In this document: positions 1 through 64,000 of the stretch, in pieces
Numbering within the stretch: position 1 is the first letter of the stretch
Layout of the letters: the number at the start of each line of letters is the position of its first letter
Assembly: GCF_012935715.1 (NCBI RefSeq)
Contig: NZ_CP052860.1
Location: 6,262,001-6,326,000 of the forward strand
Length of the DNA stretch: 64,000 bases
Reading direction: 5' to 3'
DNA from: Pseudomonas sp. ADAK13
Lineage (GTDB): Bacteria > Pseudomonadota > Gammaproteobacteria > Pseudomonadales > Pseudomonadaceae
Made by a program: the position numbers and the translations under genes
Notes under the pieces: model-generated
Seen by the model: the letters and a program-made list of their open reading frames with translations, nothing else
What the model was told of the DNA's origin: nothing
Database searches by the model: none

Positions 1-161
1 CGCTTGTACATGGCGAACCACAGGCGGTTCTGGTCGAGGGTGCGGTCCTTGCCCGGGCGAAGACTCACCACCACGAAGTGCTTGTCCTCGAACATCTTGG
101 ACATGCGGGTGATGGCCTCGGTGAGCATGGAGCGGCAGTTGACGCTGATCTTGTCCGTCAT
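1..161 (-). CDS. NinB-like phage recombination protein (partial, N-terminus only)
   Basis: The reading frame begins at an ATG at 161 and runs off the left edge, leaving about 53 residues. The segment RTLDQNRLWFAMYKR resembles the R-S/T-L-D-Q-N-R-x-W motif of the NinB/Orf family, which in lambda binds single-stranded DNA and helps recombination. AAAGGTG precedes the ATG, and the ATG overlaps the stop of the upstream gene (ATGA), so the two are probably translationally coupled. A nin-region gene following O and P genes is the lambda order. The family call rests on a short stretch, so it is moderate. Confidence 0.62.
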   Translation of the reverse strand, partial: MTDKISVNCRSMLTEAITRMSKMFEDKHFVVVSLRPGKDRTLDQNRLWFAMYK

Positions 162-508
162 GACTTCACCTTTAGGCCTGCGGCCTCCAGTGATGCCCGG
201 TCATAGACGGGTGTCTTCGTGCACACGCGGTCATCTATCTTTGCCGCATACTCGACATCCCAAACTGACCGGCCTCCACCGCATGCGGCGTAGTCGCCTA
301 CCACGGCATACGGCTCAGGCAGCTCAATCACCAGCGCCTGGCGAGAGGCCGTCCAAACCAGCCAGCGATTCCCACAAGCGGCGTCGCGATGATCGACAAA
401 GCCGAAACGCCGGTGGTGCCAGATATTGAATTGGGTCAGCTCCGTGTTCTCGCCAGTTAGCGGCGCCCAATGGGCCTCAGCCCAATCTTTCGTGGAATCT
501 CCGCTCAT
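158..508 (-). CDS. hypothetical phage protein (116 aa)
   Basis: An acidic, soluble 116-residue protein with no membrane segment and no family I recognise. It sits inside the leftward replication operon. Its stop overlaps the start of the NinB-like gene and its start overlaps the end of the preceding gene by 4 bases, the tight packing usual for phage early genes. The packing supports it as a real gene. Its function cannot be told from the sequence. Confidence 0.65.
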   Translation of the reverse strand: MSGDSTKDWAEAHWAPLTGENTELTQFNIWHHRRFGFVDHRDAACGNRWLVWTASRQALVIELPEPYAVVGDYAACGGGRSVWDVEYAAKIDDRVCTKTPVYDRASLEAAGLKVKS

Positions 509-942
509 GACTGCTCTCCCTTGCCCATGGCGGCCCCAGAAAGCTCGCCAAGCACCAGCGCAGCAATACCGAAAGCCTCGACGCCCATCGGGGTTACTCG
601 CAGAATGTCGTTCAATGCGGAAACCAGCGCCTCGTTCTCGGCCTTGATCCGTGCGATCTCTTCGCGCGCAGCATCGAAGCCAGCAGCTGAATACACAGCC
701 TCGCTCTCAAGTCGTTCGTTCTCAACCTTGAGCTGGTCGCGCTCAGCGGTTGCGCGGGCATAACCCATTCGCAAAAGAGCGAGTTCGGTGGTGCCAGGAG
801 GGTTTTCGAGCAGGCTAATGAATTCGCCGAGCGTATCAGCGGCCGCATCGAGGTTTTCGTAGTGGTGTCCGCAGTCGGCTGCAACCTCCGCGTCCTCTCT
901 CAACTCGATGATCAACGCCTTAAGTTTCTGGATGCTTGCCAT
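505..942 (-). CDS. coiled-coil phage early protein, possibly Ead/Ea22-like
   Basis: A 145-residue protein rich in Glu, Ala and Leu. The middle (about residues 65-110, around ATAERDQLKVENERLESE) has the heptad-like spacing of a coiled coil. Similar proteins occur in the early operons of many Pseudomonas and enterobacterial prophages and are loosely grouped with Ead/Ea22-like proteins of unknown role. The gene starts directly after the DnaC-like gene ends (942/943) and overlaps the next gene by 4 bases. The coiled coil is visible; the family name is a guess. Confidence 0.6.
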   Translation of the reverse strand: MASIQKLKALIIELREDAEVAADCGHHYENLDAAADTLGEFISLLENPPGTTELALLRMGYARATAERDQLKVENERLESEAVYSAAGFDAAREEIARIKAENEALVSALNDILRVTPMGVEAFGIAALVLGELSGAAMGKGEQS

Positions 943-1749
943 TCAAAAGCCCTCCTTTCCGCGCTGCGATTCCCACTCAAACGGAATGACGATCACCCCG
1001 CCCTCCCGCAGCCGATCAATGCAGCGCTCGCCAATGGCGGCCGGCAGCGACTGGCCGTCCAGGTTGGAAACGATGACCGTCGGGCGCAGCTCTTCGTACC
1101 GGCCGTTGATGATTGCGAACAGGGTCGTCAGCTCGAAGTCGCTGGGCTTCTCCTTGCTGACGCCGATCTCGTCCAGGATGAGCAGCGAGGGGCTGATCAG
1201 GCTCGACAGGATCTGGCTTTCGCTTTGGTCGCTGGAATGGTCGTAGGTCGCGCGGATGGCCTGCAGCACAGCGCCGATAGTGCGGTACACCGCCGTTGCG
1301 CTGGACCTGGCCATGATCTCGTTGGCGATCGCCACGGACAGGTGCGTCTTACCGGTACCGGGTTTTCCCAGCAGCAACAGGCAGCGACCAGTCTCGGCGA
1401 TCTGCGCGAACTCAGCGGCATACCGGCGGCAGGTATTCAACGCCTTTCGTTGCTCCGTAGTGGTGGCAACGTATCCATCCAGCGTCTTGCTGGCGAAGCG
1501 CTTGGGGATCAGCGCGGCGCCGAGCTTGCGCTCCATGGCCATGCGCAGCTCCATCGCCTTGTTGGCCAACTCCGCAGCTTCAGCCTTCTCGCGAATGATT
1601 CGGCTGCACTCAGGGCAACCGCTCTTCAGCTCTTTGCCCAGAACCGGGAAAATCTTCTGGTCGTAGTGGCCGTGTGTCTCGCACTCGGCGGGCTGGATAC
1701 GGGTTCCGGGCGGTAGTTCAGGAGTTTGCTGGGCGGGCTCAGATCGCAT
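943..1749 (-). CDS. DnaC/lambda-P-type helicase-loading ATPase
   Basis: A 268-residue AAA+ protein of the DnaC/IstB group. Such proteins load the host DnaB helicase at the phage origin. The N-terminus carries a probable zinc site (C23, H26, C45, C48, in CETHGH and CPEC). Walker A is GKPGTGKT at about 128-135 and Walker B is LLILDEIG at about 189-196. It overlaps the end of the O-like gene by 11 bases, as paired initiator and loader genes do. The family call is secure. Its action on host DnaB is inferred from the family. Confidence 0.9.
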   Translation of the reverse strand: MRSEPAQQTPELPPGTRIQPAECETHGHYDQKIFPVLGKELKSGCPECSRIIREKAEAAELANKAMELRMAMERKLGAALIPKRFASKTLDGYVATTTEQRKALNTCRRYAAEFAQIAETGRCLLLLGKPGTGKTHLSVAIANEIMARSSATAVYRTIGAVLQAIRATYDHSSDQSESQILSSLISPSLLILDEIGVSKEKPSDFELTTLFAIINGRYEELRPTVIVSNLDGQSLPAAIGERCIDRLREGGVIVIPFEWESQRGKEGF

Positions 1750-2596
1750 AGGAACCGTCCTCTCGCTGAATCAGGCCATCGGTGTAGTTGCGCTCAGCAA
1801 ACCCGGTGTGGCGTGACTGAGGGGCTGGTGCCGGCGCGGACTCGGCCAAGCGCTTGATCACCCAGGAAGCCTTGAAACCCTGCCAGCCGGAATTCAGCGC
1901 TTCGGTGATGGCCTCGTCAGCGGTGATCCCGGCCTCGGCGCATTTAGCCAGCTCGGTGTTCACGGTCGACCAGACGGTGGCGGTCACGGCGGCACGTTTG
2001 GCCTTGCGCTGGGTCAGCCAGTCAGCCAACAACTGCTCAGGGACGTTGTGCGGGTTGTCGGCCAGCAACTGGGCCATGCCGAACGGAGTTTTGCGATCAG
2101 GCTTCGGCGGTTCGGCTGGCTCTTGGGGCGGATTAATCTCTTTCGAAGAAAGAGTTAATAGGGGTTCTTTCTTTGTATAAAGAAGGGAGTGAGCAGTTTT
2201 GGTCTCACTCGCAGGACGTCTCAGTGAGACGATATTGTCTGAGTGAGACGTTTTGGTCTCAGTGAGATTCGCTTGTTTTTCTTCGAAGAACGACCACTCG
2301 CGGACCGGCGCGATGCCGATATCCCCACGGCTCCCGCCAACGCGGAAAATGATGCGGCGCTCAAGGAGGTGGCTGATCGCCTTCGACGTAACGTCGCGGC
2401 GCAAGTTGGTCTGCTTGCCGATGTCGTCGGCAGTTAGGCGTTTGGTTTCCAGTTGATAGCCGATGGTCTGGCGTGCAATGGCCATGAGCACGCGCAGCTC
2501 ACGCGCTGGCAGGTCAACCGTAGCCAAAGCCTCCATAAGGCTATTGTCCATACGGGTGAATCCCCGAGGGTTGTGTAACGGAACAATGTTTGGCAT
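1739..2596 (-). CDS. phage replication initiator, lambda O-like
   Basis: A 285-residue protein. Residues 1-105 match the Phage_rep_O N-terminal winged-helix domain (FTRMDNSLMEALA, then LPARELRVLMAIARQTIGY, then a recognition-helix region). This domain binds origin iterons. The middle is a low-complexity linker in which the motif ETKT-HS occurs twice, because the DNA there is iteron repeats. The C-terminal part would contact the helicase loader encoded just downstream. Size, gene order and the embedded origin all fit a lambda-type O protein. Confidence 0.88.
   Translation of the reverse strand: MPNIVPLHNPRGFTRMDNSLMEALATVDLPARELRVLMAIARQTIGYQLETKRLTADDIGKQTNLRRDVTSKAISHLLERRIIFRVGGSRGDIGIAPVREWSFFEEKQANLTETKTSHSDNIVSLRRPASETKTAHSLLYTKKEPLLTLSSKEINPPQEPAEPPKPDRKTPFGMAQLLADNPHNVPEQLLADWLTQRKAKRAAVTATVWSTVNTELAKCAEAGITADEAITEALNSGWQGFKASWVIKRLAESAPAPAPQSRHTGFAERNYTDGLIQREDGSYAI
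2130..2268. other. predicted phage replication origin (iterons plus AT-rich tract)
   Basis: Inside the O-like gene are four related units starting at 2202, 2218, 2237 and 2256: GTCTCACTCGCAG, GTCTCAGTGAGAC, GTCTGAGTGAGAC and GTCTCAGTGAGAT. The second has perfect arms around a central G. Start-to-start spacing is 16, 19 and 19 bases. The flank at about 2130-2185 is visibly AT-rich and holds short palindromes. Lambda ori has the same plan: O-binding iterons and an AT-rich tract inside O. Origin function is inferred. Confidence 0.75.
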
Positions 2597-2624
2597 GATT
2601 TCTCTCGCTTAAAGCTGTTGAAGA

Positions 2625-2650
2625 AGCCGACCTCGTACGTCGGCTTTTTT
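2625..2650 (+). terminator. rho-independent terminator antisense to the leftward operon
   Basis: AGCCGAC (2625-2631) pairs with GTCGGCT (2639-2645) across a 7-base loop and is followed by six T on the + strand. No + strand protein gene lies upstream. It sits between the CII-like and O-like genes, where lambda encodes the antisense OOP RNA. Confidence 0.6.
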
Positions 2651-2661
2651 GTGTCTGAAAT

Positions 2662-3084
2662 TCAGGCGGCCTTAACCGACGCATCCATCACGTCCAGGCT
2701 TTGCCGAACATGATTGATCTCCTGGCGGATCAGGCTCTTCTCGAAAGTGCTGACGTGGTTGTCGTCCAGCGCTTCGTGCACCGCGATCGTCAGGTCGGCA
2801 ACTTCCTTACCTACGTTGATCAGCGACTTGGTGAGCGCTTGCGGCTCCGGCGCCGACTTCGATACCAAGTCAAAGCCGAATTCATTGGCCAGGGCCATCA
2901 ACGGGCGCATGTCGCTGGTGTGCAGCAGGATCCCAAACAGATGCTCCACGGTCAGGTGATGAGCCTCGTTGTCAGGGTTGGCGCGCTGAAGCAGGCCAAC
3001 GTGCGGAATACCCATCTTTGCAGCCAGGGTCTTGGGCTCGTTGCCCTTCACTGCGGCCTGACATGCATCCAAAAAGTCTTCCAT
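2662..3084 (-). CDS. CII-type phage regulatory protein (Phage_CP76 family)
   Basis: A DNA-binding regulator of the prophage CII/CP76 family, which takes part in the lysis-lysogeny choice. The N-terminal helix-turn-helix region (MEDFLDACQAAVKG, then KTLAAKMGIP) and the helical C-terminal half fit that family. The frame is open up to an ATG at 3138. I chose the ATG at 3084 because GAGG lies eight bases upstream and the family pattern begins there, giving 140 residues. It lies downstream of the Cro-like gene and upstream of the O-like gene, the lambda position of cII. Confidence 0.75.
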   Translation of the reverse strand: MEDFLDACQAAVKGNEPKTLAAKMGIPHVGLLQRANPDNEAHHLTVEHLFGILLHTSDMRPLMALANEFGFDLVSKSAPEPQALTKSLINVGKEVADLTIAVHEALDDNHVSTFEKSLIRQEINHVRQSLDVMDASVKAA

Positions 3085-3166
3085 TCGTAAAACCTCAAAT
3101 TTGTTTCCGTGGCGCCCTGCCGATGCAGAAGCGATCATTTGCTCAATGGATCGGCGGACACGGATG

Positions 3167-3346
3167 TCAGGCGGCCTGAGCCTTCTTTGCTGCCTTGAAC
3201 CTGCCCTTGGAGAGAACCTGAATCTGGTATTGCCTGGATTCAGGGATTGTTTCGCCCCACATGGTCACTGCGCTTGGGCGGATACCCAGGGCTAGCGCCA
3301 GCTTTGTCTTGCTGCCGAAGAATTCGGCGACTTCATGCGTGTTCAT
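3167..3346 (-). CDS. Cro-like repressor (59 aa)
   Basis: A 59-residue basic protein, short enough to be missed by length filters. It starts MNTHEVAEFFGSKTKLALAL and has the pattern KTKLALALGIRPSAVTMWGE, typical of the YdaS/Cro helix-turn-helix group, with the usual W-G-E-x-I-P-E-x-R motif right after it. The C-terminus is basic (KAAKKAQAA). The start at 3346 has GAGGATG upstream. It is divergent from the CI-like gene across a shared operator region, so it should repress CI synthesis and favour lytic growth. Confidence 0.82.
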   Translation of the reverse strand: MNTHEVAEFFGSKTKLALALGIRPSAVTMWGETIPESRQYQIQVLSKGRFKAAKKAQAA

Positions 3347-3373
3347 TGCGCATCCTCGTTCGAGCCTGTCGCA

Positions 3374-3402
3374 ATTTAAGCATGCTTAAGTTATGGCATC
3401 AA
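3374..3402 (-). promoter_or_regulatory. pR-like promoter for cro/cII/O/P operon
   Basis: On the - strand, TTGATG (3402-3397) and TTAAAT (3379-3374) are separated by exactly 17 bases. The -10 lies within the palindromic operator 3376-3389, so repressor binding would block polymerase. The same TTAAAT -10 recurs at the pL-like promoter near 9.1 kb. Confidence 0.65.
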
Positions 3403-3445
3403 CGGTGTTTTCTGCCTACTGCATGCTTAAATTCAGTTAACTTAA
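3376..3445. promoter_or_regulatory. CI/Cro operator cluster (three sites)
   Basis: Site 1 is the perfect palindrome TTAAGCATGCTTAA at 3376-3389. Site 2 is the related sequence ending GCATGCTTAA at 3417-3430. Site 3 is TTCAGTTAACTTAA at 3432-3445, an imperfect palindrome. Three related 14-base sites between divergent cro-like and cI-like genes is the lambda OR plan. Near-identical sites recur at 9069-9082 and 9092-9105. Binding is inferred. Confidence 0.75.
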
Positions 3446-3448
3446 TAT
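3420..3448 (+). promoter_or_regulatory. pRM-like promoter for the CI-like repressor, probably leaderless
   Basis: TAATAT at 3443-3448 makes a good -10 only seven bases before the ATG at 3456. The -35 region 17 bases upstream (TGCATG) is poor, as expected of an activated promoter. No convincing Shine-Dalgarno lies before the ATG. Transcription would start at or next to the start codon, as for lambda cI made from pRM. Confidence 0.5.
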
Positions 3449-3455
3449 TGAGTCC

Positions 3456-4112
3456 ATGGAAAGACACGAACGCATCGCCCGCGCCATACAGGTCAGCGGT
3501 AAAAAGAAAGGAGAAATTGCATCGCTTTGCGGCGTTGCAAATTCTGCCGTTACTCAATGGATTACTGGTGAGAGCAAAAGCCTCAGACCGGAGAACCTTT
3601 ACGCGCTGGCGAAAGCGACTGGCTTCCGGGCCGAGTGGCTTGCTATCGGTGAGGGTGAAGAGCGCGAGGTTTCAGAGTCGAATGTCTCCCCCGCCGTCCA
3701 GCCCACCAAATCATTCCGCTACCCAGTAGTGAGCTGGGTTGCTGCAGGCGCCTGGGCGGAAGCAGTGGAGCCCTACCCGGCCGGGATCTCGGACACCTAC
3801 GAGTTTTCGGAGTACGACGCCAAAGGCCCGGCGTTTTGGCTGACAGTTAAAGGTGACTCAATGACGGCACCCGCCGGCCAGAGCATCACCGAAGGCACGC
3901 TGATCCTTGTGGACACCGAGGCCGAGGTCGCACCAGGTAAGCTGGTAGTGGCCAAGCTACCGGACAGCAACGAAGCTACATTCAAGAAGCTGGTCAGCGA
4001 CGGCGGCCGGCTGTTCCTGAAGCCGCTGAATCCGAGCTACCCGATCGAAGCAGTGGACGAGAACTGCAGGATCGTAGGCGTGGTTGTGCAGGCGCTGCAG
4101 AAGTTTTACTGA
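3456..4112 (+). CDS. CI-type repressor, LexA/S24 self-cleaving family
   Basis: A 218-residue lysogeny repressor. Residues 1-65 form a helix-turn-helix domain (IASLCGVANSAVTQWITGES). Residues 90-218 form an S24 peptidase domain with an Ala-Gly cleavage site in VAAGAW (97-98), nucleophile S135 in KGDSMTAP, and a general-base lysine at about K177 in ATFKKLV. RecA-stimulated self-cleavage, and so induction by DNA damage, is expected of the family. It is divergent from the Cro-like gene and probably binds the operators at 3376-3445 and 9069-9105. Confidence 0.92.
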   Translation: MERHERIARAIQVSGKKKGEIASLCGVANSAVTQWITGESKSLRPENLYALAKATGFRAEWLAIGEGEEREVSESNVSPAVQPTKSFRYPVVSWVAAGAWAEAVEPYPAGISDTYEFSEYDAKGPAFWLTVKGDSMTAPAGQSITEGTLILVDTEAEVAPGKLVVAKLPDSNEATFKKLVSDGGRLFLKPLNPSYPIEAVDENCRIVGVVVQALQKFY

Positions 4113-4206
4113 TCCGCAAGTGTGCTGGGGCGGATATGCCCGGGCGGTAAGCTAAATCGAGATATCGCGAGCTGACTAGAGCTCGTATACACAAGGGAAT
4201 GTGGTA

Positions 4207-4515
4207 ATGAATGCCTTTCGGATCGCGACTTTAATAGTCGCCCCGCTTTTCATCTCCGGCTGCTACAGCACGCCAAAAGAAAAAACTGAGTACGAAAAAC
4301 AGATCGACGCAGTACCGATGCCTGTAACGGAAGCTGAACGGGTTGAGCAGTGTCGTAACTTCAAGCAAAGCGCAGATTACCAGCGGACTTTGGATATTTT
4401 GCAGTACTCACAGCGATCCAAGCTCGGCGCCTCGTATTTTCAATTTACAGAGTCTCTAGCGCTTTCGCGTCGCCTTAGAGCCATGAAGTGCCCTGGGTAT
4501 GGGTGGTTTTCCTGA
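4207..4515 (+). CDS. small predicted lipoprotein in the rex-like position
   Basis: A 102-residue protein with a short basic N-terminus, a hydrophobic stretch and a lipobox LFISGCYS, so it should be lipidated at the cysteine and held in the envelope. I chose the ATG at 4207 because AAGGGA lies eight bases upstream; a GTG at 4201 has too short a spacing. The mature part is hydrophilic and I do not recognise a domain. It follows the CI-like gene on the same strand, so it may be expressed in the lysogen, as rex genes are. Envelope proteins in this position often block superinfection, but that is only suggestive here. Confidence 0.72.
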   Translation: MNAFRIATLIVAPLFISGCYSTPKEKTEYEKQIDAVPMPVTEAERVEQCRNFKQSADYQRTLDILQYSQRSKLGASYFQFTESLALSRRLRAMKCPGYGWFS

Positions 4516-4537
4516 TGCTGTTGCCTTGGGTGAACCA

Positions 4538-4759
4538 ATGACTGCATGGCGAGAGCAGACCTTCTGGAGCAAGGTAGGGGTCATTGTTTGCCTGGGTCTC
4601 CTTATGATGCTCCCCGGCTATTCTGACGTCGCAGGTCTGGGCGGAGGCTCTTCCGGCCACAAGCGGGTGTTCAGCCCTGGATTCGTTGTACTCTGTGTTT
4701 TCGTGGCGGTGATTGAGCTGATAGCGCTGAACCACTTCTATGGCGTGCGGATTAGGTGA
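4538..4759 (+). CDS. small membrane protein, two predicted membrane segments
   Basis: A 73-residue protein with hydrophobic segments at about residues 12-28 (VGVIVCLGLLMMLPGY) and 50-65 (FVVLCVFVAVIELIAL), joined by a Gly/Ser-rich loop. The frame is open from 4499, but the ATG at 4538 removes overlap with the lipoprotein gene and has GGTGA upstream. No family is recognised. It lies between the lipoprotein and the STAS/GHKL gene on the same strand and may be co-expressed with them. Confidence 0.55.
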   Translation: MTAWREQTFWSKVGVIVCLGLLMMLPGYSDVAGLGGGSSGHKRVFSPGFVVLCVFVAVIELIALNHFYGVRIR

Positions 4760-4874
4760 CGGCGGGGAGGTTGTTTGATAGAAACGAAACAGGCTTGCCA
4801 CAAAATCATTTTAGATGCACATTTATGGTCTAGGGCGATCTGACTGTAACTTTCACAAATTAAAGGGACTTAGA

Positions 4875-6173
4875 ATGTTTCACGAAGGATTTGCAGGTTT
4901 GAGAAAAGCGCTCGAGGAAAAACGTGAAGTGAAACTACAACTACCATCACGATTCTCGTTTAAAGAGCATGATGTTTATGACTTTGACAGGCTTATCAAA
5001 TTCTTCGACTGGGACATATCCAACTCCCCAGTAGAAATAGATCTAACCAAATGCCACACTGCAAACTATCAAGCACTATCTTTACTCGCAATCTATGGAT
5101 GGAAATTGAAATCCCAAGGCTGCAGAGTAACTTTTGTTGAAAACGATAAAACCACCGGCGCCAGCGAAATGTGGCGAACCATGGGGGCTAGAGGTTTGTT
5201 CGCAGTTTTGTTTAACAGCGGCCAGCAATTCAAAGGCAACCATTTCAAGCCGCTTTTTGCTGTTCGAGACGCTAAAGATTTCGGCACAGTAATCCAATCA
5301 GCCGAATCTTATACCGACGGATTCAACGTAGAGTATGAAGGAACACTACGTTACGTTTTGAGCGAACTGCTTTACAATACGATGGAGCACGGAGCGTGCT
5401 TCTCCGGCCCGGCAAACACTAGAATACCCTCGCTGGTTCAGTTCACATGGTACAAACAGAGAAACGAAATTCAATTTATTATTGCGGATCTTGGAATAGG
5501 TATAAAATCCCATGTAGAGCAAGCTTTTTCTGCGCTTGAAAGCGACGAAGAAGCAATTGAGTTCGCGTTGCGAGCCAAAGTATCTGGGACTTTTGGCAGA
5601 AACGACCCATACAAGAATAAAAATAACGCCGGAATGGGTCTATATATATCTTCAAATATCATTCGGCGCCTAAATGCTGATATGCATATATTGTCAGGCA
5701 ATGGCTTGGTTCATATATCTCCGAGAGATGTAACCCGTAGAAGGATGGATACTCGCTGGCCTGGAACTCTTGTTCTTGTATCTTTGCGCCTTGATAAAAA
5801 CTCAACATTCATGCTTCACAAGATAATGCAAGAATTCAGAGAGGCGGCAGATAAAGAGCAGAAGACCGGAGATACTCAAGAAGCCGGAACCAAATACGTA
5901 ATTGGCGTGGAAAACTTTTTTGGCAAATACGCAGAGGATAAAGAGGCAGCAATTAAAATGCGCGACAAAAGAATTTTCCCTGCGCTTGAAGAAGGAAAAA
6001 CAATTCTTATAAATTTTGATAACGTTGTTAGTTCCCCGCATAGTTTTCTGAGCGCGCTGCTTGCCTCTCCAATCAAGGGTTTGGGGATGAATGCGTATAA
6101 AAGAATTAAGATTGTAAATGCAACCGCCGAGATTAGAGAAACCATAGATTTTATATTGGAAGACAACACTTGA
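4875..6173 (+). CDS. STAS-like / GHKL ATPase / DUF4325 protein, likely lysogenic cargo
   Basis: A 432-residue protein with three parts. Residues about 50-90 (VEIDLTKCHTANYQALSLLA) look like a STAS-type fold. Residues 150-310 form a GHKL ATPase: N-box SELLYNTMEHG with E164 and N168, G1 box DLGIGI at about 205, and G2 region NNAGMGLYIS at about 250. The last 75 residues (FDNVVSSPHSFLSALLASPI) resemble the STAS-like DUF4325 domain. AAAGGGA precedes the chosen ATG; the frame is open from 4815. No membrane segment or histidine phosphoacceptor domain is seen, so it is not an ordinary sensor kinase. The gene is clearly AT-richer than its neighbours, a sign of transfer. Its place after cI suggests a defence or exclusion role, which is inference. 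Confidence 0.8.
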   Translation: MFHEGFAGLRKALEEKREVKLQLPSRFSFKEHDVYDFDRLIKFFDWDISNSPVEIDLTKCHTANYQALSLLAIYGWKLKSQGCRVTFVENDKTTGASEMWRTMGARGLFAVLFNSGQQFKGNHFKPLFAVRDAKDFGTVIQSAESYTDGFNVEYEGTLRYVLSELLYNTMEHGACFSGPANTRIPSLVQFTWYKQRNEIQFIIADLGIGIKSHVEQAFSALESDEEAIEFALRAKVSGTFGRNDPYKNKNNAGMGLYISSNIIRRLNADMHILSGNGLVHISPRDVTRRRMDTRWPGTLVLVSLRLDKNSTFMLHKIMQEFREAADKEQKTGDTQEAGTKYVIGVENFFGKYAEDKEAAIKMRDKRIFPALEEGKTILINFDNVVSSPHSFLSALLASPIKGLGMNAYKRIKIVNATAEIRETIDFILEDNT

Positions 6174-6180
6174 TCAGCGC

Positions 6181-6209
6181 TTGACATTCCTTCATAAGCG
6201 GCATACAAA
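6181..6209 (+). promoter_or_regulatory. promoter for a candidate small RNA
   Basis: A perfect -35 TTGACA (6181-6186), a 17-base spacer and TACAAA (6204-6209) lie just after the STAS/GHKL stop codon. Transcription would start near 6216. No substantial ORF follows before the terminator at 6295-6326. Confidence 0.55.
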
Positions 6210-6215
6210 TACTAT

Positions 6216-6326
6216 GTCGATGCGAATGGAGTCGCATTAGTGTCGATTTCTAGGACCGCCTCACAAAAGTGGGTGCCGGCTTCCTCCCGTAAAAAGCCCT
6301 CCTCGTTTTCTTGGAGGGCTTTTTTT
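6216..6326 (+). ncRNA. candidate small RNA of about 110 nt
   Basis: A consensus-type promoter upstream and a strong terminator downstream (AGCCCTCC 6295-6302 pairing with GGAGGGCT 6313-6320, then seven T) frame about 110 bases. The only ORF inside is eight codons long. An internal hairpin ATGCGA/TCGCAT lies near 6220-6240. The ends and the RNA itself are predicted. Alternatively the segment is only a promoter and terminator left by rearrangement. Confidence 0.45.
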
Positions 6327-6327
6327 A

Positions 6328-6839
6328 TTGTCAAAATTTCTTGGTTTACTGAGCCGAGCCTCCGCTACGGACACCTTTTTTGAAGATTTCCCACTCGACT
6401 ATCGGCCCAAACCTGATGCCTGATCAGCAGCTCGCTCAAGCGAGAGCGGCGACCAATGAGCGGAAGCTTTCACATCCCTTTCACAGGGGAGCGGCTAAGG
6501 CTTACCCCGACTCCTCGTGAACACCCCTAAGCCCGCTACCGCCCATCGTGGGCTTTTCTTTGTCCAAAATTTTCCGGCTTTTCTGATCAAATCTAGAGTT
6601 CTTTGTCGAGATATTACTCCCTGAATAATCGACTTCAGCCCACATACGCGGTTTTTTTGTTGCCCTTAGGCGATTAGAAAATCGTCTCGCTCAAAAGCCA
6701 AATCCATCGACTAATACCTTGTTACAACTATTCGCGCTTGGGCGGTTCCAGCATAGAACTTCGTGCTTTTGTTCTAATCCTTATGCTAGGCGTGCTTTAA
6801 ACCGTGAGCGCCTGCTGACAACCCATAGAGGTTCAAAAA
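6328..6839. other. 512-base gene-free stretch with a second terminator
   Basis: I see no convincing protein gene here. It holds a terminator at 6529-6560 (AAGCCC pairing with GGGCTT plus a G-T and a C-G pair, then TTTT) preceded by a CT-rich run. That arrangement recurs before other hairpins further right. The last part must contain the promoter and ribosome-binding site (AGAGG) of the glycine-zipper gene. Confidence 0.5.
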
Positions 6840-7271
6840 ATGAAAATGACACTACCCGCCCTAGCTTTGGGTGTCCTCATTTCGCAAGGAGCGATGGCAG
6901 CCGGAGATGGCACAGCCGCTCTTGGAGGCGGCGTTGGTGGTGCACTTGGAAACATCGTAGGTCAACAGCTCGGCGGCTCTACAGGCGCGGCGGTAGGTGC
7001 AGGCGTAGGTGGTGCTGCAGGCAGTGCTGTCGGCGCTCAAAGAGGTAACAGAGCGGAAGCTGCATTGGGCGGCGGTATCGGCTCGGCTGGCGGGTCACTT
7101 ATTGGCAATCGCCTCGGCGGAACAACTGGCTCGACGATCGGCGCAGGTCTCGGCGGCGCTGCGGGCGGTGCGCTAGGAAACAACCTAGCGGATGATGAGA
7201 GCAATCATCGATCTGATGGTAAGAAGCACAAAGGCAACAATAAGCATAAACACAAGAACAAGCATCGTTAG
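6840..7271 (+). CDS. secreted glycine-zipper protein
   Basis: A 143-residue protein with a Sec signal peptide (MKMTLPALALGVLISQGAMA, probable cleavage after AMA). The body (about 25-118) is glycine-zipper repeats such as GGSTGAAVGAGVGG and GGTTGSTIGAGLGG, which pack in or on the outer membrane. A hydrophilic tail rich in Lys and His follows (KHKGNNKHKHKNKHR). AGAGG lies upstream of the ATG and a terminator follows the stop. It resembles the YMGG/17-kDa-antigen type of envelope protein. In a prophage lysogenic region it could alter the cell surface, but no function is shown. Confidence 0.78.
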   Translation: MKMTLPALALGVLISQGAMAAGDGTAALGGGVGGALGNIVGQQLGGSTGAAVGAGVGGAAGSAVGAQRGNRAEAALGGGIGSAGGSLIGNRLGGTTGSTIGAGLGGAAGGALGNNLADDESNHRSDGKKHKGNNKHKHKNKHR

Positions 7272-7290
7272 TTCCTGGCGCTGTTACATC

Positions 7291-7322
7291 GAAGCCCGGC
7301 CTAGCCCCGGGCTTCTTGCTTC
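7291..7322 (+). terminator. terminator after the glycine-zipper gene
   Basis: GAAGCCCGG (7291-7299) pairs with CCGGGCTTC (7307-7315), followed by a T-rich run interrupted by G and C. It lies 20 bases past the stop codon. Confidence 0.65.
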
Positions 7323-7689
7323 TGGCCTTCGTCGAGACACCATTGAGCTGGCAATCCGCGAGATTGCACACTGGCAGTGCTGACGGATCAGCTCCCCCGG
7401 TGTTACAGAGAGCCCGCCCCGTGCGGGCTGTCTGCTTTTGCGACATCCTTTTCACCTGGCATTTACAGGACCGGAGCCAAACTCCCCCTACTCCTTTGAA
7501 GAATTCCCTTTAGGCCCGCCCATAAGCGGGCTTTTTTCTGCCCGCGGCAACGTGTTCCACTCACCGAAATGGAGCCATGTCCAGGCCTGCCAGGAGGTTT
7601 ACCTCACTCCCGACATAAACAGGCTGTCGGACTGAACTTCTAGACACCGCGTAGAATCGAACTGCCATCACGCCACCTTTCGTAGTGCT
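7323..7689 (+). other. gene-free stretch with two further terminator hairpins
   Basis: No supported ORF. Hairpins occur at 7411-7429 (AGCCCGC/GCGGGCT, weak T-run) and 7514-7537 (GCCCGC/GCGGGC followed by six T). Each is preceded by a CT-rich segment containing CTCCCCC. Together with neighbouring hairpins they make a regularly repeated layout. Confidence 0.5.
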
Positions 7690-7941
7690 ATGTACATCGA
7701 CGAGAACGCCCATTTGATCCAGGCCCTGCTAGAGCAAATTCATGCTGTGATGAAAATTGACTCCGTGAATCTGGTCGGCGATCAGGAGCTGGTTTTATTT
7801 GGTCTGCGAGAGATGATCACGCTAGGGATGGTCTCAGGGGCTTATCACTACAGCGCGGATTGCGACCCTATTGGTCCGCTCCTGTCATCTGTATCGGGAG
7901 TTTCCCTGACAAAGCGCGGCCTCATCTTCACCGAGCGATAG
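7690..7941 (+). CDS. hypothetical protein (83 aa)
   Basis: An acidic, mixed-composition 83-residue protein (MYIDENAHLIQALLEQIHAV) with normal amino-acid use and no membrane segment. No clear Shine-Dalgarno precedes the ATG, so the start is uncertain. No family recognised. It lies between two terminators as its own unit. Confidence 0.5.
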   Translation: MYIDENAHLIQALLEQIHAVMKIDSVNLVGDQELVLFGLREMITLGMVSGAYHYSADCDPIGPLLSSVSGVSLTKRGLIFTER

Positions 7942-8008
7942 GCCACCATTTACACATTTCCCCTGGCAGCTAGGCTTAGGTGTTGACGCCTATAATTACG
8001 GAATCTTA

Positions 8009-8257
8009 ATGGACGCGCTAAGCAAGCTCGATCTCGAACACCTCCTTTCTGATCGGCTTCCGCAGTGCACTGTCACATGCTCGATTAACGAAGACGGGTG
8101 CTTGTCGATCAACGTGGCTGGACCAGGCACAAACCAGTTCACCATCTCACAGGTAGAGCGCAGCCATTATCAGGGAGAAGAGGGAATCAATAAGCTTGTC
8201 CGCGAGATCCTGGAAGAGATGGTGATGTCACGACAAGCTACTCATCTGCTCGACTAG
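8009..8257 (+). CDS. small protein resembling DUF1652
   Basis: An 82-residue protein. The order of features (LEHLLSDRLPQCTVTCSI, then a short strand-rich core, then GINKLVREILEEM) is similar to the Pseudomonas DUF1652 family, whose function is unknown. GGAATC lies upstream of the ATG and a good -10 (TATAAT) at 7991-7996 suggests its own promoter with a very short leader. A terminator follows immediately. The family link is tentative. Confidence 0.6.
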   Translation: MDALSKLDLEHLLSDRLPQCTVTCSINEDGCLSINVAGPGTNQFTISQVERSHYQGEEGINKLVREILEEMVMSRQATHLLD

Positions 8258-8259
8258 TG

Positions 8260-8286
8260 AGCCCGGCCAACCGCCGGGCTTCTTGT
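8260..8286 (+). terminator. terminator between convergent small genes
   Basis: AGCCCGG (8260-8266) pairs with CCGGGCT (8274-8280), followed by TCTTG. It lies between the + gene ending at 8257 and the - gene ending at 8293 and could serve both. Confidence 0.55.
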
Positions 8287-8292
8287 ATCTGC

Positions 8293-8481
8293 CTAAAGGC
8301 GCAGTTCCTGGAAAGTACCGTTTGCGTTGTGCACACGCACTGCGACTTTGGAGCCGGCCAAGATCTGAGCAGCCACTTTGATCAATTCCTCCTTCGTCTC
8401 CGTCTCGGCAACCGGGCGAAATCTACGTGCCCTGAACAGCGCCCACCCCTTGCTAGTTTTCTCGATTCGATAAGTGACCAT
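8293..8481 (-). CDS. small protein resembling DUF2188
   Basis: A 62-residue basic protein from an ATG at 8481, with GGAAG a few bases upstream; an in-frame TTG at 8499 is an alternative. The pattern MVTYRIEKTSKGWALFR, then ETKEELIKVAAQILA, then VRVHNANGTFQE resembles DUF2188-type small proteins: a strand, a Gly-Trp turn, a helix and a final strand. The function of that family is unknown. It is one of the few - strand genes in this stretch. Confidence 0.55.
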   Translation of the reverse strand: MVTYRIEKTSKGWALFRARRFRPVAETETKEELIKVAAQILAGSKVAVRVHNANGTFQELRL

Positions 8482-8608
8482 CGGCTTCCATACTGACAAT
8501 TTCGTACTGACCGTGGATTGTAGACTTGCGCATAAGGATCCACGCTATGTGCGGACCGTCCTTGCCTGCTGCTAAGCACCCTTGCAGCTCCCCTTCTGCT
8601 CGATTTCG

Positions 8609-8628
8609 GCCCGCACACGCGGGCTTTT
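8609..8628 (+). terminator. terminator hairpin
   Basis: GCCCGC (8609-8614) pairs with GCGGGC (8619-8624), followed by TTTT and preceded by a CT-rich run. No + strand gene ends just before it. Confidence 0.5.
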
Positions 8629-8719
8629 CGTTGTCCGTCGAAAACGCCTCTCCTTCAAAATATGCATTTATGCATGAAACTTCCTGCCGACCTATTGCCA
8701 AGATATGTCAGTGCAAATA

Positions 8720-8735
8720 CTGTGTATCCATACAG
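8720..8735. promoter_or_regulatory. LexA (SOS) box upstream of the DUF1654 gene
   Basis: CTGTGTATCCATACAG has the CTGT-N8-ACAG form of a gamma-proteobacterial LexA site. It lies 20 bases before the ATG at 8755 and overlaps the region where the promoter must be. It implies DNA-damage control separate from the CI repressor. Confidence 0.7.
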
Positions 8736-8754
8736 CACTCGCAAGGAGCGAAGC

Positions 8755-9006
8755 ATGAACCAGGCACCCTACTCCGCATCAAAACCGCGAAATTCCTACG
8801 AGCTTGTGGGCCACCGCCTGCAACGCATAATCGCCTCTCCTCGAGTACAGAGGATTCAGTTGGTGGAGGTATCCAGGCGCGAAGACGAAAGCCCTGAAGC
8901 CTGGCGCCAGGTCATCCAGGATATCGGCGACACCGCCGGCATAAGGGTCGAGCACCTGGAAGGCGGAGCCGTCCGGATCGGCTGGCGCGAGTACTGCGAC
9001 TCATAA
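8755..9006 (+). CDS. DUF1654 family protein under a LexA box
   Basis: An 83-residue protein. The pattern SYELVGHRLQRIIASPRVQR, then ESPEAWRQVIQDIGDT, then a final VRIGWREY strand matches DUF1654, a small family found in Pseudomonas and its phages with unknown function. I chose the ATG at 8755 because AAGGAG lies six to seven bases upstream. The frame stays open from 8662, but that part crosses the LexA box. A terminator follows the stop. Damage-inducible expression is inferred from the LexA site. Confidence 0.8.
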   Translation: MNQAPYSASKPRNSYELVGHRLQRIIASPRVQRIQLVEVSRREDESPEAWRQVIQDIGDTAGIRVEHLEGGAVRIGWREYCDS

Positions 9007-9009
9007 AAG

Positions 9010-9033
9010 AGCCCGCCGATGAGCGGGCTTTTT
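9010..9033 (+). terminator. terminator after the DUF1654 gene
   Basis: AGCCCGC (9010-9016) pairs with GCGGGCT (9023-9029), followed by a run of T, four bases past the stop codon. Confidence 0.75.
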
Positions 9034-9068
9034 ATCGCCTGTAAATTTCAGCAATCTGAATTATTTAA

Positions 9069-9107
9069 TTAAGCATGCTTGACACATTAATTTCAGTTTG
9101 CTTAAAT
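9069..9107 (+). promoter_or_regulatory. pL-like promoter with overlapping CI operators
   Basis: TTGACA (9079-9084), 17 bases, TTAAAT (9102-9107). Operator-like site TTAAGCATGCTTGA (9069-9082) covers the -35, and TTCAGTTTGCTTAA (9092-9105) covers the -10. They differ by one and two bases from sites 1 and 3 of the cI-cro region, 5.7 kb away. A CI-repressed promoter reading towards recombination and integrase genes is what lambda pL is. Confidence 0.75.
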
Positions 9108-9156
9108 TCAACTCAAGCCAGCTACGAAGAACGCCGGCCAGCAGCGAAAGCTGCGC

Positions 9157-9194
9157 CGCTCTTTAGCGACAGCCCTTGCCGGATCACCACCGGC
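9157..9194 (+). promoter_or_regulatory. nut-like antitermination site (boxA and boxB)
   Basis: CGCTCTTTA (9157-9165) matches the boxA consensus. Twelve bases later GCCGG (9178-9182) and CCGGC (9190-9194) form a five-base-pair hairpin with a 7-base loop, as a boxB would. The site lies in the predicted leader of the pL-like transcript, before a short basic ORF. The boxA match is direct; the boxB assignment is inference. Confidence 0.5.
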
Positions 9195-9212
9195 CCAGAT
9201 TCAAAGGCAGCG

Positions 9213-9359
9213 ATGAACCGGCCTAAACGGTTCAGAGGGTTGGCAACTGACCCGGGCGTGCAGCGTAAAGCGCCAAGAACAGTTATCCAGCGGGAGAACA
9301 AGCCGAAAGGCCCGCGGCTGGAGGAACAATTGATTCAAGCCGGTGACCGACGCCAGTAG
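9213..9359 (+). CDS. candidate N-like antiterminator (48 aa, arginine-rich)
   Basis: A 48-residue basic protein with 9 Arg and 4 Lys (starts MNRPKRFRGLATDPG, later VIQRENKPKGPRLEEQL). AAAGG lies upstream of the ATG. The frame is open back to 9075, but that would start inside the promoter. It is the first ORF after the pL-like promoter and the nut-like site, and a terminator lies beyond it, so by position it matches lambda N. N proteins share little sequence, so this rests on position and composition. Confidence 0.45.
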   Translation: MNRPKRFRGLATDPGVQRKAPRTVIQRENKPKGPRLEEQLIQAGDRRQ

Positions 9360-9490
9360 CGGGTCACGGCCAGATCCAAAAGATTTGAATTAGCGAGCCC
9401 GATAGCTTCGGCTGGGCGCGCCGGACCTCATGCACCCTGCCCCACTCAGCCAGGGCATTCAGAGCTGTAGCGTGCATGTTGTAAGGACCT

Positions 9491-9604
9491 GTGATCCATG
9501 GCGAACAGATGCTGTTTGACGCTGTGAGTAGGAAGCTCGAAGCCCACACCGAAGACGATCGGCCTGCCCTGCAATCAGCAGCGGGCAACGGGCCACACCG
9601 CTGA
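9491..9604 (+). CDS. possible short ORF (37 aa)
   Basis: A GTG-initiated frame of 37 codons (starts VIHGEQMLFDAVSRKLEAH) with an AAGGA three bases before the GTG and a terminator just after its stop. Amino-acid composition looks natural but the spacing is poor and no homology is recognised. The stretch 9360-9669 holds nothing else supported, apart from the repeat CCGACGCCAGTAGCGGG at 9347-9363 and 9620-9636. Confidence 0.25.
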   Translation: MIHGEQMLFDAVSRKLEAHTEDDRPALQSAAGNGPHR

Positions 9605-9612
9605 CGCAACAA

Positions 9613-9648
9613 ACCCAGGCCGACGCCAGTAGCGGGCCTGGGTGTTTT
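9613..9648 (+). terminator. tL1-like terminator downstream of the N-like ORF
   Basis: ACCCAGGCC (9613-9621) pairs with GGCCTGGGT (9635-9643), followed by GTTTT. It separates the N-like ORF from the rest of the rightward operon, as tL1 does in lambda, and would need antitermination for read-through. Confidence 0.6.
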
Positions 9649-9669
9649 ACCAGGCTTCAAACAACGAGG

Positions 9670-10188
9670 TTACGGACGCAGGTAAGCAAACATGTGCTGT
9701 ACATAATCGGCTTTCCCGAGAGGTACACCGTTATGGCGCAAGATGTTGTATGCGGTGATCAGGTGGAAGTAAAACTGTGGAGTTACCCAGTTCACAGCAT
9801 ATTCGTTGCCGGTAATATCGAAAGCCATGCCATTCGGTAATTCGATAGCTATTTCGCGCTCGGCCCCTTCCTCTATTTGAGCGCGGTCCGCCGAATCAAG
9901 AACAGCCAAAGTGCGTTCGATCAGCTCCTTCGCTGCCACCAAATTTTCCGGAGGAGTGAGCGTGCCAACCGGCCGTTGTGTAAGTCGCTGCACCGCCTCC
10001 TGGGCTTGAGTGCAAGCGTACTGAATTTGTCGGGCCAGATCGTGCATATCAGGTGCTAGTCGAGCGCCAAGCAGAATTTGAGGGTCATAACCGCGCTCCA
10101 GAGCTGCGGCCTCACCCTTAGACAAAAGAGCCGATAACGATCGCAGCATTTGCGCGAAACACGGGATGGTAACTTTGTAGACCGACAT
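9670..10188 (-). CDS. DUF1993 family protein (cargo on opposite strand)
   Basis: A 172-residue protein of the DUF1993 group (DinB-like helical fold). It starts MSVYKVTIPCFAQMLRSL and has the family patterns GYDPQILLGARLAPDM near residue 53 and YFHLITAYNILRHNGVPLGK near the end. Members are usually chromosomal, with no assigned reaction. AGGGA precedes the ATG. It reads against the phage operon and has room for its own promoter, so it looks like a cargo gene. Confidence 0.85.
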   Translation of the reverse strand: MSVYKVTIPCFAQMLRSLSALLSKGEAAALERGYDPQILLGARLAPDMHDLARQIQYACTQAQEAVQRLTQRPVGTLTPPENLVAAKELIERTLAVLDSADRAQIEEGAEREIAIELPNGMAFDITGNEYAVNWVTPQFYFHLITAYNILRHNGVPLGKADYVQHMFAYLRP

Positions 10189-10413
10189 GTCTTTTCCCTA
10201 AGTAGTCATTCATAGCGGGTAAAAAAGGATCTGCCTTTCTCCCGGACAGCAGCCTGAATCCTAGCAGACTGTTGACGTTCTTCCGCCGGCATTCCCGTGG
10301 CCCCTTCCCCACCTCTATTACGTCAGCACTCCTCCCCCGCGCCCATCGGCAACCAGCGGGAGGCATGAGTGTTGACGAATACAGGTGAACAACCCGCCAC
10401 CTTGGAGGTGACC

Positions 10414-10701
10414 ATGGAACACGAAGTGATTGTTGAGGGCTTTGTCCTTCAGGTGGAGGTGACCCATTGCATCAATGAGCCGCCAAGCCCAGGCAACTCG
10501 AACAGTGACTGGGACGCCCAGGGTGACCGGCAAATCGAGTTCAAGATCCACTCTGCGATTTGCTATGACGAAAGCGGCGTCCGGATGGATCTTGAGCGGC
10601 ACCTGCTTTACCTGCTGGCCCGACAGTACGGCTCGCAAATCGAGAGCGCACTGTGGATCGAGATCGACGCGCTAAAGCGCCGGCAACGGTGGGCTGCATG
10701 A
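10414..10701 (+). CDS. hypothetical phage protein (95 aa)
   Basis: Starts at the ATG at 10414, directly after GGAGGTGACC; the frame is open from 10369. The protein is acidic (MEHEVIVEGFVLQVEVTHCI) and strand-rich, with no domain I recognise. It is the first of four genes joined by 4-base stop-start overlaps, so it belongs to the early operon read from the pL-like promoter. Confidence 0.65.
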   Translation: MEHEVIVEGFVLQVEVTHCINEPPSPGNSNSDWDAQGDRQIEFKIHSAICYDESGVRMDLERHLLYLLARQYGSQIESALWIEIDALKRRQRWAA

Positions 10702-10910
10702 GCGAACACCACGACGTGGCAATCGGAATGCTTGAAGGGTACCTCAGGGCGATGAGTGATCCGCTTTGCAACCCTTCCGCAGTCAAGGCTTCGTCCAGCA
10801 CCGCGATTCTGATCCTGCGCACGCTGGGCATCATCAGCGCGCAGGAAGACGCCAACTACACCGAGTGCCTGCGCCGTGATTACGAGCGCCGGCAAGGGAG
10901 AGCCGCATGA
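10698..10910 (+). CDS. hypothetical phage protein (70 aa)
   Basis: A small helical protein (MSEHHDVAIGMLEGYLRAMS) whose ATG overlaps the stop of the preceding gene (ATGA) and whose stop overlaps the next ATG. GGTGGG lies upstream. No family recognised; the coupling is the evidence that it is translated. Confidence 0.6.
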   Translation: MSEHHDVAIGMLEGYLRAMSDPLCNPSAVKASSSTAILILRTLGIISAQEDANYTECLRRDYERRQGRAA

Positions 10911-11101
10911 CCACCGCACCGGTTAAATCACTGATCGACGAGCAGCTCGACGACGTTGAGTCCAAGCTGATCATGCTGGGCTTCGGCCTCCCCTTCAATG
11001 AAGTGATCGGCCAGCCGCGCGAGCGTGCTGTGGCCACCCTGCCAAAGCGCCTTGCAGCAACCATGAAGGGCGGGCGGATCGCGGTGCGGGTTCGGCCGTG
11101 A
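10907..11101 (+). CDS. hypothetical phage protein (64 aa)
   Basis: A 64-residue protein (MTTAPVKSLIDEQLDDVESK) with an acidic helical first half and a basic end. Its start overlaps the previous stop and its stop overlaps the GTG of the next short gene. Function unknown. Confidence 0.6.
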   Translation: MTTAPVKSLIDEQLDDVESKLIMLGFGLPFNEVIGQPRERAVATLPKRLAATMKGGRIAVRVRP

Positions 11102-11214
11102 CCACCCACCAGCGCACCCGGCGCCTACTCATCTGGCGCGGCTCTTTCTCTGCCCTCTCCGTCTGTACCTTCCTGATGTTGCTCAGCGCCCTCGCTGATC
11201 GAATCACTCAATAA
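11098..11214 (+). CDS. tiny membrane protein (38 aa)
   Basis: A GTG-initiated 38-residue frame overlapping the previous stop (GTGA). It has a basic N-terminus (TTHQRTRRLLIWR) and one hydrophobic segment (SFSALSVCTFLMLLSALA), the layout of a single-pass membrane peptide. Phage early operons often carry such peptides. Support comes from overlap and hydrophobic pattern only. Confidence 0.45.
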   Translation: MTTHQRTRRLLIWRGSFSALSVCTFLMLLSALADRITQ

Positions 11215-11259
11215 CCAGCACCTCACAGCGCCCCGCAAGGATGGCGCGGGAGTATCGCC

Positions 11260-12354
11260 ATGCTCGCAGCAATTGCAGATCGCATCCGTTCCAAGTCCTA
11301 CGAACTTCCGCTCTCCCGCGACTACGTCCGCCACTGGGGTCTGAAAGAGGCTATCCGGGAGCTGGTACAGAACGCCCTGGACAGTGAATCGCCTTTCGAA
11401 TACGCCTTTGCCGAAGGTCAACTGTTCATCACCAGCCGCTTCGCAAGGCTGGAAGCCAGCACGCTGGTGCTGGGCAGCACGTCCAAGGCCGACCGATCCG
11501 ACGCCATCGGCAGCTTCGGCGAAGGCTACAAGATCGCCCTGCTGGTGCTGACCCGCAACGGCTACGACGTGAAGGTTTGGAACGGAAACAAGCAGTGGGT
11601 ACCTGAGTTCCGGCATAGCGACCAGTTCGACGCAGAGGTGCTGTGCATCAACGAGACGCCGGCGCATCGGCAGAATCAGGGCGTTGAGTTCGTTGTCTCC
11701 GGCCTCACCGAGGAAGATGAAACCGAAATCCGCAGCATGTGCCTGCGCATGCAGCCGCCTATGAGCGACGTGATCGGCACCAAGTACGGCCATATCCTGC
11801 CATCCCGGCCCGGAAAGCTTTACGTCGGCACGCTGTTTGTTTGCGACACCGACCTGACCTATGGCTACGACATCCTCCCCGAATACCTGCAGCTTGAGCG
11901 TGACCGCCAGACGGTCAGCGGTTGGGACTTGAAACAGGTATCCAAAAACGCCTGGATCGACACCGGGCGGCTGGATGAGGTGGCGGAGAAGATCGAGGCA
12001 GGAATTCCCGACGTTGAATACGTCGAGTACGGCAGCACCGAACTGGTGAGAGAGGCCTGCTACAGGCTGTTCCAGCAGAAGCACCCGGGCGCCATTGCCG
12101 TTCAATCCCAGGAAGAGCTGAACACCCTGGTCAAGCAGGGAATGACCAACACCGTAGTGGTGAGCCGGACATTCCACTCGCAAGTGGCCAACTCGACCTC
12201 ATACAAACAGCAGGTCGCCCACGTCGTGGCTATCCAGACGCCTAAAGCTGCACTGGAAGAATGGTACCGCGACAACAAAAAATACATGAGCAGGCTGCCA
12301 GCGGCTTCCTTCAAGGAGCTGGTCAAGCGTGCTGACGGTTGGAGGAATAAGTGA
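11260..12354 (+). CDS. phage GHKL-type ATP-binding protein
   Basis: A 364-residue protein with GHKL ATPase signatures: N-box AIRELVQNALDSES (E34, N38) and a glycine-rich lid GSFGEGYKIALL at about 84-95, closer to MutL/Hsp90 than to sensor kinases. Similar proteins occur in phage early operons beside recombination genes; their role is unsettled. The next gene overlaps its stop by one base and encodes a Rad52-like protein, so a role in DNA handling is plausible. It is the second GHKL protein in this prophage and shares no obvious sequence outside the motifs with the one at 4875-6173. Confidence 0.78.
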   Translation: MLAAIADRIRSKSYELPLSRDYVRHWGLKEAIRELVQNALDSESPFEYAFAEGQLFITSRFARLEASTLVLGSTSKADRSDAIGSFGEGYKIALLVLTRNGYDVKVWNGNKQWVPEFRHSDQFDAEVLCINETPAHRQNQGVEFVVSGLTEEDETEIRSMCLRMQPPMSDVIGTKYGHILPSRPGKLYVGTLFVCDTDLTYGYDILPEYLQLERDRQTVSGWDLKQVSKNAWIDTGRLDEVAEKIEAGIPDVEYVEYGSTELVREACYRLFQQKHPGAIAVQSQEELNTLVKQGMTNTVVVSRTFHSQVANSTSYKQQVAHVVAIQTPKAALEEWYRDNKKYMSRLPAASFKELVKRADGWRNK

Positions 12355-13097
12355 TGTCTGAGAACACGCGAATTTGGGACCAGGTCAACACAACAGACCC
12401 TGACGCTACCAAAAAATACACTGGGGCAGGTGGCTTTAAGGGCACCGCGATCAGGCCAACCTACCTCATGCGTAAGGCAACAGAAATTTTCGGACCATGC
12501 GGTGAGGGTTGGGGCTGGAATGTCCTTGAGGATCGATTTGACGAAGGTGCACCACTTCAGGCGCCCACAAAAGAGTGGCCAGAAGCTCCAATGATCTGCG
12601 CGAAGCTGCACACCGTAAAAATCGAACTTTGGTACCTGGGCAACGCCGGGCAAAAATGCACGGTTCAGCACTACGGCCATACGCCATTTATCTACCTGCA
12701 GCAGGGAAAAATTCTTACTGACTGGGACGCAGCGAAAAAATCGCTGACGGACGCCATCGGTAAATGCCTGCAGCCGTTGGGGTTCGCCGCCGACATCTAC
12801 ATGGGCATGTTCGACGATCCGACCTACGTCGACACCATCACCGAAGAGTTCAAGCTTGAAAAAGCCGAGGACAAGGACGCCGAGATACTTCGCCAGAAAC
12901 AAGAGCGTGTCGACTGGCTCGCCTCAGCGGTCGAAACCATCGGCAAGGCCGTCACGACTCACGAACTCAAGCTTCTGAACGTGAAATACATCCGCGAGGC
13001 AACTCGTCGCAACGAACCCACCTTCATCGCGCGAATCACTCGAGCATTCGAGGAGCGCAAAGCTGTGCTTGAGAAAGGCACGGAGGCCGCAGCATGA
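12354..13097 (+). CDS. Rad52-like single-strand annealing protein
   Basis: A 247-residue protein. Its core KKSLTDAIGKCLQPLGFAAD (about 128-147) followed by MGMFDDPTYV resembles the Rad52 superfamily motif with the order KEAVTDGLKRALRSFG then DKDYL. The start, with TGAGGFKGTA-like and FGPCGEGWGW patterns, is common to phage annealing proteins. Such proteins pair complementary strands in phage recombination. GGAGG lies nine bases before the ATG at 12354. A Gp157 gene follows with overlap, a common pairing with annealing proteins. Confidence 0.72.
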   Translation: MSENTRIWDQVNTTDPDATKKYTGAGGFKGTAIRPTYLMRKATEIFGPCGEGWGWNVLEDRFDEGAPLQAPTKEWPEAPMICAKLHTVKIELWYLGNAGQKCTVQHYGHTPFIYLQQGKILTDWDAAKKSLTDAIGKCLQPLGFAADIYMGMFDDPTYVDTITEEFKLEKAEDKDAEILRQKQERVDWLASAVETIGKAVTTHELKLLNVKYIREATRRNEPTFIARITRAFEERKAVLEKGTEAAA

Positions 13098-13657
13098 CTC
13101 AACTCTACGCACTCACCGGTAAGCTCGCCGAACTCCAGGCCATGGCCGACACCGATGACGAGGGCTTGAAAGAGGCCCTGCAGTACGCCATGGACGAGAT
13201 CCAGGGCGACTTCAACATCAAGGCCGACAACATCGTCATGCTGCGCCGGAATATCGAGAGCGACGTCACTGCTATCGACAACGAGATTGAGCGCCTGGCC
13301 GAACTGAAGCGAGTCAAATCCAACAGCGTCTCGCAGATCAGTGACTACCTGCGCCGCAACATGGAAGCCGCCAACATCAAGTCGATCAAGCGCCCGTTGT
13401 TCACCATCACCTTGGCCATGGGCAGTGAGCGGGTGATCGTTGATAACGAAGACGCAGTTCCGGACGAATTGACCTCTGTGAAATCAAGTATTACGCCAGA
13501 CAAAAAGGCCATCGCCGCCAAGCTCAAGGAAATCCGCGATCATAACGAGGCGGTGCGTAAGCGAATGGCCGCCGGCGAGGACGCCGAACACGAACTGCTC
13601 GAAGAGCCCAAATGGGCGCACCTTGAACGCGGTGATAGCTCGATACGGATCAAGTGA
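13094..13657 (+). CDS. siphovirus Gp157 family protein
   Basis: A 187-residue protein matching the Gp157 family: an N-terminal helical part (LYALTGKLAELQAMADTDDE), a central coiled coil (AIDNEIERLAELKRVKS, about 55-75), then YLRRNMEAANIKSIKRPLF and TLAMGSERVIVDNE. The family is linked to phage resistance in streptococci and accompanies annealing proteins, but its biochemistry is unclear. The ATG overlaps the end of the Rad52-like gene. Confidence 0.85.
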   Translation: MTQLYALTGKLAELQAMADTDDEGLKEALQYAMDEIQGDFNIKADNIVMLRRNIESDVTAIDNEIERLAELKRVKSNSVSQISDYLRRNMEAANIKSIKRPLFTITLAMGSERVIVDNEDAVPDELTSVKSSITPDKKAIAAKLKEIRDHNEAVRKRMAAGEDAEHELLEEPKWAHLERGDSSIRIK

Positions 13658-13664
13658 GGCCATC

Positions 13665-14258
13665 ATGATCAGCAACCACCTCAGCCTGGTCGAGGTACTT
13701 CGCCCGGCCTCGGATGAACTGGCGGCCCAGGTCGCCCAGTTCCTGGCCGGCGGCGGCCAGATCGAAGAAGCGGCACCCATCGGCTACAAACCGAAGCCCA
13801 TCACCTACAGCAATCAGATGCCGCCGGCGCCGAAGCCTTTTGTTCGGCGGCGGGTTGAAGCGGCTCCCCTGCCCCTGCACTCGAAAGATATTCGCCAGCA
13901 GGAACGCGACGAACTCGCTGAGCGCATCCGGGAACTGGGAGCCACTCACACGCAGACGGAAGCATCGGTTGCCCTGGGCCTGAGCCGGCGCACCCTCTAC
14001 AGCTTCGCGAAGGAGTACGGCATCACCTTCAAGAAGCCAACCCGGGGCGGCGCCAACGGCGCAGTTCGAAGCGAACAGGTTCAGGCCCGCGACGCGAAGT
14101 ACGCCGAGCGGATTCGCGCCTTCCTGGTACTGGGCATCACCCGGCGCCAGTGCTGCGGCAAACTGGCGATCGGCAACAAGGCCTTCGAGCGGATCATCGC
14201 CGCCCACGGCATCGACTACCCCAAAGCGCAACGTGGCAGCACTTCATGCGCCGCGTAG
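13665..14258 (+). CDS. phage protein with helix-turn-helix-like segments
   Basis: A 197-residue basic protein from an ATG at 13665, preceded by GTGAGG. It has a Pro-rich N-terminal third, then two helix-turn-helix-like segments: HTQTEASVALGLSRRTLYSF at about 103-122 and GITRRQCCGKLAIGNKAFER near 170-189. DNA binding is likely from these, but no family is recognised. Confidence 0.6.
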   Translation: MISNHLSLVEVLRPASDELAAQVAQFLAGGGQIEEAAPIGYKPKPITYSNQMPPAPKPFVRRRVEAAPLPLHSKDIRQQERDELAERIRELGATHTQTEASVALGLSRRTLYSFAKEYGITFKKPTRGGANGAVRSEQVQARDAKYAERIRAFLVLGITRRQCCGKLAIGNKAFERIIAAHGIDYPKAQRGSTSCAA

Positions 14259-14327
14259 CCCGCATCCAACAACGTAAACGTCAAACCTGGCTCGCACTGC
14301 CGGCCAGCGGAATAGAAGAGGTAGGCC

Positions 14328-14672
14328 ATGGCCAAGAGTGGACAAGAGCGATCGGCGAAGGCCGCCGAGAAGCGGATCGAGTACGACGAGAAGGAACTGC
14401 GGCACCGGGTCAGGCTCGGCACCCGGAAGAAGCTTGAAGAACTGATGGCTTGGAACGGCATCACGGAAATCAACGAGGCTGTACAGAACCTGATTCTGAA
14501 CGCTCACGCGCTCGGCCCCACCCTTTCCTACCAAGCAATGGAAAGTCCGCGCCACAAAGTGCAGATAAGTGAAAACGTGGCGCGGATGTTTCGGGAAGCA
14601 AGTGTGGCAGCGTTGAGGCGCGAACCTGGAGACGAAAACATTACGTCTATTATTTTTCAGGGAACACCGTAG
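14328..14672 (+). CDS. hypothetical phage DNA-binding-like protein (114 aa)
   Basis: A 114-residue charged protein (YDEKELRHRVRLGTRKKLEE, then WNGITEINEAVQNLILNAHA). The strand-helix-helix order is somewhat like a ribbon-helix-helix protein, which I only suggest. GAGGTAGGCC precedes the ATG. Its last 23 bases overlap the end of the opposite-strand DUF4145 gene. Confidence 0.6.
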   Translation: MAKSGQERSAKAAEKRIEYDEKELRHRVRLGTRKKLEELMAWNGITEINEAVQNLILNAHALGPTLSYQAMESPRHKVQISENVARMFREASVAALRREPGDENITSIIFQGTP

Positions 14673-15351
14673 CGGCCATTTTTGGGTGTATATAAACGCT
14701 ATCGAGCAAATTATCTACGACATCCATTGCCAGATTCAGTTGCTCGGATGTGCTAGGCCTAGCTTCATGAGCTGAATCGTTACCCATTGAGCGAAGTTTG
14801 TGGAGAATATCGGAGCCCGCAGGCGCTAACACTCCCATGCGTACTAGGTCGTCAATTTTCTTATAAAGATTCCCGCCTTCAGCATTCTTATCTTTGCATA
14901 TCATCTCTATGAGGACACGGACCCCGAGACCGGCCAATATTTTCTGCCCTCCGTTGAGTGCTTGAATCAACTCTTCGTAAGCAGCACGAACCTTGACAGG
15001 TAAATGTTGTATACCTTTAAGTCTAAACCTACCTGCAGTTCTGCTCGGATACACATCGATTACACTGTAATAAACAACCTCATCTATTTCAGGATCATAA
15101 TCCGCCGAATTAGAATCTGTGTACTCTTTCCTAAACGATAAGTCATCGCAATTCAAACACTGAACAATTTCATATTCTGTAAGTGCCGTGTCGTAATCGT
15201 CTTCAACTTTTCTACGAACAGATTGAACGACATTATGTTTTTGCTCAATCTTGCAAACTTCACAGATTAGGCGAACCGTTGCTCCTTTGGTTTCACCTTC
15301 AATATACGTTCTCTTGTACATATCTGATCTCGATCTGTTATCCGGCTCCAT
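14650..15351 (-). CDS. DUF4145 domain protein (opposite-strand cargo)
   Basis: A 233-residue protein. The N-terminal part has a probable zinc knuckle (CEVCKIEQKHNV and CLNCDD). The C-terminal part (AAYEELIQALNGGQ through LRSMGNDSAHEA) matches DUF4145, a helical domain often found near restriction and other defence genes. I chose the ATG at 15351, with GGGAG upstream; the open frame continues to 15756, but that part is a shadow of the next + gene. Base composition is AT-richer than the flanks and the gene reads against the operon, so it looks acquired. A defence role is only suggested. Confidence 0.78.
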   Translation of the reverse strand: MEPDNRSRSDMYKRTYIEGETKGATVRLICEVCKIEQKHNVVQSVRRKVEDDYDTALTEYEIVQCLNCDDLSFRKEYTDSNSADYDPEIDEVVYYSVIDVYPSRTAGRFRLKGIQHLPVKVRAAYEELIQALNGGQKILAGLGVRVLIEMICKDKNAEGGNLYKKIDDLVRMGVLAPAGSDILHKLRSMGNDSAHEARPSTSEQLNLAMDVVDNLLDSVYIHPKMAATVFPEK

Positions 15352-15432
15352 GCCGGCTCCCAGTAATACCCCACCCCAAACCAAATTGCCACCATCCGGT
15401 AACGGAGGGCGGCGCCTGACTGGAGATAATCC

Positions 15433-16065
15433 ATGGACGACCAGTTCTATCTGCAAGACAGTCGCAGTCACGTCGGTGATGGCCTTACCTTCCACGGGAA
15501 AGCTCACCGCGGCTACTACACCGATCTGGACAAGTGCGAGCTGTACACCAAAGAGAAGGCCTGCGGCCACCGTGACACTGACATCCCATGGCCGAAGCAG
15601 TACATCGACGAACGTGCCCACTATGGCGTCGACTGCCAGTTGATGGACGAGCAAGCCAGCAATGCCATGCTGGAGCCAGGGTGCCGCGTCTATATGCAAG
15701 TGCCAGGCAGTTGGAACGGCAATGACGTCTACTGGATGGGCTGGAACAAGGGTCAAGTCACTGCGGACCTAGGCCGCGCCTGCAACCTCAACTTGGAGCA
15801 GTCGCGGATTGAGTTCGCTGCTGAACTGTCGGCCGGAACGCAAAAGCTCTGGTCCGCTGACTACATCGAATCCATACGCCGCCGACTGGTTTGGCGCCAG
15901 GACGTTGATCTCAAACAGGCACTGCGCGGCACCGGTATAAAGTTGCCTAAACCGAAAAAACCACGGGAAGAGGTTTTCAACTGTGGCGGTTGCGGCCGGT
16001 TCATCAGCTACATGCAGCGCTACCGGGAAGATTGCCAGAACTGCGACAAGAACAACGCACCTTAA
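15433..16065 (+). CDS. phage hypothetical protein with C-terminal zinc ribbon
   Basis: A 210-residue protein. The N-terminal two thirds are rich in aromatic residues (MDDQFYLQDSRSHVGDGLTF). The end carries CGGCGRFISYMQRYREDCQNC, here with two CxxC pairs of a small zinc ribbon. GGAGAT lies before the ATG. No family recognised. It continues the + operon after the DUF4145 interruption. Confidence 0.65.
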   Translation: MDDQFYLQDSRSHVGDGLTFHGKAHRGYYTDLDKCELYTKEKACGHRDTDIPWPKQYIDERAHYGVDCQLMDEQASNAMLEPGCRVYMQVPGSWNGNDVYWMGWNKGQVTADLGRACNLNLEQSRIEFAAELSAGTQKLWSADYIESIRRRLVWRQDVDLKQALRGTGIKLPKPKKPREEVFNCGGCGRFISYMQRYREDCQNCDKNNAP

Positions 16066-16079
16066 AAATTGTTACCACC

Positions 16080-16616
16080 TTATCCCAGCGGATGAACGAG
16101 GCCACTTTTAGGTGGATTTTGCATTGCGATAAGCGCTGCCAGCGCCTGCTCCATACGGTTTAGAGAGCCCTCAATAGGATGAACTGCTCCCTCATTCACT
16201 ACAAATCCCTTCGTGAGCAGCAGGACGGCATGAATAGCCACTTCTACACCTGTACCTGCCAAGAAAACTTGGGTGTAAATATCGGCGTCAAAGTTTTGGC
16301 TAGCTAGAACTTGCTTAATATTCTGCTGACACAGAACAAGATCTCCGCTCATCGCAGCGACTAATTCAGCGTCCGTTTTACTTGACTCAAATAATTCATG
16401 TACTGATCTAACCCTTTCAGTGGAATCATTCAGAACAGCAATTGCACGCACAAGCGCGCCACGACGCATCTCGAAACCATCTCTTCTTCTAATTCTCGAG
16501 TCACGGCTTGCGATAAGTATCGCGACAAATATTGCTGCGATAGATCCAGCAGCCTGTACCCAAGAGGCTAGGCCTGGGTGACTTTCAATCCAGCAAGAAA
16601 CAGCTTCCCAACTCAT
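16080..16616 (-). CDS. membrane-anchored cargo protein, related to the one at 18932
   Basis: A 178-residue protein with an N-terminal membrane segment (ASWVQAAGSIAAIFVAILIA, about 17-36), a basic stop-transfer region and a long soluble helical part. The segment SWVQAxGSxxAIxVAxxIAS also occurs in the protein at 18932-19573. GGGGAG precedes the ATG. It reads against the phage operon and is AT-richer than the neighbours. Function unknown. Single-pass proteins with helical cytoplasmic parts can be exclusion effectors, but nothing here shows that. Confidence 0.7.
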   Translation of the reverse strand: MSWEAVSCWIESHPGLASWVQAAGSIAAIFVAILIASRDSRIRRRDGFEMRRGALVRAIAVLNDSTERVRSVHELFESSKTDAELVAAMSGDLVLCQQNIKQVLASQNFDADIYTQVFLAGTGVEVAIHAVLLLTKGFVVNEGAVHPIEGSLNRMEQALAALIAMQNPPKSGLVHPLG

Positions 16617-16663
16617 AACCCACTCCCCTGTAGATCCCGGAACTATACCGGCGAGGAGCCATC

Positions 16664-17881
16664 ATGCCCATTACCTATGGAAGCGTGTGCAGTGGCATCG
16701 AAGCCGCGACACAGGCCTGGCACCCGCTGGGCATGCGCGCCGCCTGGTTCGCCGAGATTGAGCCGTTCCCATCGGCTGTCCTGGCCCACCACTACCCCGA
16801 CGTGCCGAACCACGGCGACATGACCAAGCTGGCCGCCCTGGTGCTGGCCGGCAAGATCCCAGCGCCGGATGTGCTGGTCGGCGGCACACCATGCCAGGCC
16901 TTCTCGGTCGCCGGTATGCGCGAAGGGCTCACCGACCCGCGCGGCGCCCTCACCATCAAATACGTGGAGCTTGCAGATGCAGTTGACTATGTTCGCGCCG
17001 GCCAGCGAAAGCCCGCCAGCGTCATCGTCTGGGAGAACGTCCCAGGCGTCCTCAGCGACAAAGGGAACGCCTTCGGATGCTTTCTTGGCGCGCTTGCTGG
17101 GGAAGACTGCGAGCTGCAGCCTCCAGGGAAGAAATGGCAGGACGCTGGTTGTGTGTATGGACCCAAAAGAACAATCGCGTGGCGGGTTCTGGACGCCCAA
17201 TATTTCGGCCTGGCCCAACGACGCCGTCGTGTGTTCGTTATCGCAAGTGCTCGAGACGGGTTCGATCCCGCCGAGGTACTTTTTGAGCGAGAAGGCGTGC
17301 GCCGGGATACTCCGCCGCGCCGAGGCCAGGGGCAGGACGTTACCGGAACAGCTCCTTTCGGCCCTGCGCTCCAGTGCGGATGTGGATCCATCTTCGCTGA
17401 ATCACTAGGCCAGTACGACTGCCCGAACTGCGAAGGCGATGAAGGGCCGGCGGTATCAATGTTCGGAGGGATACCGACGTTCGCCGGTCACGGTCTGGAA
17501 GGATCAGTTGAGCGATCCGCCACGCTTACGGCGAAGGACAGCCGACTTGATATTGAAAGCGAGACGTTCTTCGTACACGGCGTCGATGTTCGCAACGGCG
17601 CGCTGACTGGCGAGCTCACCCACACGCTCCAAGCGGGCTACCACGCACCAGATCCGGGAGGCACACCACATATCCTCTCGGGCTCCAGGATTCGGCGCTC
17701 TACTCCTCGCGAGTGCGAACGCCTGCAGGGCATGGCCGACGACTACACCCTGATCCCATGGCGCGGCAAGCCTGCCAGCGAGTGCCCGGACGGTCCCCGC
17801 TACAAGGCGATCGGCAACAGCAAGGCTGTCACCGTGGTTCGCTGGATCGGCAGGCGCATCCTCATGCTGATTCAGCCGTAG
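16664..17881 (+). CDS. C5-cytosine DNA methyltransferase (orphan, phage type)
   Basis: A 405-residue enzyme that transfers a methyl group from S-adenosylmethionine to carbon 5 of cytosine. Visible motifs: I (SVCSGIEAATQAW), IV with catalytic C77 (GGTPCQAF), VI (ENVPG, E124), VIII (QRRRR, 185-189) and X (YKAIGNSKAV). The variable target-recognition part (about 220-340) contains a CxC...CxxC cluster, CGCG and CPNC, a probable zinc knuckle. No restriction gene is nearby, so it probably protects phage DNA or alters host methylation. The target sequence cannot be read from the protein. Confidence 0.92.
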   Translation: MPITYGSVCSGIEAATQAWHPLGMRAAWFAEIEPFPSAVLAHHYPDVPNHGDMTKLAALVLAGKIPAPDVLVGGTPCQAFSVAGMREGLTDPRGALTIKYVELADAVDYVRAGQRKPASVIVWENVPGVLSDKGNAFGCFLGALAGEDCELQPPGKKWQDAGCVYGPKRTIAWRVLDAQYFGLAQRRRRVFVIASARDGFDPAEVLFEREGVRRDTPPRRGQGQDVTGTAPFGPALQCGCGSIFAESLGQYDCPNCEGDEGPAVSMFGGIPTFAGHGLEGSVERSATLTAKDSRLDIESETFFVHGVDVRNGALTGELTHTLQAGYHAPDPGGTPHILSGSRIRRSTPRECERLQGMADDYTLIPWRGKPASECPDGPRYKAIGNSKAVTVVRWIGRRILMLIQP

Positions 17882-18105
17882 ATCGCTGTTGATGTCGTGA
17901 TTCTTGGTACTGGATCGGTAACTCGGTTCACAGCCAGCCACTGCCTCGTTTTCTGCACATCAAACTTCTGGCCCTTGTTTTCCATGGTCACAAACAGAGT
18001 GTCAGCTACGCGGTAACGCCCACAACCATCCGCACAGTTTCTTTCGTGAAAGTCGCCGATTGGCTGAACGGTTTCAGCCGCGGCGCCGCAAATCAAACAA
18101 GCCAT
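17872..18105 (-). CDS. small zinc-binding protein (77 aa)
   Basis: The ATG at 18105 has a strong AAGGAGG upstream. The protein starts MACLICGAAAETVQPIGDFH and continues to CADGCGRYRV, giving two CxxC-type pairs and a histidine, a small zinc finger. It overlaps the methyltransferase 3' end by 10 bases on the opposite strand. No family name known to me. A regulatory or nucleic-acid-binding role is possible. Confidence 0.65.
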   Translation of the reverse strand: MACLICGAAAETVQPIGDFHERNCADGCGRYRVADTLFVTMENKGQKFDVQKTRQWLAVNRVTDPVPRITTSTAIYG

Positions 18106-18199
18106 TTTCTGATCCTCCTTGTGAATGACCAACCAACTTTAGCTGGTCTCTCCAGATCCACCACTCCACCGCCCGGGCATGGCCCGGCAAGGACTCCCT

Positions 18200-18802
18200 A
18201 TGCCTACAGAAAACAAAGTCGTCGCGCCGCTGCAGGTTGAGCGCTCGACAGTCACGAAGCTGGTCATCACCGGTGCACCGAATCTCGACCCGATCACCGT
18301 CTTCCTCGAGGACCTGGCCCCACGCAAGGGCAAGATCACCGTCAGTTGCTGGGGCGAGAGCTGGACGGCCTACTGGGGCGGCATGTGGGACGGCCTCACC
18401 ATCGGGCAGTTCTTTTGCCGCCTTGATGAGGGCTACATCATCGGTTACTTCCAGCCAATGCTCGGGTCTCAGAGATTTTCCAATGACGCGCTACTGGCCT
18501 TGGCCAAGAAATCTGTTATCGACCGGCGCCGGGCACGCAGTGGGTATTGGGAGTTTGGCGATCGCTTGGATCAGGATGATGCACGCGATCTTTTCGACCA
18601 GATCGACGAACTGCGCTGTGTTGAGTCGATTTCGGTAGGGCACCAACAGGGCGAGCTTTTGACCGACTTGTTCGGATCAGAGTGGTGGCACCTGGTTGAC
18701 GATAAAGCCGTCGAGCCGAATCCCGACTGGAATTACCTGTGCCGAATTATCGCAGCGGTGCAGCAGGCCCTCGGACAGGAACAGCAGCAGGTGGCCGCAT
18801 AA
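18200..18802 (+). CDS. hypothetical phage protein (200 aa)
   Basis: A 200-residue protein with Trp-rich strands (KITVSCWGESWTAYWGGMWD) and an acidic helical C-terminus. AAGGA precedes the ATG at 18200; an upstream in-frame ATG at 18179 lies inside a hairpin. It is not recognised as an enzyme. It is part of the + operon between two opposite-strand cargo genes. Confidence 0.65.
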   Translation: MPTENKVVAPLQVERSTVTKLVITGAPNLDPITVFLEDLAPRKGKITVSCWGESWTAYWGGMWDGLTIGQFFCRLDEGYIIGYFQPMLGSQRFSNDALLALAKKSVIDRRRARSGYWEFGDRLDQDDARDLFDQIDELRCVESISVGHQQGELLTDLFGSEWWHLVDDKAVEPNPDWNYLCRIIAAVQQALGQEQQQVAA

Positions 18803-18931
18803 AGCCCAGCTAGCTCATCGCCCCTATGATCGGAATGCCCAGCATCAAGGTAAGGTAAACCCTCCAGAGCGGTGCTATTGAAGATAGAGCTTTCACACCC
18901 GATGATCTGAATCAAACGTCTAATAGCCTGT

Positions 18932-19573
18932 TTAATCCGCTGTGCCCGGATTGGTCAGGTCAGTCCTTGGACGTTTTTGCGGCACATGGTCCGGGTGACT
19001 CGCATCAGAACTTTTATTTATTTTATTAAATACGTTAATTATTGAATTTGTTGACACCATGACGAGCGTAATCTGAGTGTAGAAGCGCTGGCTATTGGCA
19101 TATGCAATCCGATCATTCATATTTTCACAATCGACAAGCCACTTTTGAATATCGAACATCGAATCCCTGATAGTGCAAACTGAGTCAATCAGTGCTGGCT
19201 CAGGCAAATCTAATATACTGATATCTTCGAAACTTTTTCTCAGGCCCGGCACAAGACTTGCACCTGTCAGTTCTTGTTCTTGCGGATTGTAATTGATCAT
19301 CCCTTCACAAATACGAAACGCTCTTTCTGAAAGCACCTGCAAAGCTTTAACGGCCACCACGTCTTTTCTGTGAGCAGCAGCCTGCTGTTGTCTCGCTTGA
19401 CTACTTGCAATTCTGACTGCTACTAAAATGGCAAGAACAGAACCAACGGCCTGAACCCAAGATGGCCAATCTGGACTGAACCCACGATCAAGATAGACAA
19501 GAAACAACGCAACGACAGCACCAAGTAAGTAATTGATTATTGATGCTAAAAACTTAAAAACACTTGACCCCAC
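18932..19573 (-). CDS. membrane-anchored cargo protein, related to the one at 16080
   Basis: A 213-residue protein starting at a GTG with GGAGGG just upstream. Two hydrophobic segments are visible: INYLLGAVVALFLVYLD at about 13-29 and SWVQAVGSVLAILVAVRIAS at about 38-57. A soluble helical part follows (MINYNPQEQELTGASLVPGL onward). The second segment is nearly the same as in the 16080-16616 protein. The gene is strongly AT-rich and opposite to the operon. Function unknown. Confidence 0.7.
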   Translation of the reverse strand: MGSSVFKFLASIINYLLGAVVALFLVYLDRGFSPDWPSWVQAVGSVLAILVAVRIASSQARQQQAAAHRKDVVAVKALQVLSERAFRICEGMINYNPQEQELTGASLVPGLRKSFEDISILDLPEPALIDSVCTIRDSMFDIQKWLVDCENMNDRIAYANSQRFYTQITLVMVSTNSIINVFNKINKSSDASHPDHVPQKRPRTDLTNPGTAD

Positions 19574-19686
19574 TTCGCCCTCCAGAATTCCCGTTCAGCA
19601 ATCATGCTCCAAAAACAATTATACCCGATAAAACAAAATCGTTTTTCAACGCAACGTTCACAACGCTCATATCAAAGGAGAAGTCG

Positions 19687-20265
19687 ATGCATGAGGTAAA
19701 AGAACGCCCAATTCTGTTCTCGGCACCGATGGTACGCGCCATCCTGGAGGGCCGGAAGACGGTCACGCGGCGGGCAGTTAAAGGCTCCGGCCTAAACTTC
19801 CTCGCCGACTTCACGCCTGAATACGTCGCCCTGCCAGAGAATCACTTCTGCCCCCACGGCAAGCCCGGCGACCGGCTGTGGGTGCGAGAAGCGTGGGCGC
19901 GGGTCGGTATTGCCCAGGCACCGGATCAGCAGTGGGTGGTTTATCGCGAGAGCGACAACCGAACCGACTACGGCGGTCCATGGACACCCAGCATCCACAT
20001 GCCCCGCTGGGCCAGCCGCATCCTGCTGGAGATCACCGACGTACGCGTCGAGCGGTTGCAGGACATCAGCGAAGCCCAGGCACTGGCCGAGGGAATCTAC
20101 AGCGACCCGGCGGTGAACGGGATGTACACCGCCGACGGCGACAACTACACCAGCAAGCAAGATGGGCCGGGTCGGGCGTTCGCGGATCTGTGGAAGTCCA
20201 CCGGCGGCGACTGGGTCGCCAACCCATGGGTCTGGGTTGTCGAGTTCAAGCGGGTGACGCCATGA
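19687..20265 (+). CDS. phage protein, probably PUA/ASCH-like
   Basis: A 192-residue protein from an ATG preceded by AAGGAG. The pattern RPILFSAPMVRAILEGRKTV, then TRRAVK, then GDRLWVREAW and a later ITDVRVERLQDISEAQALAE is common in phage proteins with a PUA/ASCH-like fold, suggested to bind RNA or modified bases. The frame is open from 19564, but that part precedes the ribosome-binding site. Confidence 0.7.
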   Translation: MHEVKERPILFSAPMVRAILEGRKTVTRRAVKGSGLNFLADFTPEYVALPENHFCPHGKPGDRLWVREAWARVGIAQAPDQQWVVYRESDNRTDYGGPWTPSIHMPRWASRILLEITDVRVERLQDISEAQALAEGIYSDPAVNGMYTADGDNYTSKQDGPGRAFADLWKSTGGDWVANPWVWVVEFKRVTP

Positions 20266-20294
20266 TCGCCACCCTCGGTGACTGGCGGACGACG

Positions 20295-20669
20295 TTACGG
20301 AAGCTGACTATCAACCCAGCGCTCTGCCGCTGACATTGCTTCGTCCAGGGCGGCCGGGTAATCAGCCCACGGCCCTGCCAGCTCAGCCGCGACTTCACCC
20401 ATTCCGTGCGTGTCCGCGGGCTCGATGATTGTCGCCGATGCAGGCACCCGGTCGTTAGGTCTTTTCCAGACGAACTTGAGGAAGACCGTGTGACCTCGGT
20501 ACTCATGAGCGATCGGCACATCCAGATTATGTGACACGCGTCCTCCCACAGGCGCAACGAATTGAACACCTGTTGTACACCCATCCAAAGGGTCGAGATA
20601 CCCGAGCAAAAAGCCATTACTCCATTCCCCTACATGCCTGCCGGTGAGCGGCGGGCGAGGTATCGACAT
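20295..20669 (-). CDS. hypothetical protein on the opposite strand, start uncertain
   Basis: About 124 residues from an ATG at 20669; the frame extends to 20726 and no good ribosome-binding site marks the start. The protein is strand-rich, then ends in a helical segment YPAALDEAMSAAERWVDSQL. Its composition looks natural, unlike the other frames here. No family recognised. Confidence 0.5.
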   Translation of the reverse strand: MSIPRPPLTGRHVGEWSNGFLLGYLDPLDGCTTGVQFVAPVGGRVSHNLDVPIAHEYRGHTVFLKFVWKRPNDRVPASATIIEPADTHGMGEVAAELAGPWADYPAALDEAMSAAERWVDSQLP

Positions 20670-21162
20670 GCCTGCAAACAGCGAATACAGCATGACCCGC
20701 AGTGATGCCACGGACCTGGCAGGCATTGCCCAGTTCGACCTGGCAATGCGGCGAGAGGCGCTGACCAGCTATCTCCAGCGCAATGGCTCGCAGCGCCTTG
20801 TTGAGCTCACGGCCCAACTGATCGGCATGGCCAATTCGGTCGCGGAGAACTGCGCTGAGATGAGCGACCAGGTGCTGATCGTGGAATGCGGCGTTCACCC
20901 TGACAAATTCACCAGCGTGAACCTGCCCACCATCATCGGCGCCTGCCAAGGCGTAATGATCGCCAGCAAGTGCGACCCGGCGGGTGCGTGCCATGGGTGC
21001 GCGTACCGCTTGGGATCTATCGCCAACCAGTCACCCATCACCACATGCGATGCGGAGTTCATGGCGCACGACCGGAAAGGCTTCATGTGCCATGCCCACC
21101 TGGACGCTGAAGGCGAACCCATCAAGGTGTGCGTCGGGCACGCAAGAGCAGCAAAACCCTAA
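20668..21162 (+). CDS. hypothetical phage protein with cysteine cluster (164 aa)
   Basis: The ATG at 20668 has GAGG eight bases upstream. The first half is helical (MRREALTSYLQRNGSQRLVE). The second half has several cysteines (CDPAGACHGCAYRLG, CDAEFMAHDRKGFMCHAHLD), which may bind a metal. Proteins like this are frequent in Pseudomonas prophages but have no known role. Confidence 0.65.
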   Translation: MPANSEYSMTRSDATDLAGIAQFDLAMRREALTSYLQRNGSQRLVELTAQLIGMANSVAENCAEMSDQVLIVECGVHPDKFTSVNLPTIIGACQGVMIASKCDPAGACHGCAYRLGSIANQSPITTCDAEFMAHDRKGFMCHAHLDAEGEPIKVCVGHARAAKP

Positions 21163-21198
21163 CCAACCTTCTGCCGCCCAGCGCGGCAAGGACACCAC

Positions 21199-21420
21199 AT
21201 GTTCGCAATCAAACTCACCCTCATACTGCTGGGCGCTTTGCTGTACCTGGTCGGTAGCGGCTGCTGGTTCTTCTGGATCGCTCCTCGCCTTCTGGCGGAC
21301 GGCGAAACGGCCGACATCCTCTACGCCTTCGCCGGCACCTGCGGCTGGATGCTGATCACCTTCGGCTTGGTCATTCACATCATCAAGACAGCGCGGCCCA
21401 CGGCGGCCGGCGGGAGGTAG
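21199..21420 (+). CDS. small membrane protein (73 aa)
   Basis: Two hydrophobic segments: LILLGALLYLVGSGCWFFWI (about 8-27) and CGWMLITFGLVIHII (about 48-62), with a short polar loop. AAGGACACC lies upstream. Ends two bases before the DUF4224 gene. Function unknown. Confidence 0.6.
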   Translation: MFAIKLTLILLGALLYLVGSGCWFFWIAPRLLADGETADILYAFAGTCGWMLITFGLVIHIIKTARPTAAGGR

Positions 21421-21422
21421 CT

Positions 21423-21632
21423 ATGGACGGAATTCACTTCCTGTCGCATGACGAGGTTTGCACGCTCACCGGCGCGAAAACGAAAGCTGGCCAAGTGCAA
21501 GTTCTCAAAAGAAACGGCATTCGCCACACCATCAAACGCAGCGGGTGGCCTTGCGTCATCGCATCGGCACTCACCGGTGAAGCTACAGGTGTAATAGAAA
21601 AGCCGAAATGGCAACCGCGGCTGGTGGGGTAA
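21423..21632 (+). CDS. DUF4224 protein, likely excisionase-like
   Basis: A 69-residue protein (FLSHDEVCTLTGAKTKAGQV then LKRNGIRHTIKRSG) matching DUF4224, a small helix-turn-helix family regularly placed just before phage integrases. Its stop codon directly abuts the integrase ATG. A role as recombination directionality factor is inferred from position. Confidence 0.82.
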   Translation: MDGIHFLSHDEVCTLTGAKTKAGQVQVLKRNGIRHTIKRSGWPCVIASALTGEATGVIEKPKWQPRLVG

Positions 21633-22664
21633 ATGGGACGAAAACCTACCCGGCCGGGGAGTATTCCCCGGCTACGCGAAAGGAAGCGCGGCGACACGAC
21701 GTATTACCTTTACGACACAGGCGGGACGCCACGCAAAGAAATACCATTGGGCAAGGACTATGGGCTGGCAATTTTGGAGTATGCAAAGCTTGAAAAGAGC
21801 CGCGTGTCCCAGGCCATGGCGCAGGACGTACTTACTTTCGCCTATGTCGCTGAAAAATACATGCTGGAAGTTGTTCCAACAAAAGCGCCGGCGACGCAGA
21901 AAGACAACGCCAGAGAGCTGAAGCAGTTACTTGCCTTTTTCAATGACCCACCTGCCCCGCTGGAAGCTATTGAGCCCCAGCACGTTGCCCAATACTTGAG
22001 ACATCGAGGAAAGACCGCACCTGTTCGTGCAAATCGCGAGAAAGCGTTGCTCAGCTCGATCTGGAACTTCGCCAGGACCAGCGGCTACACGTCCTTGGCC
22101 AATCCCTGCGCCGGTGTTAAAGGCAATAAGGAAAGCGGACGTGACATCTACGTCGAAGATGAAATGCTCGCGATGGTGTATTTGCACGCAGACCAGCCGC
22201 TAAAAGACGCGCTCGATCTGTTCTACCTGACAGGTCAGCGTATCGCTGACACCCTCAAAATGGATGAGCGCGATATCAGGGAAGATCGCCTGGCTGTGCA
22301 GCAAGGAAAAACCAAAGCCAAGCGACGAATTGAAATCGTTGGGGAGTTGAAGGTTGTGATCGACCGAATACTGGCCAGGAAAGACAGCCATAAAATCCGT
22401 TCCAGCAAGCTCATCGTAATGGACAACGGGCAGCCCATGACCAGCAGTATGTTACGGGGGAGATTTGATGCTGCGAGAGAAGCTGCCGGCGTAAAAAAGG
22501 CAGACTTTCAAATGAGGGACCTGCGCGCAAAGGCTGGTACCGATAAGGCGGAATCAAGCGGGGATATTCTGCAAGCCAGAGATCAGCTTGGGCACACAAC
22601 CGTGGTGATGACAGAGAACTACATCCGCAAACGCATCGGCAAAAAAGTTACGCCGACGAAGTGA
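21633..22664 (+). CDS. tyrosine integrase
   Basis: A 343-residue site-specific recombinase. The N-terminal arm-binding part (about 1-60) is followed by a core-binding SAM-like domain (about 65-160) and the catalytic domain (170-343) with R203 (TGQR), R298 in MRDLRAKAG, H321 (LGH) and nucleophile Y330 (ENYIR). It integrates and, with a helper, excises the prophage. It reads towards the tRNA-Leu 3' end 80 bases away, the usual arrangement for tRNA-targeting integrases. Confidence 0.95.
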   Translation: MGRKPTRPGSIPRLRERKRGDTTYYLYDTGGTPRKEIPLGKDYGLAILEYAKLEKSRVSQAMAQDVLTFAYVAEKYMLEVVPTKAPATQKDNARELKQLLAFFNDPPAPLEAIEPQHVAQYLRHRGKTAPVRANREKALLSSIWNFARTSGYTSLANPCAGVKGNKESGRDIYVEDEMLAMVYLHADQPLKDALDLFYLTGQRIADTLKMDERDIREDRLAVQQGKTKAKRRIEIVGELKVVIDRILARKDSHKIRSSKLIVMDNGQPMTSSMLRGRFDAAREAAGVKKADFQMRDLRAKAGTDKAESSGDILQARDQLGHTTVVMTENYIRKRIGKKVTPTK

Positions 22665-22694
22665 ATTGCGGAAAGGAGAAGAATATTGCGGAAA
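22665..22694. repeat. possible integrase arm sites (direct repeat)
   Basis: ATTGCGGAAA occurs at 22665-22674 and again at 22685-22694, exactly 20 bases apart, between the integrase stop and the tRNA. Pairs of short direct repeats next to a core site are typical of arm-type integrase binding sites. Binding is not shown. Confidence 0.4.
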
Positions 22695-22744
22695 AAAACA
22701 AAGAGCCAGCCAAGTCCTAAAACCCCGCAAACCCTTGAATATGA

Positions 22745-22831
22745 TGGTGCCCGAAGCCGGAATCGAACCGGCACGCCCTTACGAGCGGGGGATTTTAAGT
22801 CCCATGCGTCTACCAGTTTCGCCATTCGGGC
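22745..22831 (-). tRNA. tRNA-Leu (anticodon TAA), prophage attachment target
   Basis: Read on the - strand it starts GCCCGAATGGCGAAACTGG, has anticodon TAA in a GACTTAAAATC loop, a long variable arm as in leucine tRNAs, the TPsiC sequence GGTTCGATTCC, and ends GGGCACCA with encoded CCA. Length is 87 bases. The integrase lies at its 3' end, so the phage integrated there and the gene remained intact. Confidence 0.95.
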
Positions 22832-22893
22832 GGTAGCGCTATACAGCGTGCCAAGCAGCGTCTAAAGCCGCTGAGCGTTGCAGCAGGCTAGGG

Positions 22894-22922
22894 AATATAT
22901 AGATCCAGCCCCCTCGATGCAA
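22894..22922 (-). promoter_or_regulatory. tRNA-Leu promoter
   Basis: On the - strand TTGCAT, 17 bases, TATATT, with transcription expected near 22887, some 56 bases upstream of the tRNA. The GC-rich spacer next to the -10 is in keeping with stable-RNA promoters. Confidence 0.6.
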
Positions 22923-23070
22923 GGTCGGGGGCGGCCTTTTTCAAACAAACAAGCTGCACCCCGGCAAACAAAAAAGCTCGCCAGATCAGTGATCTACAGA
23001 TTTAGTCGGCGGTAGCGGGCAATGGTGAGGCGCACCGGTTCGCCACGTCCGGCACTCGCCCCCAGGCGTA

Positions 23071-23157
23071 CTACGAAAAATAAGTCATTACCGCAATAAC
23101 CACCGAAACCCAAACCAGGGTCATCAAAAACGACAGCGCAGCCAACGTTTTGCCCAT
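23071..23157 (-). CDS. tiny membrane protein (28 aa)
   Basis: A 28-residue frame, MGKTLAALSFLMTLVWV then SVVIAVMTYFS, forming one membrane span after a short basic start. AGTAGG lies a few bases upstream. It is conserved-looking but too short to judge by homology from sequence alone. It lies between the tRNA and the LysE gene. Confidence 0.45.
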   Translation of the reverse strand: MGKTLAALSFLMTLVWVSVVIAVMTYFS

Positions 23158-23281
23158 TTGCCTACTCGCCCCGATGAAAATTGCTTCAGTGAGTCGCCCT
23201 TATACCTTCCCCGGGTACTCCGTGGTGCTATCCAGCGCCGCGTGAGAATAGCCAAACCTGGCACGTTCTGCCTAAGCAAAC

Positions 23282-23902
23282 TCAACCAGCCCGCAAGGCC
23301 GCCAGTTTCAGCCCGAAGCCGATCAGGAAGACGCCCGCCAACTTTTGCAGCCCTTGGGAGACCTTGGCATTGGCGCGCAGTTTCGCCGCGAAAAAGCCGG
23401 TCAGCGTTACCACAATCAGGCCGTACAGCAAGGTCAACGTCGCCACCGTGGCGCCCATCAAGGCGAAGGTCTGAAGGCCAGGGTTGGCCGCCGGGTCAAT
23501 GAACAACGGGAAAAAAGCCATGTAGAACACGATGGTTTTCGGGTTGAGCAGCGCGATGGTTGCGCCCTGGCGCAGGTAGTGCCGCGGCTTGATGTCGAGG
23601 ATCGGTGCCGCGCCAGGCTTGGCGAACAGCAAGCTCACACCCAGCCACATCAGGTACGCCGCCCCCAGCCATTGCACGGCGTGAAACGCTACCGGGTGGG
23701 TCTGCAGAATCGCCGCCACGCCGGCCACAGCCAGCCACATCAGTACCTGGTCGCCGAGGATCACGCCAAAGGTCGCCGCCATACCGGCGCGGAATCCGCC
23801 CTTGCCCGTCGACGTAATCAGCGCCAGGTTTCCCGGGCCCGGAATCAGCAACAGGATGATAAAAGCGAGCACAAACGAGCCGTAATCAGTCACACCCAAC
23901 AT
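23282..23902 (-). CDS. LysE/RhtB-family amino-acid exporter
   Basis: A 206-residue inner-membrane protein with about six hydrophobic segments. The family signature PGPGNLALITSTGKGGFRAG lies at about 21-40 and NPKTIVFYMAFFPLFID in the middle. LysE/RhtB proteins export amino acids or related metabolites by proton exchange. The substrate cannot be assigned. The next + gene is divergent from it. Confidence 0.88.
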   Translation of the reverse strand: MLGVTDYGSFVLAFIILLLIPGPGNLALITSTGKGGFRAGMAATFGVILGDQVLMWLAVAGVAAILQTHPVAFHAVQWLGAAYLMWLGVSLLFAKPGAAPILDIKPRHYLRQGATIALLNPKTIVFYMAFFPLFIDPAANPGLQTFALMGATVATLTLLYGLIVVTLTGFFAAKLRANAKVSQGLQKLAGVFLIGFGLKLAALRAG

Positions 23903-24167
23903 GGGATTACCTCAATGGAAAAATGAACGGGATAGGCCCGCACCCTCTTTCATAACGCCACTGAGCCGCTGTTTATTCCCTGATACCCGAAAATCGCCCT
24001 CCCCGGCTTTACAGCTCCTGCGGCTCCCGGAGCCATCTGATACGCTTTTTTCTTGTGCATCTGCCCCTGTATCGAAATTCTCCCAGCCCTGACAATACTC
24101 CCACTCCCGACACGCCCGTGGAGCCCGACAGGAAACGTCCTGCCGGCCCGTTCATTTCGGAGGCCTT

Positions 24168-24251
24168 ATGGCTAAGATGGCATTTTTCCTGTTCGGTTTT
24201 CTTGCACTGACCATCGCGATTGGTCTGCTTGCCACCATCTCACCGGTCTAG
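24168..24251 (+). CDS. tiny membrane protein (27 aa) with strong ribosome-binding site
   Basis: A 27-residue single-span peptide starting MAKMAFFLFGFLALTIAIGL and ending LATISPV. CGGAGG sits six bases before the ATG, as good a site as any in the window, which argues for translation. No function known. It is easily missed because of its length. Confidence 0.55.
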   Translation: MAKMAFFLFGFLALTIAIGLLATISPV

Positions 24252-24269
24252 GGTTCACCGTCAGCGTAC

Positions 24270-25313
24270 TCAGCGAAACGTAACCATCTCAAAGTCCGCT
24301 GACGTTCCCGCCGACTGCCTTGCCAGTTCACTGATCGCTATCGTGCGTACCTGTGCCCCTTCGTTCCACGGGTTGGTGTAGCTCAGCATGCCCGTCGCCG
24401 GGTTGATCTGGATGATCGCAAAGGCGTGCCCGTCGCCTCTGGACCAATCCCCATTGCGCGCCGGCTTGCCGCCGAACACCACCGCCGCCTGGCTGCCCAC
24501 GGCACTGGCGTTTTTCAGCAGGAAGTCGGTGATGCCCTGGGGGGTGTTTTCGGCATCGGCCAGGCGCTGGTGATCGCCGTATTGGCCCGCCAGCAGTTCC
24601 ATGACTTTATTGGTGGGCAATGCGCCCTTGGCCGGGTCGAGCTTGAAGTACTGGAACATCGCGCCGACCACTGCAGCGGCAGGTGGATCGCCCTTGCCGT
24701 ATTGGTCCAGGTCGCCCGCCTGTAAATGGTAGACCGTGGTGGGGTCGCCCGGCAGGCTGACATTGAAGCTGCCATCGGCGTTTCTGGTAACGCCCTTGTG
24801 CAGGATCGCCGCCCCCGTGCGCGTATTGGCGAACGCCCTGACTACCGAGATGCCGACGCAATCACCTTCGCTGGTCTGATTCAGGTGGGTGCCGACCGGC
24901 TCTGCGATCAACGCCCCGCCCTGCGTTGGCTTCCACGGGCCGGCGTCGATCACGCTGCCCTTGGCATCGCGGCGCAGTGCATTGATGCTGCCATCGGCGC
25001 TGTAGCTGCCGTCACTCAGGGACACGACGATGTTTTTTACATCAGTACGCAGGTTCTCCCGCGCGCCGCCGTCCCGCTTCATCGCGTCCTGAAACGCCTG
25101 TGCTGCAACGATGATGCGCTGGCGTGTGGCGTCGTCCGGTCGGGCGCCACGGCTTTGGTCCAGGGCCTCGAGCAGTTGATGGTAGGTGGTTTCAATAGCG
25201 CGAATGCCAACCTGGGGAGCGGCAACGGCTGTGCCGGCAGACGCCATCGCGAGGGCAAACGTGAGGAACGAAAAACGCAGGTGTTTCTGATAACGACCAG
25301 GGATTGGGAGCAC
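24270..25313 (-). CDS. secreted calpain-like (C2-type) cysteine protease
   Basis: About 347 residues from a GTG at 25313 (the frame is open to an ATG at 25439; the start is uncertain). A signal peptide is seen (FSFLTFALAMASAGTAVA). The catalytic triad looks intact: Cys in SEGDCVGISVVRAF, His in GDGHAFAI and Asn in YTNPWNEG, in the order used by calpain-type proteases. Secreted bacterial members are poorly studied. Targets unknown. It lies between two LysE genes on the same strand but with a gap and no sign of an operon. Confidence 0.72.
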   Translation of the reverse strand: MLPIPGRYQKHLRFSFLTFALAMASAGTAVAAPQVGIRAIETTYHQLLEALDQSRGARPDDATRQRIIVAAQAFQDAMKRDGGARENLRTDVKNIVVSLSDGSYSADGSINALRRDAKGSVIDAGPWKPTQGGALIAEPVGTHLNQTSEGDCVGISVVRAFANTRTGAAILHKGVTRNADGSFNVSLPGDPTTVYHLQAGDLDQYGKGDPPAAAVVGAMFQYFKLDPAKGALPTNKVMELLAGQYGDHQRLADAENTPQGITDFLLKNASAVGSQAAVVFGGKPARNGDWSRGDGHAFAIIQINPATGMLSYTNPWNEGAQVRTIAISELARQSAGTSADFEMVTFR

Positions 25314-25479
25314 GGTCGGGCATCTCGGATAAGGAAGTTTGGAAGCGATACGTCGAACCACCCTCCCGTTCAATCGCTTCGTGCCACAACGTCCCGTAGC
25401 AGGCCTGAAAACAACGGCGAGCATGCAATAAGCCGCCAAAAAACGTCAATGGCGGCCTGTGGCTATGCCCGGCAGTGCT

Positions 25480-26088
25480 TCAGCCGGCAAAAAACATCGG
25501 ATACAACGACAGCACCAACAACCCCGCCATGGACCAATTGAACAGCCTCAACCAGCGTGGCTCGCGCAGCACATTGCGCAAGCCGCTGCCGCACCCGGCC
25601 CATACACAAACGCTGGGCAGGTTCACCAGGGCAAACACCGCTGCAATCAACAGCACGTTGGTGACATAACCCTCGGCAGGCGTGTAGGTGGTGATCGCGC
25701 CCAACGCCATGACCCAGGCCTTGGGGTTGACCCACTGGAACGCCGCTGCGCCGAGAAAGGTCATGGGTTTGCGCTTGTCATCGGTGTCATCGGACATCGC
25801 GCTGGAGGTCGCAATCTTCCAGGCCAGGTACAGCAAATACGCCGCCCCCACATAACGCAATACGGTATAGGCCCAAGGCAGCGCCTTGAACACTTCGCCG
25901 AGCCCAAGGCCCACGGCGATCACCAACAACATGAAGCCAATACTGATGCCCAGTGCATGGGGAATCGAACGGATAAAACCGAAGTTCACCCCGGACGCCA
26001 ACAACATCGTGTTATTGGGACCGGGCGTGATCGAGGAAACGAAGGCGAACAGCGCAAAGGCTGACAACAGGCTTGAAGACATGAACAT
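25480..26088 (-). CDS. LysE-family amino-acid exporter
   Basis: A 202-residue membrane protein with the signature SSITPGPNNTMLLASGVNFG near residues 18-37 and FQWVNPKAWVMALGAI in the middle, both typical of LysE/RhtB exporters. Several hydrophobic segments. It is clearly different in sequence from the LysE gene at 23282, so not a recent duplicate. Substrate unknown. Confidence 0.88.
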   Translation of the reverse strand: MFMSSSLLSAFALFAFVSSITPGPNNTMLLASGVNFGFIRSIPHALGISIGFMLLVIAVGLGLGEVFKALPWAYTVLRYVGAAYLLYLAWKIATSSAMSDDTDDKRKPMTFLGAAAFQWVNPKAWVMALGAITTYTPAEGYVTNVLLIAAVFALVNLPSVCVWAGCGSGLRNVLREPRWLRLFNWSMAGLLVLSLYPMFFAG

Positions 26089-26187
26089 GGCGCGACATCC
26101 AAACGAAATACAGTGGCCACGACAGTAGAACGTTGCGCCTGTGTGCGCCCCGTACAGCTACGGGGAGATACAGGCATACACTTTTTG

Positions 26188-27129
26188 TCAGGCCTGAGCG
26201 TTCAAAAACTCCCGATAGCGCGCCACCGTTTGCGCAGTTTGCTCGACCATCGGCAAGTGGCCCACACCGTCCATACATTCCAGCCGGGCATGGGCAATGC
26301 CCTGGGTCCACGTTTGAGCACTGGCGATTGGCGCCATCCGGTCCTCGCGGCCCCACAGCAGCAAGGTGGGAACCTGCACATCCTTGAGCCAGGGTTCCAG
26401 TCGCGGGCTGCCGGAAAAATCCGAGAAAATTTCCGCAAGCGCATCGCGTCGCTCGATATAGGCCTGTGCTTCAGCGGCCAGCAGCACTTCCGGTATCCAC
26501 GGCGCAGATGCCATGGTCATCGAGAAAAACCGGTCGAATTGTGCCCGCGAGTGAATCAGGAAAGGGTTGTCGCCCTGGTTCACCAACTCTTCCACTTCAT
26601 TGGGCTGGGGCAAGAGCACGCCGACCGGGCCGATCAACGCCAGTGACACCACACGCTCGGGGTGATGTGCGGCCAGCCAGGTGGCGACATAACCGCCCAT
26701 CGAGCTGCCGACCACATGGACGGCATCGATCCGGCAAGCATCCAACAGTTCGATCAACCTCTGCGCCTGGGCCGCGATGCTGTAGTCCGCGCCGTGCTCG
26801 AAAGGGTTTTTGCCATGCCCGGCAAGGTCAGGGATGACAACGCGATAGTCAGCGGTGAAGTGCCGGGCAAAGCCGAACCACACGCCTTTGTCGGCGCTGA
26901 AACCGTGGATCAATAACAGCGGCGGCGCACTGACAGGGCCACCTTGATAGGTTGCCAACGTCATACGCTGAATGGACACCAGCACCTCTTTCAGCCGAGC
27001 ACGCCTCGCTTCCACCGTCGCAATGAGCGTAAACAACAGGTTCCCGACCCGTGGGTAGGTCCACCACACCCACACTGCAGCCACCACCAGCAAGACGACG
27101 ATCACGAGCATCAAAGCTTCTCCGAACAT
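26188..27129 (-). CDS. membrane-anchored alpha/beta hydrolase
   Basis: About 313 residues. The N-terminus is a membrane segment (LMLVIVVLLVVAAVWVWW), followed by an alpha/beta-hydrolase fold: oxyanion HGFSADKG, nucleophile Ser in VVGSSMGGYVA, acid Asp in LLWGREDRMAP and His in GVGHLPM. It is probably an esterase or lipase anchored to the inner membrane. The start could be the ATG at 27129 or a GTG at 27144; neither has a clear ribosome-binding site. Confidence 0.85.
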   Translation of the reverse strand: MFGEALMLVIVVLLVVAAVWVWWTYPRVGNLLFTLIATVEARRARLKEVLVSIQRMTLATYQGGPVSAPPLLLIHGFSADKGVWFGFARHFTADYRVVIPDLAGHGKNPFEHGADYSIAAQAQRLIELLDACRIDAVHVVGSSMGGYVATWLAAHHPERVVSLALIGPVGVLLPQPNEVEELVNQGDNPFLIHSRAQFDRFFSMTMASAPWIPEVLLAAEAQAYIERRDALAEIFSDFSGSPRLEPWLKDVQVPTLLLWGREDRMAPIASAQTWTQGIAHARLECMDGVGHLPMVEQTAQTVARYREFLNAQA

Positions 27130-27250
27130 GGAAACGACATACACGATTCCAGACTGCGTACGACGAGAAGAATTACAGCATGCCTATGAATACCTTCCAA
27201 CAAACGGTCGATGGTTCGTGTTTCGTCGACCGGTGACCGCCCCGCCGCCG

Positions 27251-27574
27251 TTAACTGTCAGACAACGAGGAAGTGATTTGCGCAATCGCGTCCTGATCCA
27301 TCTGGTCCAACGTGCGGTAGTGGTTGATGATCAACGTTTCCTTGTCGCTCAAGTCGTCCTGGCTGATAACCGCCCGTTCCCCCGTCAGCACGTAAAGCAC
27401 GTCCACGCCCTTGCCCCGGATGGCGATCAGGTAATCGGACTTGGGCAGCCGCGCACCACTTTCATAGTGCACCTGGGCATTGGCGGCGACACCGCCAATC
27501 GCGCCGAATTCCTGCTGGGAGAGCCCGAGCGCCTTGCGTTCTTCTTTCAGGCGGGCGCCGAGCCGATCGTCCAT
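27251..27574 (-). CDS. XRE-family transcriptional regulator
   Basis: A 107-residue protein from an ATG preceded by GAGG eight bases upstream. The HTH is in LKEERKALGLSQQEFGAIGG and VAANAQVHYESGARLPKSDY. A helical C-terminal part (ETLIINHYRTLDQMDQDAIA) resembles phage-type regulators. The frame is open to 27688 without support for translation. Targets unknown. Confidence 0.82.
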   Translation of the reverse strand: MDDRLGARLKEERKALGLSQQEFGAIGGVAANAQVHYESGARLPKSDYLIAIRGKGVDVLYVLTGERAVISQDDLSDKETLIINHYRTLDQMDQDAIAQITSSLSDS

Positions 27575-27755
27575 GGTGGGTACCTCAATAAGCGTGTTTA
27601 ACACCCACCATACGCTTATGTGCAGGAGCAGGGTCCATTCATTCGGATAGGAGCCTATAAGGCCTCCCCTTGCATCGCTCTGCCTCATTCCTCAGGATAG
27701 TGTTCTTGAGCTCAACATCGGCAAGGAAGCAGCAGGTTACCGAGGCCGAACCCAC

Positions 27756-27983
27756 ATGACGCTCCATGAAGATAATCCGTTGGAGATACAGGCGTGCGCG
27801 CGCCAGAAGCATCTATGGTTCTGGGTGCCTGTCGGTTTTTTAATTGTTTTTTTAACGATTACATCGATGATTTTTCTGGGGGCAAACCCACCTGAGTGGA
27901 TGTTTGTTGCGCTCAGCTTTGGCTGGGTGATCGTTGCGTTGACGCTGCTGATGAAACTATCGGGTGCGCGCTGCGCCAAGTAA
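27756..27983 (+). CDS. small membrane protein (75 aa)
   Basis: Two hydrophobic segments: LWFWVPVGFLIVFLTITSMI (about 20-39) and WMFVALSFGWVIVALTLLM (about 48-66). No clear ribosome-binding site. No family recognised. The hydrophobic pattern makes it likely to be real, but the start is unsure. Confidence 0.5.
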   Translation: MTLHEDNPLEIQACARQKHLWFWVPVGFLIVFLTITSMIFLGANPPEWMFVALSFGWVIVALTLLMKLSGARCAK

Positions 27984-28177
27984 GGTGCGCCATCACTCAA
28001 CCTGGGGCCGGAACCCACAACGTGAAACAACGCACATTTATGGAATTCCAATATTGAAGGTCAAAAATTGACCAAATAATATCGGGCTCCACCCGAGCGC
28101 TCACTTCTATACGGATATTGTTCTGCGCCTGCTCGGGCTCCCACACGTGCGCAGGCAATTAAACATTGAGGTTTGCC

Positions 28178-28561
28178 ATGCGTCTTTCCACACTCGCGCC
28201 AGCCACCGCCCTGCTCAGCCTGCTCACCCTGCCCGTCCATGCCGCCGATCTGTCTGCCCTCACGGGAGCCCTGTCGTCTGCCTTGGGTGGCGCCAGTAAC
28301 AGCAACATCAACACCGTCAACGCCAATACCGCCTCCTGCCAGCAACAGGTCCGTGATCTGCAGGCCAATATCAATGCGGCCAATGCCAAGGGCGACACCT
28401 TGCGCGCGACGGCCTTTCAGGCGGCGCTGACACAAACTAACAAAAGCTGCAGCAACAGCACCTACAACACTCAGGCGCAAGTGAACACCAACCCCCAACA
28501 CCAGCAAAACGTGAACAAGGCAGCGGATGCGATCAACGCCATTGGCGGCCTGTTCAAGTAA
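28178..28561 (+). CDS. secreted protein of unknown function (127 aa)
   Basis: The ATG at 28178 has TTGAGG upstream, and the signal peptide starts MRLSTLAPATALLSLLTLPV with probable cleavage after VHA. The mature part is rich in Asn, Ala, Gln and Ser (NTVNANTASCQQQVRDLQAN) with two cysteines that may pair. It ends close to a strong terminator, so it is a single-gene transcript. No family recognised. Confidence 0.7.
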   Translation: MRLSTLAPATALLSLLTLPVHAADLSALTGALSSALGGASNSNINTVNANTASCQQQVRDLQANINAANAKGDTLRATAFQAALTQTNKSCSNSTYNTQAQVNTNPQHQQNVNKAADAINAIGGLFK

Positions 28562-28583
28562 GTCGCAATGCCCGGTGAGAAAG

Positions 28584-28604
28584 GCCCGCGATCGCGGGCT
28601 TTTT
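28584..28604 (+). terminator. terminator after the secreted protein gene
   Basis: GCCCGCGATCGCGGGC is a perfect palindrome at 28584-28599, followed by five T. It lies 23 bases past the stop codon. Confidence 0.8.
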
Positions 28605-28678
28605 ATCGCCAATCGAAACGTCGCGGTGTGTAAGACTTCGTCTGGTGAAGTCATGTCGACCGGCGATGCACAGGGCAT

Positions 28679-30181
28679 TTAAGACAGATCAAACTTGGGA
28701 AGCGCCTGCGCCGCCTGAGCCAAGCGCTGCGTGGCGATGCGGATTTCCTCCTGGTTGAGCGAGGCGAATCCCAAACGCAGGGCATTCTCTGGGTGATCAA
28801 AGGGTGAAAACAGCCGACCACCGCGCACCACCAGGTCCAGCTCCAGCGCTTTTTCAGCCAGTTGATCGACGTCGATTGAGTCGGCAAACCTTACCCACAG
28901 CGCCAGCCCGCCTTCCGGTTCCTGCACGGAGATCTGCTCGCCAAAAGCCTCCAGCAGGCAATCGAGCAGGGTTTCCCGACGCCGACGGTATTCTTTGGAA
29001 ACCCGACGCAGGTGCTTCTTCAGCTCGCCATCGTTGATCAAGTCCGCGAGCATCCGTTGCATGACTGCATCGCCCTGCCCCAGGCTCACCGCCGCCTTGC
29101 GCTCGAGCACTTCGATGACATTCGACGGTGCAACGATGTAGCTGCAACGGAAGGTGCTGCCCAGGGATTTGGACAGCGAACCGATGTAGATCACATGACG
29201 CTGCGCGCTGTCGCTGGCCAGAGGCAAATAGGGCCGTCCGGCAAAGTGGTACTCGTGGTCGTAATCTTCCTCGATGATGCAGAAGTCATGCTGCCGGGCC
29301 AATTCCAGAAGTTGCTGCCGACGCCCGGCACGCAGGCTGACGGTGGTCGGAAACTGATGATGGGGCGTGACATACATCATGCGGACGTTGTGTACCCGGC
29401 ACAGCTCGGCGAGTTGATCGACCCGGCAACCTTCGTCGTCCAGGTCGACGGTGACCAGTTGCGCGCCCAACTGGCGGAAAATCTCCCAGGCTGGCGGGTA
29501 ACTCAGGCGTTCGACCACCACCACATCACCGGGTTTGATCAGCACGCTGGCCGCCAGGTACAGCGACATCTGGACACCTTGGGTCAGGCAAATCTGGTCC
29601 GCGTCGACCATCAGGCCGCGATTATGGCGCAACATTTCGGCCAGGGCGTTGCGCAGGTATTGACCGCTGCCCTCGCTGCCATGGCGCACGGTGTTGGTGG
29701 TAAAGCTGTAGCGCAAGGCATTGCGGTAGTAGCGGTGCAGGACGGCTTGCGGCAGTAAACGATGGTCACAGGCGCCATTGTCGAAGAACAGCGCGCCCGG
29801 CCGCTGTTGCAGCGCAGTCACCTGCTCCCCCGGCGTGAAATAGACCGCCGCCGGCGCCTCCCGCAGCGTCAGGGCAAATGCCTTTGGTGCGCGGGGGGCA
29901 GCCACCGTGCCTGTCGCCAGTTGCGTACTGACGAACGTGCCACGCCGCTGAATGCTGACCAGCCAGCCCTTGGTCACGCCCTCCTCGTAGGCCAGGATCA
30001 CCGTCTTGCGGTTGACGTCCAGCAGTTGCGCCATTTCCCGCGTGCCGGGCAACAGCGTTCCAGGGCGCAGGCGGCCCTCGGCAATCGCGCTCACCAGGCC
30101 CTCAATGATTTTTCGATACGACGCCTGCGACTGCGCCCCGTCGAGCTTGAGCAGAGGGCGCCATTTACGAAGCTGGACCAT
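28679..30181 (-). CDS. MocR/GabR-type regulator (GntR HTH fused to aminotransferase)
   Basis: A 500-residue regulator. Residues about 15-85 form a GntR winged helix (GRLRPGTLLPGTREMAQLLD). The rest is a class-I aminotransferase-like domain that binds pyridoxal phosphate through Lys in GSLSKSLGSTFR. MocR proteins sense amines, amino acids or vitamin B6 and usually control a divergent neighbour. Here that is the ferredoxin-reductase/M24 fusion, which starts 77 bases away. The inverted repeat at 30200-30240 between them is a possible operator. Confidence 0.92.
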   Translation of the reverse strand: MVQLRKWRPLLKLDGAQSQASYRKIIEGLVSAIAEGRLRPGTLLPGTREMAQLLDVNRKTVILAYEEGVTKGWLVSIQRRGTFVSTQLATGTVAAPRAPKAFALTLREAPAAVYFTPGEQVTALQQRPGALFFDNGACDHRLLPQAVLHRYYRNALRYSFTTNTVRHGSEGSGQYLRNALAEMLRHNRGLMVDADQICLTQGVQMSLYLAASVLIKPGDVVVVERLSYPPAWEIFRQLGAQLVTVDLDDEGCRVDQLAELCRVHNVRMMYVTPHHQFPTTVSLRAGRRQQLLELARQHDFCIIEEDYDHEYHFAGRPYLPLASDSAQRHVIYIGSLSKSLGSTFRCSYIVAPSNVIEVLERKAAVSLGQGDAVMQRMLADLINDGELKKHLRRVSKEYRRRRETLLDCLLEAFGEQISVQEPEGGLALWVRFADSIDVDQLAEKALELDLVVRGGRLFSPFDHPENALRLGFASLNQEEIRIATQRLAQAAQALPKFDLS

Positions 30182-30199
30182 GTGAATTATCCAAAACTG

Positions 30200-30240
30200 G
30201 AGGTTCTTATGGTCCTAGTCTACCGCAATAATCGAACCTC
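30200..30240. promoter_or_regulatory. inverted repeat in the MocR/fusion divergent region
   Basis: GAGGTTC (30200-30206) and GAACCTC (30234-30240) are exact inverted copies whose centres are 34 bases apart, about three helical turns. The spacing would suit a dimeric MocR regulator contacting both half-sites. Binding is inferred from location. Confidence 0.45.
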
Positions 30241-30258
30241 AATTGCCCCGAGGTATTT

Positions 30259-31929
30259 ATGCATAACCGCCATGTCGTTGAATTGTTGCCCTCGGGCAAG
30301 TCCTTCGAAGCCGCCGATCAATTGCTGCTCGACGCCATGCTGGCCAGCGGTCTCGCCGTGCCCTTTTCCTGCCGGCGCGGCGCCTGCGGGTCGTGCAAGG
30401 TCAAGGTGGTGTCAGGCGAGTATCGAGAAAAGACGCGCACACCAGACACCCCGGCGCCCTCTTACCCGCTCGCGGCTGACGAGATGTTGCTGTGCCAGAG
30501 CCATGCCTGCAGCGACATGCGCCTGGAAATTCCCGGCTGGTCATTGGACACGCCCGCGCTGGAAGTCAGCGCACAGGTGATCGGCAAGCGCGCACTGAGC
30601 GGCGATATCGTCGAGCTGGTGTTGCAGACGGCCCAGCCACTGGAAGTGCGGCCCGGGCAGTACCTCAGGTTTCGCCTCGACGATGGCGACAGCCGCTGTT
30701 TCTCCGTGGCCAATCTGCCCGCGCAGGAGCACGGCCGGCTGGTGTTTCATATTCGCCAGGTCAGCGGCGGCGTGTTTTCCGAACGCATCCTGTCGACCCT
30801 GCAAGCGGGCGATGCGTTGAAACTCGAAGGCCCCGTGGGCGCCTGCACCTGGCAACACGAAGATGAGCGCCCTGTGGTGCTGTTCGCGACCGGCACCGGC
30901 TATGCCGGCGTCAAACCGTTGTTGCTGACAGCCCTGGCCCGCCAAGCCGAGGTCACCCTGTACTGGGGTAACTCGGCACCGGCGGACTTCTACGACGCCG
31001 AGTTTCTCGAATGGGCCAGCGAGGCCCATCCACGCTTTAACTGGCATCGCGTCCAGGCGGCAGACGCCCGCGTGCAACAGGTCGCACTGGCACAGCCCCA
31101 TAACTGGGCCGATAGCCAAATCTATGCCTGCGGCAATAGCACGATGATCAACCAGGTCCGCGAAACCTGCCTGGCAGCGGGTGCGCAGGCGCATCGGTTT
31201 GTCGCCGAAGCCTTCGTCCCCAGCGGTGCGTTGACCCTGGCGTCGTCACTCAAGACGCTGGACCCGGTGCTGGAAAAAGTCGGCCCGCGTTACTCGCTGG
31301 ACGGCATGCTCGCGGCCCGCGAGCAAACGGTGAGAGCCCTGGCCGCCATCGCCGACCAATTGAAAGTCGGCATGACCACTGCGCAAGCGCTGCAAATGGC
31401 CAGCCAGACATTGCAGGACATGGGCGCGTCTCACACCTGGCACCCCACCTATATACGTTTTGGCGACGACACCGTCCGTACTCCGCGCCAGGGCGTCGAC
31501 CTGCTACGCGAGCTGCGTGCCACCGATATCGCCGTGGTCGACCTGGGCCCGGTGTGGGACGGCTATGAAGGCGACTATGGCGACACCTTCGTGTTCGGCG
31601 AACACCCGCTGCATGACGCTTGCGTGAAGGCACTGCACCAAGTGTTCGACGAAACCCGCGACGCCTGGCACCGCGGGCTGACCGGGCGCGAGCTCTATGA
31701 CTTCGCCGAGCACAGTGCCCTCTCCAAAGGCTGGCGCCTTGAACGCAACCTGGCCGGGCACCGCATCGCCGACTTCCCGCATGCGCTGTTCGGGCAGGAC
31801 AAGTTGGCTGAAGTGGAGATCGTACCGAGCGAGATGGTTTGGGTGCTGGAGATACAGCTGTGCCACCCCACACTGCCGATCGGGGCGTTCTTCGAGGACA
31901 TCCTGATTGGCGAGGCCAACCGGGCCTAG
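30259..31929 (+). CDS. ferredoxin reductase fused to an M24 metallopeptidase-like domain
   Basis: A 556-residue protein in three parts. Residues 1-90 are a plant-type 2Fe-2S ferredoxin (C38, C43, C46 in CRRGACGSC, and C79). Residues 100-325 are an FNR-type FAD/NAD domain (RCFSVANLP, GTGTGYAGVKP within it, CGNSTMI). Residues 340-556 are an M24 (creatinase/aminopeptidase P type) domain with all five metal ligands present: D428, D439, H501, E531, E546. The first two parts alone would be the reductase of an oxygenase, but no oxygenase gene is adjacent. I know of no common protein with this fusion. It is divergent from a MocR regulator, which suggests an amine or amino-acid-like substrate. Confidence 0.85.
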   Translation: MHNRHVVELLPSGKSFEAADQLLLDAMLASGLAVPFSCRRGACGSCKVKVVSGEYREKTRTPDTPAPSYPLAADEMLLCQSHACSDMRLEIPGWSLDTPALEVSAQVIGKRALSGDIVELVLQTAQPLEVRPGQYLRFRLDDGDSRCFSVANLPAQEHGRLVFHIRQVSGGVFSERILSTLQAGDALKLEGPVGACTWQHEDERPVVLFATGTGYAGVKPLLLTALARQAEVTLYWGNSAPADFYDAEFLEWASEAHPRFNWHRVQAADARVQQVALAQPHNWADSQIYACGNSTMINQVRETCLAAGAQAHRFVAEAFVPSGALTLASSLKTLDPVLEKVGPRYSLDGMLAAREQTVRALAAIADQLKVGMTTAQALQMASQTLQDMGASHTWHPTYIRFGDDTVRTPRQGVDLLRELRATDIAVVDLGPVWDGYEGDYGDTFVFGEHPLHDACVKALHQVFDETRDAWHRGLTGRELYDFAEHSALSKGWRLERNLAGHRIADFPHALFGQDKLAEVEIVPSEMVWVLEIQLCHPTLPIGAFFEDILIGEANRA

Positions 31930-31979
31930 TCGGGGCGGCGGCGGTTGGTAGCCTGAAACCGCCCGTTTTTTCTGCCAGC

Positions 31980-32936
31980 CTACCGGTGATAAGCCTTTCG
32001 GTAGGTGGTGGGACTCACGCCCACGATCGACAAGAAGTGTTGACGCAAAGAGAGGCTTGTACCAAACCCGCAGGCGTCAGCGATTACCTCAACGCTATGG
32101 TCGGTGGTTTCGAGGTGCAGTTGAACGGCTTTGATTCGCTCGTTGGTGAGCCACTGCCCAAACGTCGAGCCGGTCAGTTGCTTGAAGTGCCGGGTGAAAC
32201 TGCGTCGACTCATCGCCAGCCTCTGCGCGACGTGATCGATTGACAACGGTTGGCCCAGATTGGCCCGAAGCCAGTCGAGCAACTGGCCGAGACGCTGGTC
32301 GCTGGCGCCTTGAGGCACCGGCTGGCTGATGAACTGGGCCTGGCCGCCGTCGCGATGAGGCGAGACGAGCAGCTGACGCGCCAACGCGTTGGCAACCCCC
32401 CGCCCGTAGAGACGCCTGACGATGTGGATGCAGCAATCGAGCCCCGCTGCCACGCCCGCCGAGGTCAGTACCTGTTCTGCTTCGACATACAGCACTTTGG
32501 GGTCCACTTCGATGCGCGGGAAATCTCGCGCCAGATGCGCCGCCCAGGCCCAATGCGTGGTTGCCCGCTTGTCGCACAGCAGGCCCGCGTGGGCAAGTAC
32601 GAACGCCCCCAGGCACAGCCCCACCACCAACGCGCCGCTTGCATGAGCGGCCTTAAGGGTTTCGACCAGTGCATGCGGCGGCGCTTCGGCGACATCACGC
32701 CAGCTGGGGACGATGACAATATCGGCCCCGACGACCTGATCCAGACCATGGTCGCACTGGACGGCAAAACCGGCGTTGGTCATCAGCACCCCATCCTCGC
32801 CAGCACAGACCACCAGTTCAAACCAGGGTGAATCCCCTACCCGGCGGTCTTTACCAAACACCAGGCAGGGAACGGAAAGGTGAAAGGGACTGATTCGGTT
32901 AAAGGCGATGACCGCCACTTTCACACTTTTTTTCAC
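31980..32936 (-). CDS. GlxA-type AraC regulator (DJ-1/PfpI plus AraC HTH)
   Basis: About 318 residues. The N-terminal DJ-1/PfpI-like domain (VKVAVIAFNRISPFHLSV) carries the nucleophile-elbow pattern VVGLCLGAFVLAHAGLL. The C-terminal AraC domain has two HTH motifs (SIDHVAQRLAMSRRSFTRHF and VEVIADACGFGTSLSLRQHF). This group responds to quaternary amines or other metabolites. I place the start at a GTG at 32936; a TTG at 32954 is open too. It is divergent from the hydrolase gene at 33074 and may control it. Confidence 0.88.
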   Translation of the reverse strand: MKKSVKVAVIAFNRISPFHLSVPCLVFGKDRRVGDSPWFELVVCAGEDGVLMTNAGFAVQCDHGLDQVVGADIVIVPSWRDVAEAPPHALVETLKAAHASGALVVGLCLGAFVLAHAGLLCDKRATTHWAWAAHLARDFPRIEVDPKVLYVEAEQVLTSAGVAAGLDCCIHIVRRLYGRGVANALARQLLVSPHRDGGQAQFISQPVPQGASDQRLGQLLDWLRANLGQPLSIDHVAQRLAMSRRSFTRHFKQLTGSTFGQWLTNERIKAVQLHLETTDHSVEVIADACGFGTSLSLRQHFLSIVGVSPTTYRKAYHR

Positions 32937-33073
32937 GGAGACGGACCTGATCAAGATTGGCCCGATTCTAATGAAAAATGGTCATTGGGCCAATGGTGTC
33001 GATACTGAGATACGTCCACTCTGACCTCAGCTGCATTTCACCGGGAAATGCGCAATTCAGAGCTCAGGCCTCA

Positions 33074-34051
33074 ATGAATATCGCGACTTTTTGCACACTG
33101 GGAGTACTTATGACGACGCTGTCGATGACCCAACCGGCGCAAGCGGCCGGACCTGTGCCTTCCCTCCCCTATACCAGCGAGTCCACTGCCTATCACTGGT
33201 CCAGCGTGGACGGCGTGAAGGTGTTCTATCGTGAGGCCGGCCCCAGGGACGCGCCGACCCTTGTGCTGCTGCACGGCTACCCTTCGTCGTCGCGCATGTG
33301 GGACTCACTGATACCGCTGCTTGCCGATCGGTATCACGTGATCGCCCCCGACTACCCCGGGTTCGGCAGAAGCGACGCGCCCTCCGCTGCGACCTACGCC
33401 TACACCTTCGACCATCTGGCCGAGACCATGAGCCAGTTGCTGGCGCAACTGAAAATCGATGAGTACACCCTGTTCATGCAGGATTACGGCGGCCCGGTAG
33501 GCTTTCGGATGATCCTCAACGCCCCGCAAAAACTGCACGGCATCATCATCCAGAACGCCAATGCCTATAACGAAGGCCTGGGTGCCAAATGGGCAAACAT
33601 CGCGAAGTATTGGAAGGCCCCTTCCGAACATCCCGAGCAAGTCGATGCGTTCACGGGGTACGACGGCACGAAGCAGCGTCACCTGGGCACCAGCCCCCAT
33701 CCCGAGCGCTATAACCCGGATGCCTGGGAAGACGAGTTTGCTGCCTTATCCCGTCCGGGCCAGCGGGCCATCCAGTCGGCTTTGTTGCTGGACTACCAGA
33801 ACAACGTCGCTTCTTACCCTAAATGGCAGCAATGGTTGAAAGACAACCAACCGCCCATGCTGGTCATGTGGGGAAAATACGACCCGTCGTTCATTGTGCC
33901 GGGGGCCCTGCGCTACAAGGATGACGTGCCGGGTGCCGAGGTGCATATCCTGGAGGCGGGCCATTTCGCACTCGATGAAAAAATCGAACAGATCGCCAGC
34001 CTGACGCGCCTGTTCATGGCGCGCATTACTGGTCGACCTAACGCGCCGTGA
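33074..34051 (+). CDS. haloalkane-dehalogenase/epoxide-hydrolase-like enzyme, exported
   Basis: About 325 residues with a signal peptide (CTLGVLMTTLSMTQPAQA). The alpha/beta-hydrolase fold has oxyanion HGYPSSSRMW, nucleophile Asp in FMQDYGGPVGFRM, acid Asp in WGKYDPSF and His in AGHFALDE. An aspartate nucleophile is typical of haloalkane dehalogenases and epoxide hydrolases, not esterases. The frame is open to 32978. It is divergent from the GlxA-type regulator. Its 3' end overlaps the GAF gene by 14 bases on the other strand. Confidence 0.82.
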   Translation: MNIATFCTLGVLMTTLSMTQPAQAAGPVPSLPYTSESTAYHWSSVDGVKVFYREAGPRDAPTLVLLHGYPSSSRMWDSLIPLLADRYHVIAPDYPGFGRSDAPSAATYAYTFDHLAETMSQLLAQLKIDEYTLFMQDYGGPVGFRMILNAPQKLHGIIIQNANAYNEGLGAKWANIAKYWKAPSEHPEQVDAFTGYDGTKQRHLGTSPHPERYNPDAWEDEFAALSRPGQRAIQSALLLDYQNNVASYPKWQQWLKDNQPPMLVMWGKYDPSFIVPGALRYKDDVPGAEVHILEAGHFALDEKIEQIASLTRLFMARITGRPNAP

Positions 34052-34511
34052 ATGAACGCTTTATGGCCAACTCAACCTTATTGCGAAACTCATCCAGCGC
34101 CGCTCGCTCTTCGGCGCTGTACTCCTTGGCCTCTTCGTGCAAGGCGCAGACGGTGCCATACACCTCGCCGTCAGGGCCACGCACTGGATAGCCTAAATAG
34201 TTGCTCAACCCAAATTCCACCTCATCTTCATTGCCAGCCCAGTCGGCCTCCAGGCGAGAGTCCTTGACATAGAGCGGCTGGTCGGTGTCCACAACCCGCT
34301 CACAATAAAGTGCCTGGCCGTTGTGGGCCAGGCTGCTTTTCTTGCCCTGAGCGCCGATGGGATAGGTATCCTCATGATGCCCGCCAGAAGCCTCTACTTG
34401 CATGTGCTGGGGCAGTGATCGCATGACAAGGACCGAACTGACACCGAGTTGTTTCGCTAACGCGTCGATATCCTCGCGTAGCGAGTCGAATACTGAGCTG
34501 GATTTGGCCAC
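34038..34511 (-). CDS. GAF-domain protein
   Basis: A 157-residue protein that is essentially one GAF domain (VFDSLREDIDALAKQLGVSS, later LSNYLGYPVRGPDGEVYGTV and CALHEEAKEYSAEERAALDE). GAF domains bind small ligands or cofactors. With no attached output domain it must act on a partner or be an enzyme of the fRMsr type, but the residues for that are not evident. Function open. Confidence 0.82.
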   Translation of the reverse strand: MAKSSSVFDSLREDIDALAKQLGVSSVLVMRSLPQHMQVEASGGHHEDTYPIGAQGKKSSLAHNGQALYCERVVDTDQPLYVKDSRLEADWAGNEDEVEFGLSNYLGYPVRGPDGEVYGTVCALHEEAKEYSAEERAALDEFRNKVELAIKRSFTAR

Positions 34512-34681
34512 AAAAAGGTCCGGACTATGGGTTGGAAAAGTCCAACTATAGGACGCCGGATCAAAGATCCTAAATACTCAATGGGCATTAGATTAGAAGC
34601 GTCTGCCGCGCAGGATCCCTCGGGCTCAGACCACTATTCCCGACATCATCCCCCTGCACCTGATACTTTCCCGCGCCCAAT

Positions 34682-34716
34682 AAAAAACCCCGTAGACGTT
34701 AATCTACGGGGCTTTT
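34682..34716 (-). terminator. terminator of tRNA-Cys
   Basis: CCCCGTAGA (34688-34696) pairs with TCTACGGGG (34703-34711), nine perfect pairs. On the - strand it is followed by six T (34687-34682), just downstream of the tRNA-Cys 3' end. On the + strand it is followed by CTTTT, so it may also work that way. Confidence 0.8.
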
Positions 34717-34721
34717 AAGAG

Positions 34722-34795
34722 TGGAGGCCGAGGTCGGAATCGAACCGGCGTAGGCGGATTTGCAATCCGCTGCATAACCATTTTGCTACTCGGCC
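34722..34795 (-). tRNA. tRNA-Cys (anticodon GCA)
   Basis: A 74-base tRNA on the - strand: GGCCGAG acceptor, anticodon loop with GCA in GGATTGCAAATCC, TPsiC sequence GGTTCGATTCC, discriminator T and encoded CCA. The pattern matches bacterial cysteine tRNAs. The integrase of the prophage is not near it. Confidence 0.95.
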
Positions 34796-35009
34796 TCAAA
34801 CGATCAATGCCTTACAACCGACATTCACCGCATACAAACTTGAGTGGGCTATGTGAAGCTTGCCTCTACTCTATCTCATTGAAAACATTGAAGTTTTTAA
34901 TGCTTCAGTGCGTTCGATGGGCGCAATTATGTACTCATTTGCCAGGGCTTGCAACCCCTTGATTTCAAAAAATATTCTCTCAAGGGGCGGCCATTGCCGG
35001 TGGCCTACC

Positions 35010-37307
35010 CTACCGTCCGGCTTCTTCCTTGTCACGGACAACCTGCAATTGGTACTGCGGATCAGCCTTGATCTGCTGTTCGGTAAACGGCAGCGGCCCG
35101 AGTTTTTTCTCGGAGAACGCCTGGGTCTGGTCCTTGAAGTATTTCGACGCCGGGTCGCTGGACAAGGAGAACGCCAGTACGCCAACCGCTTGCGGCCCCT
35201 TCTCGTCGAACGTGACGATTTGCAAGTAGCTGCTGCCGCTGACCACTTCGCGCTTGCCATCCGCCCGGGGCACGCTTTGCATGGCGTTGTACACGCCCAG
35301 TTCCTGCGGGCCGCCATGGATCGGTGTTTGTCCCGAGACCTGGATATCACCCCAATGGCTGTCGGCGGTCAGCCCGCGCTTGGCCACGTCGGCGGCGGAC
35401 GTCAGCATCGCCTCGCGCAGTGCCTTGGCCACCCCTGCCCGCTCAATGGCCAGCCCGCGCGGTGTGGTCAAGGGGTGTGCCGGGTCGAAGCCGACCTTCC
35501 ACGCGTCAGGCGCTTGGGCCAGTTGTTCCGCCAGGTTGATGAAGTGCACCAGGCCCAGGCCGCTGTCTAGGTTGGCGCGCTGGTCCCAGTTTTTCAGGCT
35601 GTCGCACACCGACTTCACGCTGGCATCGGCACCCGCGCAGAATTTCAGCAAGTCCGGCATGACCTGGCTCGCGAGGTACACCTGGTTGTCCATGACCATG
35701 TTCTGCAAGTCGACGACCTTGATCGGCTGCTTGTCGAGTTCCTGCAAGCGTTGCAAGGCGAAACGGGCACGTGGGCCCAGGCCGATGTTCTCCTGGCTGA
35801 TCACCGGCGAGAAGCCGGTCAACGGGGCCTTGGGGTTGACCATCCATGCCGAGTCGTTGGAGTGCTGCACGTAGTCGGTGCGCTCAAGTTGCGGCTGTTG
35901 ATCGGCCGGGAAGATCCCGGCCTGAGCGGCACGCGGGTCCACGTCCCAGGCGCAGGCGCTGCGGGAGCCGTCGAGCATGATGAACTGCAGGCCCACGCGC
36001 GGGTCACTGCACTGCGCGAGTTTTTGCGCGCTGACGTTGGGCACCACCGACAGGTTCATGTACAGGCTCTGGCCCTGGTCGTCCGCCGCCAGGGTGTTGA
36101 CCCACGGGATGCCTTGCAGGGTGTGCACCGAGGTTTGCAGTTCCTTGAGGTTCGCGGCGCGGTTCATCGCGTACCACTGTTGCAGCACCCGGTCGTTGCC
36201 CAGGTTGGCGTCCCGCAGGCTGAAGGCATATTTTTTATCCCAGTCCAGCTTGCCCGGCCATTGCACCATCGGGCCGAACTGCGAGCTGTAGACGGTGCGC
36301 GACTCTTCCCGGGTACTGCCGTCGGCGGCTTTCACCGTCACCTTGAGGTTGGTTTTATCCATGGGCACGGATTTGCCGTCCAGCAGATAACGGGTCGGGT
36401 CCTTCGGGTCCAGGGTCAGGCGGTACAGGGTGAAGTGTTTGGAGGTATCAACCGTATGGGTCCAGGCCACGTGCTGGTTGAAGCCAATGTTGATCACCGG
36501 CAGGCCCGGCAAGGCGGCGCCCATGACATCCAGTTGGCCAGGAATGGTCAGGTGCATCTCGTAGAAGCGCATGCCGCCAACCCACGGGAAATGCGGGTTG
36601 GCCAGCAACATGCCACGGCCGTTGATTGATCGGTCGCGGCCCACTGCAACGGCGTTGCTGCCACGGTCCAGGGCGAAACGCTGCTGGTTGGCAGCGGCGA
36701 CCTCAAATGCCTTGGCATCCCGTTGAGCGACAGCATTCGGCGGCGCGGCGCCCACCAAGGCCTCGGCAAACTGCCCGACGCCGCCTTCCACCAGCAAACG
36801 ACGGGTCAGCTTGACCAGGTCTTGCGGCGTGATGGGCCGTACCCATGCGGCCTGGCACTGCGCCGGCAAGCCTTGGGCGGTACGCTCCTTGAGGTAACGG
36901 TTGTAGCCGGCCACATAGCCTTCAATGCGCTGCTGCATCGCCGGGGTTTGTGCCTTCCAGAACGCCGCAACCGCCTCGGGCGTGTTGAGCCAGGTGAAGA
37001 ACACGTCGTTGGCGAGGTTGTTGCGCCCTTCCAGGGTCGCCTGCTCGGGGCCAAAGTACCTGGCGCGCTCACCGTTGACCGTCACCACCTCATTGGCCAG
37101 CAGGCACAGGTTGTCCTGGGCATAGGCATAGCCGATACCAAACCCCAGCCCGCGCTCGTCGCTGGCCCGGATATGGGGGACACCAAAACCGGTGCGGCGG
37201 ATCTCGGCCGTGGCCTGCTGCTCCTGCACCCGCGCCGTGGCCGAAAGACTCAGCCCCAGCAACGCACCCGCCACGCACACCCTGAACAACCCGTTGGTAA
37301 TAATCAC
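35010..37307 (-). CDS. pvdQ: PvdQ: pyoverdine/AHL acylase (Ntn hydrolase)
   Basis: A 765-residue periplasmic precursor closely following P. aeruginosa PvdQ. A signal peptide is followed by the alpha chain (GFGVPHIRASDERGLGFGIG, then LLVEGGVGQFAEALV). Cleavage at G216/S217 in DRGSNAVAVG frees the beta-chain N-terminal Ser nucleophile. The beta chain has LLANPHFPW and NIGFNQHVAWTHTVDT. PvdQ removes the fatty acid from the pyoverdine precursor and also cuts long-chain acyl-homoserine lactones. The start is a GTG with GGAG upstream. No other pyoverdine gene is in the window, so it stands alone here. Confidence 0.95.
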   Translation of the reverse strand: MIITNGLFRVCVAGALLGLSLSATARVQEQQATAEIRRTGFGVPHIRASDERGLGFGIGYAYAQDNLCLLANEVVTVNGERARYFGPEQATLEGRNNLANDVFFTWLNTPEAVAAFWKAQTPAMQQRIEGYVAGYNRYLKERTAQGLPAQCQAAWVRPITPQDLVKLTRRLLVEGGVGQFAEALVGAAPPNAVAQRDAKAFEVAAANQQRFALDRGSNAVAVGRDRSINGRGMLLANPHFPWVGGMRFYEMHLTIPGQLDVMGAALPGLPVINIGFNQHVAWTHTVDTSKHFTLYRLTLDPKDPTRYLLDGKSVPMDKTNLKVTVKAADGSTREESRTVYSSQFGPMVQWPGKLDWDKKYAFSLRDANLGNDRVLQQWYAMNRAANLKELQTSVHTLQGIPWVNTLAADDQGQSLYMNLSVVPNVSAQKLAQCSDPRVGLQFIMLDGSRSACAWDVDPRAAQAGIFPADQQPQLERTDYVQHSNDSAWMVNPKAPLTGFSPVISQENIGLGPRARFALQRLQELDKQPIKVVDLQNMVMDNQVYLASQVMPDLLKFCAGADASVKSVCDSLKNWDQRANLDSGLGLVHFINLAEQLAQAPDAWKVGFDPAHPLTTPRGLAIERAGVAKALREAMLTSAADVAKRGLTADSHWGDIQVSGQTPIHGGPQELGVYNAMQSVPRADGKREVVSGSSYLQIVTFDEKGPQAVGVLAFSLSSDPASKYFKDQTQAFSEKKLGPLPFTEQQIKADPQYQLQVVRDKEEAGR

Positions 37308-37370
37308 GCAGACTCCACAGCCAAATTAAACACCGTGACGAGGGACAGCTTCGCCAACACCTCAGTTAAG

Positions 37371-37393
37371 ACGTAAAAACCGGGAATAATTTA
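37371..37393 (-). promoter_or_regulatory. possible PvdS (iron-starvation) box before pvdQ
   Basis: On the - strand CTAAAT, then 15 bases after TAAAT, then CGT, ending 64 bases before the pvdQ start. The PvdS consensus is TAAAT-N16/17-CGT, so the spacing is one base short. A weak match, kept because pyoverdine genes need PvdS. Confidence 0.4.
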
Positions 37394-37549
37394 GCAGCCG
37401 CAGGCGTTTATTCAGACATGTCGGTATGTCTCCGGGATGTTACCGACAAAATTTCTACATCCCGCGCTTCATGATTTCGGCTGCTCGTACGTCTTATTAG
37501 TTAAGAGCACCATCATTTTCCTGATCAGGCTCTGATAAGGAGTTTCTGC

Positions 37550-37927
37550 ATGTACAACTCGCAACTGCCCACGGAAGGACACTCATCCATGCACGACGGC
37601 GCTTTTGGCTCCGGCAACCAGGCGTTCGGCAAGGCGCCGGAACATGGCAACCAGCGCATTCGTCATTTGCTCAAGTGCTTTGGCCTGCGCACCAGCCTGA
37701 TCCGGCTGAAGGTCATCGACGCCCTGCTGACCGCTGCCGACAACCAGCGCACCCTCGGCGTGCGCGGTGTGCACAGCCATTTGCTGGAGCTGGGCATCCC
37801 GTTGTCGTTTCTCAGCGTGCGCGAGGTGCTCAAGCGCCTGTGCACCGAAGGCGTGATCACCCTGAACGCCGACAAGAGCTACAGCCTGCACGAGCAGGCT
37901 GCCAAAGTCCTGGAAGGCCGGGCCTGA
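37550..37927 (+). CDS. Fur-like protein with only the DNA-binding domain
   Basis: A 125-residue protein. From about residue 33 on (LLKCFGLRTSLIRLKVIDAL, GVHSHLLELGIPLSFLSVRE, VLKRLCTEGVITL) it follows the Fur winged helix. It then stops: the metal-binding dimerisation domain with its His/Cys residues is absent. Such short proteins occur in Pseudomonas annotated as Fe/Zn uptake regulation proteins. AAGGAG lies before the ATG. Without metal sites it cannot sense metal in the usual way; it may bind DNA by itself or interfere with other regulators. Confidence 0.72.
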   Translation: MYNSQLPTEGHSSMHDGAFGSGNQAFGKAPEHGNQRIRHLLKCFGLRTSLIRLKVIDALLTAADNQRTLGVRGVHSHLLELGIPLSFLSVREVLKRLCTEGVITLNADKSYSLHEQAAKVLEGRA

Positions 37928-37928
37928 C

Positions 37929-38123
37929 TCAGAGGTTAGGCTTGACCTTGCGGCGCATCACACCGTTGATCACCACCACGGTCACCGCCACGGCAATGGC
38001 GATGTACTGGAACGTTTTTTCGCTGATGACCCCGTTGTTCTGCAGGTAGGACAGGCCAAACATCGTCCCCAGCACCACCAGGGAGATCAGAATCGAGTAT
38101 TTCAAACGTTGCTTTTGGGTCAT
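37929..38123 (-). CDS. small membrane protein (64 aa)
   Basis: Starts at the ATG at 38123 with AGGAAC upstream; the frame is open to 38156. Two membrane segments: YSILISLVVLGTMFGLSYL and YIAIAVAVTVVVINGVM. The end is basic (RRKVKPNL). It lies two bases past the stop of the Fur-like gene on the opposite strand. Unknown function. Confidence 0.65.
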   Translation of the reverse strand: MTQKQRLKYSILISLVVLGTMFGLSYLQNNGVISEKTFQYIAIAVAVTVVVINGVMRRKVKPNL

Positions 38124-38296
38124 GACGGGTTCCTGAAGCTGAAAAATTGTATCCACTTTGTATCGACTGCCACACCAAGCGCATACCCTTTGGCGGGGAT
38201 GGAATGGGGTCGGCGGGGTCTCATGTTACAGGCGATGAAAAACTTTGGCTTGTCCAACGCCTGATTGAACCTGTGAGTACCCTAGAGGATCTGGAA

Positions 38297-38434
38297 ATGC
38301 TTCGTCGAATCACACTGCTGATTCCCTTGCTGATCATGCTGAGCATGAGCGGCTGCATTATTTTCCCCCACGGCGGTGGCGGGTGGCATGACCATCGCTA
38401 CTACGACGGCGGACCGGGGTATTACCATCGCTGA
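38297..38434 (+). CDS. small lipoprotein (45 aa)
   Basis: The ATG at 38297 follows GAGGATCTGGAA. The signal sequence MLRRITLLIPLLIMLSMSGC ends at a lipobox cysteine. The mature part is short and rich in His, Gly and Tyr (WHDHRYYDGGPGYYHR). Histidine-rich ends can bind metals, though this is only a guess. A terminator follows at 38451-38480. Confidence 0.65.
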   Translation: MLRRITLLIPLLIMLSMSGCIIFPHGGGGWHDHRYYDGGPGYYHR

Positions 38435-38450
38435 TCACGCTGCATAAACA

Positions 38451-38480
38451 ACAAACCCGACATCCAGTCGGGTTTGTTTT
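38451..38480 (+). terminator. terminator between convergent genes
   Basis: ACAAACCCGAC (38451-38461) pairs with GTCGGGTTTGT (38467-38477) across a 5-base loop, followed by TTT. It separates the lipoprotein gene from the permease gene reading the other way. Confidence 0.75.
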
Positions 38481-38492
38481 GAAGGGCCAGGC

Positions 38493-39269
38493 CTAACTGT
38501 TGGCGCCATGCACCCAACGCTGGTGCAACCACCGCGCAAACGCATCCAGAGCAAAGCCCAGCAAGCCGATCAGCAGCACCATCGCCATCAGCTCCGAGTA
38601 AGCCAGCCGGTCACGGGTGTCGAGGATGTAGTAACCCAGCCCCGCACTGACCCCGAGCATCTCGCACGGCACCAGCACGATCCACAGAATGCCGATGGCC
38701 AGGCGCACGCCGGTCAGCACGTGCCCCATGACCCCGGGAATAATTACCCGGCGCAAGGTTTCCCAGCGCGTGGCGCTCAGGCTTTTGCTCAGTTGCAGCC
38801 AGCGCGGGTCAAGCTGACGCACACCCGCCGCGGTATTCAACAGAATCGGCCACACCGCCGCGAACGCCAGCAGGAAGTAGATCGGCTGGTCGCCCACGCC
38901 CATCAACATCACCACGATGGGCATCCACGACAGCGGCGAGATCATCCGCAAAAACTGGAAGGCCGGCGTGGTCGCCGCTTCCAGCTTGCGCGAACTGCCC
39001 ACCAGCAAGCCCAACGGCACACCTATCAGCAACGCCAGGAACAGCCCGACAAAGATTCGCTTGAGGCTCACGGCGATGTTCAGGTACAGCTCGCTGCGCC
39101 CCAGCAATTCCCACAGGCTGGCGAAGGTCGCCGACAGCGAGAACCGCGCAGACAAACCGTCTGTACTGCCAAATACCTTCACCCCCAGCCACCAGAGCAA
39201 CAACAACCCTGCCAGCCCGCTCAAGCCGAGCAACCAGCCCGGCAGTCCCAAGGTTTTGCCGTGATTCAA
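38493..39269 (-). CDS. ABC importer permease, TauC/SsuC type
   Basis: A 258-residue membrane protein with about six segments. The cytoplasmic loop LQLSKSLSATRWETLRRVII, then PG, is where the EAA motif lies in binding-protein-dependent permeases. The start is a TTG overlapping the stop of the binding-protein gene (TTTGA), so the genes are coupled. It forms the channel of the importer with the ATPase at 40452. It is the last gene of the operon starting at 42926. Confidence 0.88.
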   Translation of the reverse strand: MNHGKTLGLPGWLLGLSGLAGLLLLWWLGVKVFGSTDGLSARFSLSATFASLWELLGRSELYLNIAVSLKRIFVGLFLALLIGVPLGLLVGSSRKLEAATTPAFQFLRMISPLSWMPIVVMLMGVGDQPIYFLLAFAAVWPILLNTAAGVRQLDPRWLQLSKSLSATRWETLRRVIIPGVMGHVLTGVRLAIGILWIVLVPCEMLGVSAGLGYYILDTRDRLAYSELMAMVLLIGLLGFALDAFARWLHQRWVHGANS

Positions 39270-40465
39270 ACGCCAATCTCCTCGTTTCGCTCGAAGCCTT
39301 CCGGCAGGCCGAAGGTTTTCATACCGCCGACCGCCGCGATGGCGTTGCGTACGAAGCGGTCGTCCACCAGGTCTTTGGCGACGAAGGCAGGATCCAGGTC
39401 GGCGAGGAATTTCTTGTCGCCCTCGATCAGCGTGTCCTTCAAGCGGCGCACCAGTTCCTCGGTGTAGCTGGGGAATGGATACGGTTGGAAGTCAATGCGG
39501 TGCTCGTCCCAGTTGGCGTGCTGGATCGCACCATCGGCCAGGTACGCGGCACGGTCGCTGGCCGCCGGCGCGAGGACTTTGCGCAGCACCGGCTCGGCGT
39601 GCGGGGTGTAGCGGTTTTCGCCGTCCTTGGACAGTAGCTTTACTGCCTCTTCGCGGTTGTCACGGGTCCAGACCTGGGCCTTGACGATGGCATTCACCAC
39701 CTTCTGCGACCATTCCGGGCGGTTGGTCAGGTCGTGCTCGTGCATGAACACCACGCAGCACGCGTGGTTGCGCCACACGTCGCCGGTAAAGCGCTGCACC
39801 CGGCCCACGTTGAGGTTTTCGGCCAGGGCGTTGAACGGCTCGGCGACGATGTAGCCGTCGATGCGCTTGCTGGCCAGCGCCGGCGGCATGTCCGAGGGCG
39901 GCAACACGATCAGGTTGACTTCATTGGCGGCAATCGCGCTGCCAGCGGCACGCGCCACCGGGGTCAGGCCGTTGTCGCGGAACAACTGCTGCACCACCAC
40001 GTTGTGGATCGAGTACCAGAACGGAATCGCCACCGACTTGCCGCCCAGTTGCTTCACGTCGGTAATGCCCGGGGACACGGTCAAACCCGAGCCGCCCACG
40101 TGGTTCCAGGCCACGACCTTGGCCGGGACCTTGCTGCCGTAACGCGCCCACACCGTCATCGGCGACAGCAGGTGAATCACGTTGACCTGGCCCGAGATAA
40201 ACGCCTCGATCACCTGCGCCCAACTGCGCAACAGCACCGGGCGCTCGGCCTTGATGCCCTCGGCTTCGAACAGGCCATTGTTGTGGGCCACCAACAACGG
40301 CGTGGCGTCGGTGATCGGCAAGTAGCCGATACGTACCGGTGCGTCCGGCTCACTGGCCGCCCGAGCCTGCAAACTGCTGAGCAGTGGCAAGGCACCGGCG
40401 GCACTGAGCACGGCCGAGAGTTTGAGAAAGTCACGGCGCGAGTGAGTGAGGTCATCCAGACACAT
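39266..40465 (-). CDS. ABC importer substrate-binding protein (Tat-exported)
   Basis: A 399-residue periplasmic protein with a twin-arginine signal (SRRDFLKLSAVLSAAGALPL). The mature protein has the NitT/TauT/SsuA pattern (VRIGYLPITDATPLLVAHNN, then FEAEGIKAE). GGAG lies eight bases before the ATG. Sulfonate, taurine or nitrate analogues are typical ligands of this family. The neighbours suggest an organosulfur or amine compound, but the sequence does not decide it. Confidence 0.88.
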   Translation of the reverse strand: MCLDDLTHSRRDFLKLSAVLSAAGALPLLSSLQARAASEPDAPVRIGYLPITDATPLLVAHNNGLFEAEGIKAERPVLLRSWAQVIEAFISGQVNVIHLLSPMTVWARYGSKVPAKVVAWNHVGGSGLTVSPGITDVKQLGGKSVAIPFWYSIHNVVVQQLFRDNGLTPVARAAGSAIAANEVNLIVLPPSDMPPALASKRIDGYIVAEPFNALAENLNVGRVQRFTGDVWRNHACCVVFMHEHDLTNRPEWSQKVVNAIVKAQVWTRDNREEAVKLLSKDGENRYTPHAEPVLRKVLAPAASDRAAYLADGAIQHANWDEHRIDFQPYPFPSYTEELVRRLKDTLIEGDKKFLADLDPAFVAKDLVDDRFVRNAIAAVGGMKTFGLPEGFERNEEIGV

Positions 40466-41255
40466 GGCAAGGCTCCAGCAGTTCAGTGGGTTGGGGGTTA
40501 GTGCGGCTCGCCTGCCGTAGGGTTTTGAGAATCTCGATGCGCAGGATGCCGATGGCTTCTACCTGTTCTTCCCGCGGTTGCGGCAGGTCGATGCGCCATT
40601 CACCGAGGGTCCGCGCCGGGCGGTTACCCAGTAGCAGAATCCGGTCGGACAGCAGCAGCGCTTCGTCGATGTCGTGGGTGATCAGCACCGCCGCCGAGCC
40701 TTGCTCGCGGTTGACCTTGAGCAGCAGGTGCTGCATGTCGGCACGGGTCACTTCATCCAGGGCGCCGAAGGGTTCGTCCAGCAGCAACACCTGCGGCTGG
40801 CGCGCCAGGCAACGCGCCAACGCGGTGCGCTGGGCCATGCCGCCGGACAACGCCGCCGGGAATTGCTGCCGGGCGTGTTCCAGGCCTACGGCGTTGATTG
40901 CGTGGTCGACCCGCTGGCGGCGCTCTTCAGGACTCAGGTGCGGTTGGCGGGCAAAGTCCAGGCCGAAGGCGACGTTCTTTTCCAGGCTCAGCCACGGCAG
41001 CAGGCTGGGGTCCTGGAACGCCACCGCCACCCGTGGATGCGGGCCGTTCAATGGCTCGCCCAGCAGGCTGATGCTGCCGCCCTGGGGCGCCTGCAAACCG
41101 GCGAGCACCCGCAGCAGGCTGGACTTGCCAACACCGCTGGGGCCCAGGATCGACACCACTTCACCCGGCTGCAGCTGCAGGTCGAAACCCTCCAGCACCG
41201 AATTGCCCGCGTACCCCAGGCAAATCCCCTGGGCGTGCAATACCGCCTGGCTCAT
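40452..41255 (-). CDS. ABC importer ATPase, TauB/SsuB type
   Basis: A 267-residue ATPase: Walker A GPSGVGKSS, signature LSGGMAQRTALARCLA, Walker B VLLLDEPFGALDE and switch ITHDIDEAL. It drives the permease at 38493. The end overlaps the binding-protein start by 14 bases and its start overlaps the flavoprotein stop by 4, so the genes are one operon. Confidence 0.92.
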   Translation of the reverse strand: MSQAVLHAQGICLGYAGNSVLEGFDLQLQPGEVVSILGPSGVGKSSLLRVLAGLQAPQGGSISLLGEPLNGPHPRVAVAFQDPSLLPWLSLEKNVAFGLDFARQPHLSPEERRQRVDHAINAVGLEHARQQFPAALSGGMAQRTALARCLARQPQVLLLDEPFGALDEVTRADMQHLLLKVNREQGSAAVLITHDIDEALLLSDRILLLGNRPARTLGEWRIDLPQPREEQVEAIGILRIEILKTLRQASRTNPQPTELLEPCHVSG

Positions 41256-42313
41256 AGATTGGCCTGACGGTTCAGCTCGGTGCGCAACTGCACCAGGCTC
41301 GGGGTCACGATCGGCACAAACGCCGACTCGCGCCAGCGCCGGGCAAAACCGCTGCCGTGGGCGGTCAGGTAGGCCTTGCCGCCGCTGGCTTGCAACTCAA
41401 GCTGAACAGCGCTGGCAGCAATTTCGGCGAGGGCAATGCGCAGGCGAAACAACGGCACCGGCTCGGTACCGAAGCGGCCACTCAGCAGGCCTTTCTTGAG
41501 GTCGTTGACCGCCTGTTCCAGCGAGGTACGCAGCACTTCCAGTTCTTCGCGCAATACGGTGCGGCTGGAGCCCAAGTGATTGGCCACCTCAGCCAGCGAA
41601 CGCCGGGCCAGGCCGATGGACATGCCGCACTGCAAACCGAGAAACGCCGGGCGCACCGCCGGCAGGAACTTGCGCGCATCGTCATGCAGCAGCCAGTCGC
41701 GGCTCAGCTCCACGGCTTCAAAGCCGAGGGCGGCGGTATTGCTTGATTGCAGGCCCAACAGCTCCAGGTCACGGGACCGTTGCAAGCCGCTCACCGAATC
41801 GGGAATCGCCAGGATAAACGGCGCGCCGCCCTGGGCATGCTCGATGGCAGCTGCCACCACAAACCCGTTCTTACGCAGGTTGGTCACCCAGTGCAGGCGG
41901 CCATTGAGGTTCCAGCCGTGATCCGTCGGCTCGGCGCTGATTTGCAGCGTCTCGATGCCAGACAAAAACTTCATCGCGTTGGATAGCCCGGTCGCCCCGG
42001 CGAGCTTGCCGCTCAGCAGGTCCGGCAGCAGTTGCTCGCGCAGCCGCTGGTTCGGGCTTTGCAGCAGGTACTCGATAAACGAGCGTTGGCCCCAGCAGAC
42101 AAACGCCGACGCCAGGGAATGGCTGGCCACGTCGGCAATGGCTTCCACTGCGCCCGTGACATCGCCGCCCAGGCCACCGAGGTCCTTGGGCACACCGATA
42201 CGTAATACATTGGCCTCTGCCAGCCGTGGCAGCACTTCCTGCGGATCGCAACTGCCCACATCCAGGGCCTGCGCTTGAACATCGAGCCAACGGCTCAAGA
42301 TTGGGTCAAGCAT
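41252..42313 (-). CDS. acyl-CoA dehydrogenase-like flavoprotein (SfnB/DszC group)
   Basis: A 353-residue protein with acyl-CoA dehydrogenase patterns: LGGLGGDVTGAVEAIADVAS near the N-terminus, GATGLSNAMKFLSG and a C-terminal helical domain (GMSIGLARRSLAEVANHLGS). Members next to Ssu/Tau-type importers often act with reduced flavin in sulfur scavenging instead of beta-oxidation. No separate flavin reductase gene lies near. It is the second gene of the operon. Confidence 0.78.
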   Translation of the reverse strand: MLDPILSRWLDVQAQALDVGSCDPQEVLPRLAEANVLRIGVPKDLGGLGGDVTGAVEAIADVASHSLASAFVCWGQRSFIEYLLQSPNQRLREQLLPDLLSGKLAGATGLSNAMKFLSGIETLQISAEPTDHGWNLNGRLHWVTNLRKNGFVVAAAIEHAQGGAPFILAIPDSVSGLQRSRDLELLGLQSSNTAALGFEAVELSRDWLLHDDARKFLPAVRPAFLGLQCGMSIGLARRSLAEVANHLGSSRTVLREELEVLRTSLEQAVNDLKKGLLSGRFGTEPVPLFRLRIALAEIAASAVQLELQASGGKAYLTAHGSGFARRWRESAFVPIVTPSLVQLRTELNRQANL

Positions 42314-42365
42314 TCATGTTTCTCCTTGTTACAGCATGTTTACCATCGCGAACGCTTGCGCGCCT

Positions 42366-42926
42366 TCAGCTTGCCGGTTTTTCCCAACGGTATTGCGCCA
42401 GCTCCGGGTTCAGCGGGGTACGGGCGAACACGTTGGCGAAGTTGCACAGGGTCGCCAGGCTCACGCCCAGGATAACCTCCAGCGCATGACCGTCCGTGTA
42501 ACCCGCCTCACGGAACGCGGCATAACCGGCGTCGCTGACATCACCGCGGGTGGCGATCACTTCGCGGGTGAACTCGGCGAGTGTCTCATAACGCTCGTTG
42601 GGCAATTCACCGCGCTGGCGCAAGGCGTCGATCACGTCTTCCGGCAGCTTGGCCTTGTTGCGCGCTACGGCAGTGTGCCCGGCGACGCAGAAATCGCAAC
42701 CGTGGGTCGTGGCGGCAATCAACTGCACCACTTCACGGTCGGCCAGGCTCAGGTCCGACTTGGCGTTCAGGCCGGACACGGTGATGTAGGTTTCCAGTGC
42801 CGCCGGGGCATTGGCCAGCACCGCCAGCAGATTGGGGATGAACCCGGAACCCTTCAGGGCATTTTCCAGAAAGGGCTTGGCCGCTTCAGGGGCGGTTTCC
42901 AGGGTTAGCATCGGTACGCGGGACAT
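42366..42926 (-). CDS. AhpD/carboxymuconolactone-decarboxylase-like protein
   Basis: A 186-residue protein with the AhpD active-site pattern THGCDFCVAGHTAVARNKAK (CxxC plus His) in the helical CMD fold. Proteins of this kind reduce peroxides or related compounds. It is the first gene of the operon with the flavoprotein and importer and is divergent from the AraC regulator at 43029. Exact substrate unknown. Confidence 0.85.
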   Translation of the reverse strand: MSRVPMLTLETAPEAAKPFLENALKGSGFIPNLLAVLANAPAALETYITVSGLNAKSDLSLADREVVQLIAATTHGCDFCVAGHTAVARNKAKLPEDVIDALRQRGELPNERYETLAEFTREVIATRGDVSDAGYAAFREAGYTDGHALEVILGVSLATLCNFANVFARTPLNPELAQYRWEKPAS

Positions 42927-43028
42927 GGAGTGGTCTCCTCATGGATTCGTGTACCAAGTCTGTTGGTTATAAAAAATCCGCTCAATAGTCTAAAGTAGCG
43001 ATTACTTGCTCTTGAGTCTTTCCATTAG

Positions 43029-43934
43029 ATGAATTCGTCCAGTTCACTCGTCGATTGGTTATTAGATAGCCTCGAACTCAACACCAGTCTGTTTCACGTC
43101 GGGCGTTACTGCGGCGACTGGCGTGCCAGCACCCACGGCCTGGCGAGCGCGAGCTTTCATCTGGTGGTGCAGGGGCACTGCTGGATGCACATCGATGGCG
43201 ACTCCACCCCTTACCCGCTGAACAACGGCGACGCGGTGTTCCTGCTGCGGGACCTGGCGTATCGCTTGTCCAGCGATGGCACCGCCGACGGCGCCCAGGA
43301 ATGCCCGCGCAAGCCAATGCTGCCGCTGGACAGCCAGGCAAGCGACGGCGTAGGCCTGGTGTGCGGGTTCTTTCATTTTCAATCCGGGCTGTCGGCGATG
43401 ATTGTCGACACCCTGCCCGCCTGGATCATTCTGCGGGCGGGCGACCCTTCGCTGACGGCCGCACGCAACCTGTTCGAACTGATCCTGCAGGAATGCGAGC
43501 GCACACCCGCGCCCTCACCCGCCTTGCTGGAGCGCCTGTGCCACCTGCTGTTTCTGTATGTGCTGCGCCAACAGGTACTGGACAACACCGAACTCGGCGG
43601 CCTCGCGGCGCTGGCCCGGCAACCGGCATTCGCGCGCCTGCTGGAACAACTCATCGCACGGCCGGCGGATCCCTGGACCCTGGAAAGCATGGCGGCCTGC
43701 ACCGGCTTGTCGCGCTCGGCGTTCTTCAAGCGCTTCAATGAACTGTGCGGCCAGTCGCCGGGGCAAGTGCTGTTGATGATGCGCGTGCGCCATGCCTGCC
43801 AATTGTTCAAGCAGGACCAGACCGTGGCAGACGTATCCCTGGCCGTGGGCTATCAATCGGTGGCCGCCTTCACCCGCGCCTTCCATAAGGTCACCGGCTT
43901 TCAGCCCGGCGCCTATCGCAAAGCTCAAGGCTGA
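43029..43934 (+). CDS. AraC-family regulator with cupin domain
   Basis: A 301-residue regulator. The N-terminal cupin_6-type domain (ASFHLVVQGHCWMHIDGDST) would bind an effector. The C-terminal AraC domain has WTLESMAACTGLSRSAFFKR and VADVSLAVGYQSVAAFTRAF. It is divergent from the AhpD-like/flavoprotein/ABC operon and probably controls it. Its end overlaps the LysR gene end by 10 bases. Confidence 0.9.
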   Translation: MNSSSSLVDWLLDSLELNTSLFHVGRYCGDWRASTHGLASASFHLVVQGHCWMHIDGDSTPYPLNNGDAVFLLRDLAYRLSSDGTADGAQECPRKPMLPLDSQASDGVGLVCGFFHFQSGLSAMIVDTLPAWIILRAGDPSLTAARNLFELILQECERTPAPSPALLERLCHLLFLYVLRQQVLDNTELGGLAALARQPAFARLLEQLIARPADPWTLESMAACTGLSRSAFFKRFNELCGQSPGQVLLMMRVRHACQLFKQDQTVADVSLAVGYQSVAAFTRAFHKVTGFQPGAYRKAQG

Positions 43935-44842
43935 CGCTGCAACCCGTTGCCCGGCCGGGCGCAAAGTTCCACCAGCCAATCGACAAATACCCGCACCCGC
44001 TGCGACAACTGGCGGTGCGGCGGGTACAGCGCGGTCAATGGCAACTTCGGTGGTTGCAGGTCCGCCAGCACCTCCACCAGGGTGCCCGCTTCCAACTGGC
44101 GAACCGCGTGATAGTAAGGCGTCTGCACCAAGCCATAACCCGCTTCACAGGCCGCCAGGTAACCGTCGGCGCTGTTTACGGCGACTTGCTTGGGCAGGTC
44201 CACCAACCGTATGTCATTGCCCAACTGGAACTCCAGGCCATAGCGCTTGCCGCTGGTGCTGGAGAAGTACTCGACCACCCGGTGGCCGGCCAAATCATCC
44301 AGTGTCGACGGCAGGCCGAACTGCTGCACGTAGCCGGGACTGGCGCAGGTCACCTGATCCATCATTGCCAGCGGCCGGGCCACCAGTGACTCGTCCAGCG
44401 CCAGGCCACCGCGCAACACGCAATCCACGCCTTCGCGAATCAGGTCCACAGGGCGGTCGTTAAGGCCGATTTCCAGGTCGATCTGCGGGTAGCGGGTGGT
44501 GAACTCGGGCAGCGCCGGAATCACCAGGAAACGCCCGATCCCCGACGGCATATCAATGCGCAACGTGCCGCGCGGGTTACGCCGGCTGGTGGAGAATACC
44601 GCTTCGGTTTCCTCAAGGTCGGCCAACAGCCGCACACAGCGCTGGTAGTAGGCGGCACCGTCCAGGGTCGAGCTGACCTGGCGCGTGGTGCGCTGCAACA
44701 GTTGCACCCCAAGGTGGGCTTCCAGTTGCTTGATCAGAATCGTCACCGAAGCGCGCGGCAGCTGCAGGCTGTCGGCGGCCTTGGCAAAGCCGCCCAGTTC
44801 GACGATCCGCACAAACACACGCATGGCGTTAAAACGGTCCAC
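43925..44842 (-). CDS. LysR-family regulator
   Basis: A 305-residue regulator with the winged HTH at residues 1-60 (FVRIVELGGFAKAADSLQLP, then RASVTILIKQLEAHLG) and a periplasmic-binding-like effector domain. It lies divergent from the aldo/keto reductase at 44962, 119 bases away, and probably controls it. Confidence 0.92.
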   Translation of the reverse strand: MDRFNAMRVFVRIVELGGFAKAADSLQLPRASVTILIKQLEAHLGVQLLQRTTRQVSSTLDGAAYYQRCVRLLADLEETEAVFSTSRRNPRGTLRIDMPSGIGRFLVIPALPEFTTRYPQIDLEIGLNDRPVDLIREGVDCVLRGGLALDESLVARPLAMMDQVTCASPGYVQQFGLPSTLDDLAGHRVVEYFSSTSGKRYGLEFQLGNDIRLVDLPKQVAVNSADGYLAACEAGYGLVQTPYYHAVRQLEAGTLVEVLADLQPPKLPLTALYPPHRQLSQRVRVFVDWLVELCARPGNGLQRQP

Positions 44843-44961
44843 TGGCGGGTTTCCTTCGAGGATTGTTTAGAATTTCATAATAGTGATAGTGGTTTTAGCC
44901 GGTTTATCCCGCTTTTGTCGAGGGCAACAATGGAGCCCTTCCCCACACAGGAGCTGGACCC

Positions 44962-45957
44962 ATGCACACTCGTCAACTCGGCAAAAACGGTCCCCAGGTT
45001 TCCGCCATCGGCCTCGGCTGCATGGGCATGACCGATTTCTACACCACGGGCACCGACACCGCCGAAGCCATTTCCACCCTGCATCGCGCCCTGGAACTGG
45101 GGATCAACCTGCTGGACACCGCCGACATGTACGGCCCCCACACCAACGAAGCGCTGATCGGCAAGGCCATCGCCGGCAAGCGCGACCAGGTGTTCCTTGC
45201 CAGCAAATTCGGCATCGTGCGCGACCCGTCGAACCCCACGATACGCGGCGTGAATGGCCGCCCGGAATACATTCGGGATGCCATCGACGGCACCTTGAAA
45301 CGCCTGGGCGTGGAAACCCTCGACCTGTACTACCAGCACCGCATCGACCCCGACGTGGCGATTGAAGAAACCGTGGGCGCCATGGCCGAGCTGGTCAAGC
45401 AAGGCAAGGTGCGTTACCTGGGCTTGAGCGAGGCGTCGGCCGCCACCCTGGAGCGCGCGCACAAGGTTCATCCCATCAGCGCCCTGCAAAGCGAATATTC
45501 GTTGTGGAGCCGCGACCAGGAAGACAACGGCTGCCTGGCAGCCTGCCAGCGCCTGGGCATTGCGTTTGTGCCGTACAGCCCGCTGGGCCGGGGCTTCCTC
45601 ACCGGCGCCCTGAAAAGCCCGGACGATTTTGCAGCGGATGACTACCGCCGCTTCAGCCCGCGTTTTCAGGGCGAGAACTTTGCGAAGAACCTGTTGCTGG
45701 TGGAACAGGTGCAGGCACTGGCCGCCGATAAGGGCGTGACCGCCGGGCAGCTGGCGTTGGCCTGGGTATTGGCGCAAGGGGATTACCTGATCCCGATCCC
45801 CGGCACCAAGCAACGCAAGTACCTCGAAGAGAACGTCGCCGCACTGGAGGTCAAGCTGAGCCCGGCCGAGCTGGCGGCGCTGGAAGCGATCTTCCCGGCC
45901 AATGCAACCGCCGGATTGCGTTACCCGGAAGCCGTCATGCAGATGCTCGACAAATAA
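44962..45957 (+). CDS. aldo/keto reductase
   Basis: A 331-residue NADPH-dependent oxidoreductase (TIM barrel). The catalytic tetrad is visible: Asp and Tyr in [17 protein letters not shown], Lys in FLASKFGIV and His in LYYQHRIDP. The C-terminal cofactor site is [15 protein letters not shown]. It reduces aldehydes or ketones; the actual substrate is unknown. AGGAG lies before the ATG. It is divergent from the LysR gene. Confidence 0.93.
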
Positions 45958-45963
45958 CCCCCC

Positions 45964-46362
45964 TCAAGGGTGCTTGCGAAAGTCCGACAGGATGAAGGGC
46001 GTGTGGGCTCTCAGCCAGGTATCAACCTCGTCCAGCGAAGGCAACCGCTCGCTGTGGAACTCCACACTGTTGCGCGTGATGCTGACGGTATAGCCGTCGG
46101 CGTCCTGTCGCAGGGTGCCCGTGCACTTGACCGGTAGGCCGTCTTCCTCGGTAAACGAGGTGGCGGTCAATGGCGCAGTGGTTAACGCCTCAGTGGCGCG
46201 TGCCTTGAGGGCCTTGCGCTTGGCGGCAAGCTCCCTGGCGACTACCACGCCGCCAATTGTGACGGCCAGGTATAAAAGCGCCAGGTAGTTGTTGGTGGTG
46301 CCTCTGCGCGTGTGGTGTTCAATGCTCAGCCAATTCACCACCTGATAGATGATTTCGTCCAT
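45964..46362 (-). CDS. hypothetical membrane-anchored protein (132 aa)
   Basis: One membrane segment (NYLALLYLAVTIGGVVVARE, about 25-44), a short basic linker, then a strand-rich soluble part (CTGTLRQDADGYTVSITRNS). Convergent with the aldo/keto reductase, six bases apart. No family recognised. Confidence 0.65.
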   Translation of the reverse strand: MDEIIYQVVNWLSIEHHTRRGTTNNYLALLYLAVTIGGVVVARELAAKRKALKARATEALTTAPLTATSFTEEDGLPVKCTGTLRQDADGYTVSITRNSVEFHSERLPSLDEVDTWLRAHTPFILSDFRKHP

Positions 46363-46562
46363 GTTTTACCGGGGGATCCGTCGCAGATTCAAGCCCGCAT
46401 CAAACACCCCGGCCACCCAAAATAGAAGCCTCCTACAGGTTTTATTTATTCGTACTACTTTCTTGCACCATAGTACCTAAAGCTCCTCCCTCCCAAGCCG
46501 ATAGCCCTTCGAAGCTCTAACAAAGCCGCGTCGCACAATAAACGCTTCGTAAGGACGACCCC

Positions 46563-48557
46563 ATGCCCTCATTGCGCTCTATCCAAGCCCGTTACACCCT
46601 GTTTCTGGTGCTGTTCGTCCTGTTGTTATTCGTATTGACGGTGGTGGGCATCGGACAGTTGGTGGCCCCCAAGCTGCGCCACACCGAAGAACAGGTGGCC
46701 CTCAATCGCATTGCCGAAGTGGCCGAGCAGATCCAGGGCGAGCTGAACAAGGTTCAGGCCCAGCAACGCAGCATCACCCAAACCATCCCACTGCTGGACA
46801 GCGACGCCATCGACAAGGTGCTGCCCGGCCTGGTGGACCAGTACGGCGAACTGAAAGTGTTCGGCGGCGGCATCTGGCCCCTGCCCAACCAGCGCACGCC
46901 GGGGCGTAACAAACACAGCACCTTCTGGCACCGCGATGCCTCGGGCAAGCTGGCCGTGAATACCTTCTGGAACAGCGACGCGGCCCCCAATTATTACGAC
47001 CAGAGCTGGTACAAGGGCGGGCTCGCCTCACCCCGTGGCCAGTGCGCCTGGGCGGCAGCCTACAAGGATGACGCCAGCCAGGAGCCTCGCACCAACTGCG
47101 CGATGGCGATCCAGCGTGACGGCGCGGCGTACGGCGTCGCCACCATCGACGTGACCCTGGGCTTCTTCAACGACCTGGTGGCCAGCAAGGAAAAAGACCT
47201 CGGCGGACAAATGCTGATCGTCGAAGGCGACGGCAAGATCATCAGCAACAGCACGCGCCTCAGCAGCCCGGTGGTGTTGAAAAACATCAGCGAACTGGTC
47301 GGCACCTCAGCCTTTGCCGCCCAGGTCAGCGCCGGCCTGGCCCATCGCGATCAAACCCTGCAGCGCAGTGAGTTCGACAACCAGGGCGTGGCCAGCACCT
47401 TCTTCATGCGCCCGATCGAAGGCACGCCGTGGTTCCTGGCCACGGCACTCCCGACTTCGCTGATCACCGCCCAGCGGGATGACGTGTTGGGCACCCTGGC
47501 GATGCTGCAAATCCCGATGATTCTGCTGCTGGTGCTGTTGCAGGTGTATGCCATCCGCCAGTTGATAAAACGGATGACCGCGCTGAAGACCAACATCGAC
47601 GCGCTGTCCAACGGCGATGCCGACCTGACACGACGCATTACCATTCGCGCCGAGGACGAACTGGGGGCGATCGGGCATTCGGTGAACCGCTTTATCGTCT
47701 ACCTGCAGAACATGATCGGTGAAGTGACCCAGGCCACCGGCGCCATGTCGTCGAGCCTGGCGCAGTTGCAGCAGACATCCGCCCAGACCAACCAGATCCT
47801 GGTGCGCCATGCCTCGGAAACCGACCAGACCGTCACCGCCATCACCGAGATGAGCTCCACCGCCGACACCGTGGCCGAGAACGCCGCCGAAACCGCCGCG
47901 TTCACCCAGCGCGCCAACGAGCACGCCGACCGTTCGCGGGTGGTGGTCGGGGAAGCTTCGCGCAGCGTCAGCGCGTTGATCGGTGAGGTTTCCAGCGCCA
48001 CTCACACCGTGGAAAACATGCGCCAGGACGCCGCCCGCATCACCGAAACCCTCGGCGTAATCGGCGCCATCGCCGGCCAGACCAACCTGCTGGCACTCAA
48101 TGCGGCCATCGAAGCCGCCCGCGCCGGCGAACAGGGGCGGGGGTTTGCAGTGGTCGCCGACGAAGTCCGTGCCCTTGCCGCCCGCACCCAGGCCAGCACC
48201 TCGCAGATCAACGAAATGCTCGCGCGCCTGACCACCGGGGTGAGCTCTTCGGTGACCGCCATGGAAGCCACCCAGGCCAGTTGCCAGTCCGCCGCGGACG
48301 CTACCGCACGGGTTAACACGGGCCTGGACGAGATGGCCGGCTCTGTCAGCCATATCAACAACCTCAGCACCCAGATCGCCACGGCTGCCGAACAGCAAAG
48401 CGCGGTGACCGAGGAAATCAACCGCAGCATGGTGCACATCCGCCACATGGTCGAAGAACTGGTGCAAAGCGGCCACGCCACGGAACACAACACCCAGAGC
48501 CTGCTGGATGCGAATGGCCGGGTAATTGCGTTGATGGGACGCTTCAAGGTGCGTTGA
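46563..48557 (+). CDS. methyl-accepting chemotaxis protein (dCache type)
   Basis: A 664-residue receptor. Membrane segments lie at about 12-33 and 312-331, with a periplasmic sensor between (aromatic-rich [11 protein letters not shown], then [13 protein letters not shown]), in line with a Cache sensor. HAMP ([20 protein letters not shown]) follows, then the signalling hairpin ([20 protein letters not shown]). It signals to CheA/CheW. The ligand cannot be deduced. Confidence 0.92.
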
Positions 48558-48647
48558 AAAATAGCCTGCCGACTCCCGTGCAATGTGCGGGAGCCGGACT
48601 ATTCTGACAGCTCAAAGTGCTTAGTCTCGCCACACAGGAGGTGTGTC

Positions 48648-49103
48648 ATGCACGCAGTTGAGCACCCGATCCGCACTGAGCAGATCAGTCAGGAACGCTT
48701 TATCCAAGTCCCTATCGAAGCGGTTTACGACTACGTCACCCAACCGGATCGCTGGCATGAATGGCATCCGACATCCCTGGGTGCCGACACCGGCATCACC
48801 GGCTCGTTACCCAGCGGCCACCGTTTTACCGAAACCATCGACCTGCTGGGTGTGCGGGTGCCGATGAGCTATCGCGTGCAGATTGCGCAGCGACCGCGGG
48901 AGTTCAAGACCGCATTCACGTCCCTGGCCGTCGACGGCTGTATCCATTACCTGCTGCAAACACGGGGCAGCGGCACGCTGTTCAAGCGCATCCTGACCTA
49001 TGAAACCGAACTGCAACTGATCACCCTGCATGAACGCATGGTCGCGCTGTCCAACCAGGCCCTTGATCAACTCAAGCAGCGCCTGGAATCCTCGATTACC
49101 TGA
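48648..49103 (+). CDS. SRPBCC-family protein
   Basis: A 151-residue protein starting at an ATG with AGGAGGTG upstream; the frame is open from 48585. SRPBCC features: IQVPIEAVYDYVTQPDRWHE near the start and a C-terminal helix (SNQALDQLKQRLESS). The family binds hydrophobic ligands. No close partner gene. A terminator follows at 49133. Confidence 0.82.
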   Translation: MHAVEHPIRTEQISQERFIQVPIEAVYDYVTQPDRWHEWHPTSLGADTGITGSLPSGHRFTETIDLLGVRVPMSYRVQIAQRPREFKTAFTSLAVDGCIHYLLQTRGSGTLFKRILTYETELQLITLHERMVALSNQALDQLKQRLESSIT

Positions 49104-49132
49104 CAAAACCGTCATCTCCCCCTCAGTTTTCC

Positions 49133-49170
49133 GACAGCACCAGGCCGTTATTCTGGTGCTGTCGGTTTTT
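49133..49170 (+). terminator. terminator after the SRPBCC gene
   Basis: GACAGCACCAG (49133-49143) pairs with CTGGTGCTGTC (49153-49163), eleven perfect pairs, followed by GGTTTTT. Confidence 0.85.
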
Positions 49171-49256
49171 CGTAAAACCTCGTAACACTCCCGGAAAACC
49201 CTTTGCTGAAAAGCAGGGAGAATGCCCGGCGTTGCCCTTTACCTGATGAGATGACG

Positions 49257-49703
49257 ATGAAAACCACCCTGCGACTGGCCGCGCTGTCGGCCCTGCTCAT
49301 GAGCCCCCTGGCCCAGGCCGCCGAGCTGATCCCGATTGATGTGCACCGCGATGCCAACTGCGGTTGCTGCAAAAAGTGGATTGCCCACCTGGAAAGCAAC
49401 GGGTTCAAGGTCAACGACCATGTGGAAGCCAACATGAGTGAGGTCAAGCAACGCCTGGGCGTGGCGCCGCGCCTGGCGTCGTGCCACACCGGGGTGATCG
49501 ACGGCAAGTTCGTCGAAGGCCATGTGCCTGCCGATCAGGTGCTGGCCCTGCGCAAGCGCGACGATTTGCTGGGCATTGCGGCGCCGGGCATGCCGCTGGG
49601 CTCGCCGGGCATGGAGATGGACGGCAGCAGCGATGCCTACCAGGTGATCGGCCTGACCCGTGAAGGCAAAGATGTCGTCGTGGCTGACTACCCGGCCCGC
49701 TGA
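49257..49703 (+). CDS. DUF411 metal-binding periplasmic protein
   Basis: A 148-residue protein with signal peptide (LAALSALLMSPLAQAAEL) and the DUF411 pattern DANCGCCKKWIAHLESNGFK, whose CGCC site binds copper or similar metals. Later HVPADQVLALR and GMPLGSPGMEM are typical. The start could be 49251 or 49257. It is followed by the YqaA-like gene with a 3-base gap, so they are probably one transcript. A role in copper handling is inferred from the family. Confidence 0.85.
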   Translation: MKTTLRLAALSALLMSPLAQAAELIPIDVHRDANCGCCKKWIAHLESNGFKVNDHVEANMSEVKQRLGVAPRLASCHTGVIDGKFVEGHVPADQVLALRKRDDLLGIAAPGMPLGSPGMEMDGSSDAYQVIGLTREGKDVVVADYPAR

Positions 49704-49706
49704 TTG

Positions 49707-50138
49707 ATGCTCGCCGGTTACCTGGGGCTGTTTTTCGCCGCCTTCGGCGCTGCCACGCTGTTGCCGATGCAGTCGGAGGCGGTGCTGGTGGGGCTGTTGA
49801 TCAGCGGGCATTACAGCCTGTGGCTGCTGCTTGGGGTTGCAACACTGGGCAACGTATTGGGCTCGCTGGTCAATTGGTTGCTGGGGCGTTCGGTTGAACG
49901 GTTCAAGGAACGACGCTGGTTTCCGGTGAGCCCGAAACACCTGGAAAAGGCCCGTACCCACTATCAACGCTGGGGCCACTGGTCATTGTTGCTCAGTTGG
50001 GTGCCGATCATCGGTGACCCCCTGACGCTGGTGGCCGGGGTGATGCGCGAACCGTTCTGGCGTTTCCTGCTGCTGGTGACCCTGGCCAAAGGTGCGCGCT
50101 ACGGGGTATTGGCCCTGCTGACCCTGCACTGGATTTAA
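49707..50138 (+). CDS. YqaA/DedA-like membrane protein
   Basis: A 143-residue inner-membrane protein (LPMQSEAVLVGLLISGHYSL, NVLGSLVNWLLGRSVERF, LLSWVPIIGDPLTLVAGVMR) of the SNARE-associated/DedA-like YqaA group. DedA proteins are linked to membrane lipid flipping. It follows the DUF411 gene directly. Confidence 0.85.
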   Translation: MLAGYLGLFFAAFGAATLLPMQSEAVLVGLLISGHYSLWLLLGVATLGNVLGSLVNWLLGRSVERFKERRWFPVSPKHLEKARTHYQRWGHWSLLLSWVPIIGDPLTLVAGVMREPFWRFLLLVTLAKGARYGVLALLTLHWI

Positions 50139-50194
50139 TCTCCCGTTAATCCCCTCGCCACAGCATCCGGGCACTGTTCCCGGAGCCTGTCCCC

Positions 50195-51208
50195 ATGCCC
50201 AACATCCGCTCACTCTGCGTCGCCGGCCTGCTGCTCGGCAGCGCCCTTCCCGCCTTCGCCGCCACCGAGGGCCCGACCTACGGCCCCGAACTGCAAGGCT
50301 TCCAATACCCTTATCCGGTGGAGCACTTCACCTTCCAGTCCCAGGGCAAATCCTTGCAAATGGGCTACATGGACGTGCCGGCCAAGGGCAAAGCCAATGG
50401 CCGCAGCATCGTGCTGATGCATGGCAAGAACTTCTGCGGCGCCACCTGGGATGCCTCGATCAAGGCCCTGAGCGACGCCGGTTACCGGGTGATCGCCCCC
50501 GACCAGGTCGGTTTCTGCACCTCCAGCAAGCCGGACAATTACCAGTACAGCTTCCAGCAATTGGCGATCAACACCCACCAACTCCTGGAAAAACTCGGCA
50601 TTCAAAAGGCCACGCTTCTCGGCCATTCCACCGGTGGCATGCTTGCCACGCGCTACGCCCTGCTCTATCCGGAACAAACCGAACAGCTTGCGTTGGTGAA
50701 CCCTATCGGCCTGGAAGACTGGAAAGCCATTGGCGTGCCCTATCGCAGCGTTGACCAATGGTACGAGCGCGAGCTGAAACTGACCGCCGACGGCATCCGC
50801 AATTATGAGCGCGACACCTACTACGCCGGCCACTGGAAGCCCGAATACGAGCGCTGGGTGCAGATGCTCGCCGGCATGAACAAGGGCCCCGGCCACACCC
50901 AGGTGGCATGGAACTCGGCGCTGATTTACGACATGATTTTCACCCAGCCGGTGTACTACGAGTTCAAGGACCTGCAGATGCCCACCCTGCTGCTGATCGG
51001 CACCGCCGACAACACCGCCATTGGCAAAGACATCGCGCCACCGGCGGTCAAGGCGAAGATCGGCAACTACGCCGTGTTAGGCAAGCAAGTGGCCAAGCTG
51101 ATCCCCCACGCCACCCTGGTGGAATTCCCGGGCCTGGGCCATGCGCCGCAAATGGAAGAGCCGGCACAGTTTCACAAGGCACTGTTGCAAGGGCTGAATG
51201 CCCTCTAA
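50195..51208 (+). CDS. exported alpha/beta hydrolase
   Basis: A 337-residue protein with signal peptide (LCVAGLLLGSALPAFA). Hydrolase features: HGKNFCGATWD oxyanion region, nucleophile Ser in LLGHSTGGMLATRYA, Asp in LIGTADNTAIG and His in GLGHAPQMEE. An esterase or related enzyme acting in the periplasm. The substrate is unknown. It is followed after 26 bases by a dehydrogenase gene. Confidence 0.88.
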   Translation: MPNIRSLCVAGLLLGSALPAFAATEGPTYGPELQGFQYPYPVEHFTFQSQGKSLQMGYMDVPAKGKANGRSIVLMHGKNFCGATWDASIKALSDAGYRVIAPDQVGFCTSSKPDNYQYSFQQLAINTHQLLEKLGIQKATLLGHSTGGMLATRYALLYPEQTEQLALVNPIGLEDWKAIGVPYRSVDQWYERELKLTADGIRNYERDTYYAGHWKPEYERWVQMLAGMNKGPGHTQVAWNSALIYDMIFTQPVYYEFKDLQMPTLLLIGTADNTAIGKDIAPPAVKAKIGNYAVLGKQVAKLIPHATLVEFPGLGHAPQMEEPAQFHKALLQGLNAL

Positions 51209-51234
51209 TCCAACCTTTTTCGAGGCACGCGTGA

Positions 51235-52188
51235 ATGTCGGTACAGATCGCAGTGATTGATGATTGGCAGAATGTGGCCAGTGGCGTGGTGGACTGGTCA
51301 GTCCTGGCGTCGGTGGGCCAGGTGCACTTCCTCCACGACTACCCGGCGGACACCGCCACCTTGATCGAGCGTTTGCAGGGTTTTGAGGTGATTTGCGTGA
51401 TGCGCGAACGCACCACCTTCGATCAGGCACTGCTGCAAGGTTTGCCCCGGCTCAAGTTGCTGGTGACCGGCGGCATGCGCAATGCGGCCCTCGACATTCC
51501 CGCCGCCAAGGCCCTGGGCATCCAGGTGTGCGGCACCGACAGTTACAAGCACGCCGCCCCGGAACTGACCTGGGCGCTGATCATGGCCTCCACCCGCAAC
51601 CTGCTGGCCGAAGCCAATTCCCTGCGGGCAGGCGGTTGGCAAGTGGGCCTGGGTGGCGATCTGTACGGCAAGACCCTGGGGATCCTCGGGCTGGGCAGCA
51701 TCGGCCAGAAGATCGCCAAATACGGCCAGGCATTTGGCATGCGGGTGATTGCCTGGAGCGAAAACCTCACGCCGGAACGCGCCGCCGAAGCCGGCGTAAC
51801 CTGGGTCAGCAAGCGCGAGCTGTTTGAACAGGCGGATGTACTGTCGATTCACCTGGTACTCAGTGACCGCAGCCGCGGGCTGGTGGACGCCGAGGCGCTG
51901 GGCTGGATGAAACCTGCTGCGCACCTGGTGAACACGTCCCGCGGTCCGATTGTCGATGAGGCGGCCCTGATTGACGCCTTGACCCATGGCCGGCTGGCAG
52001 GCGCTGCCCTGGATGTGTACGCCCAGGAGCCGTTGCCGGACGGGCACCCGTTCCGCCAGTTGCCGAATGTCTTGGCCACGCCACACGTCGGTTATGTCAG
52101 CGAGCAGAATTACCGCCAGTTCTACGAACAGATGATTGAAGACATTCAAGCGTGGGCCAAAGGGGTGCCCGTTCGCCCGCTGTCCTGA
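51235..52188 (+). CDS. D-2-hydroxyacid dehydrogenase
   Basis: A 317-residue NAD-dependent oxidoreductase. The nucleotide-binding motif is LGLGSIGQKIAKYGQAFGM. Catalytic Arg is in SRGPIVDEAAL-type context (NTSRGPIVDE), Glu in YAQEPLP and His in ATPHVGYVSE. It interconverts 2-oxoacids and D-2-hydroxyacids. The substrate is not determined. A strong terminator follows. Confidence 0.92.
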   Translation: MSVQIAVIDDWQNVASGVVDWSVLASVGQVHFLHDYPADTATLIERLQGFEVICVMRERTTFDQALLQGLPRLKLLVTGGMRNAALDIPAAKALGIQVCGTDSYKHAAPELTWALIMASTRNLLAEANSLRAGGWQVGLGGDLYGKTLGILGLGSIGQKIAKYGQAFGMRVIAWSENLTPERAAEAGVTWVSKRELFEQADVLSIHLVLSDRSRGLVDAEALGWMKPAAHLVNTSRGPIVDEAALIDALTHGRLAGAALDVYAQEPLPDGHPFRQLPNVLATPHVGYVSEQNYRQFYEQMIEDIQAWAKGVPVRPLS

Positions 52189-52206
52189 TCACTCCACGCA
52201 CCAATT

Positions 52207-52247
52207 AAGAGCGCCCGCTTCCTGGTGGCCAGGAAGTGGGCGCTTTT
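52207..52247 (+). terminator. terminator after the 2-hydroxyacid dehydrogenase
   Basis: GCGCCC-CTTCCTGG and CCAGGAAG-GGGCGC arms (52211-52243) form a long hairpin followed by TTTT. It closes the transcript before the glycogen/trehalose block. Confidence 0.8.
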
Positions 52248-52576
52248 GTACATGAAAAAAAATTTGTCCTACAAAATCCCCCACAGACCCCGCAGGCTCC
52301 GGGATCTTGTCCTAGACTCATGACCGATGGGTCCGTTCCAAAACAAAAACCCCGCAAAAAATCGAAACTTTCGAACTCTGCCGCAGGTCAGGTTTAAGGT
52401 AAGGCGAGCGCTGACGGTTCACACCAAACGCCCGTCCATCCACTCTATTTAAGACTCCAACACAACTGGCATAAGCCTTGCCAGTCTGTGTAGCGCTTGT
52501 GCGCCTGGCCGCAGGATGCGGTCAACCTTCGCTGATTGCCATATGCCATCAGCCGACCAACACATGGGAGAGAACT
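52248..52576 (+). other. gene-free leader region of the glycogen/trehalose operon
   Basis: No ORF here is supported. The stretch begins AT-rich (GAAAAAAAATTTG near 52254) and should hold the promoter of the glgA operon, but I cannot point to a clear sigma-70 or RpoS -10/-35 pair. The glgA frame itself is open from 52478 without a start signal. Confidence 0.4.
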
Positions 52577-54136
52577 ATGATCAGTGCCGCTGTAGATACT
52601 CAGGGAGAGCGTTTTAGTCAGCCGGTTGGCGGGCCGACCTCATTGGCCGACCTGCCCAACACGCTGCGGCCGGTCCCAAGTCAGAATCCCAATCGCAAGA
52701 AAGTATTGTTCGTGACGTCCGAGCTGGCTGACCTGGTGAAAACCGGCGGCCTGGGTGACGTGTCCGCCGCCCTGCCCCGTGCCATGGCGCACCTGCACGA
52801 TGTGCGCGTGCTGATCCCTGGTTACCCGCAGGTGCTTGATAGCGACAACCCCATTCATATCATCGGTGAGCTGGGCGGCCACGCTGCGTTGCCACCGTGC
52901 AAGATCGGGCGCATGGACCTCAAGGATGGCCTGGTCATCTATGTGCTGATCTGCCCCGAGTTGTATGAGCGCGAAGGCACGCCCTACGGCGCCAACAACG
53001 GCCGCGACTGGCCCGACAACCATATTCGCTTCGCCCGCCTGGGCCTGGCCGCCGCCGATATTGCCGCCAACCTGGCACAGATCCACTGGTGCCCGGACCT
53101 GGTGCACGCCCATGACTGGCCCGCTGGCCTGGCACCGGCCTATATGCACTGGCGCGGGTCACGTACCCCGACCCTGTTCACCATTCATAACCTCGCCTAC
53201 CAGGGCGTGGTCAGCCTGGCCTCGTGCCCGGAACTGGGAATTCCCGAACACGCCTTGCAACAAGAAGGCATGGAGTTCTACGGCAAGCTGTCATTCCTGA
53301 AGGCTGGCATGGCGTATTCCAGCCATATCACCACGGTCAGCGCGACCTACGCCCAGGAAATCACCACCCCCGAATTCGGCTGCGGTCTGGACGGTTTCCT
53401 CGCCAGCAAGACCCAGCAAGGCCTGCTCAGCGGCATTCCCAACGGCATCGACGAAAGCTGGGAAGCCTCCACTGACCCGCACCTGACCCACCCCTTCAAC
53501 ATCGGTGACTGGGAAGGCAAGGCGCTGAACGCCGCCCATGTACGCAACCTGTTCGGCCTGGAAGAGTCCACCGGCCCACTGTTTGCCGTGGTGTCGCGCC
53601 TGGTCTACCAAAAAGGCCTGGACCTCACCGAAGCGGTCGCCAGCTTTATCGTCGAACATGGCGGCCAGATCGCCATCATCGGTCGCGGCGAGCCTGAAGA
53701 AGAACAAGCCATGCGCGCCCTGGCCCTGCGCTTTCCAGGCCAGATTGGCGTGCGCATCGGCTTCAACGAGACCGATGCCCGGCGCATGTTCGCCGGCAGC
53801 GACTTCCTGCTGATGCCGTCCCGTTATGAACCCTGCGGCCTGAGCCAGATGTACGCCCAGCGCTTCGGTTCCCTACCCGTTGCCCGCAACACCGGCGGCC
53901 TGGCCGACACCATCGAGGATGGCGTTACCGGTTTCCTGTTCAACGAATCCACCGTCGAGAGCTACGAAGCGGCCCTGAGCCGTGCGTTCAAGGTCTTCGC
54001 CTTTCCCGGCCTGCTCAACGCCATGCGTTGCCGGGCCATGGCCGCACCGTTCAACTGGTGCAAGGCGGTGGAACCCTACGCCGAACTTTACGAACAACTG
54101 GTGGCGAAATCACTGGGAAGATCGGGGAAAAATTAA
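52577..54136 (+). CDS. glgA: glycogen synthase GlgA
   Basis: A 519-residue ADP-glucose (GT5) glycogen synthase. After an N-terminal extension of about 40 residues come the donor-site motif KTGGLGDVSAALPRAM and C-terminal motifs ISRL-like VSRLVYQKGLDL, SDFLLMPSRYEPCGLSQMYA and GGLADTIEDG. GGGAGAG precedes the ATG. It makes alpha-1,4-glucan chains that the downstream enzymes reshape. First gene of the operon. Confidence 0.93.
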   Translation: MISAAVDTQGERFSQPVGGPTSLADLPNTLRPVPSQNPNRKKVLFVTSELADLVKTGGLGDVSAALPRAMAHLHDVRVLIPGYPQVLDSDNPIHIIGELGGHAALPPCKIGRMDLKDGLVIYVLICPELYEREGTPYGANNGRDWPDNHIRFARLGLAAADIAANLAQIHWCPDLVHAHDWPAGLAPAYMHWRGSRTPTLFTIHNLAYQGVVSLASCPELGIPEHALQQEGMEFYGKLSFLKAGMAYSSHITTVSATYAQEITTPEFGCGLDGFLASKTQQGLLSGIPNGIDESWEASTDPHLTHPFNIGDWEGKALNAAHVRNLFGLEESTGPLFAVVSRLVYQKGLDLTEAVASFIVEHGGQIAIIGRGEPEEEQAMRALALRFPGQIGVRIGFNETDARRMFAGSDFLLMPSRYEPCGLSQMYAQRFGSLPVARNTGGLADTIEDGVTGFLFNESTVESYEAALSRAFKVFAFPGLLNAMRCRAMAAPFNWCKAVEPYAELYEQLVAKSLGRSGKN

Positions 54137-54153
54137 AAAAGAGGTCTTCATAG

Positions 54154-55905
54154 ATGCCGTCAAGGACTCTGGAAACATGGCCCCACGGCGCGATCATGCT
54201 GGATGCGGAACACACCCGTTTCGCCTTGTGGGCACCCGACGCGTTTTATGTCAGCGTTGAATTTGAAGAAGGTAAATCGGTAGCGATGCTGCCCCAGGCC
54301 GATGGCTGGTTTGTGGTGCAGCTGCAATGTCCCGCCGGGACACGCTACCGCTACAGCATCGACGGTGAACAGGACGTTCCCGACCCGGCTTCCCGGGCGC
54401 AGGCCACGGACGTTCACGGCTTCAGCGTGGTCGTCGACCCTCTGGCCTATCAGTGGCGCCACGGCCACTGGCAAGGCCGGCCCTGGCACGAAGCCGTGAT
54501 CTACGAGCTGCACGTGGGCGTGCTGGGGGGCTACGCCGAGGTCGAGAAACAACTGCCACGCCTTGCGGAGCTGGGTGTCACCGCCATTGAGCTGATGCCC
54601 ATCGCCCAGTTCCCCGGCGAACGCAACTGGGGCTACGACGGGGTCCTGCCCTACGCACCACAATCTTCCTACGGTTCGCCCGAACAGTTGAAACAGCTGA
54701 TCGACAGCGCCCACCACCACGGCCTCGCGGTGATTCTGGATGTGGTCTACAACCACTTCGGTCCCGACGGCAATTACCTCGGCAGCTACGCCAAAGGTTT
54801 CTTCCGCGAAGACGTGCACACGCCCTGGGGCGCCGGCATTGACTTTGATCGCCGGGAAGTTCGGGATTTCTTCATCGACAACGCCCTGATGTGGCTACTG
54901 GAGTACCGCTTCGACGGCCTGCGCCTGGACGCGGTACATGCCATCAACGACCCCGAATTCCTGGAAGAACTGGCCGAACGCGTGCGCCAGCAAGTCGACG
55001 CGGGGCGCCATGTGTGGCTGGTACTGGAAAACGAATTCAACCAGGCCAGCCTGCTGGAGCGCGGTTTCGATGCGCAGTGGAACGACGACGGCCACAACGC
55101 CCTGCACGTGCTGCTCACCGGCGAAACCGACGCCTACTACACCGACTTTGCCGAAGACCCCACCGGCAAGCTGGCCCGCTGCCTGAGCGAAGGGTTCATC
55201 TACCAGGGCCACACCACCCGCCACGGCCACTCACGCGGTGAGCCCAGTGGCCACCTGCCGCCCAGTGCCTTTGTGCTGTTCCTGCAGAACCACGACCAGA
55301 TCGGCAACCGCGCCCTGGGCGAACGCCTGCATCAACTGTGCTCGCCCCAGGCCTTGAGCGCTGCGACGACCTTGCTGCTGATGTCGCCGATGATCCCGTT
55401 GATGTTCATGGGCGACGAAGTCAACGCCGAAGAGCCGTTCCTGTTCTTCACCGACCACCACGGCGAACTGGCCGAGGCGGTACGCGAAGGCCGGCGCAAC
55501 GAGTTTGCCGACTTTGCCGCATTCAGCGACCCGGAACGCCGCGAACGAATTCCCGACCCCAATTCCCTGCAAACCTTCCGCCGCTCGGCACCCGCCCTCG
55601 CCGACTGCGACGACTCACAGCTCTATCGCCAACTGCTGAGCCTGCGCCACCAACATATCGTGCCGCACCTGCCGGGCAGCGTGGCCCTGGGTGCGCACGT
55701 ACTGGCGGTGGGCGCGGTCACGGCGCGCTGGCGCCTGGGCAATGGCAGCCTGCTGCAGATCGACCTCAACCTGAGCGCCGATTCTCTGAACTACCCAGCG
55801 GCCGAGCACCTCCTATTTGTGACGCAGGCCAGCGGGGCCCAACAACTGGCCCCGTTCAGTGCCCGCGTCAGCCTCACCCATTCCCCTGTTGGAGAGCACC
55901 CTTGA
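54154..55905 (+). CDS. treZ: malto-oligosyltrehalose trehalohydrolase TreZ
   Basis: A 583-residue GH13 enzyme that frees trehalose from maltooligosyl trehalose made by TreY. Motifs: GH13 region I DVVYNHFGPDGN, nucleophile Asp in DGLRLDAVHAI, acid Glu in WLVLENEFNQ and region IV FLQNHDQIGN. Starts 17 bases after glgA with AGAGG upstream. The stop overlaps the malQ start. Confidence 0.94.
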   Translation: MPSRTLETWPHGAIMLDAEHTRFALWAPDAFYVSVEFEEGKSVAMLPQADGWFVVQLQCPAGTRYRYSIDGEQDVPDPASRAQATDVHGFSVVVDPLAYQWRHGHWQGRPWHEAVIYELHVGVLGGYAEVEKQLPRLAELGVTAIELMPIAQFPGERNWGYDGVLPYAPQSSYGSPEQLKQLIDSAHHHGLAVILDVVYNHFGPDGNYLGSYAKGFFREDVHTPWGAGIDFDRREVRDFFIDNALMWLLEYRFDGLRLDAVHAINDPEFLEELAERVRQQVDAGRHVWLVLENEFNQASLLERGFDAQWNDDGHNALHVLLTGETDAYYTDFAEDPTGKLARCLSEGFIYQGHTTRHGHSRGEPSGHLPPSAFVLFLQNHDQIGNRALGERLHQLCSPQALSAATTLLLMSPMIPLMFMGDEVNAEEPFLFFTDHHGELAEAVREGRRNEFADFAAFSDPERRERIPDPNSLQTFRRSAPALADCDDSQLYRQLLSLRHQHIVPHLPGSVALGAHVLAVGAVTARWRLGNGSLLQIDLNLSADSLNYPAAEHLLFVTQASGAQQLAPFSARVSLTHSPVGEHP

Positions 55906-57986
55906 GCGACGCGCAATTGGAAATACTCGCCAGCCGAGCGGGCCTGGCCGTCGATTGGATCGACGCGAATGGCCGCCCGCAACATGTCAAACCCGACGCC
56001 CTGCGCGCCGTGCTCAAAGGCCTGGGTCACCCGGCCGACAGCGATGCCGCCATCGAAGCCAGCCTGCTGGACCTGGAACGCGTGCAGCAAGACAAGCACC
56101 TGCCACCGCTGATGACCGTCGACAGCGGTGCCGGCCTGGACCTGGCGCGCTACTTCGCCCCCGGCACGCCGTGCCAGATTCACCTCGAAGACGCCGGCGT
56201 GCTCGACCTGAAGCTGGACGATGACGCGGTGCTGCCCGGGTCGATTCCGGTCGGCTATCAGCAGGTGCATATCGCCGACCAGCATTTCACCCTGGCCGTG
56301 GCACCGACCCACTGCTACACCGTCGCTGAAGCGGTCGACACCCAAACCGCCAGGGCCTGGGGCCTGAGCGCCCAACTGTATTCCCTGCGCCGCAGCGGCG
56401 ACGGTGGTTTTGGTGACACCCAGGCACTGGAGCAACTGGCCCGTTCCGCCGCCGAACGTGGCGCCGATGCCCTGGCCATCAGCCCGATGCACGCGATGTT
56501 CAGTGCCGACACCGACCGCTTCAGCCCGTATTCCCCGTCCAGCCGGCTGTTCCTCAACAGTTTGTACGCCTCCCCCGGCTGCATCCTCGGCGAACGTGCG
56601 GTGCAAACCGCCATCGAAACCAGCGGCCTGGCCGACGAACTGCACGACCTTGAGCAGCAAAGCCTGATCGACTGGCCGGCCGCCGCCAAAGCCAAGCAGC
56701 GCCTGTTGCACACCCTGTATGAAGACTTTCGCCAGGGCGACCACCCGCAGCACGCCGACTTCCTGAGCTTCCGCCAGGCCGGCGGCGAAGCCCTGGAAAA
56801 CCACTGCCGCTTTGAAGCTGTGCAAGCCGAGCGTGCAGCCAATGGCGAGAGCCTCGACTGGCGTCACTGGCCCGAGGACTGGCACAGCCCGCAAAGCCAG
56901 GCGCTGGCGCAATTCGCCGAAACCCATCGGGATGAAATCGGCTTCTATGCGTTCAACCAATGGCTGATCGCCCGCTGCCTGGAGCGTGCGCAACAAGCGG
57001 CGCGCGGCAGTGGCATGGGCGTCGGCCTGATCGCCGACCTCGCGGTGGGCGCGGACGGCGGCGGCAGCCAGGCCTGGAGCCGCCAGGATGAACTGTTGGC
57101 AGATCTCACCGTGGGTGCGCCACCCGACATTCTCAACCGTGCCGGCCAGGGCTGGGGCATCTCCGCGTTTTCCCCGGAAGGCCTCAAGCGCAACGGCTTT
57201 CGTGCGTTTATCGAAATGCTGCGGGCCAACTTTGCCCATGCCGGCGGCCTGCGTATCGACCATGTGATGGGTTTGCAACGCCTGTGGGTGATCCCGATGG
57301 ATGCCTCGCCGCGGGACGGGGCTTATCTGTATTACCCGGTGGATGACCTGCTGCGGCTCCTGGCGCTGGAGTCGAGCCGCCATCAGGCGATCGTCCTCGG
57401 TGAAGACCTCGGCACCGTACCCGACGGCCTGCGGGAAAAACTGATCGCCCGCTCGATCCTTGGCATGCGCGTGCTACTGTTCGAGCAAGACCACGACGGC
57501 CAGTTCAAGCCGATTCTGGATTGGCCGGACAACGCGCTGGCCACCACCAGCACCCACGACCTGCCAACCCTGAACGGCTGGTGGCACAGCCGCGATATCG
57601 ACTGGAATATCCAGTTGGGGCTGATCGATGCTCCCACCGTCGAACAATGGAGCGACCACCGTCTGCGGGAACGCCAAGCGCTGCGCCAGGCCTTGAGCCA
57701 GGACCCGCAGAACTTCACCGATGAAGTGCGCAACGAAACCGACCACGTTATCGACGCCAGCGTGCGCTACCTGGGCCACACCCGTGCGCCGTTGGTGCTG
57801 CTGCCCCTGGAAGATGCCCTGGGCGTGGAGGAGCAAGCCAACCTGCCCGGCACCACCGACACCCACCCGAATTGGCGGCGCCGCCTGGCGGGCGATGCAG
57901 CCACCCTGCTCGACGATGAAAACGCCGCCCGCCGCCTTGAGCTGCTGGCCGTGGCGCGCCTCCAGGCCCACGAGCGTGACCGATGA
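55902..57986 (+). CDS. malQ: 4-alpha-glucanotransferase MalQ (TTG start)
   Basis: A 694-residue GH77 enzyme that moves maltodextrin segments between chains. Motifs: nucleophile region GLRIDHVMGLQRLW, acid region VLGEDLGTVPDGL, and STHDLPTLNGWW. It starts at a TTG (55902) whose last bases form the treZ stop (TTGA), with GGAGAG six bases upstream, so translation is coupled and probably held low. The frame stays open far upstream inside treZ, which is a shadow. It supplies longer dextrins to TreY. Confidence 0.92.
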   Translation: MSDAQLEILASRAGLAVDWIDANGRPQHVKPDALRAVLKGLGHPADSDAAIEASLLDLERVQQDKHLPPLMTVDSGAGLDLARYFAPGTPCQIHLEDAGVLDLKLDDDAVLPGSIPVGYQQVHIADQHFTLAVAPTHCYTVAEAVDTQTARAWGLSAQLYSLRRSGDGGFGDTQALEQLARSAAERGADALAISPMHAMFSADTDRFSPYSPSSRLFLNSLYASPGCILGERAVQTAIETSGLADELHDLEQQSLIDWPAAAKAKQRLLHTLYEDFRQGDHPQHADFLSFRQAGGEALENHCRFEAVQAERAANGESLDWRHWPEDWHSPQSQALAQFAETHRDEIGFYAFNQWLIARCLERAQQAARGSGMGVGLIADLAVGADGGGSQAWSRQDELLADLTVGAPPDILNRAGQGWGISAFSPEGLKRNGFRAFIEMLRANFAHAGGLRIDHVMGLQRLWVIPMDASPRDGAYLYYPVDDLLRLLALESSRHQAIVLGEDLGTVPDGLREKLIARSILGMRVLLFEQDHDGQFKPILDWPDNALATTSTHDLPTLNGWWHSRDIDWNIQLGLIDAPTVEQWSDHRLRERQALRQALSQDPQNFTDEVRNETDHVIDASVRYLGHTRAPLVLLPLEDALGVEEQANLPGTTDTHPNWRRRLAGDAATLLDDENAARRLELLAVARLQAHERDR

Positions 57987-60739
57987 AGCCATTGACCCTG
58001 CGGGCTACCCAACGCCTGCAATTTCACAAGGGCTTCACCCTCGACGACGCCGTGCCGCTGGTGCCGTACTTCGCCGGACTGGGCATCAGCCACCTTTACG
58101 CCTCGCCGCTGCTGAGCGCCCGCACCGGCTCGATGCACGGCTATGACGTGGTCGACCCGACCACCGTCAATCCCGAGCTCGGCGGCGAACCAGCGCTGCG
58201 CCGTCTGGTAGCCGCACTGCGCGAGCATGAGATGGGGCTGCTCCTCGATATCGTCTCCAACCACATGGCCGTCGGCGGTGCCGATAATCCATGGTGGCTG
58301 GACCTGCTGGAATGGGGCCGACTGAGCCCCTACAGCGAATTCTTCGACATTCAATGGCACTCGCCGGACCCGCTGCTCAAAGGCCAACTGCTGATGCCGT
58401 TTCTCGGCAGCGACTACGGCGAAGCCCTGCAATCCGGCGCCCTGCCCCTGCGCTTCGACCCACAGCAGGGCAGCTTCTACGTGGAGCATTACGAACACCG
58501 TTTTCCGATCTGCCCGCGGGAATACGGCGACCTGGTGCCCATCAAGGCCCTGGCCGACCGTTTCAGCAGCCTGGCCTACCAGCCGGACGCCTACCCTCAG
58601 GCGGTCGCGCTGAAACGGGAGCTGGCTGAGGCGGCCCGCAATCCCGAGACCCTGAAGGCTATCGAAGACAACCTCGGCCTCTACGACGCGCGCCAGCCCG
58701 ACGGTTTTGCCCGCCTGCATACCCTGCTGGAACAACAAAGCTATCGCCTGGCCAGTTGGCGCACGGCGGCGGACGATATCAACTGGCGGCGCTTCTTCGA
58801 CGTCAACGAGCTGGGCGGCCTGCGGGTTGAACGCAGCGCGGTGTTCGAAGCCACCCACGGCAAGATCTTCCAACTGATCAGCGAAGGCCAGATCGACGGC
58901 CTGCGCATCGACCATATCGACGGCCTCGCCGACCCGCGTGGTTACTGCCGCAAACTGCGGCGCCGGGTGGATTCCCTGGCGGGTGGGCGGCACCTGCCGA
59001 TCTTCGTCGAGAAGATCCTCGGCGAAGGCGAAACCCTGCGCGAAGACTGGCGCGTGGATGGCACCACCGGCTACGAATTCATGAACCAGTTGTCATTGCT
59101 GCAACACGACCCCAAAGGCTTCGAGCCTCTGGCTGAGTTATGGACTCGCCACACCGAACGCCCCTCTTCGTTTATCGAAGAGGCCTGGCTCGCCCGTCAG
59201 CAGATCCTCAACGGCTCCCTCGCCGGCGACTTTGAAAGCGTGGCCCAGGCCTTGCTGCAAGTGGCCCGGGACGATGTGATGAGCCGCGACCTGACCCTGG
59301 GTGCGATTCGCCGGGCGTTGCAGGAACTGATCGTGCACTTCCCGGTGTACCGCACCTACATCAGCGCCCGGGGCCGCAGCGAACTGGATGACGTGTTTTT
59401 CCTGCAAGCCCTGGCCGGTGCCCGCAGCACCTTGAGCGAAGCCGACTGGCCAGTGCTCGACTACCTGGAAAAATGGCTCGGCGGCCAACCCTGGCGCGAT
59501 CGCCCATTGGGCCGTGAACGCAAAATGCTCAAGCACGCCTGCGTACGCTTCCAGCAACTGACCTCGCCGGCGGCGGCCAAGGCCGTGGAAGACACCGCGT
59601 TCTATCGCTCGGGCGTGTTGCTGTCGCGCAATGACGTGGGCTTCAGCACCGAGCAATTCAGCGCACCGCTGGACGACTTTCATGCCGTGAATCAGCAACG
59701 CCTGCGCACGTTCCCCGACAACCTGCTGGCCACCGCCACCCACGACCACAAGCGCGGCGAAGACACCCGCGCGCGCCTGGCCGTACTCAGCGAATGCGCC
59801 GAGTGGTACGCCGAACAGGTGGAGCAATGGCGCCCCCTCGCCGCCCGCCTGCGCAGTGATGGGCAGACGCCTTCGGCGGGTGACGAACTGATCCTCTATC
59901 AGGTGCTGCTGGGCAGTTGGCCCCTGGACCTGCACCGCGACGATGCCGAGGGCCTGGCGGACTATCACCGGCGTCTCTGGCAGTGGCAGCAGAAAGCCTT
60001 GCGTGAAGCCAAGTTGAACAGCAGCTGGAGCGCACCCAACGAGCTGTATGAACAAGGTGTCGAAGCGTTCCTGTCACGGCTGCTGCTGGAGGACTCCGGC
60101 AAGGCCCTGCGCGACGCCATCGGCGACGCCGCCCAGGCCATCGCCCCGGCGGGTGCGCTCAACGGGCTGGCGCAATCCTTGCTTCGCCTCACGGTGCCGG
60201 GGGTGCCGGATCTGTATCAGGGCGATGAGTTCTGGGACTTCACCCTGGTAGACCCGGATAACCGCCGGCCCGTGGACTTTCACGCACGGCAACAGGGGCT
60301 GCACACACCGCCGGACATCGGCGAGTTGCTGTTCAACTGGCATGACGGGCGTATAAAACAGGCGGTGATCAGCCAGGTCCTGACGTTGCGCAAGGCGCAT
60401 GCGCAACTGTTTCGCCAGGGCAGCTACGAGCCGCTGGAAGTGGTCGGCGAACACGCTGAACGGGTGGTCGCCTTCTACCGCGAATACCAGGGCAAACAGC
60501 TGCTGGTGGTGGTGCCACGCTGGCCGCACCGTCTGCTTGAAAACGGTGTGTACCCCCTGATCAACGCGCAGATTTGGGGCGATACCCGGGTCAGATTACC
60601 GTTCGCCGCCCCAACCCAAAATTGGAAGGGACTTTTCCGAACAGGCGCAGTCACACCAAACAAGGAGCTCATGATCAGCGCTGCCCTGGGGGATTTCCCG
60701 GTCAATGTCTTTATCAATCCTGATGGTCAAGAAAGCTGA
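57983..60739 (+). CDS. treY: malto-oligosyltrehalose synthase TreY
   Basis: A 918-residue GH13 enzyme that turns the reducing end of maltodextrins into a trehalose unit. Motifs: LYASPLLSARTGSMHGYDVV, region I DIVSNHMAVGG, nucleophile Asp in GLRIDHIDGLADP, Glu in IFVEKILGEGE and ATATHDHKRGED. The ATG overlaps the malQ stop (ATGA). With TreZ it makes trehalose from glycogen-derived dextrins. Confidence 0.94.
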   Translation: MKPLTLRATQRLQFHKGFTLDDAVPLVPYFAGLGISHLYASPLLSARTGSMHGYDVVDPTTVNPELGGEPALRRLVAALREHEMGLLLDIVSNHMAVGGADNPWWLDLLEWGRLSPYSEFFDIQWHSPDPLLKGQLLMPFLGSDYGEALQSGALPLRFDPQQGSFYVEHYEHRFPICPREYGDLVPIKALADRFSSLAYQPDAYPQAVALKRELAEAARNPETLKAIEDNLGLYDARQPDGFARLHTLLEQQSYRLASWRTAADDINWRRFFDVNELGGLRVERSAVFEATHGKIFQLISEGQIDGLRIDHIDGLADPRGYCRKLRRRVDSLAGGRHLPIFVEKILGEGETLREDWRVDGTTGYEFMNQLSLLQHDPKGFEPLAELWTRHTERPSSFIEEAWLARQQILNGSLAGDFESVAQALLQVARDDVMSRDLTLGAIRRALQELIVHFPVYRTYISARGRSELDDVFFLQALAGARSTLSEADWPVLDYLEKWLGGQPWRDRPLGRERKMLKHACVRFQQLTSPAAAKAVEDTAFYRSGVLLSRNDVGFSTEQFSAPLDDFHAVNQQRLRTFPDNLLATATHDHKRGEDTRARLAVLSECAEWYAEQVEQWRPLAARLRSDGQTPSAGDELILYQVLLGSWPLDLHRDDAEGLADYHRRLWQWQQKALREAKLNSSWSAPNELYEQGVEAFLSRLLLEDSGKALRDAIGDAAQAIAPAGALNGLAQSLLRLTVPGVPDLYQGDEFWDFTLVDPDNRRPVDFHARQQGLHTPPDIGELLFNWHDGRIKQAVISQVLTLRKAHAQLFRQGSYEPLEVVGEHAERVVAFYREYQGKQLLVVVPRWPHRLLENGVYPLINAQIWGDTRVRLPFAAPTQNWKGLFRTGAVTPNKELMISAALGDFPVNVFINPDGQES

Positions 60740-60763
60740 AAATTTTCTGCGAGGAGCATTGTG

Positions 60764-61042
60764 ATGAGTACTGAAGACAAACGCATACGCGAATTAGCGC
60801 ATCAGATCTGGGAGTCTGAAGGTAAACCCCACGGCGAGGACGCGCGACACTGGGAGATGGCGCGCAAACTGGCAGAAGCCGAAGCGCTGACGCCATCCAA
60901 GACGCCAAAGGCCGCCGCCAAGGCCAAGCCAAAAGCCAAGCCGGCAGCGGCTGCCGCGGCCAAGCCGGCCGCCGCACCCAAGCCAGGCGCGGCACCGGCG
61001 CCGAAAAAACCCGCTGCGGCGAAGAAGCCCAAGGCCCCCTGA
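60764..61042 (+). CDS. DUF2934 protein with Ala/Pro/Lys tail
   Basis: A 92-residue protein. The first 40 residues (IRELAHQIWESEGKPHGEDA, then HWEMARKLAE) are DUF2934, a short helical domain often placed in glycogen/trehalose operons. The remainder is a low-complexity Ala-Pro-Lys tail reminiscent of histone-H1-like proteins. GAGGAG lies before the ATG. Function unknown; it may tether to a nucleic acid or a glucan particle. Confidence 0.85.
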   Translation: MSTEDKRIRELAHQIWESEGKPHGEDARHWEMARKLAEAEALTPSKTPKAAAKAKPKAKPAAAAAAKPAAAPKPGAAPAPKKPAAAKKPKAP

Positions 61043-61051
61043 GCCAAAGCC

Positions 61052-61082
61052 CCTCCTGCGGCTGCGCCCGCACCGCAGGAGG
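61052..61082 (+). other. perfect hairpin between the DUF2934 gene and glgX
   Basis: CCTCCTGCGG (61052-61061) pairs with CCGCAGGAGG (61073-61082), ten pairs with an 11-base loop. No T-run follows, so it is not a standard terminator. It may stabilise or process the mRNA between the two genes. Confidence 0.55.
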
Positions 61083-61164
61083 CTATCCAGACACCGATAT
61101 TTAACTGGCTTCACGCCGGAACGGCCTCGTTCGGCCCGGAAAATCTACTTGCAGGAGCATCTCA

Positions 61165-63324
61165 ATGAGCAAACCCAACAAGCCCAACTCGACGCCGGAA
61201 AACGAGCCGTCGCGGATTCGTGAAGGTTTGCCCTTCCCCCTCGGCGCGACCTGGGACGGTCTGGGTGTCAACTTTGCACTGTTCTCGGCCAACGCCATCA
61301 AAGTCGAACTGTGCATTTTCGACGACAGCGGTGAAGTCGAGCTGGAACGCATCGAACTGCCGGAATACACCGACGAGACCTTCCACGGCTACCTGCCCGA
61401 CGCCCATCCAGGGCTGATTTACGGCTATCGCGTGTACGGTCCTTATGACCCGGCCAACGGTCATCGCTTCAACCACAACAAATTGCTGATCGACCCCTAC
61501 GCCAAACAACTGGTGGGCGAGCTCAAATGGTCCGAGGCGCTGTTCGGCTACACCATCGGGCATCCGGACGCCGACCTGAGTTTCGACGAGCGCGACAGCG
61601 CGCCCTTCGTGCCCAAGTGCAAAGTCATCGACCCGGCCCACACCTGGGGCAACGACCAGCCGGTGCGCACGCCGTGGGATCGCACGATCATTTATGAAAC
61701 CCACCTGCGCGGCATCACCATGCGCCACCCTTCGGTGCCTGAAGAAGTGCGCGGTACCTGCGCCGGGCTGATGGTCGATGACGTGCTCAAGCACATTCGC
61801 CAGTTGGGCGTGTCGTCGGTAGAACTGCTGCCCGTGCATGCCTTCGTCAACGACCAGCACCTGCTGCAAAAAGGCATGACCAACTACTGGGGCTACAACA
61901 GCATTGCCTTCTTCGCGCCAGACCCGCGCTACCTGGCCAGCGGCAAGATTGCCGAGTTCAAGGAAATGGTCGCGCACCTGCATGAAGCCAAGCTGGAAGT
62001 GATTCTGGACGTGGTCTACAACCACACCGCCGAAGGCAACGAGCAAGGCCCGACCCTGTCCATGCGCGGCATCGACAACGCCTCGTACTACCGCCTGATG
62101 CCGGATGACAAGCGCTTCTACATCAACGATTCCGGTACCGGCAACACCCTCGACCTGAGTCACCCGTGCGTGCTGCAAATGGTCACCGACTCGCTGCGCT
62201 ACTGGGCCACCGAGATGCATGTCGACGGTTTCCGCTTCGACCTGGCAACCATCCTCGGCCGCTACCGCGACGGTTTCGACGAGCGCCACAGCTTCCTCGT
62301 GGCCTGCCGCCAGGACCCGGTGCTGCGCCAGGTGAAAATGATCGCCGAGCCCTGGGACTGTGGCCCCGGTGGGTATCAGGTTGGCGGCTTCCCGCCGGGC
62401 TGGGTGGAGTGGAACGACCGTTTCCGCGACACCGTGCGCTCGTTCTGGAAAGGCGACGACGGCCAACTGGCCGACTTCGCCGGGCGCATGACCGCCTCGG
62501 GCGAGATGTTCAACCAGCGTGGCCGGCGCCCGTACAGCTCGGTGAACTTCATCACCGCCCATGACGGTTTCACGCTGCACGACCTGGTGTCCTACAACGA
62601 CAAGCACAACGAAGCCAACGACGAGAACAACCAGGACGGCAGCAACAACAACCTGTCGTGGAACCACGGTGTCGAAGGTCCCACCGACGACCCGGAAATC
62701 AACGCACTGCGCCTGCGCCAGATGCGCAATTTCTTCGCCACCCTTCTGCTGGCCCAGGGCACGCCGATGCTGGTGGCCGGTGACGAATTTGCCCGCACCC
62801 AGCACGGTAATAACAACGCCTACTGCCAGGACAGCGAGATCGGCTGGATCAACTGGGAACTGGATGAAGACGGCAAGGCCCTGCTCAAGTTCGTCAAGCG
62901 CCTGATCAAGTTGCGCCTGGCGTACCCGATCCTGCGTCGCGGGCGCTTCCTGGTAGGCGACTACAACGAAGACATCGGCGTCAAGGACGTGACCTGGCTG
63001 GCGCCAAGCGGCGATGAAATGACCACCGAACAATGGCAGGACAGCCATGGCCGCTGCCTGGGCATGTTGATGGATGGCCGCGCCCAGGAAACCGGGATTC
63101 GTCGCCCCGGGGCCGATGCCACCTTGTTGCTGGTGGTCAACGCCCACCACGACATGGTCAATTTCCGCCTGCCACCGGTACCGGATGGCGGCTTCTGGAC
63201 CTGCATGCTCGACACCAACCAGCCGTCGGTGCGTGGCCAGGAGCGCTTTGATTTCGACCACGAATACGCGGTCACCGGGCGGTCGCTGTTGCTGTTTGAA
63301 CTACAGCATGAGGACGAGGTGTGA
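61165..63324 (+). CDS. glgX: glycogen debranching enzyme GlgX
   Basis: A 719-residue GH13 isoamylase-type enzyme that removes alpha-1,6 branches. Motifs: an N-terminal CBM48 part (PLGATWDGLGVNFALFSANA), region I DVVYNHTAEGN, nucleophile Asp in VDGFRFDLATILGR, Glu in MIAEPWDCGPGGYQ and region IV NFITAHDGFTLHD. GCAGGAGC lies before the ATG. Debranched chains feed MalQ and TreY. Confidence 0.94.
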   Translation: MSKPNKPNSTPENEPSRIREGLPFPLGATWDGLGVNFALFSANAIKVELCIFDDSGEVELERIELPEYTDETFHGYLPDAHPGLIYGYRVYGPYDPANGHRFNHNKLLIDPYAKQLVGELKWSEALFGYTIGHPDADLSFDERDSAPFVPKCKVIDPAHTWGNDQPVRTPWDRTIIYETHLRGITMRHPSVPEEVRGTCAGLMVDDVLKHIRQLGVSSVELLPVHAFVNDQHLLQKGMTNYWGYNSIAFFAPDPRYLASGKIAEFKEMVAHLHEAKLEVILDVVYNHTAEGNEQGPTLSMRGIDNASYYRLMPDDKRFYINDSGTGNTLDLSHPCVLQMVTDSLRYWATEMHVDGFRFDLATILGRYRDGFDERHSFLVACRQDPVLRQVKMIAEPWDCGPGGYQVGGFPPGWVEWNDRFRDTVRSFWKGDDGQLADFAGRMTASGEMFNQRGRRPYSSVNFITAHDGFTLHDLVSYNDKHNEANDENNQDGSNNNLSWNHGVEGPTDDPEINALRLRQMRNFFATLLLAQGTPMLVAGDEFARTQHGNNNAYCQDSEIGWINWELDEDGKALLKFVKRLIKLRLAYPILRRGRFLVGDYNEDIGVKDVTWLAPSGDEMTTEQWQDSHGRCLGMLMDGRAQETGIRRPGADATLLLVVNAHHDMVNFRLPPVPDGGFWTCMLDTNQPSVRGQERFDFDHEYAVTGRSLLLFELQHEDEV

Positions 63325-63325
63325 A

Positions 63326-64000
63326 ATGGATTTACACGATTTCCTGCAACATACCCCAGGCTACCCGGACACGGCGGCACTGGGCCGAGCACTAAGCACG
63401 CTGGTGGAGACCGGGCTGGACCAACTGCCCCGGCCCGGCAGCGGCGATACCCTGCAACGGTTCAGTCGCCTGGCCCAGGTGGCGGGCCATGACCTGGGCC
63501 TGTGCAAACTGTTCGAGGGGCATACTGACGCCCTCGCTATCATCGCCGAATTGGGCAGCGAGCTCCCGCCCATCGGCAGTACGTGGGGCATGTGGGCGGC
63601 CGAGCCGCCCACGGCCCGGGTGCGGGTGCGGCGCGACGGCCATCGGCTCGTACTGGAAGGCCGCAAGGCCTGGTGCTCCGGCGCGGCGGTGGTCAGCCAT
63701 GGTTTGCTGACAGCCTGGGATGACGAGGATCGCCAGCAGTTGGTGGCGGTGCAGATGGACCAGCCTGGGGTGACCGTCACCGATGACGGCTGGCAGGCTG
63801 TGGGCATGGCGGCGACGGGCAGTGTCGAGGTTATTTTCGATCGGGCCACCGGGCTGGCCGTGGGCGGCCCCGGGGATTATCTGGCGCGGCCCGGCTTCTG
63901 GCAGGGCGGGATCGGTATCGCGGCGTGCTGGTACGGCGCCGCCCAACGCTTGGCAGAAGCCTTGCGCGAACACTGTGCCCGCAGCAAGGAGCCCCACGCG
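63326..64000 (+). CDS. acyl-CoA dehydrogenase-like protein (partial, 3' end beyond window)
   Basis: The ATG is one base past the glgX stop with GAGGTG upstream. About 225 residues are in the window (starts MDLHDFLQHTPGYPDTAALG). The pattern of an acyl-CoA dehydrogenase is seen in VAGHDLGLCKLFEGHTDAL and LVLEGRKAWCSGAAVVSHGL, then MAATGSVEVIFD. In this position it may start a separate pathway although it is close to glgX. The substrate cannot be told. Confidence 0.7.
   Translation, partial: MDLHDFLQHTPGYPDTAALGRALSTLVETGLDQLPRPGSGDTLQRFSRLAQVAGHDLGLCKLFEGHTDALAIIAELGSELPPIGSTWGMWAAEPPTARVRVRRDGHRLVLEGRKAWCSGAAVVSHGLLTAWDDEDRQQLVAVQMDQPGVTVTDDGWQAVGMAATGSVEVIFDRATGLAVGGPGDYLARPGFWQGGIGIAACWYGAAQRLAEALREHCARSKEPHA

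What the first reader, a model, noticed from the sequence alone, without database searches (positions are those of the whole stretch)
4207..6173. STAS/GHKL/DUF4325 protein with lipoprotein and membrane neighbours in the rex position
Between the two operator regions (the lambda rex position) lie a lipoprotein, a small membrane protein and an AT-rich protein that joins a STAS-like part, a GHKL ATPase and DUF4325. It has no sensor, no membrane part and no phosphoacceptor, so it is not a two-component kinase. Cargo in this position is commonly expressed in the lysogen and often blocks other phages. The combination could be an undescribed exclusion or defence module.
Basis: partly seen in the sequence, partly recalled or inferred. 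Interest (0 to 1): 0.7.

Follow-up and report, generated by a model that had tools for sequence, protein, structure and literature searches.

The report
Fused kinase-substrate switch in a prophage
A prophage in a Pseudomonas chromosome carries, next to its immunity repressor, one protein that joins a stress-type kinase to the very protein domain such kinases normally phosphorylate; related prophages use a multi-gene version in the same place, which points to an undescribed kind of phage-borne switch, possibly for excluding other phages.

Summary
The genes and their place are real: cI, lipoprotein, small membrane protein, then a 432-aa protein (start 4875), inside an immunity region bounded by matching operators (3376-3430, 9069-9105). 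The first two cargo genes are not part of a module (homologues in 0 and 1 of 186 loci). The 432-aa protein is the unit: STAS, GHKL ATPase, STAS-like DUF4325. The middle folds like SpoIIAB/RsbW, the tail resembles RsbV/SpoIIAA. So it looks like kinase and substrate in one chain, kin to CapKS/VapKSC. In related prophages the same slot holds the unfused pair plus a third small, often membrane-type protein (K-S-M): 68 of the 80 IMG/VR loci kept show all three; 27 of 64 testable lie just behind a cI-type repressor (control 14 of 394). I found neither form described. Best reading: a lysogen-expressed, probably damage-responsive switch, perhaps for phage exclusion. Activity, trigger, output and phenotype are unproven, and the fused form has no conserved effector gene beside it.

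The parts
4875..6173 (+). fused kinase-substrate protein, 432 aa: STAS-like N-part (about 18-130), GHKL ATPase (about 131-310; E164, N168, D205/G207/G209), STAS-like DUF4325 tail (about 340-432; S390)
   Evidence: Pfam, phrog_5816 full length E 2e-218 and phrog_3364 E 3e-29, alignments, AF2 models and fold searches
6042..6044 (+). codon of S390, candidate phosphoserine, only invariant column of the C-terminal domain in 43 sequences
   Evidence: column S55 of a fragment starting at residue 336; register to CapS S54
3456..4112 (+). cI-type repressor (HTH + S24 peptidase); ends 762 bp before the fused gene
3167..3346 (-). Cro
   Evidence: P22_Cro E 2e-18
2662..3138 (-). CII-like activator
   Evidence: Phage_CP76 E 2.5e-24
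3376..3430 (.). operator region between cro and cI
9069..9108 (.). second operator region with a promoter-like site pointing right (PL-like)
4207..4515 (+). lipoprotein (signal and lipobox by eye), neighbour only
   Evidence: sequence; 0 of 186 loci
4538..4759 (+). small membrane protein (phrog_29612 E 1e-35), neighbour; precedes a K-S-M operon in L101
6291..6324 (+). perfect 12-bp inverted repeat (10-base loop) followed by a T-run, likely terminator; not listed by the terminator scan, whose loop limit is 8
   Evidence: (I3)
9154..9370 (+). right flank of the slot (inside and behind ORF 9075-9359): 89-98% DNA identity to prophages that hold K-S-M in this slot
   Evidence: L091, L092, L100, L101, L102

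Best explanation
The 432-aa protein is a one-chain partner switch: a SpoIIAB/CapK/VapK-type serine-kinase module (STAS-GHKL) joined to its own STAS-like substrate (DUF4325) with S390 as phosphoacceptor. It is made in the lysogen from the cI operon. By kinship with CapK, which single-stranded DNA activates, I infer that damage or foreign-phage DNA switches the kinase on, S390 is phosphorylated, and the tail lets go of, or gains, a partner, which changes cell or phage growth to the prophage's advantage (exclusion, or a damage-tuned lysogeny response). Shown here by sequence and prediction: domains, the invariant Ser, folds, the unfused relatives and their shared slot. Inferred: lysogenic expression, kinase activity, ssDNA trigger, output, phage exclusion.
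Against: No effector gene is conserved beside the fusion; the M HMM finds nothing in the window or in loci L002-L045. Many copies show no phage gene near: a repressor-like or integrase-like ORF within 600 bp in 11 of 40 fetched fused loci, some near-duplicates. VapS S48 falls one residue before S390 in HMMER's own alignment. The CapS match by hhalign alone is not significant. The aromatic that binds ssDNA in CapK (W68) has no certain equivalent. LexA-like boxes are not enriched upstream (7 of 37 against 82 of 740 random windows). The full-length profile finds no PDB sequence. No defence phenotype is known.
Confidence: 0.6

Rival explanations
1. A damage-tuned regulator of the prophage itself: the switch helps decide lysogeny against induction, with no effect on other phages.
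For: Sits behind cI; fused loci L012, L036 and L038 lie beside a UmuC-type polymerase gene, L012 and L036 with a UmuD-type gene and L036 also with an SRAP gene (Pfam), and L037 is a near-copy of L036; CapKS is a transcription regulator.
Against: No DNA-binding domain in the protein; many copies lie outside recognisable prophages; LexA boxes not enriched.
Confidence: 0.2
2. An anti-sigma-like controller of a host sigma or other conserved host protein, giving general stress fitness rather than phage defence.
For: Both halves resemble SpoIIAB/SpoIIAA and RsbW/RsbV folds; the fused set keeps 55% mean column identity over 119 rows from several phyla, the stand-alone kinases 36% over 12 rows, as if a conserved host partner constrained the fusion. 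The sets were picked differently, most fused rows being near the query, so this is a hint only.
Against: No sigma-factor gene among the neighbours printed or in the 25 of 99 families shown; conservation could also reflect recent transfer.
Confidence: 0.2
3. A decayed or selfish passenger gene without effect.
For: Sporadic: 2 of 298 and 4 of 369 genomes, this genome counted in both, two of the 4 only by marginal matches to the GHKL part; no constant neighbour.
Against: ATP-site residues E164, N168, D205, G207, G209 and S390 are invariant in 119 rows.
Confidence: 0.07

Closest known systems
VapKSC (Escherichia; PMC13373217)
   Same: HTH-less STAS-GHKL kinase and small STAS substrate with a phosphoacceptor Ser; VapS is the best PDB sequence match of the tail. 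VapK itself was not compared here
   Different: three separate genes with a VapC nuclease; here one chain and no VapC
CapK + CapS (PMC13373217)
   Same: GHKL homology, common match to phrog_3364, S390 in register with CapS S54
   Different: no HTH on the kinase, no winged HTH on the substrate, no adjacent immune operon
SpoIIAB/SpoIIAA and RsbW/RsbV partner switches
   Same: both halves are nearest to these folds
   Different: fused, extra N-terminal STAS-like part, no sigma partner seen
K-S-M operon of temperate phages (unnamed; found here, e.g. Marinobacter phage AS1 genes 41-39)
   Same: same kinase and substrate families and the same slot behind cI
   Different: unfused and followed by a third small protein, M
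RexAB of lambda; RexABpp of P. putida (PMC12894663, abstract and section 8 read)
   Same: position behind cI; prophage-borne
   Different: DNA-binding protein plus membrane effector, no kinase; sequence kinship was not tested

Membership tests
CapKS | HTH-STAS-GHKL kinase | tested here: not met
   GHKL present, no HTH family among Pfam matches at E up to 1
CapKS | separate STAS-winged-HTH repressor CapS directly downstream | tested here: not met
   substrate domain is fused and the chain ends at residue 432 without wHTH
CapKS/VapKSC | invariant Ser at start of the second STAS helix of the substrate | tested here: met
   S390 at the start of helix 389-410, invariant; one-residue ambiguity against VapS
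VapKSC | VapC-like PIN nuclease gene in the operon | tested here: not met
   no PIN match among the neighbouring window proteins scanned; next ORFs up to 6840 are short
CapK/VapK | kinase activated by ssDNA through a conserved aromatic (W68/F54) | tested here: inconclusive
   alignment around W68 is not reliable; F27, F29, F37 are candidates
CapK/VapK | phosphorylates the STAS serine | not testable with these tools
   needs a kinase assay
two-component histidine kinase | HisKA-type phosphoacceptor domain | tested here: not met
   no HisKA match; fold nearest to Ser kinases SpoIIAB/RsbW
K-S-M operon | K, S and M genes in a row | tested here: not met
   K and S fused; M HMM finds nothing in the window
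RexAB | homologues of RexA and RexB | not tested
   no RexA or RexB sequence or profile was compared
PADLOC-listed defence system | match to a PADLOC model | tested here: not met
   no family at E up to 1 for the three window proteins

The most novel reading that the evidence does not exclude
Temperate phages keep, behind their immunity repressor, a family of kinase-substrate switches that sense foreign-phage or damaged DNA: the widespread K-S-M operon fires a small membrane effector (a kinase-gated counterpart of RexAB), and the fusion in this window is a self-contained, single-gene form acting on a conserved host protein. Neither form is described in the papers I could search.
Probability: 0.32. 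Interest if true: 0.82.

Novelty: new variant of a known kind. Interest (0 to 1): 0.62.

Why it matters
CapKS/VapKSC showed in 2026 that bacteria use SpoIIAB-like kinases to trigger immunity on DNA damage. This suggests that phages carry the same switch in their lysogeny region, unfused with a third small protein or fused into one chain. It gives DUF4325, a domain of unknown function, a testable role (phosphoacceptor), and makes the rex slot a place to look for kinase-gated exclusion systems. Because the fusion is a single gene with a single candidate Ser, it is easy to test.

Tried and rejected
A module of lipoprotein, membrane protein and kinase: rejected, no shared occurrence. Histidine kinase: rejected. 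LexA control of the fused gene: no enrichment. Defence-island test: 105 ORFs (110-800 aa, longest-ORF choice, some may not be genes) within 2.7 kb of 27 of the 29 genome-contig loci (L008 had only an over-long ORF; L030, a short partial match, was left out); no Pfam family in more than 3 members (HTH_3 3; Phage_integrase, rve, Radical_SAM, HTH_31, PIN, TadE 2 each; 25 of 99 families shown), each PADLOC family shown in 1 member (25 of 106 shown); no control set. Full-length profile against PDB sequences: no match. Stand-alone S profile against PDB: two chance-level matches; stand-alone K: RsbW E 0.025. M family: one chance-level match, E 1.5. Viral structure library: best match an unnamed 233-aa protein, E 1e-8; phage DUF4325 proteins at ranks 18-19, E 0.01-0.02. 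Phage isolate records: one distant match to the fused protein at E 1e-5, 14 at E up to 10; none in plasmids. Tree of the kinase part (94 rows): fused form one clade, 99/97; two M-less split kinases (L087, L090) join it, but the program warns of long branches, so I do not build on that. A lipoprotein ahead of the switch in L101 was looked for by a crude filter and not found.

Papers: PMC13373217 outline, sections 7, 11, 12, 13, 14, part 1 of 3 of section 15, and passages; PMC12894663 outline with abstract, and section 8; PMC7924643, PMC9936078 and PMC9341999 passages only; PMC9122126 search listing only. Not-in-print statements rest on searches, in open-licence PMC papers only.

Full report
Setting. 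The window is bases 6262001-6326000 of a 7.3-Mb single-contig genome, taken as Pseudomonas from its nearest named relatives. Its first 9.1 kb hold a lambda-like immunity region in mirror image: CII and Cro on the minus strand, cI on the plus strand, the palindrome TTAAGCATGCTTAA between cro and cI, and a second operator pair at 9069-9105 with a promoter-like site pointing right. Between cI and that second operator lies the cargo.

The gene. The ORF list gives a start at 4815, but homologues begin at the Met at 4875, behind AAAGGGA. The 432-aa product has HATPase_c and DUF4325 just above Pfam's cut-offs and is a full-length member of phrog_5816, function unknown. GC is 0.41-0.45 against 0.53-0.58 upstream and 0.50-0.58 downstream. 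There are 726 homologues at E up to 1e-3 (the best 120 listed). The gene is rare: 2 of 298 Pseudomonas genomes and 4 of 369 genomes of the class, this genome counted in both; two of the 4 match only marginally over the GHKL part. DNA patterns found 29 loci in the collection of 84,980 genomes and 11 in IMG/VR (pattern seeds, so lower bounds).

Not a three-gene module. Of 186 other loci held, some short or nested, none encodes the lipoprotein and one (L101) encodes the 73-aa membrane protein, at 80% identity. In L101 it lies between cI and the unfused operon described below. These are independent slot genes.

The phosphoacceptor. Chambers and colleagues (EMBO J 2026, PMC13373217) describe CapK (HTH-STAS-GHKL), an ssDNA-activated kinase that phosphorylates S54 of the STAS repressor CapS, and VapKSC, where phosphorylation of VapS at S48 is proposed to free the VapC toxin; vapKSC gave about 2 logs of protection against one phage (sections read). 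I located CapK and CapS (WP_001567866.1 and WP_001567865.1) in an E. coli record through a published oligonucleotide. The fused family and CapK match over the GHKL part (pairwise hhalign E 3e-7) and both match phrog_3364. Aligned with CapS, S390 meets S54: hhalign gives this register but no significance; a multiple alignment of 12 fused, 15 stand-alone and 5 CapS or CapS-like sequences has Ser there in all 32. In an alignment of 32 fused tails and 11 stand-alone S proteins the single invariant column is S390. The best sequence match of that profile in the whole PDB is VapS (E 0.026). There VapS S48, by my count from the chain, aligns to the residue before S390, so the register against VapS is open by one residue.

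The unfused form. Searching 298 Pseudomonas genomes with phrog_3364 gave 53 with matches, many marginal. I fetched longer stretches for 20 of the stronger ones. Read by eye, in 13 the kinase gene (K) is followed by a DUF4325-like gene of 106-125 aa (S) and by a gene of 158-198 aa (M); in 2 by an S gene of 93-95 aa alone, beside an integrase-like gene; in 5 no S was seen. The 15 S proteins align with the fused tail; the two scanned match the C-terminal quarter of phrog_5816 (E 1e-15, 4e-15) and PF14213. A pattern scan of IMG/VR with S found 176 relatives, the best 80 kept, so biased towards the Pseudomonas type. Of these 80, K is adjacent in 72 and M as well in 68; of the 8 without K, 5 begin within 500 bp of a contig end. 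S has Ser-Phe at the phosphoacceptor place in 80 of 80; the scan pattern lay next to these residues and did not include them. Of 64 with K and at least 1.5 kb upstream, 27 have a cI-type repressor within 1.2 kb on the same strand, against 14 of 394 other ORFs of the same loci (odds ratio 19.8; loci are related, so the P value overstates).

M. The third genes form one family: 77 of 82 in one cluster, 79 of 82 by an HMM built from that cluster, without a Pfam match at cut-off or a PADLOC match in those scanned. It is often but not always membrane-like: a 19-residue stretch of mean hydropathy 1.6 or more in 41 of 65 viral and 9 of 14 Pseudomonas members, against 53 of 277 other ORFs of like size; in the window's nearest relatives (L091, L100-L102) it reaches only 1.3. 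I therefore lowered the novel reading, which needs a membrane effector, from 0.35 to 0.32.

Other phages. Marinobacter phage AS1, an isolate, has cro, a short repressor-like gene, K, S and M in this order (M by HMM E 3e-31). A Helicobacter prophage has K and S followed by a small gene that the M HMM does not match. The paper on Francisella phage KIRK lists, after cI, a 293-aa protein with 23% identity to phage AS1, a 112-aa DUF4325 protein and a 125-aa TM protein (passage).

Same slot, two versions. In a comparison with 20 loci of my choice, DNA of the window matches K-S-M-bearing relatives on both sides of the slot: the cII side (2625-3144, 82% in L102; shorter pieces in L091 and L101) and the right flank (9154-9370, 89-98% in L091, L092, L100, L101, L102), while the fused gene itself aligns only to fused loci L031-L035. 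So related prophages carry either form in one place. In the kinase tree the fused form is one clade, consistent with one fusion event; long branches make its sister group unsure.

What the fusion lacks. The M HMM finds nothing in the window or in loci L002-L045, and no neighbour family recurs in more than 3 of 105 ORFs. A repressor-like or integrase-like ORF lies within 600 bp in 11 of 40 fetched fused loci: L016 (a 124-aa HTH protein), L020 (a 72-aa piece), L021, L022, L031-L034, L036, L037 and L041, some of them near-duplicates (UmuD hits not counted). In the window cI ends 762 bp upstream. L012, L036 and L038 lie beside a UmuC-type gene, L036 also beside an SRAP gene, and L037 is a near-copy of L036, a hint at DNA damage; LexA boxes are not enriched. 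The neighbour scan found one EcoRII-type restriction system, one AbiGi-like match and other scattered items, without a control.

Mechanism. Most likely ATP and a DNA signal act on the STAS-GHKL half, S390 is phosphorylated in the same or a neighbouring chain, and the tail changes partner. With K-S-M the partner is probably M; for the fusion it is unknown, and its conservation (55% mean column identity over 119 rows) would fit a conserved host protein. The link to phage exclusion rests on kinship and position only.

Verdict. The protein is not a CapKS or VapKSC member, since defining parts are missing, but it probably works like one. I rate it a new variant of a known kind, with an undescribed phage operon, K-S-M, found on the way. 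Statements that it is undescribed rest on the searches.

Noticed in passing
L078-L092, L098, L100-L179: Operon K-S-M (STAS-GHKL kinase, DUF4325 substrate, third small often membrane-like protein), common in temperate phages and often right behind cI; no PADLOC match for the members scanned.
   Followed up: yes
window 6840-7271: Glycine-zipper protein with signal-like start (phrog_22557 E 2e-63, Pfam Gly-zipper), also inside the immunity region.
   Followed up: no
L003:11457-14529: Alteromonas oceani: the fused gene sits beside an EcoRII-like nuclease, a short ORF that looks like Vsr (by eye) and a cytosine methylase.
   Followed up: partly
L012, L036, L037, L038: Fused gene beside UmuC-type genes; L036 (and its near-copy L037) also beside an SRAP (SOS response-associated peptidase) gene.
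   Followed up: partly
L073, L074: CapKS-like pairs in Pseudomonas followed by a small repeat protein that looks like YegP (by eye), as the 2026 paper reports for other species.
   Followed up: no
window 14751-15500: Second AT-rich stretch (GC 0.43-0.44) further along the window, not examined.
   Followed up: no
L036:8541-9074, L012:7874-8305: UmuD-type proteins hit a cI-derived HMM through the shared S24 domain; they must be set aside when counting repressor neighbours.
   Followed up: yes
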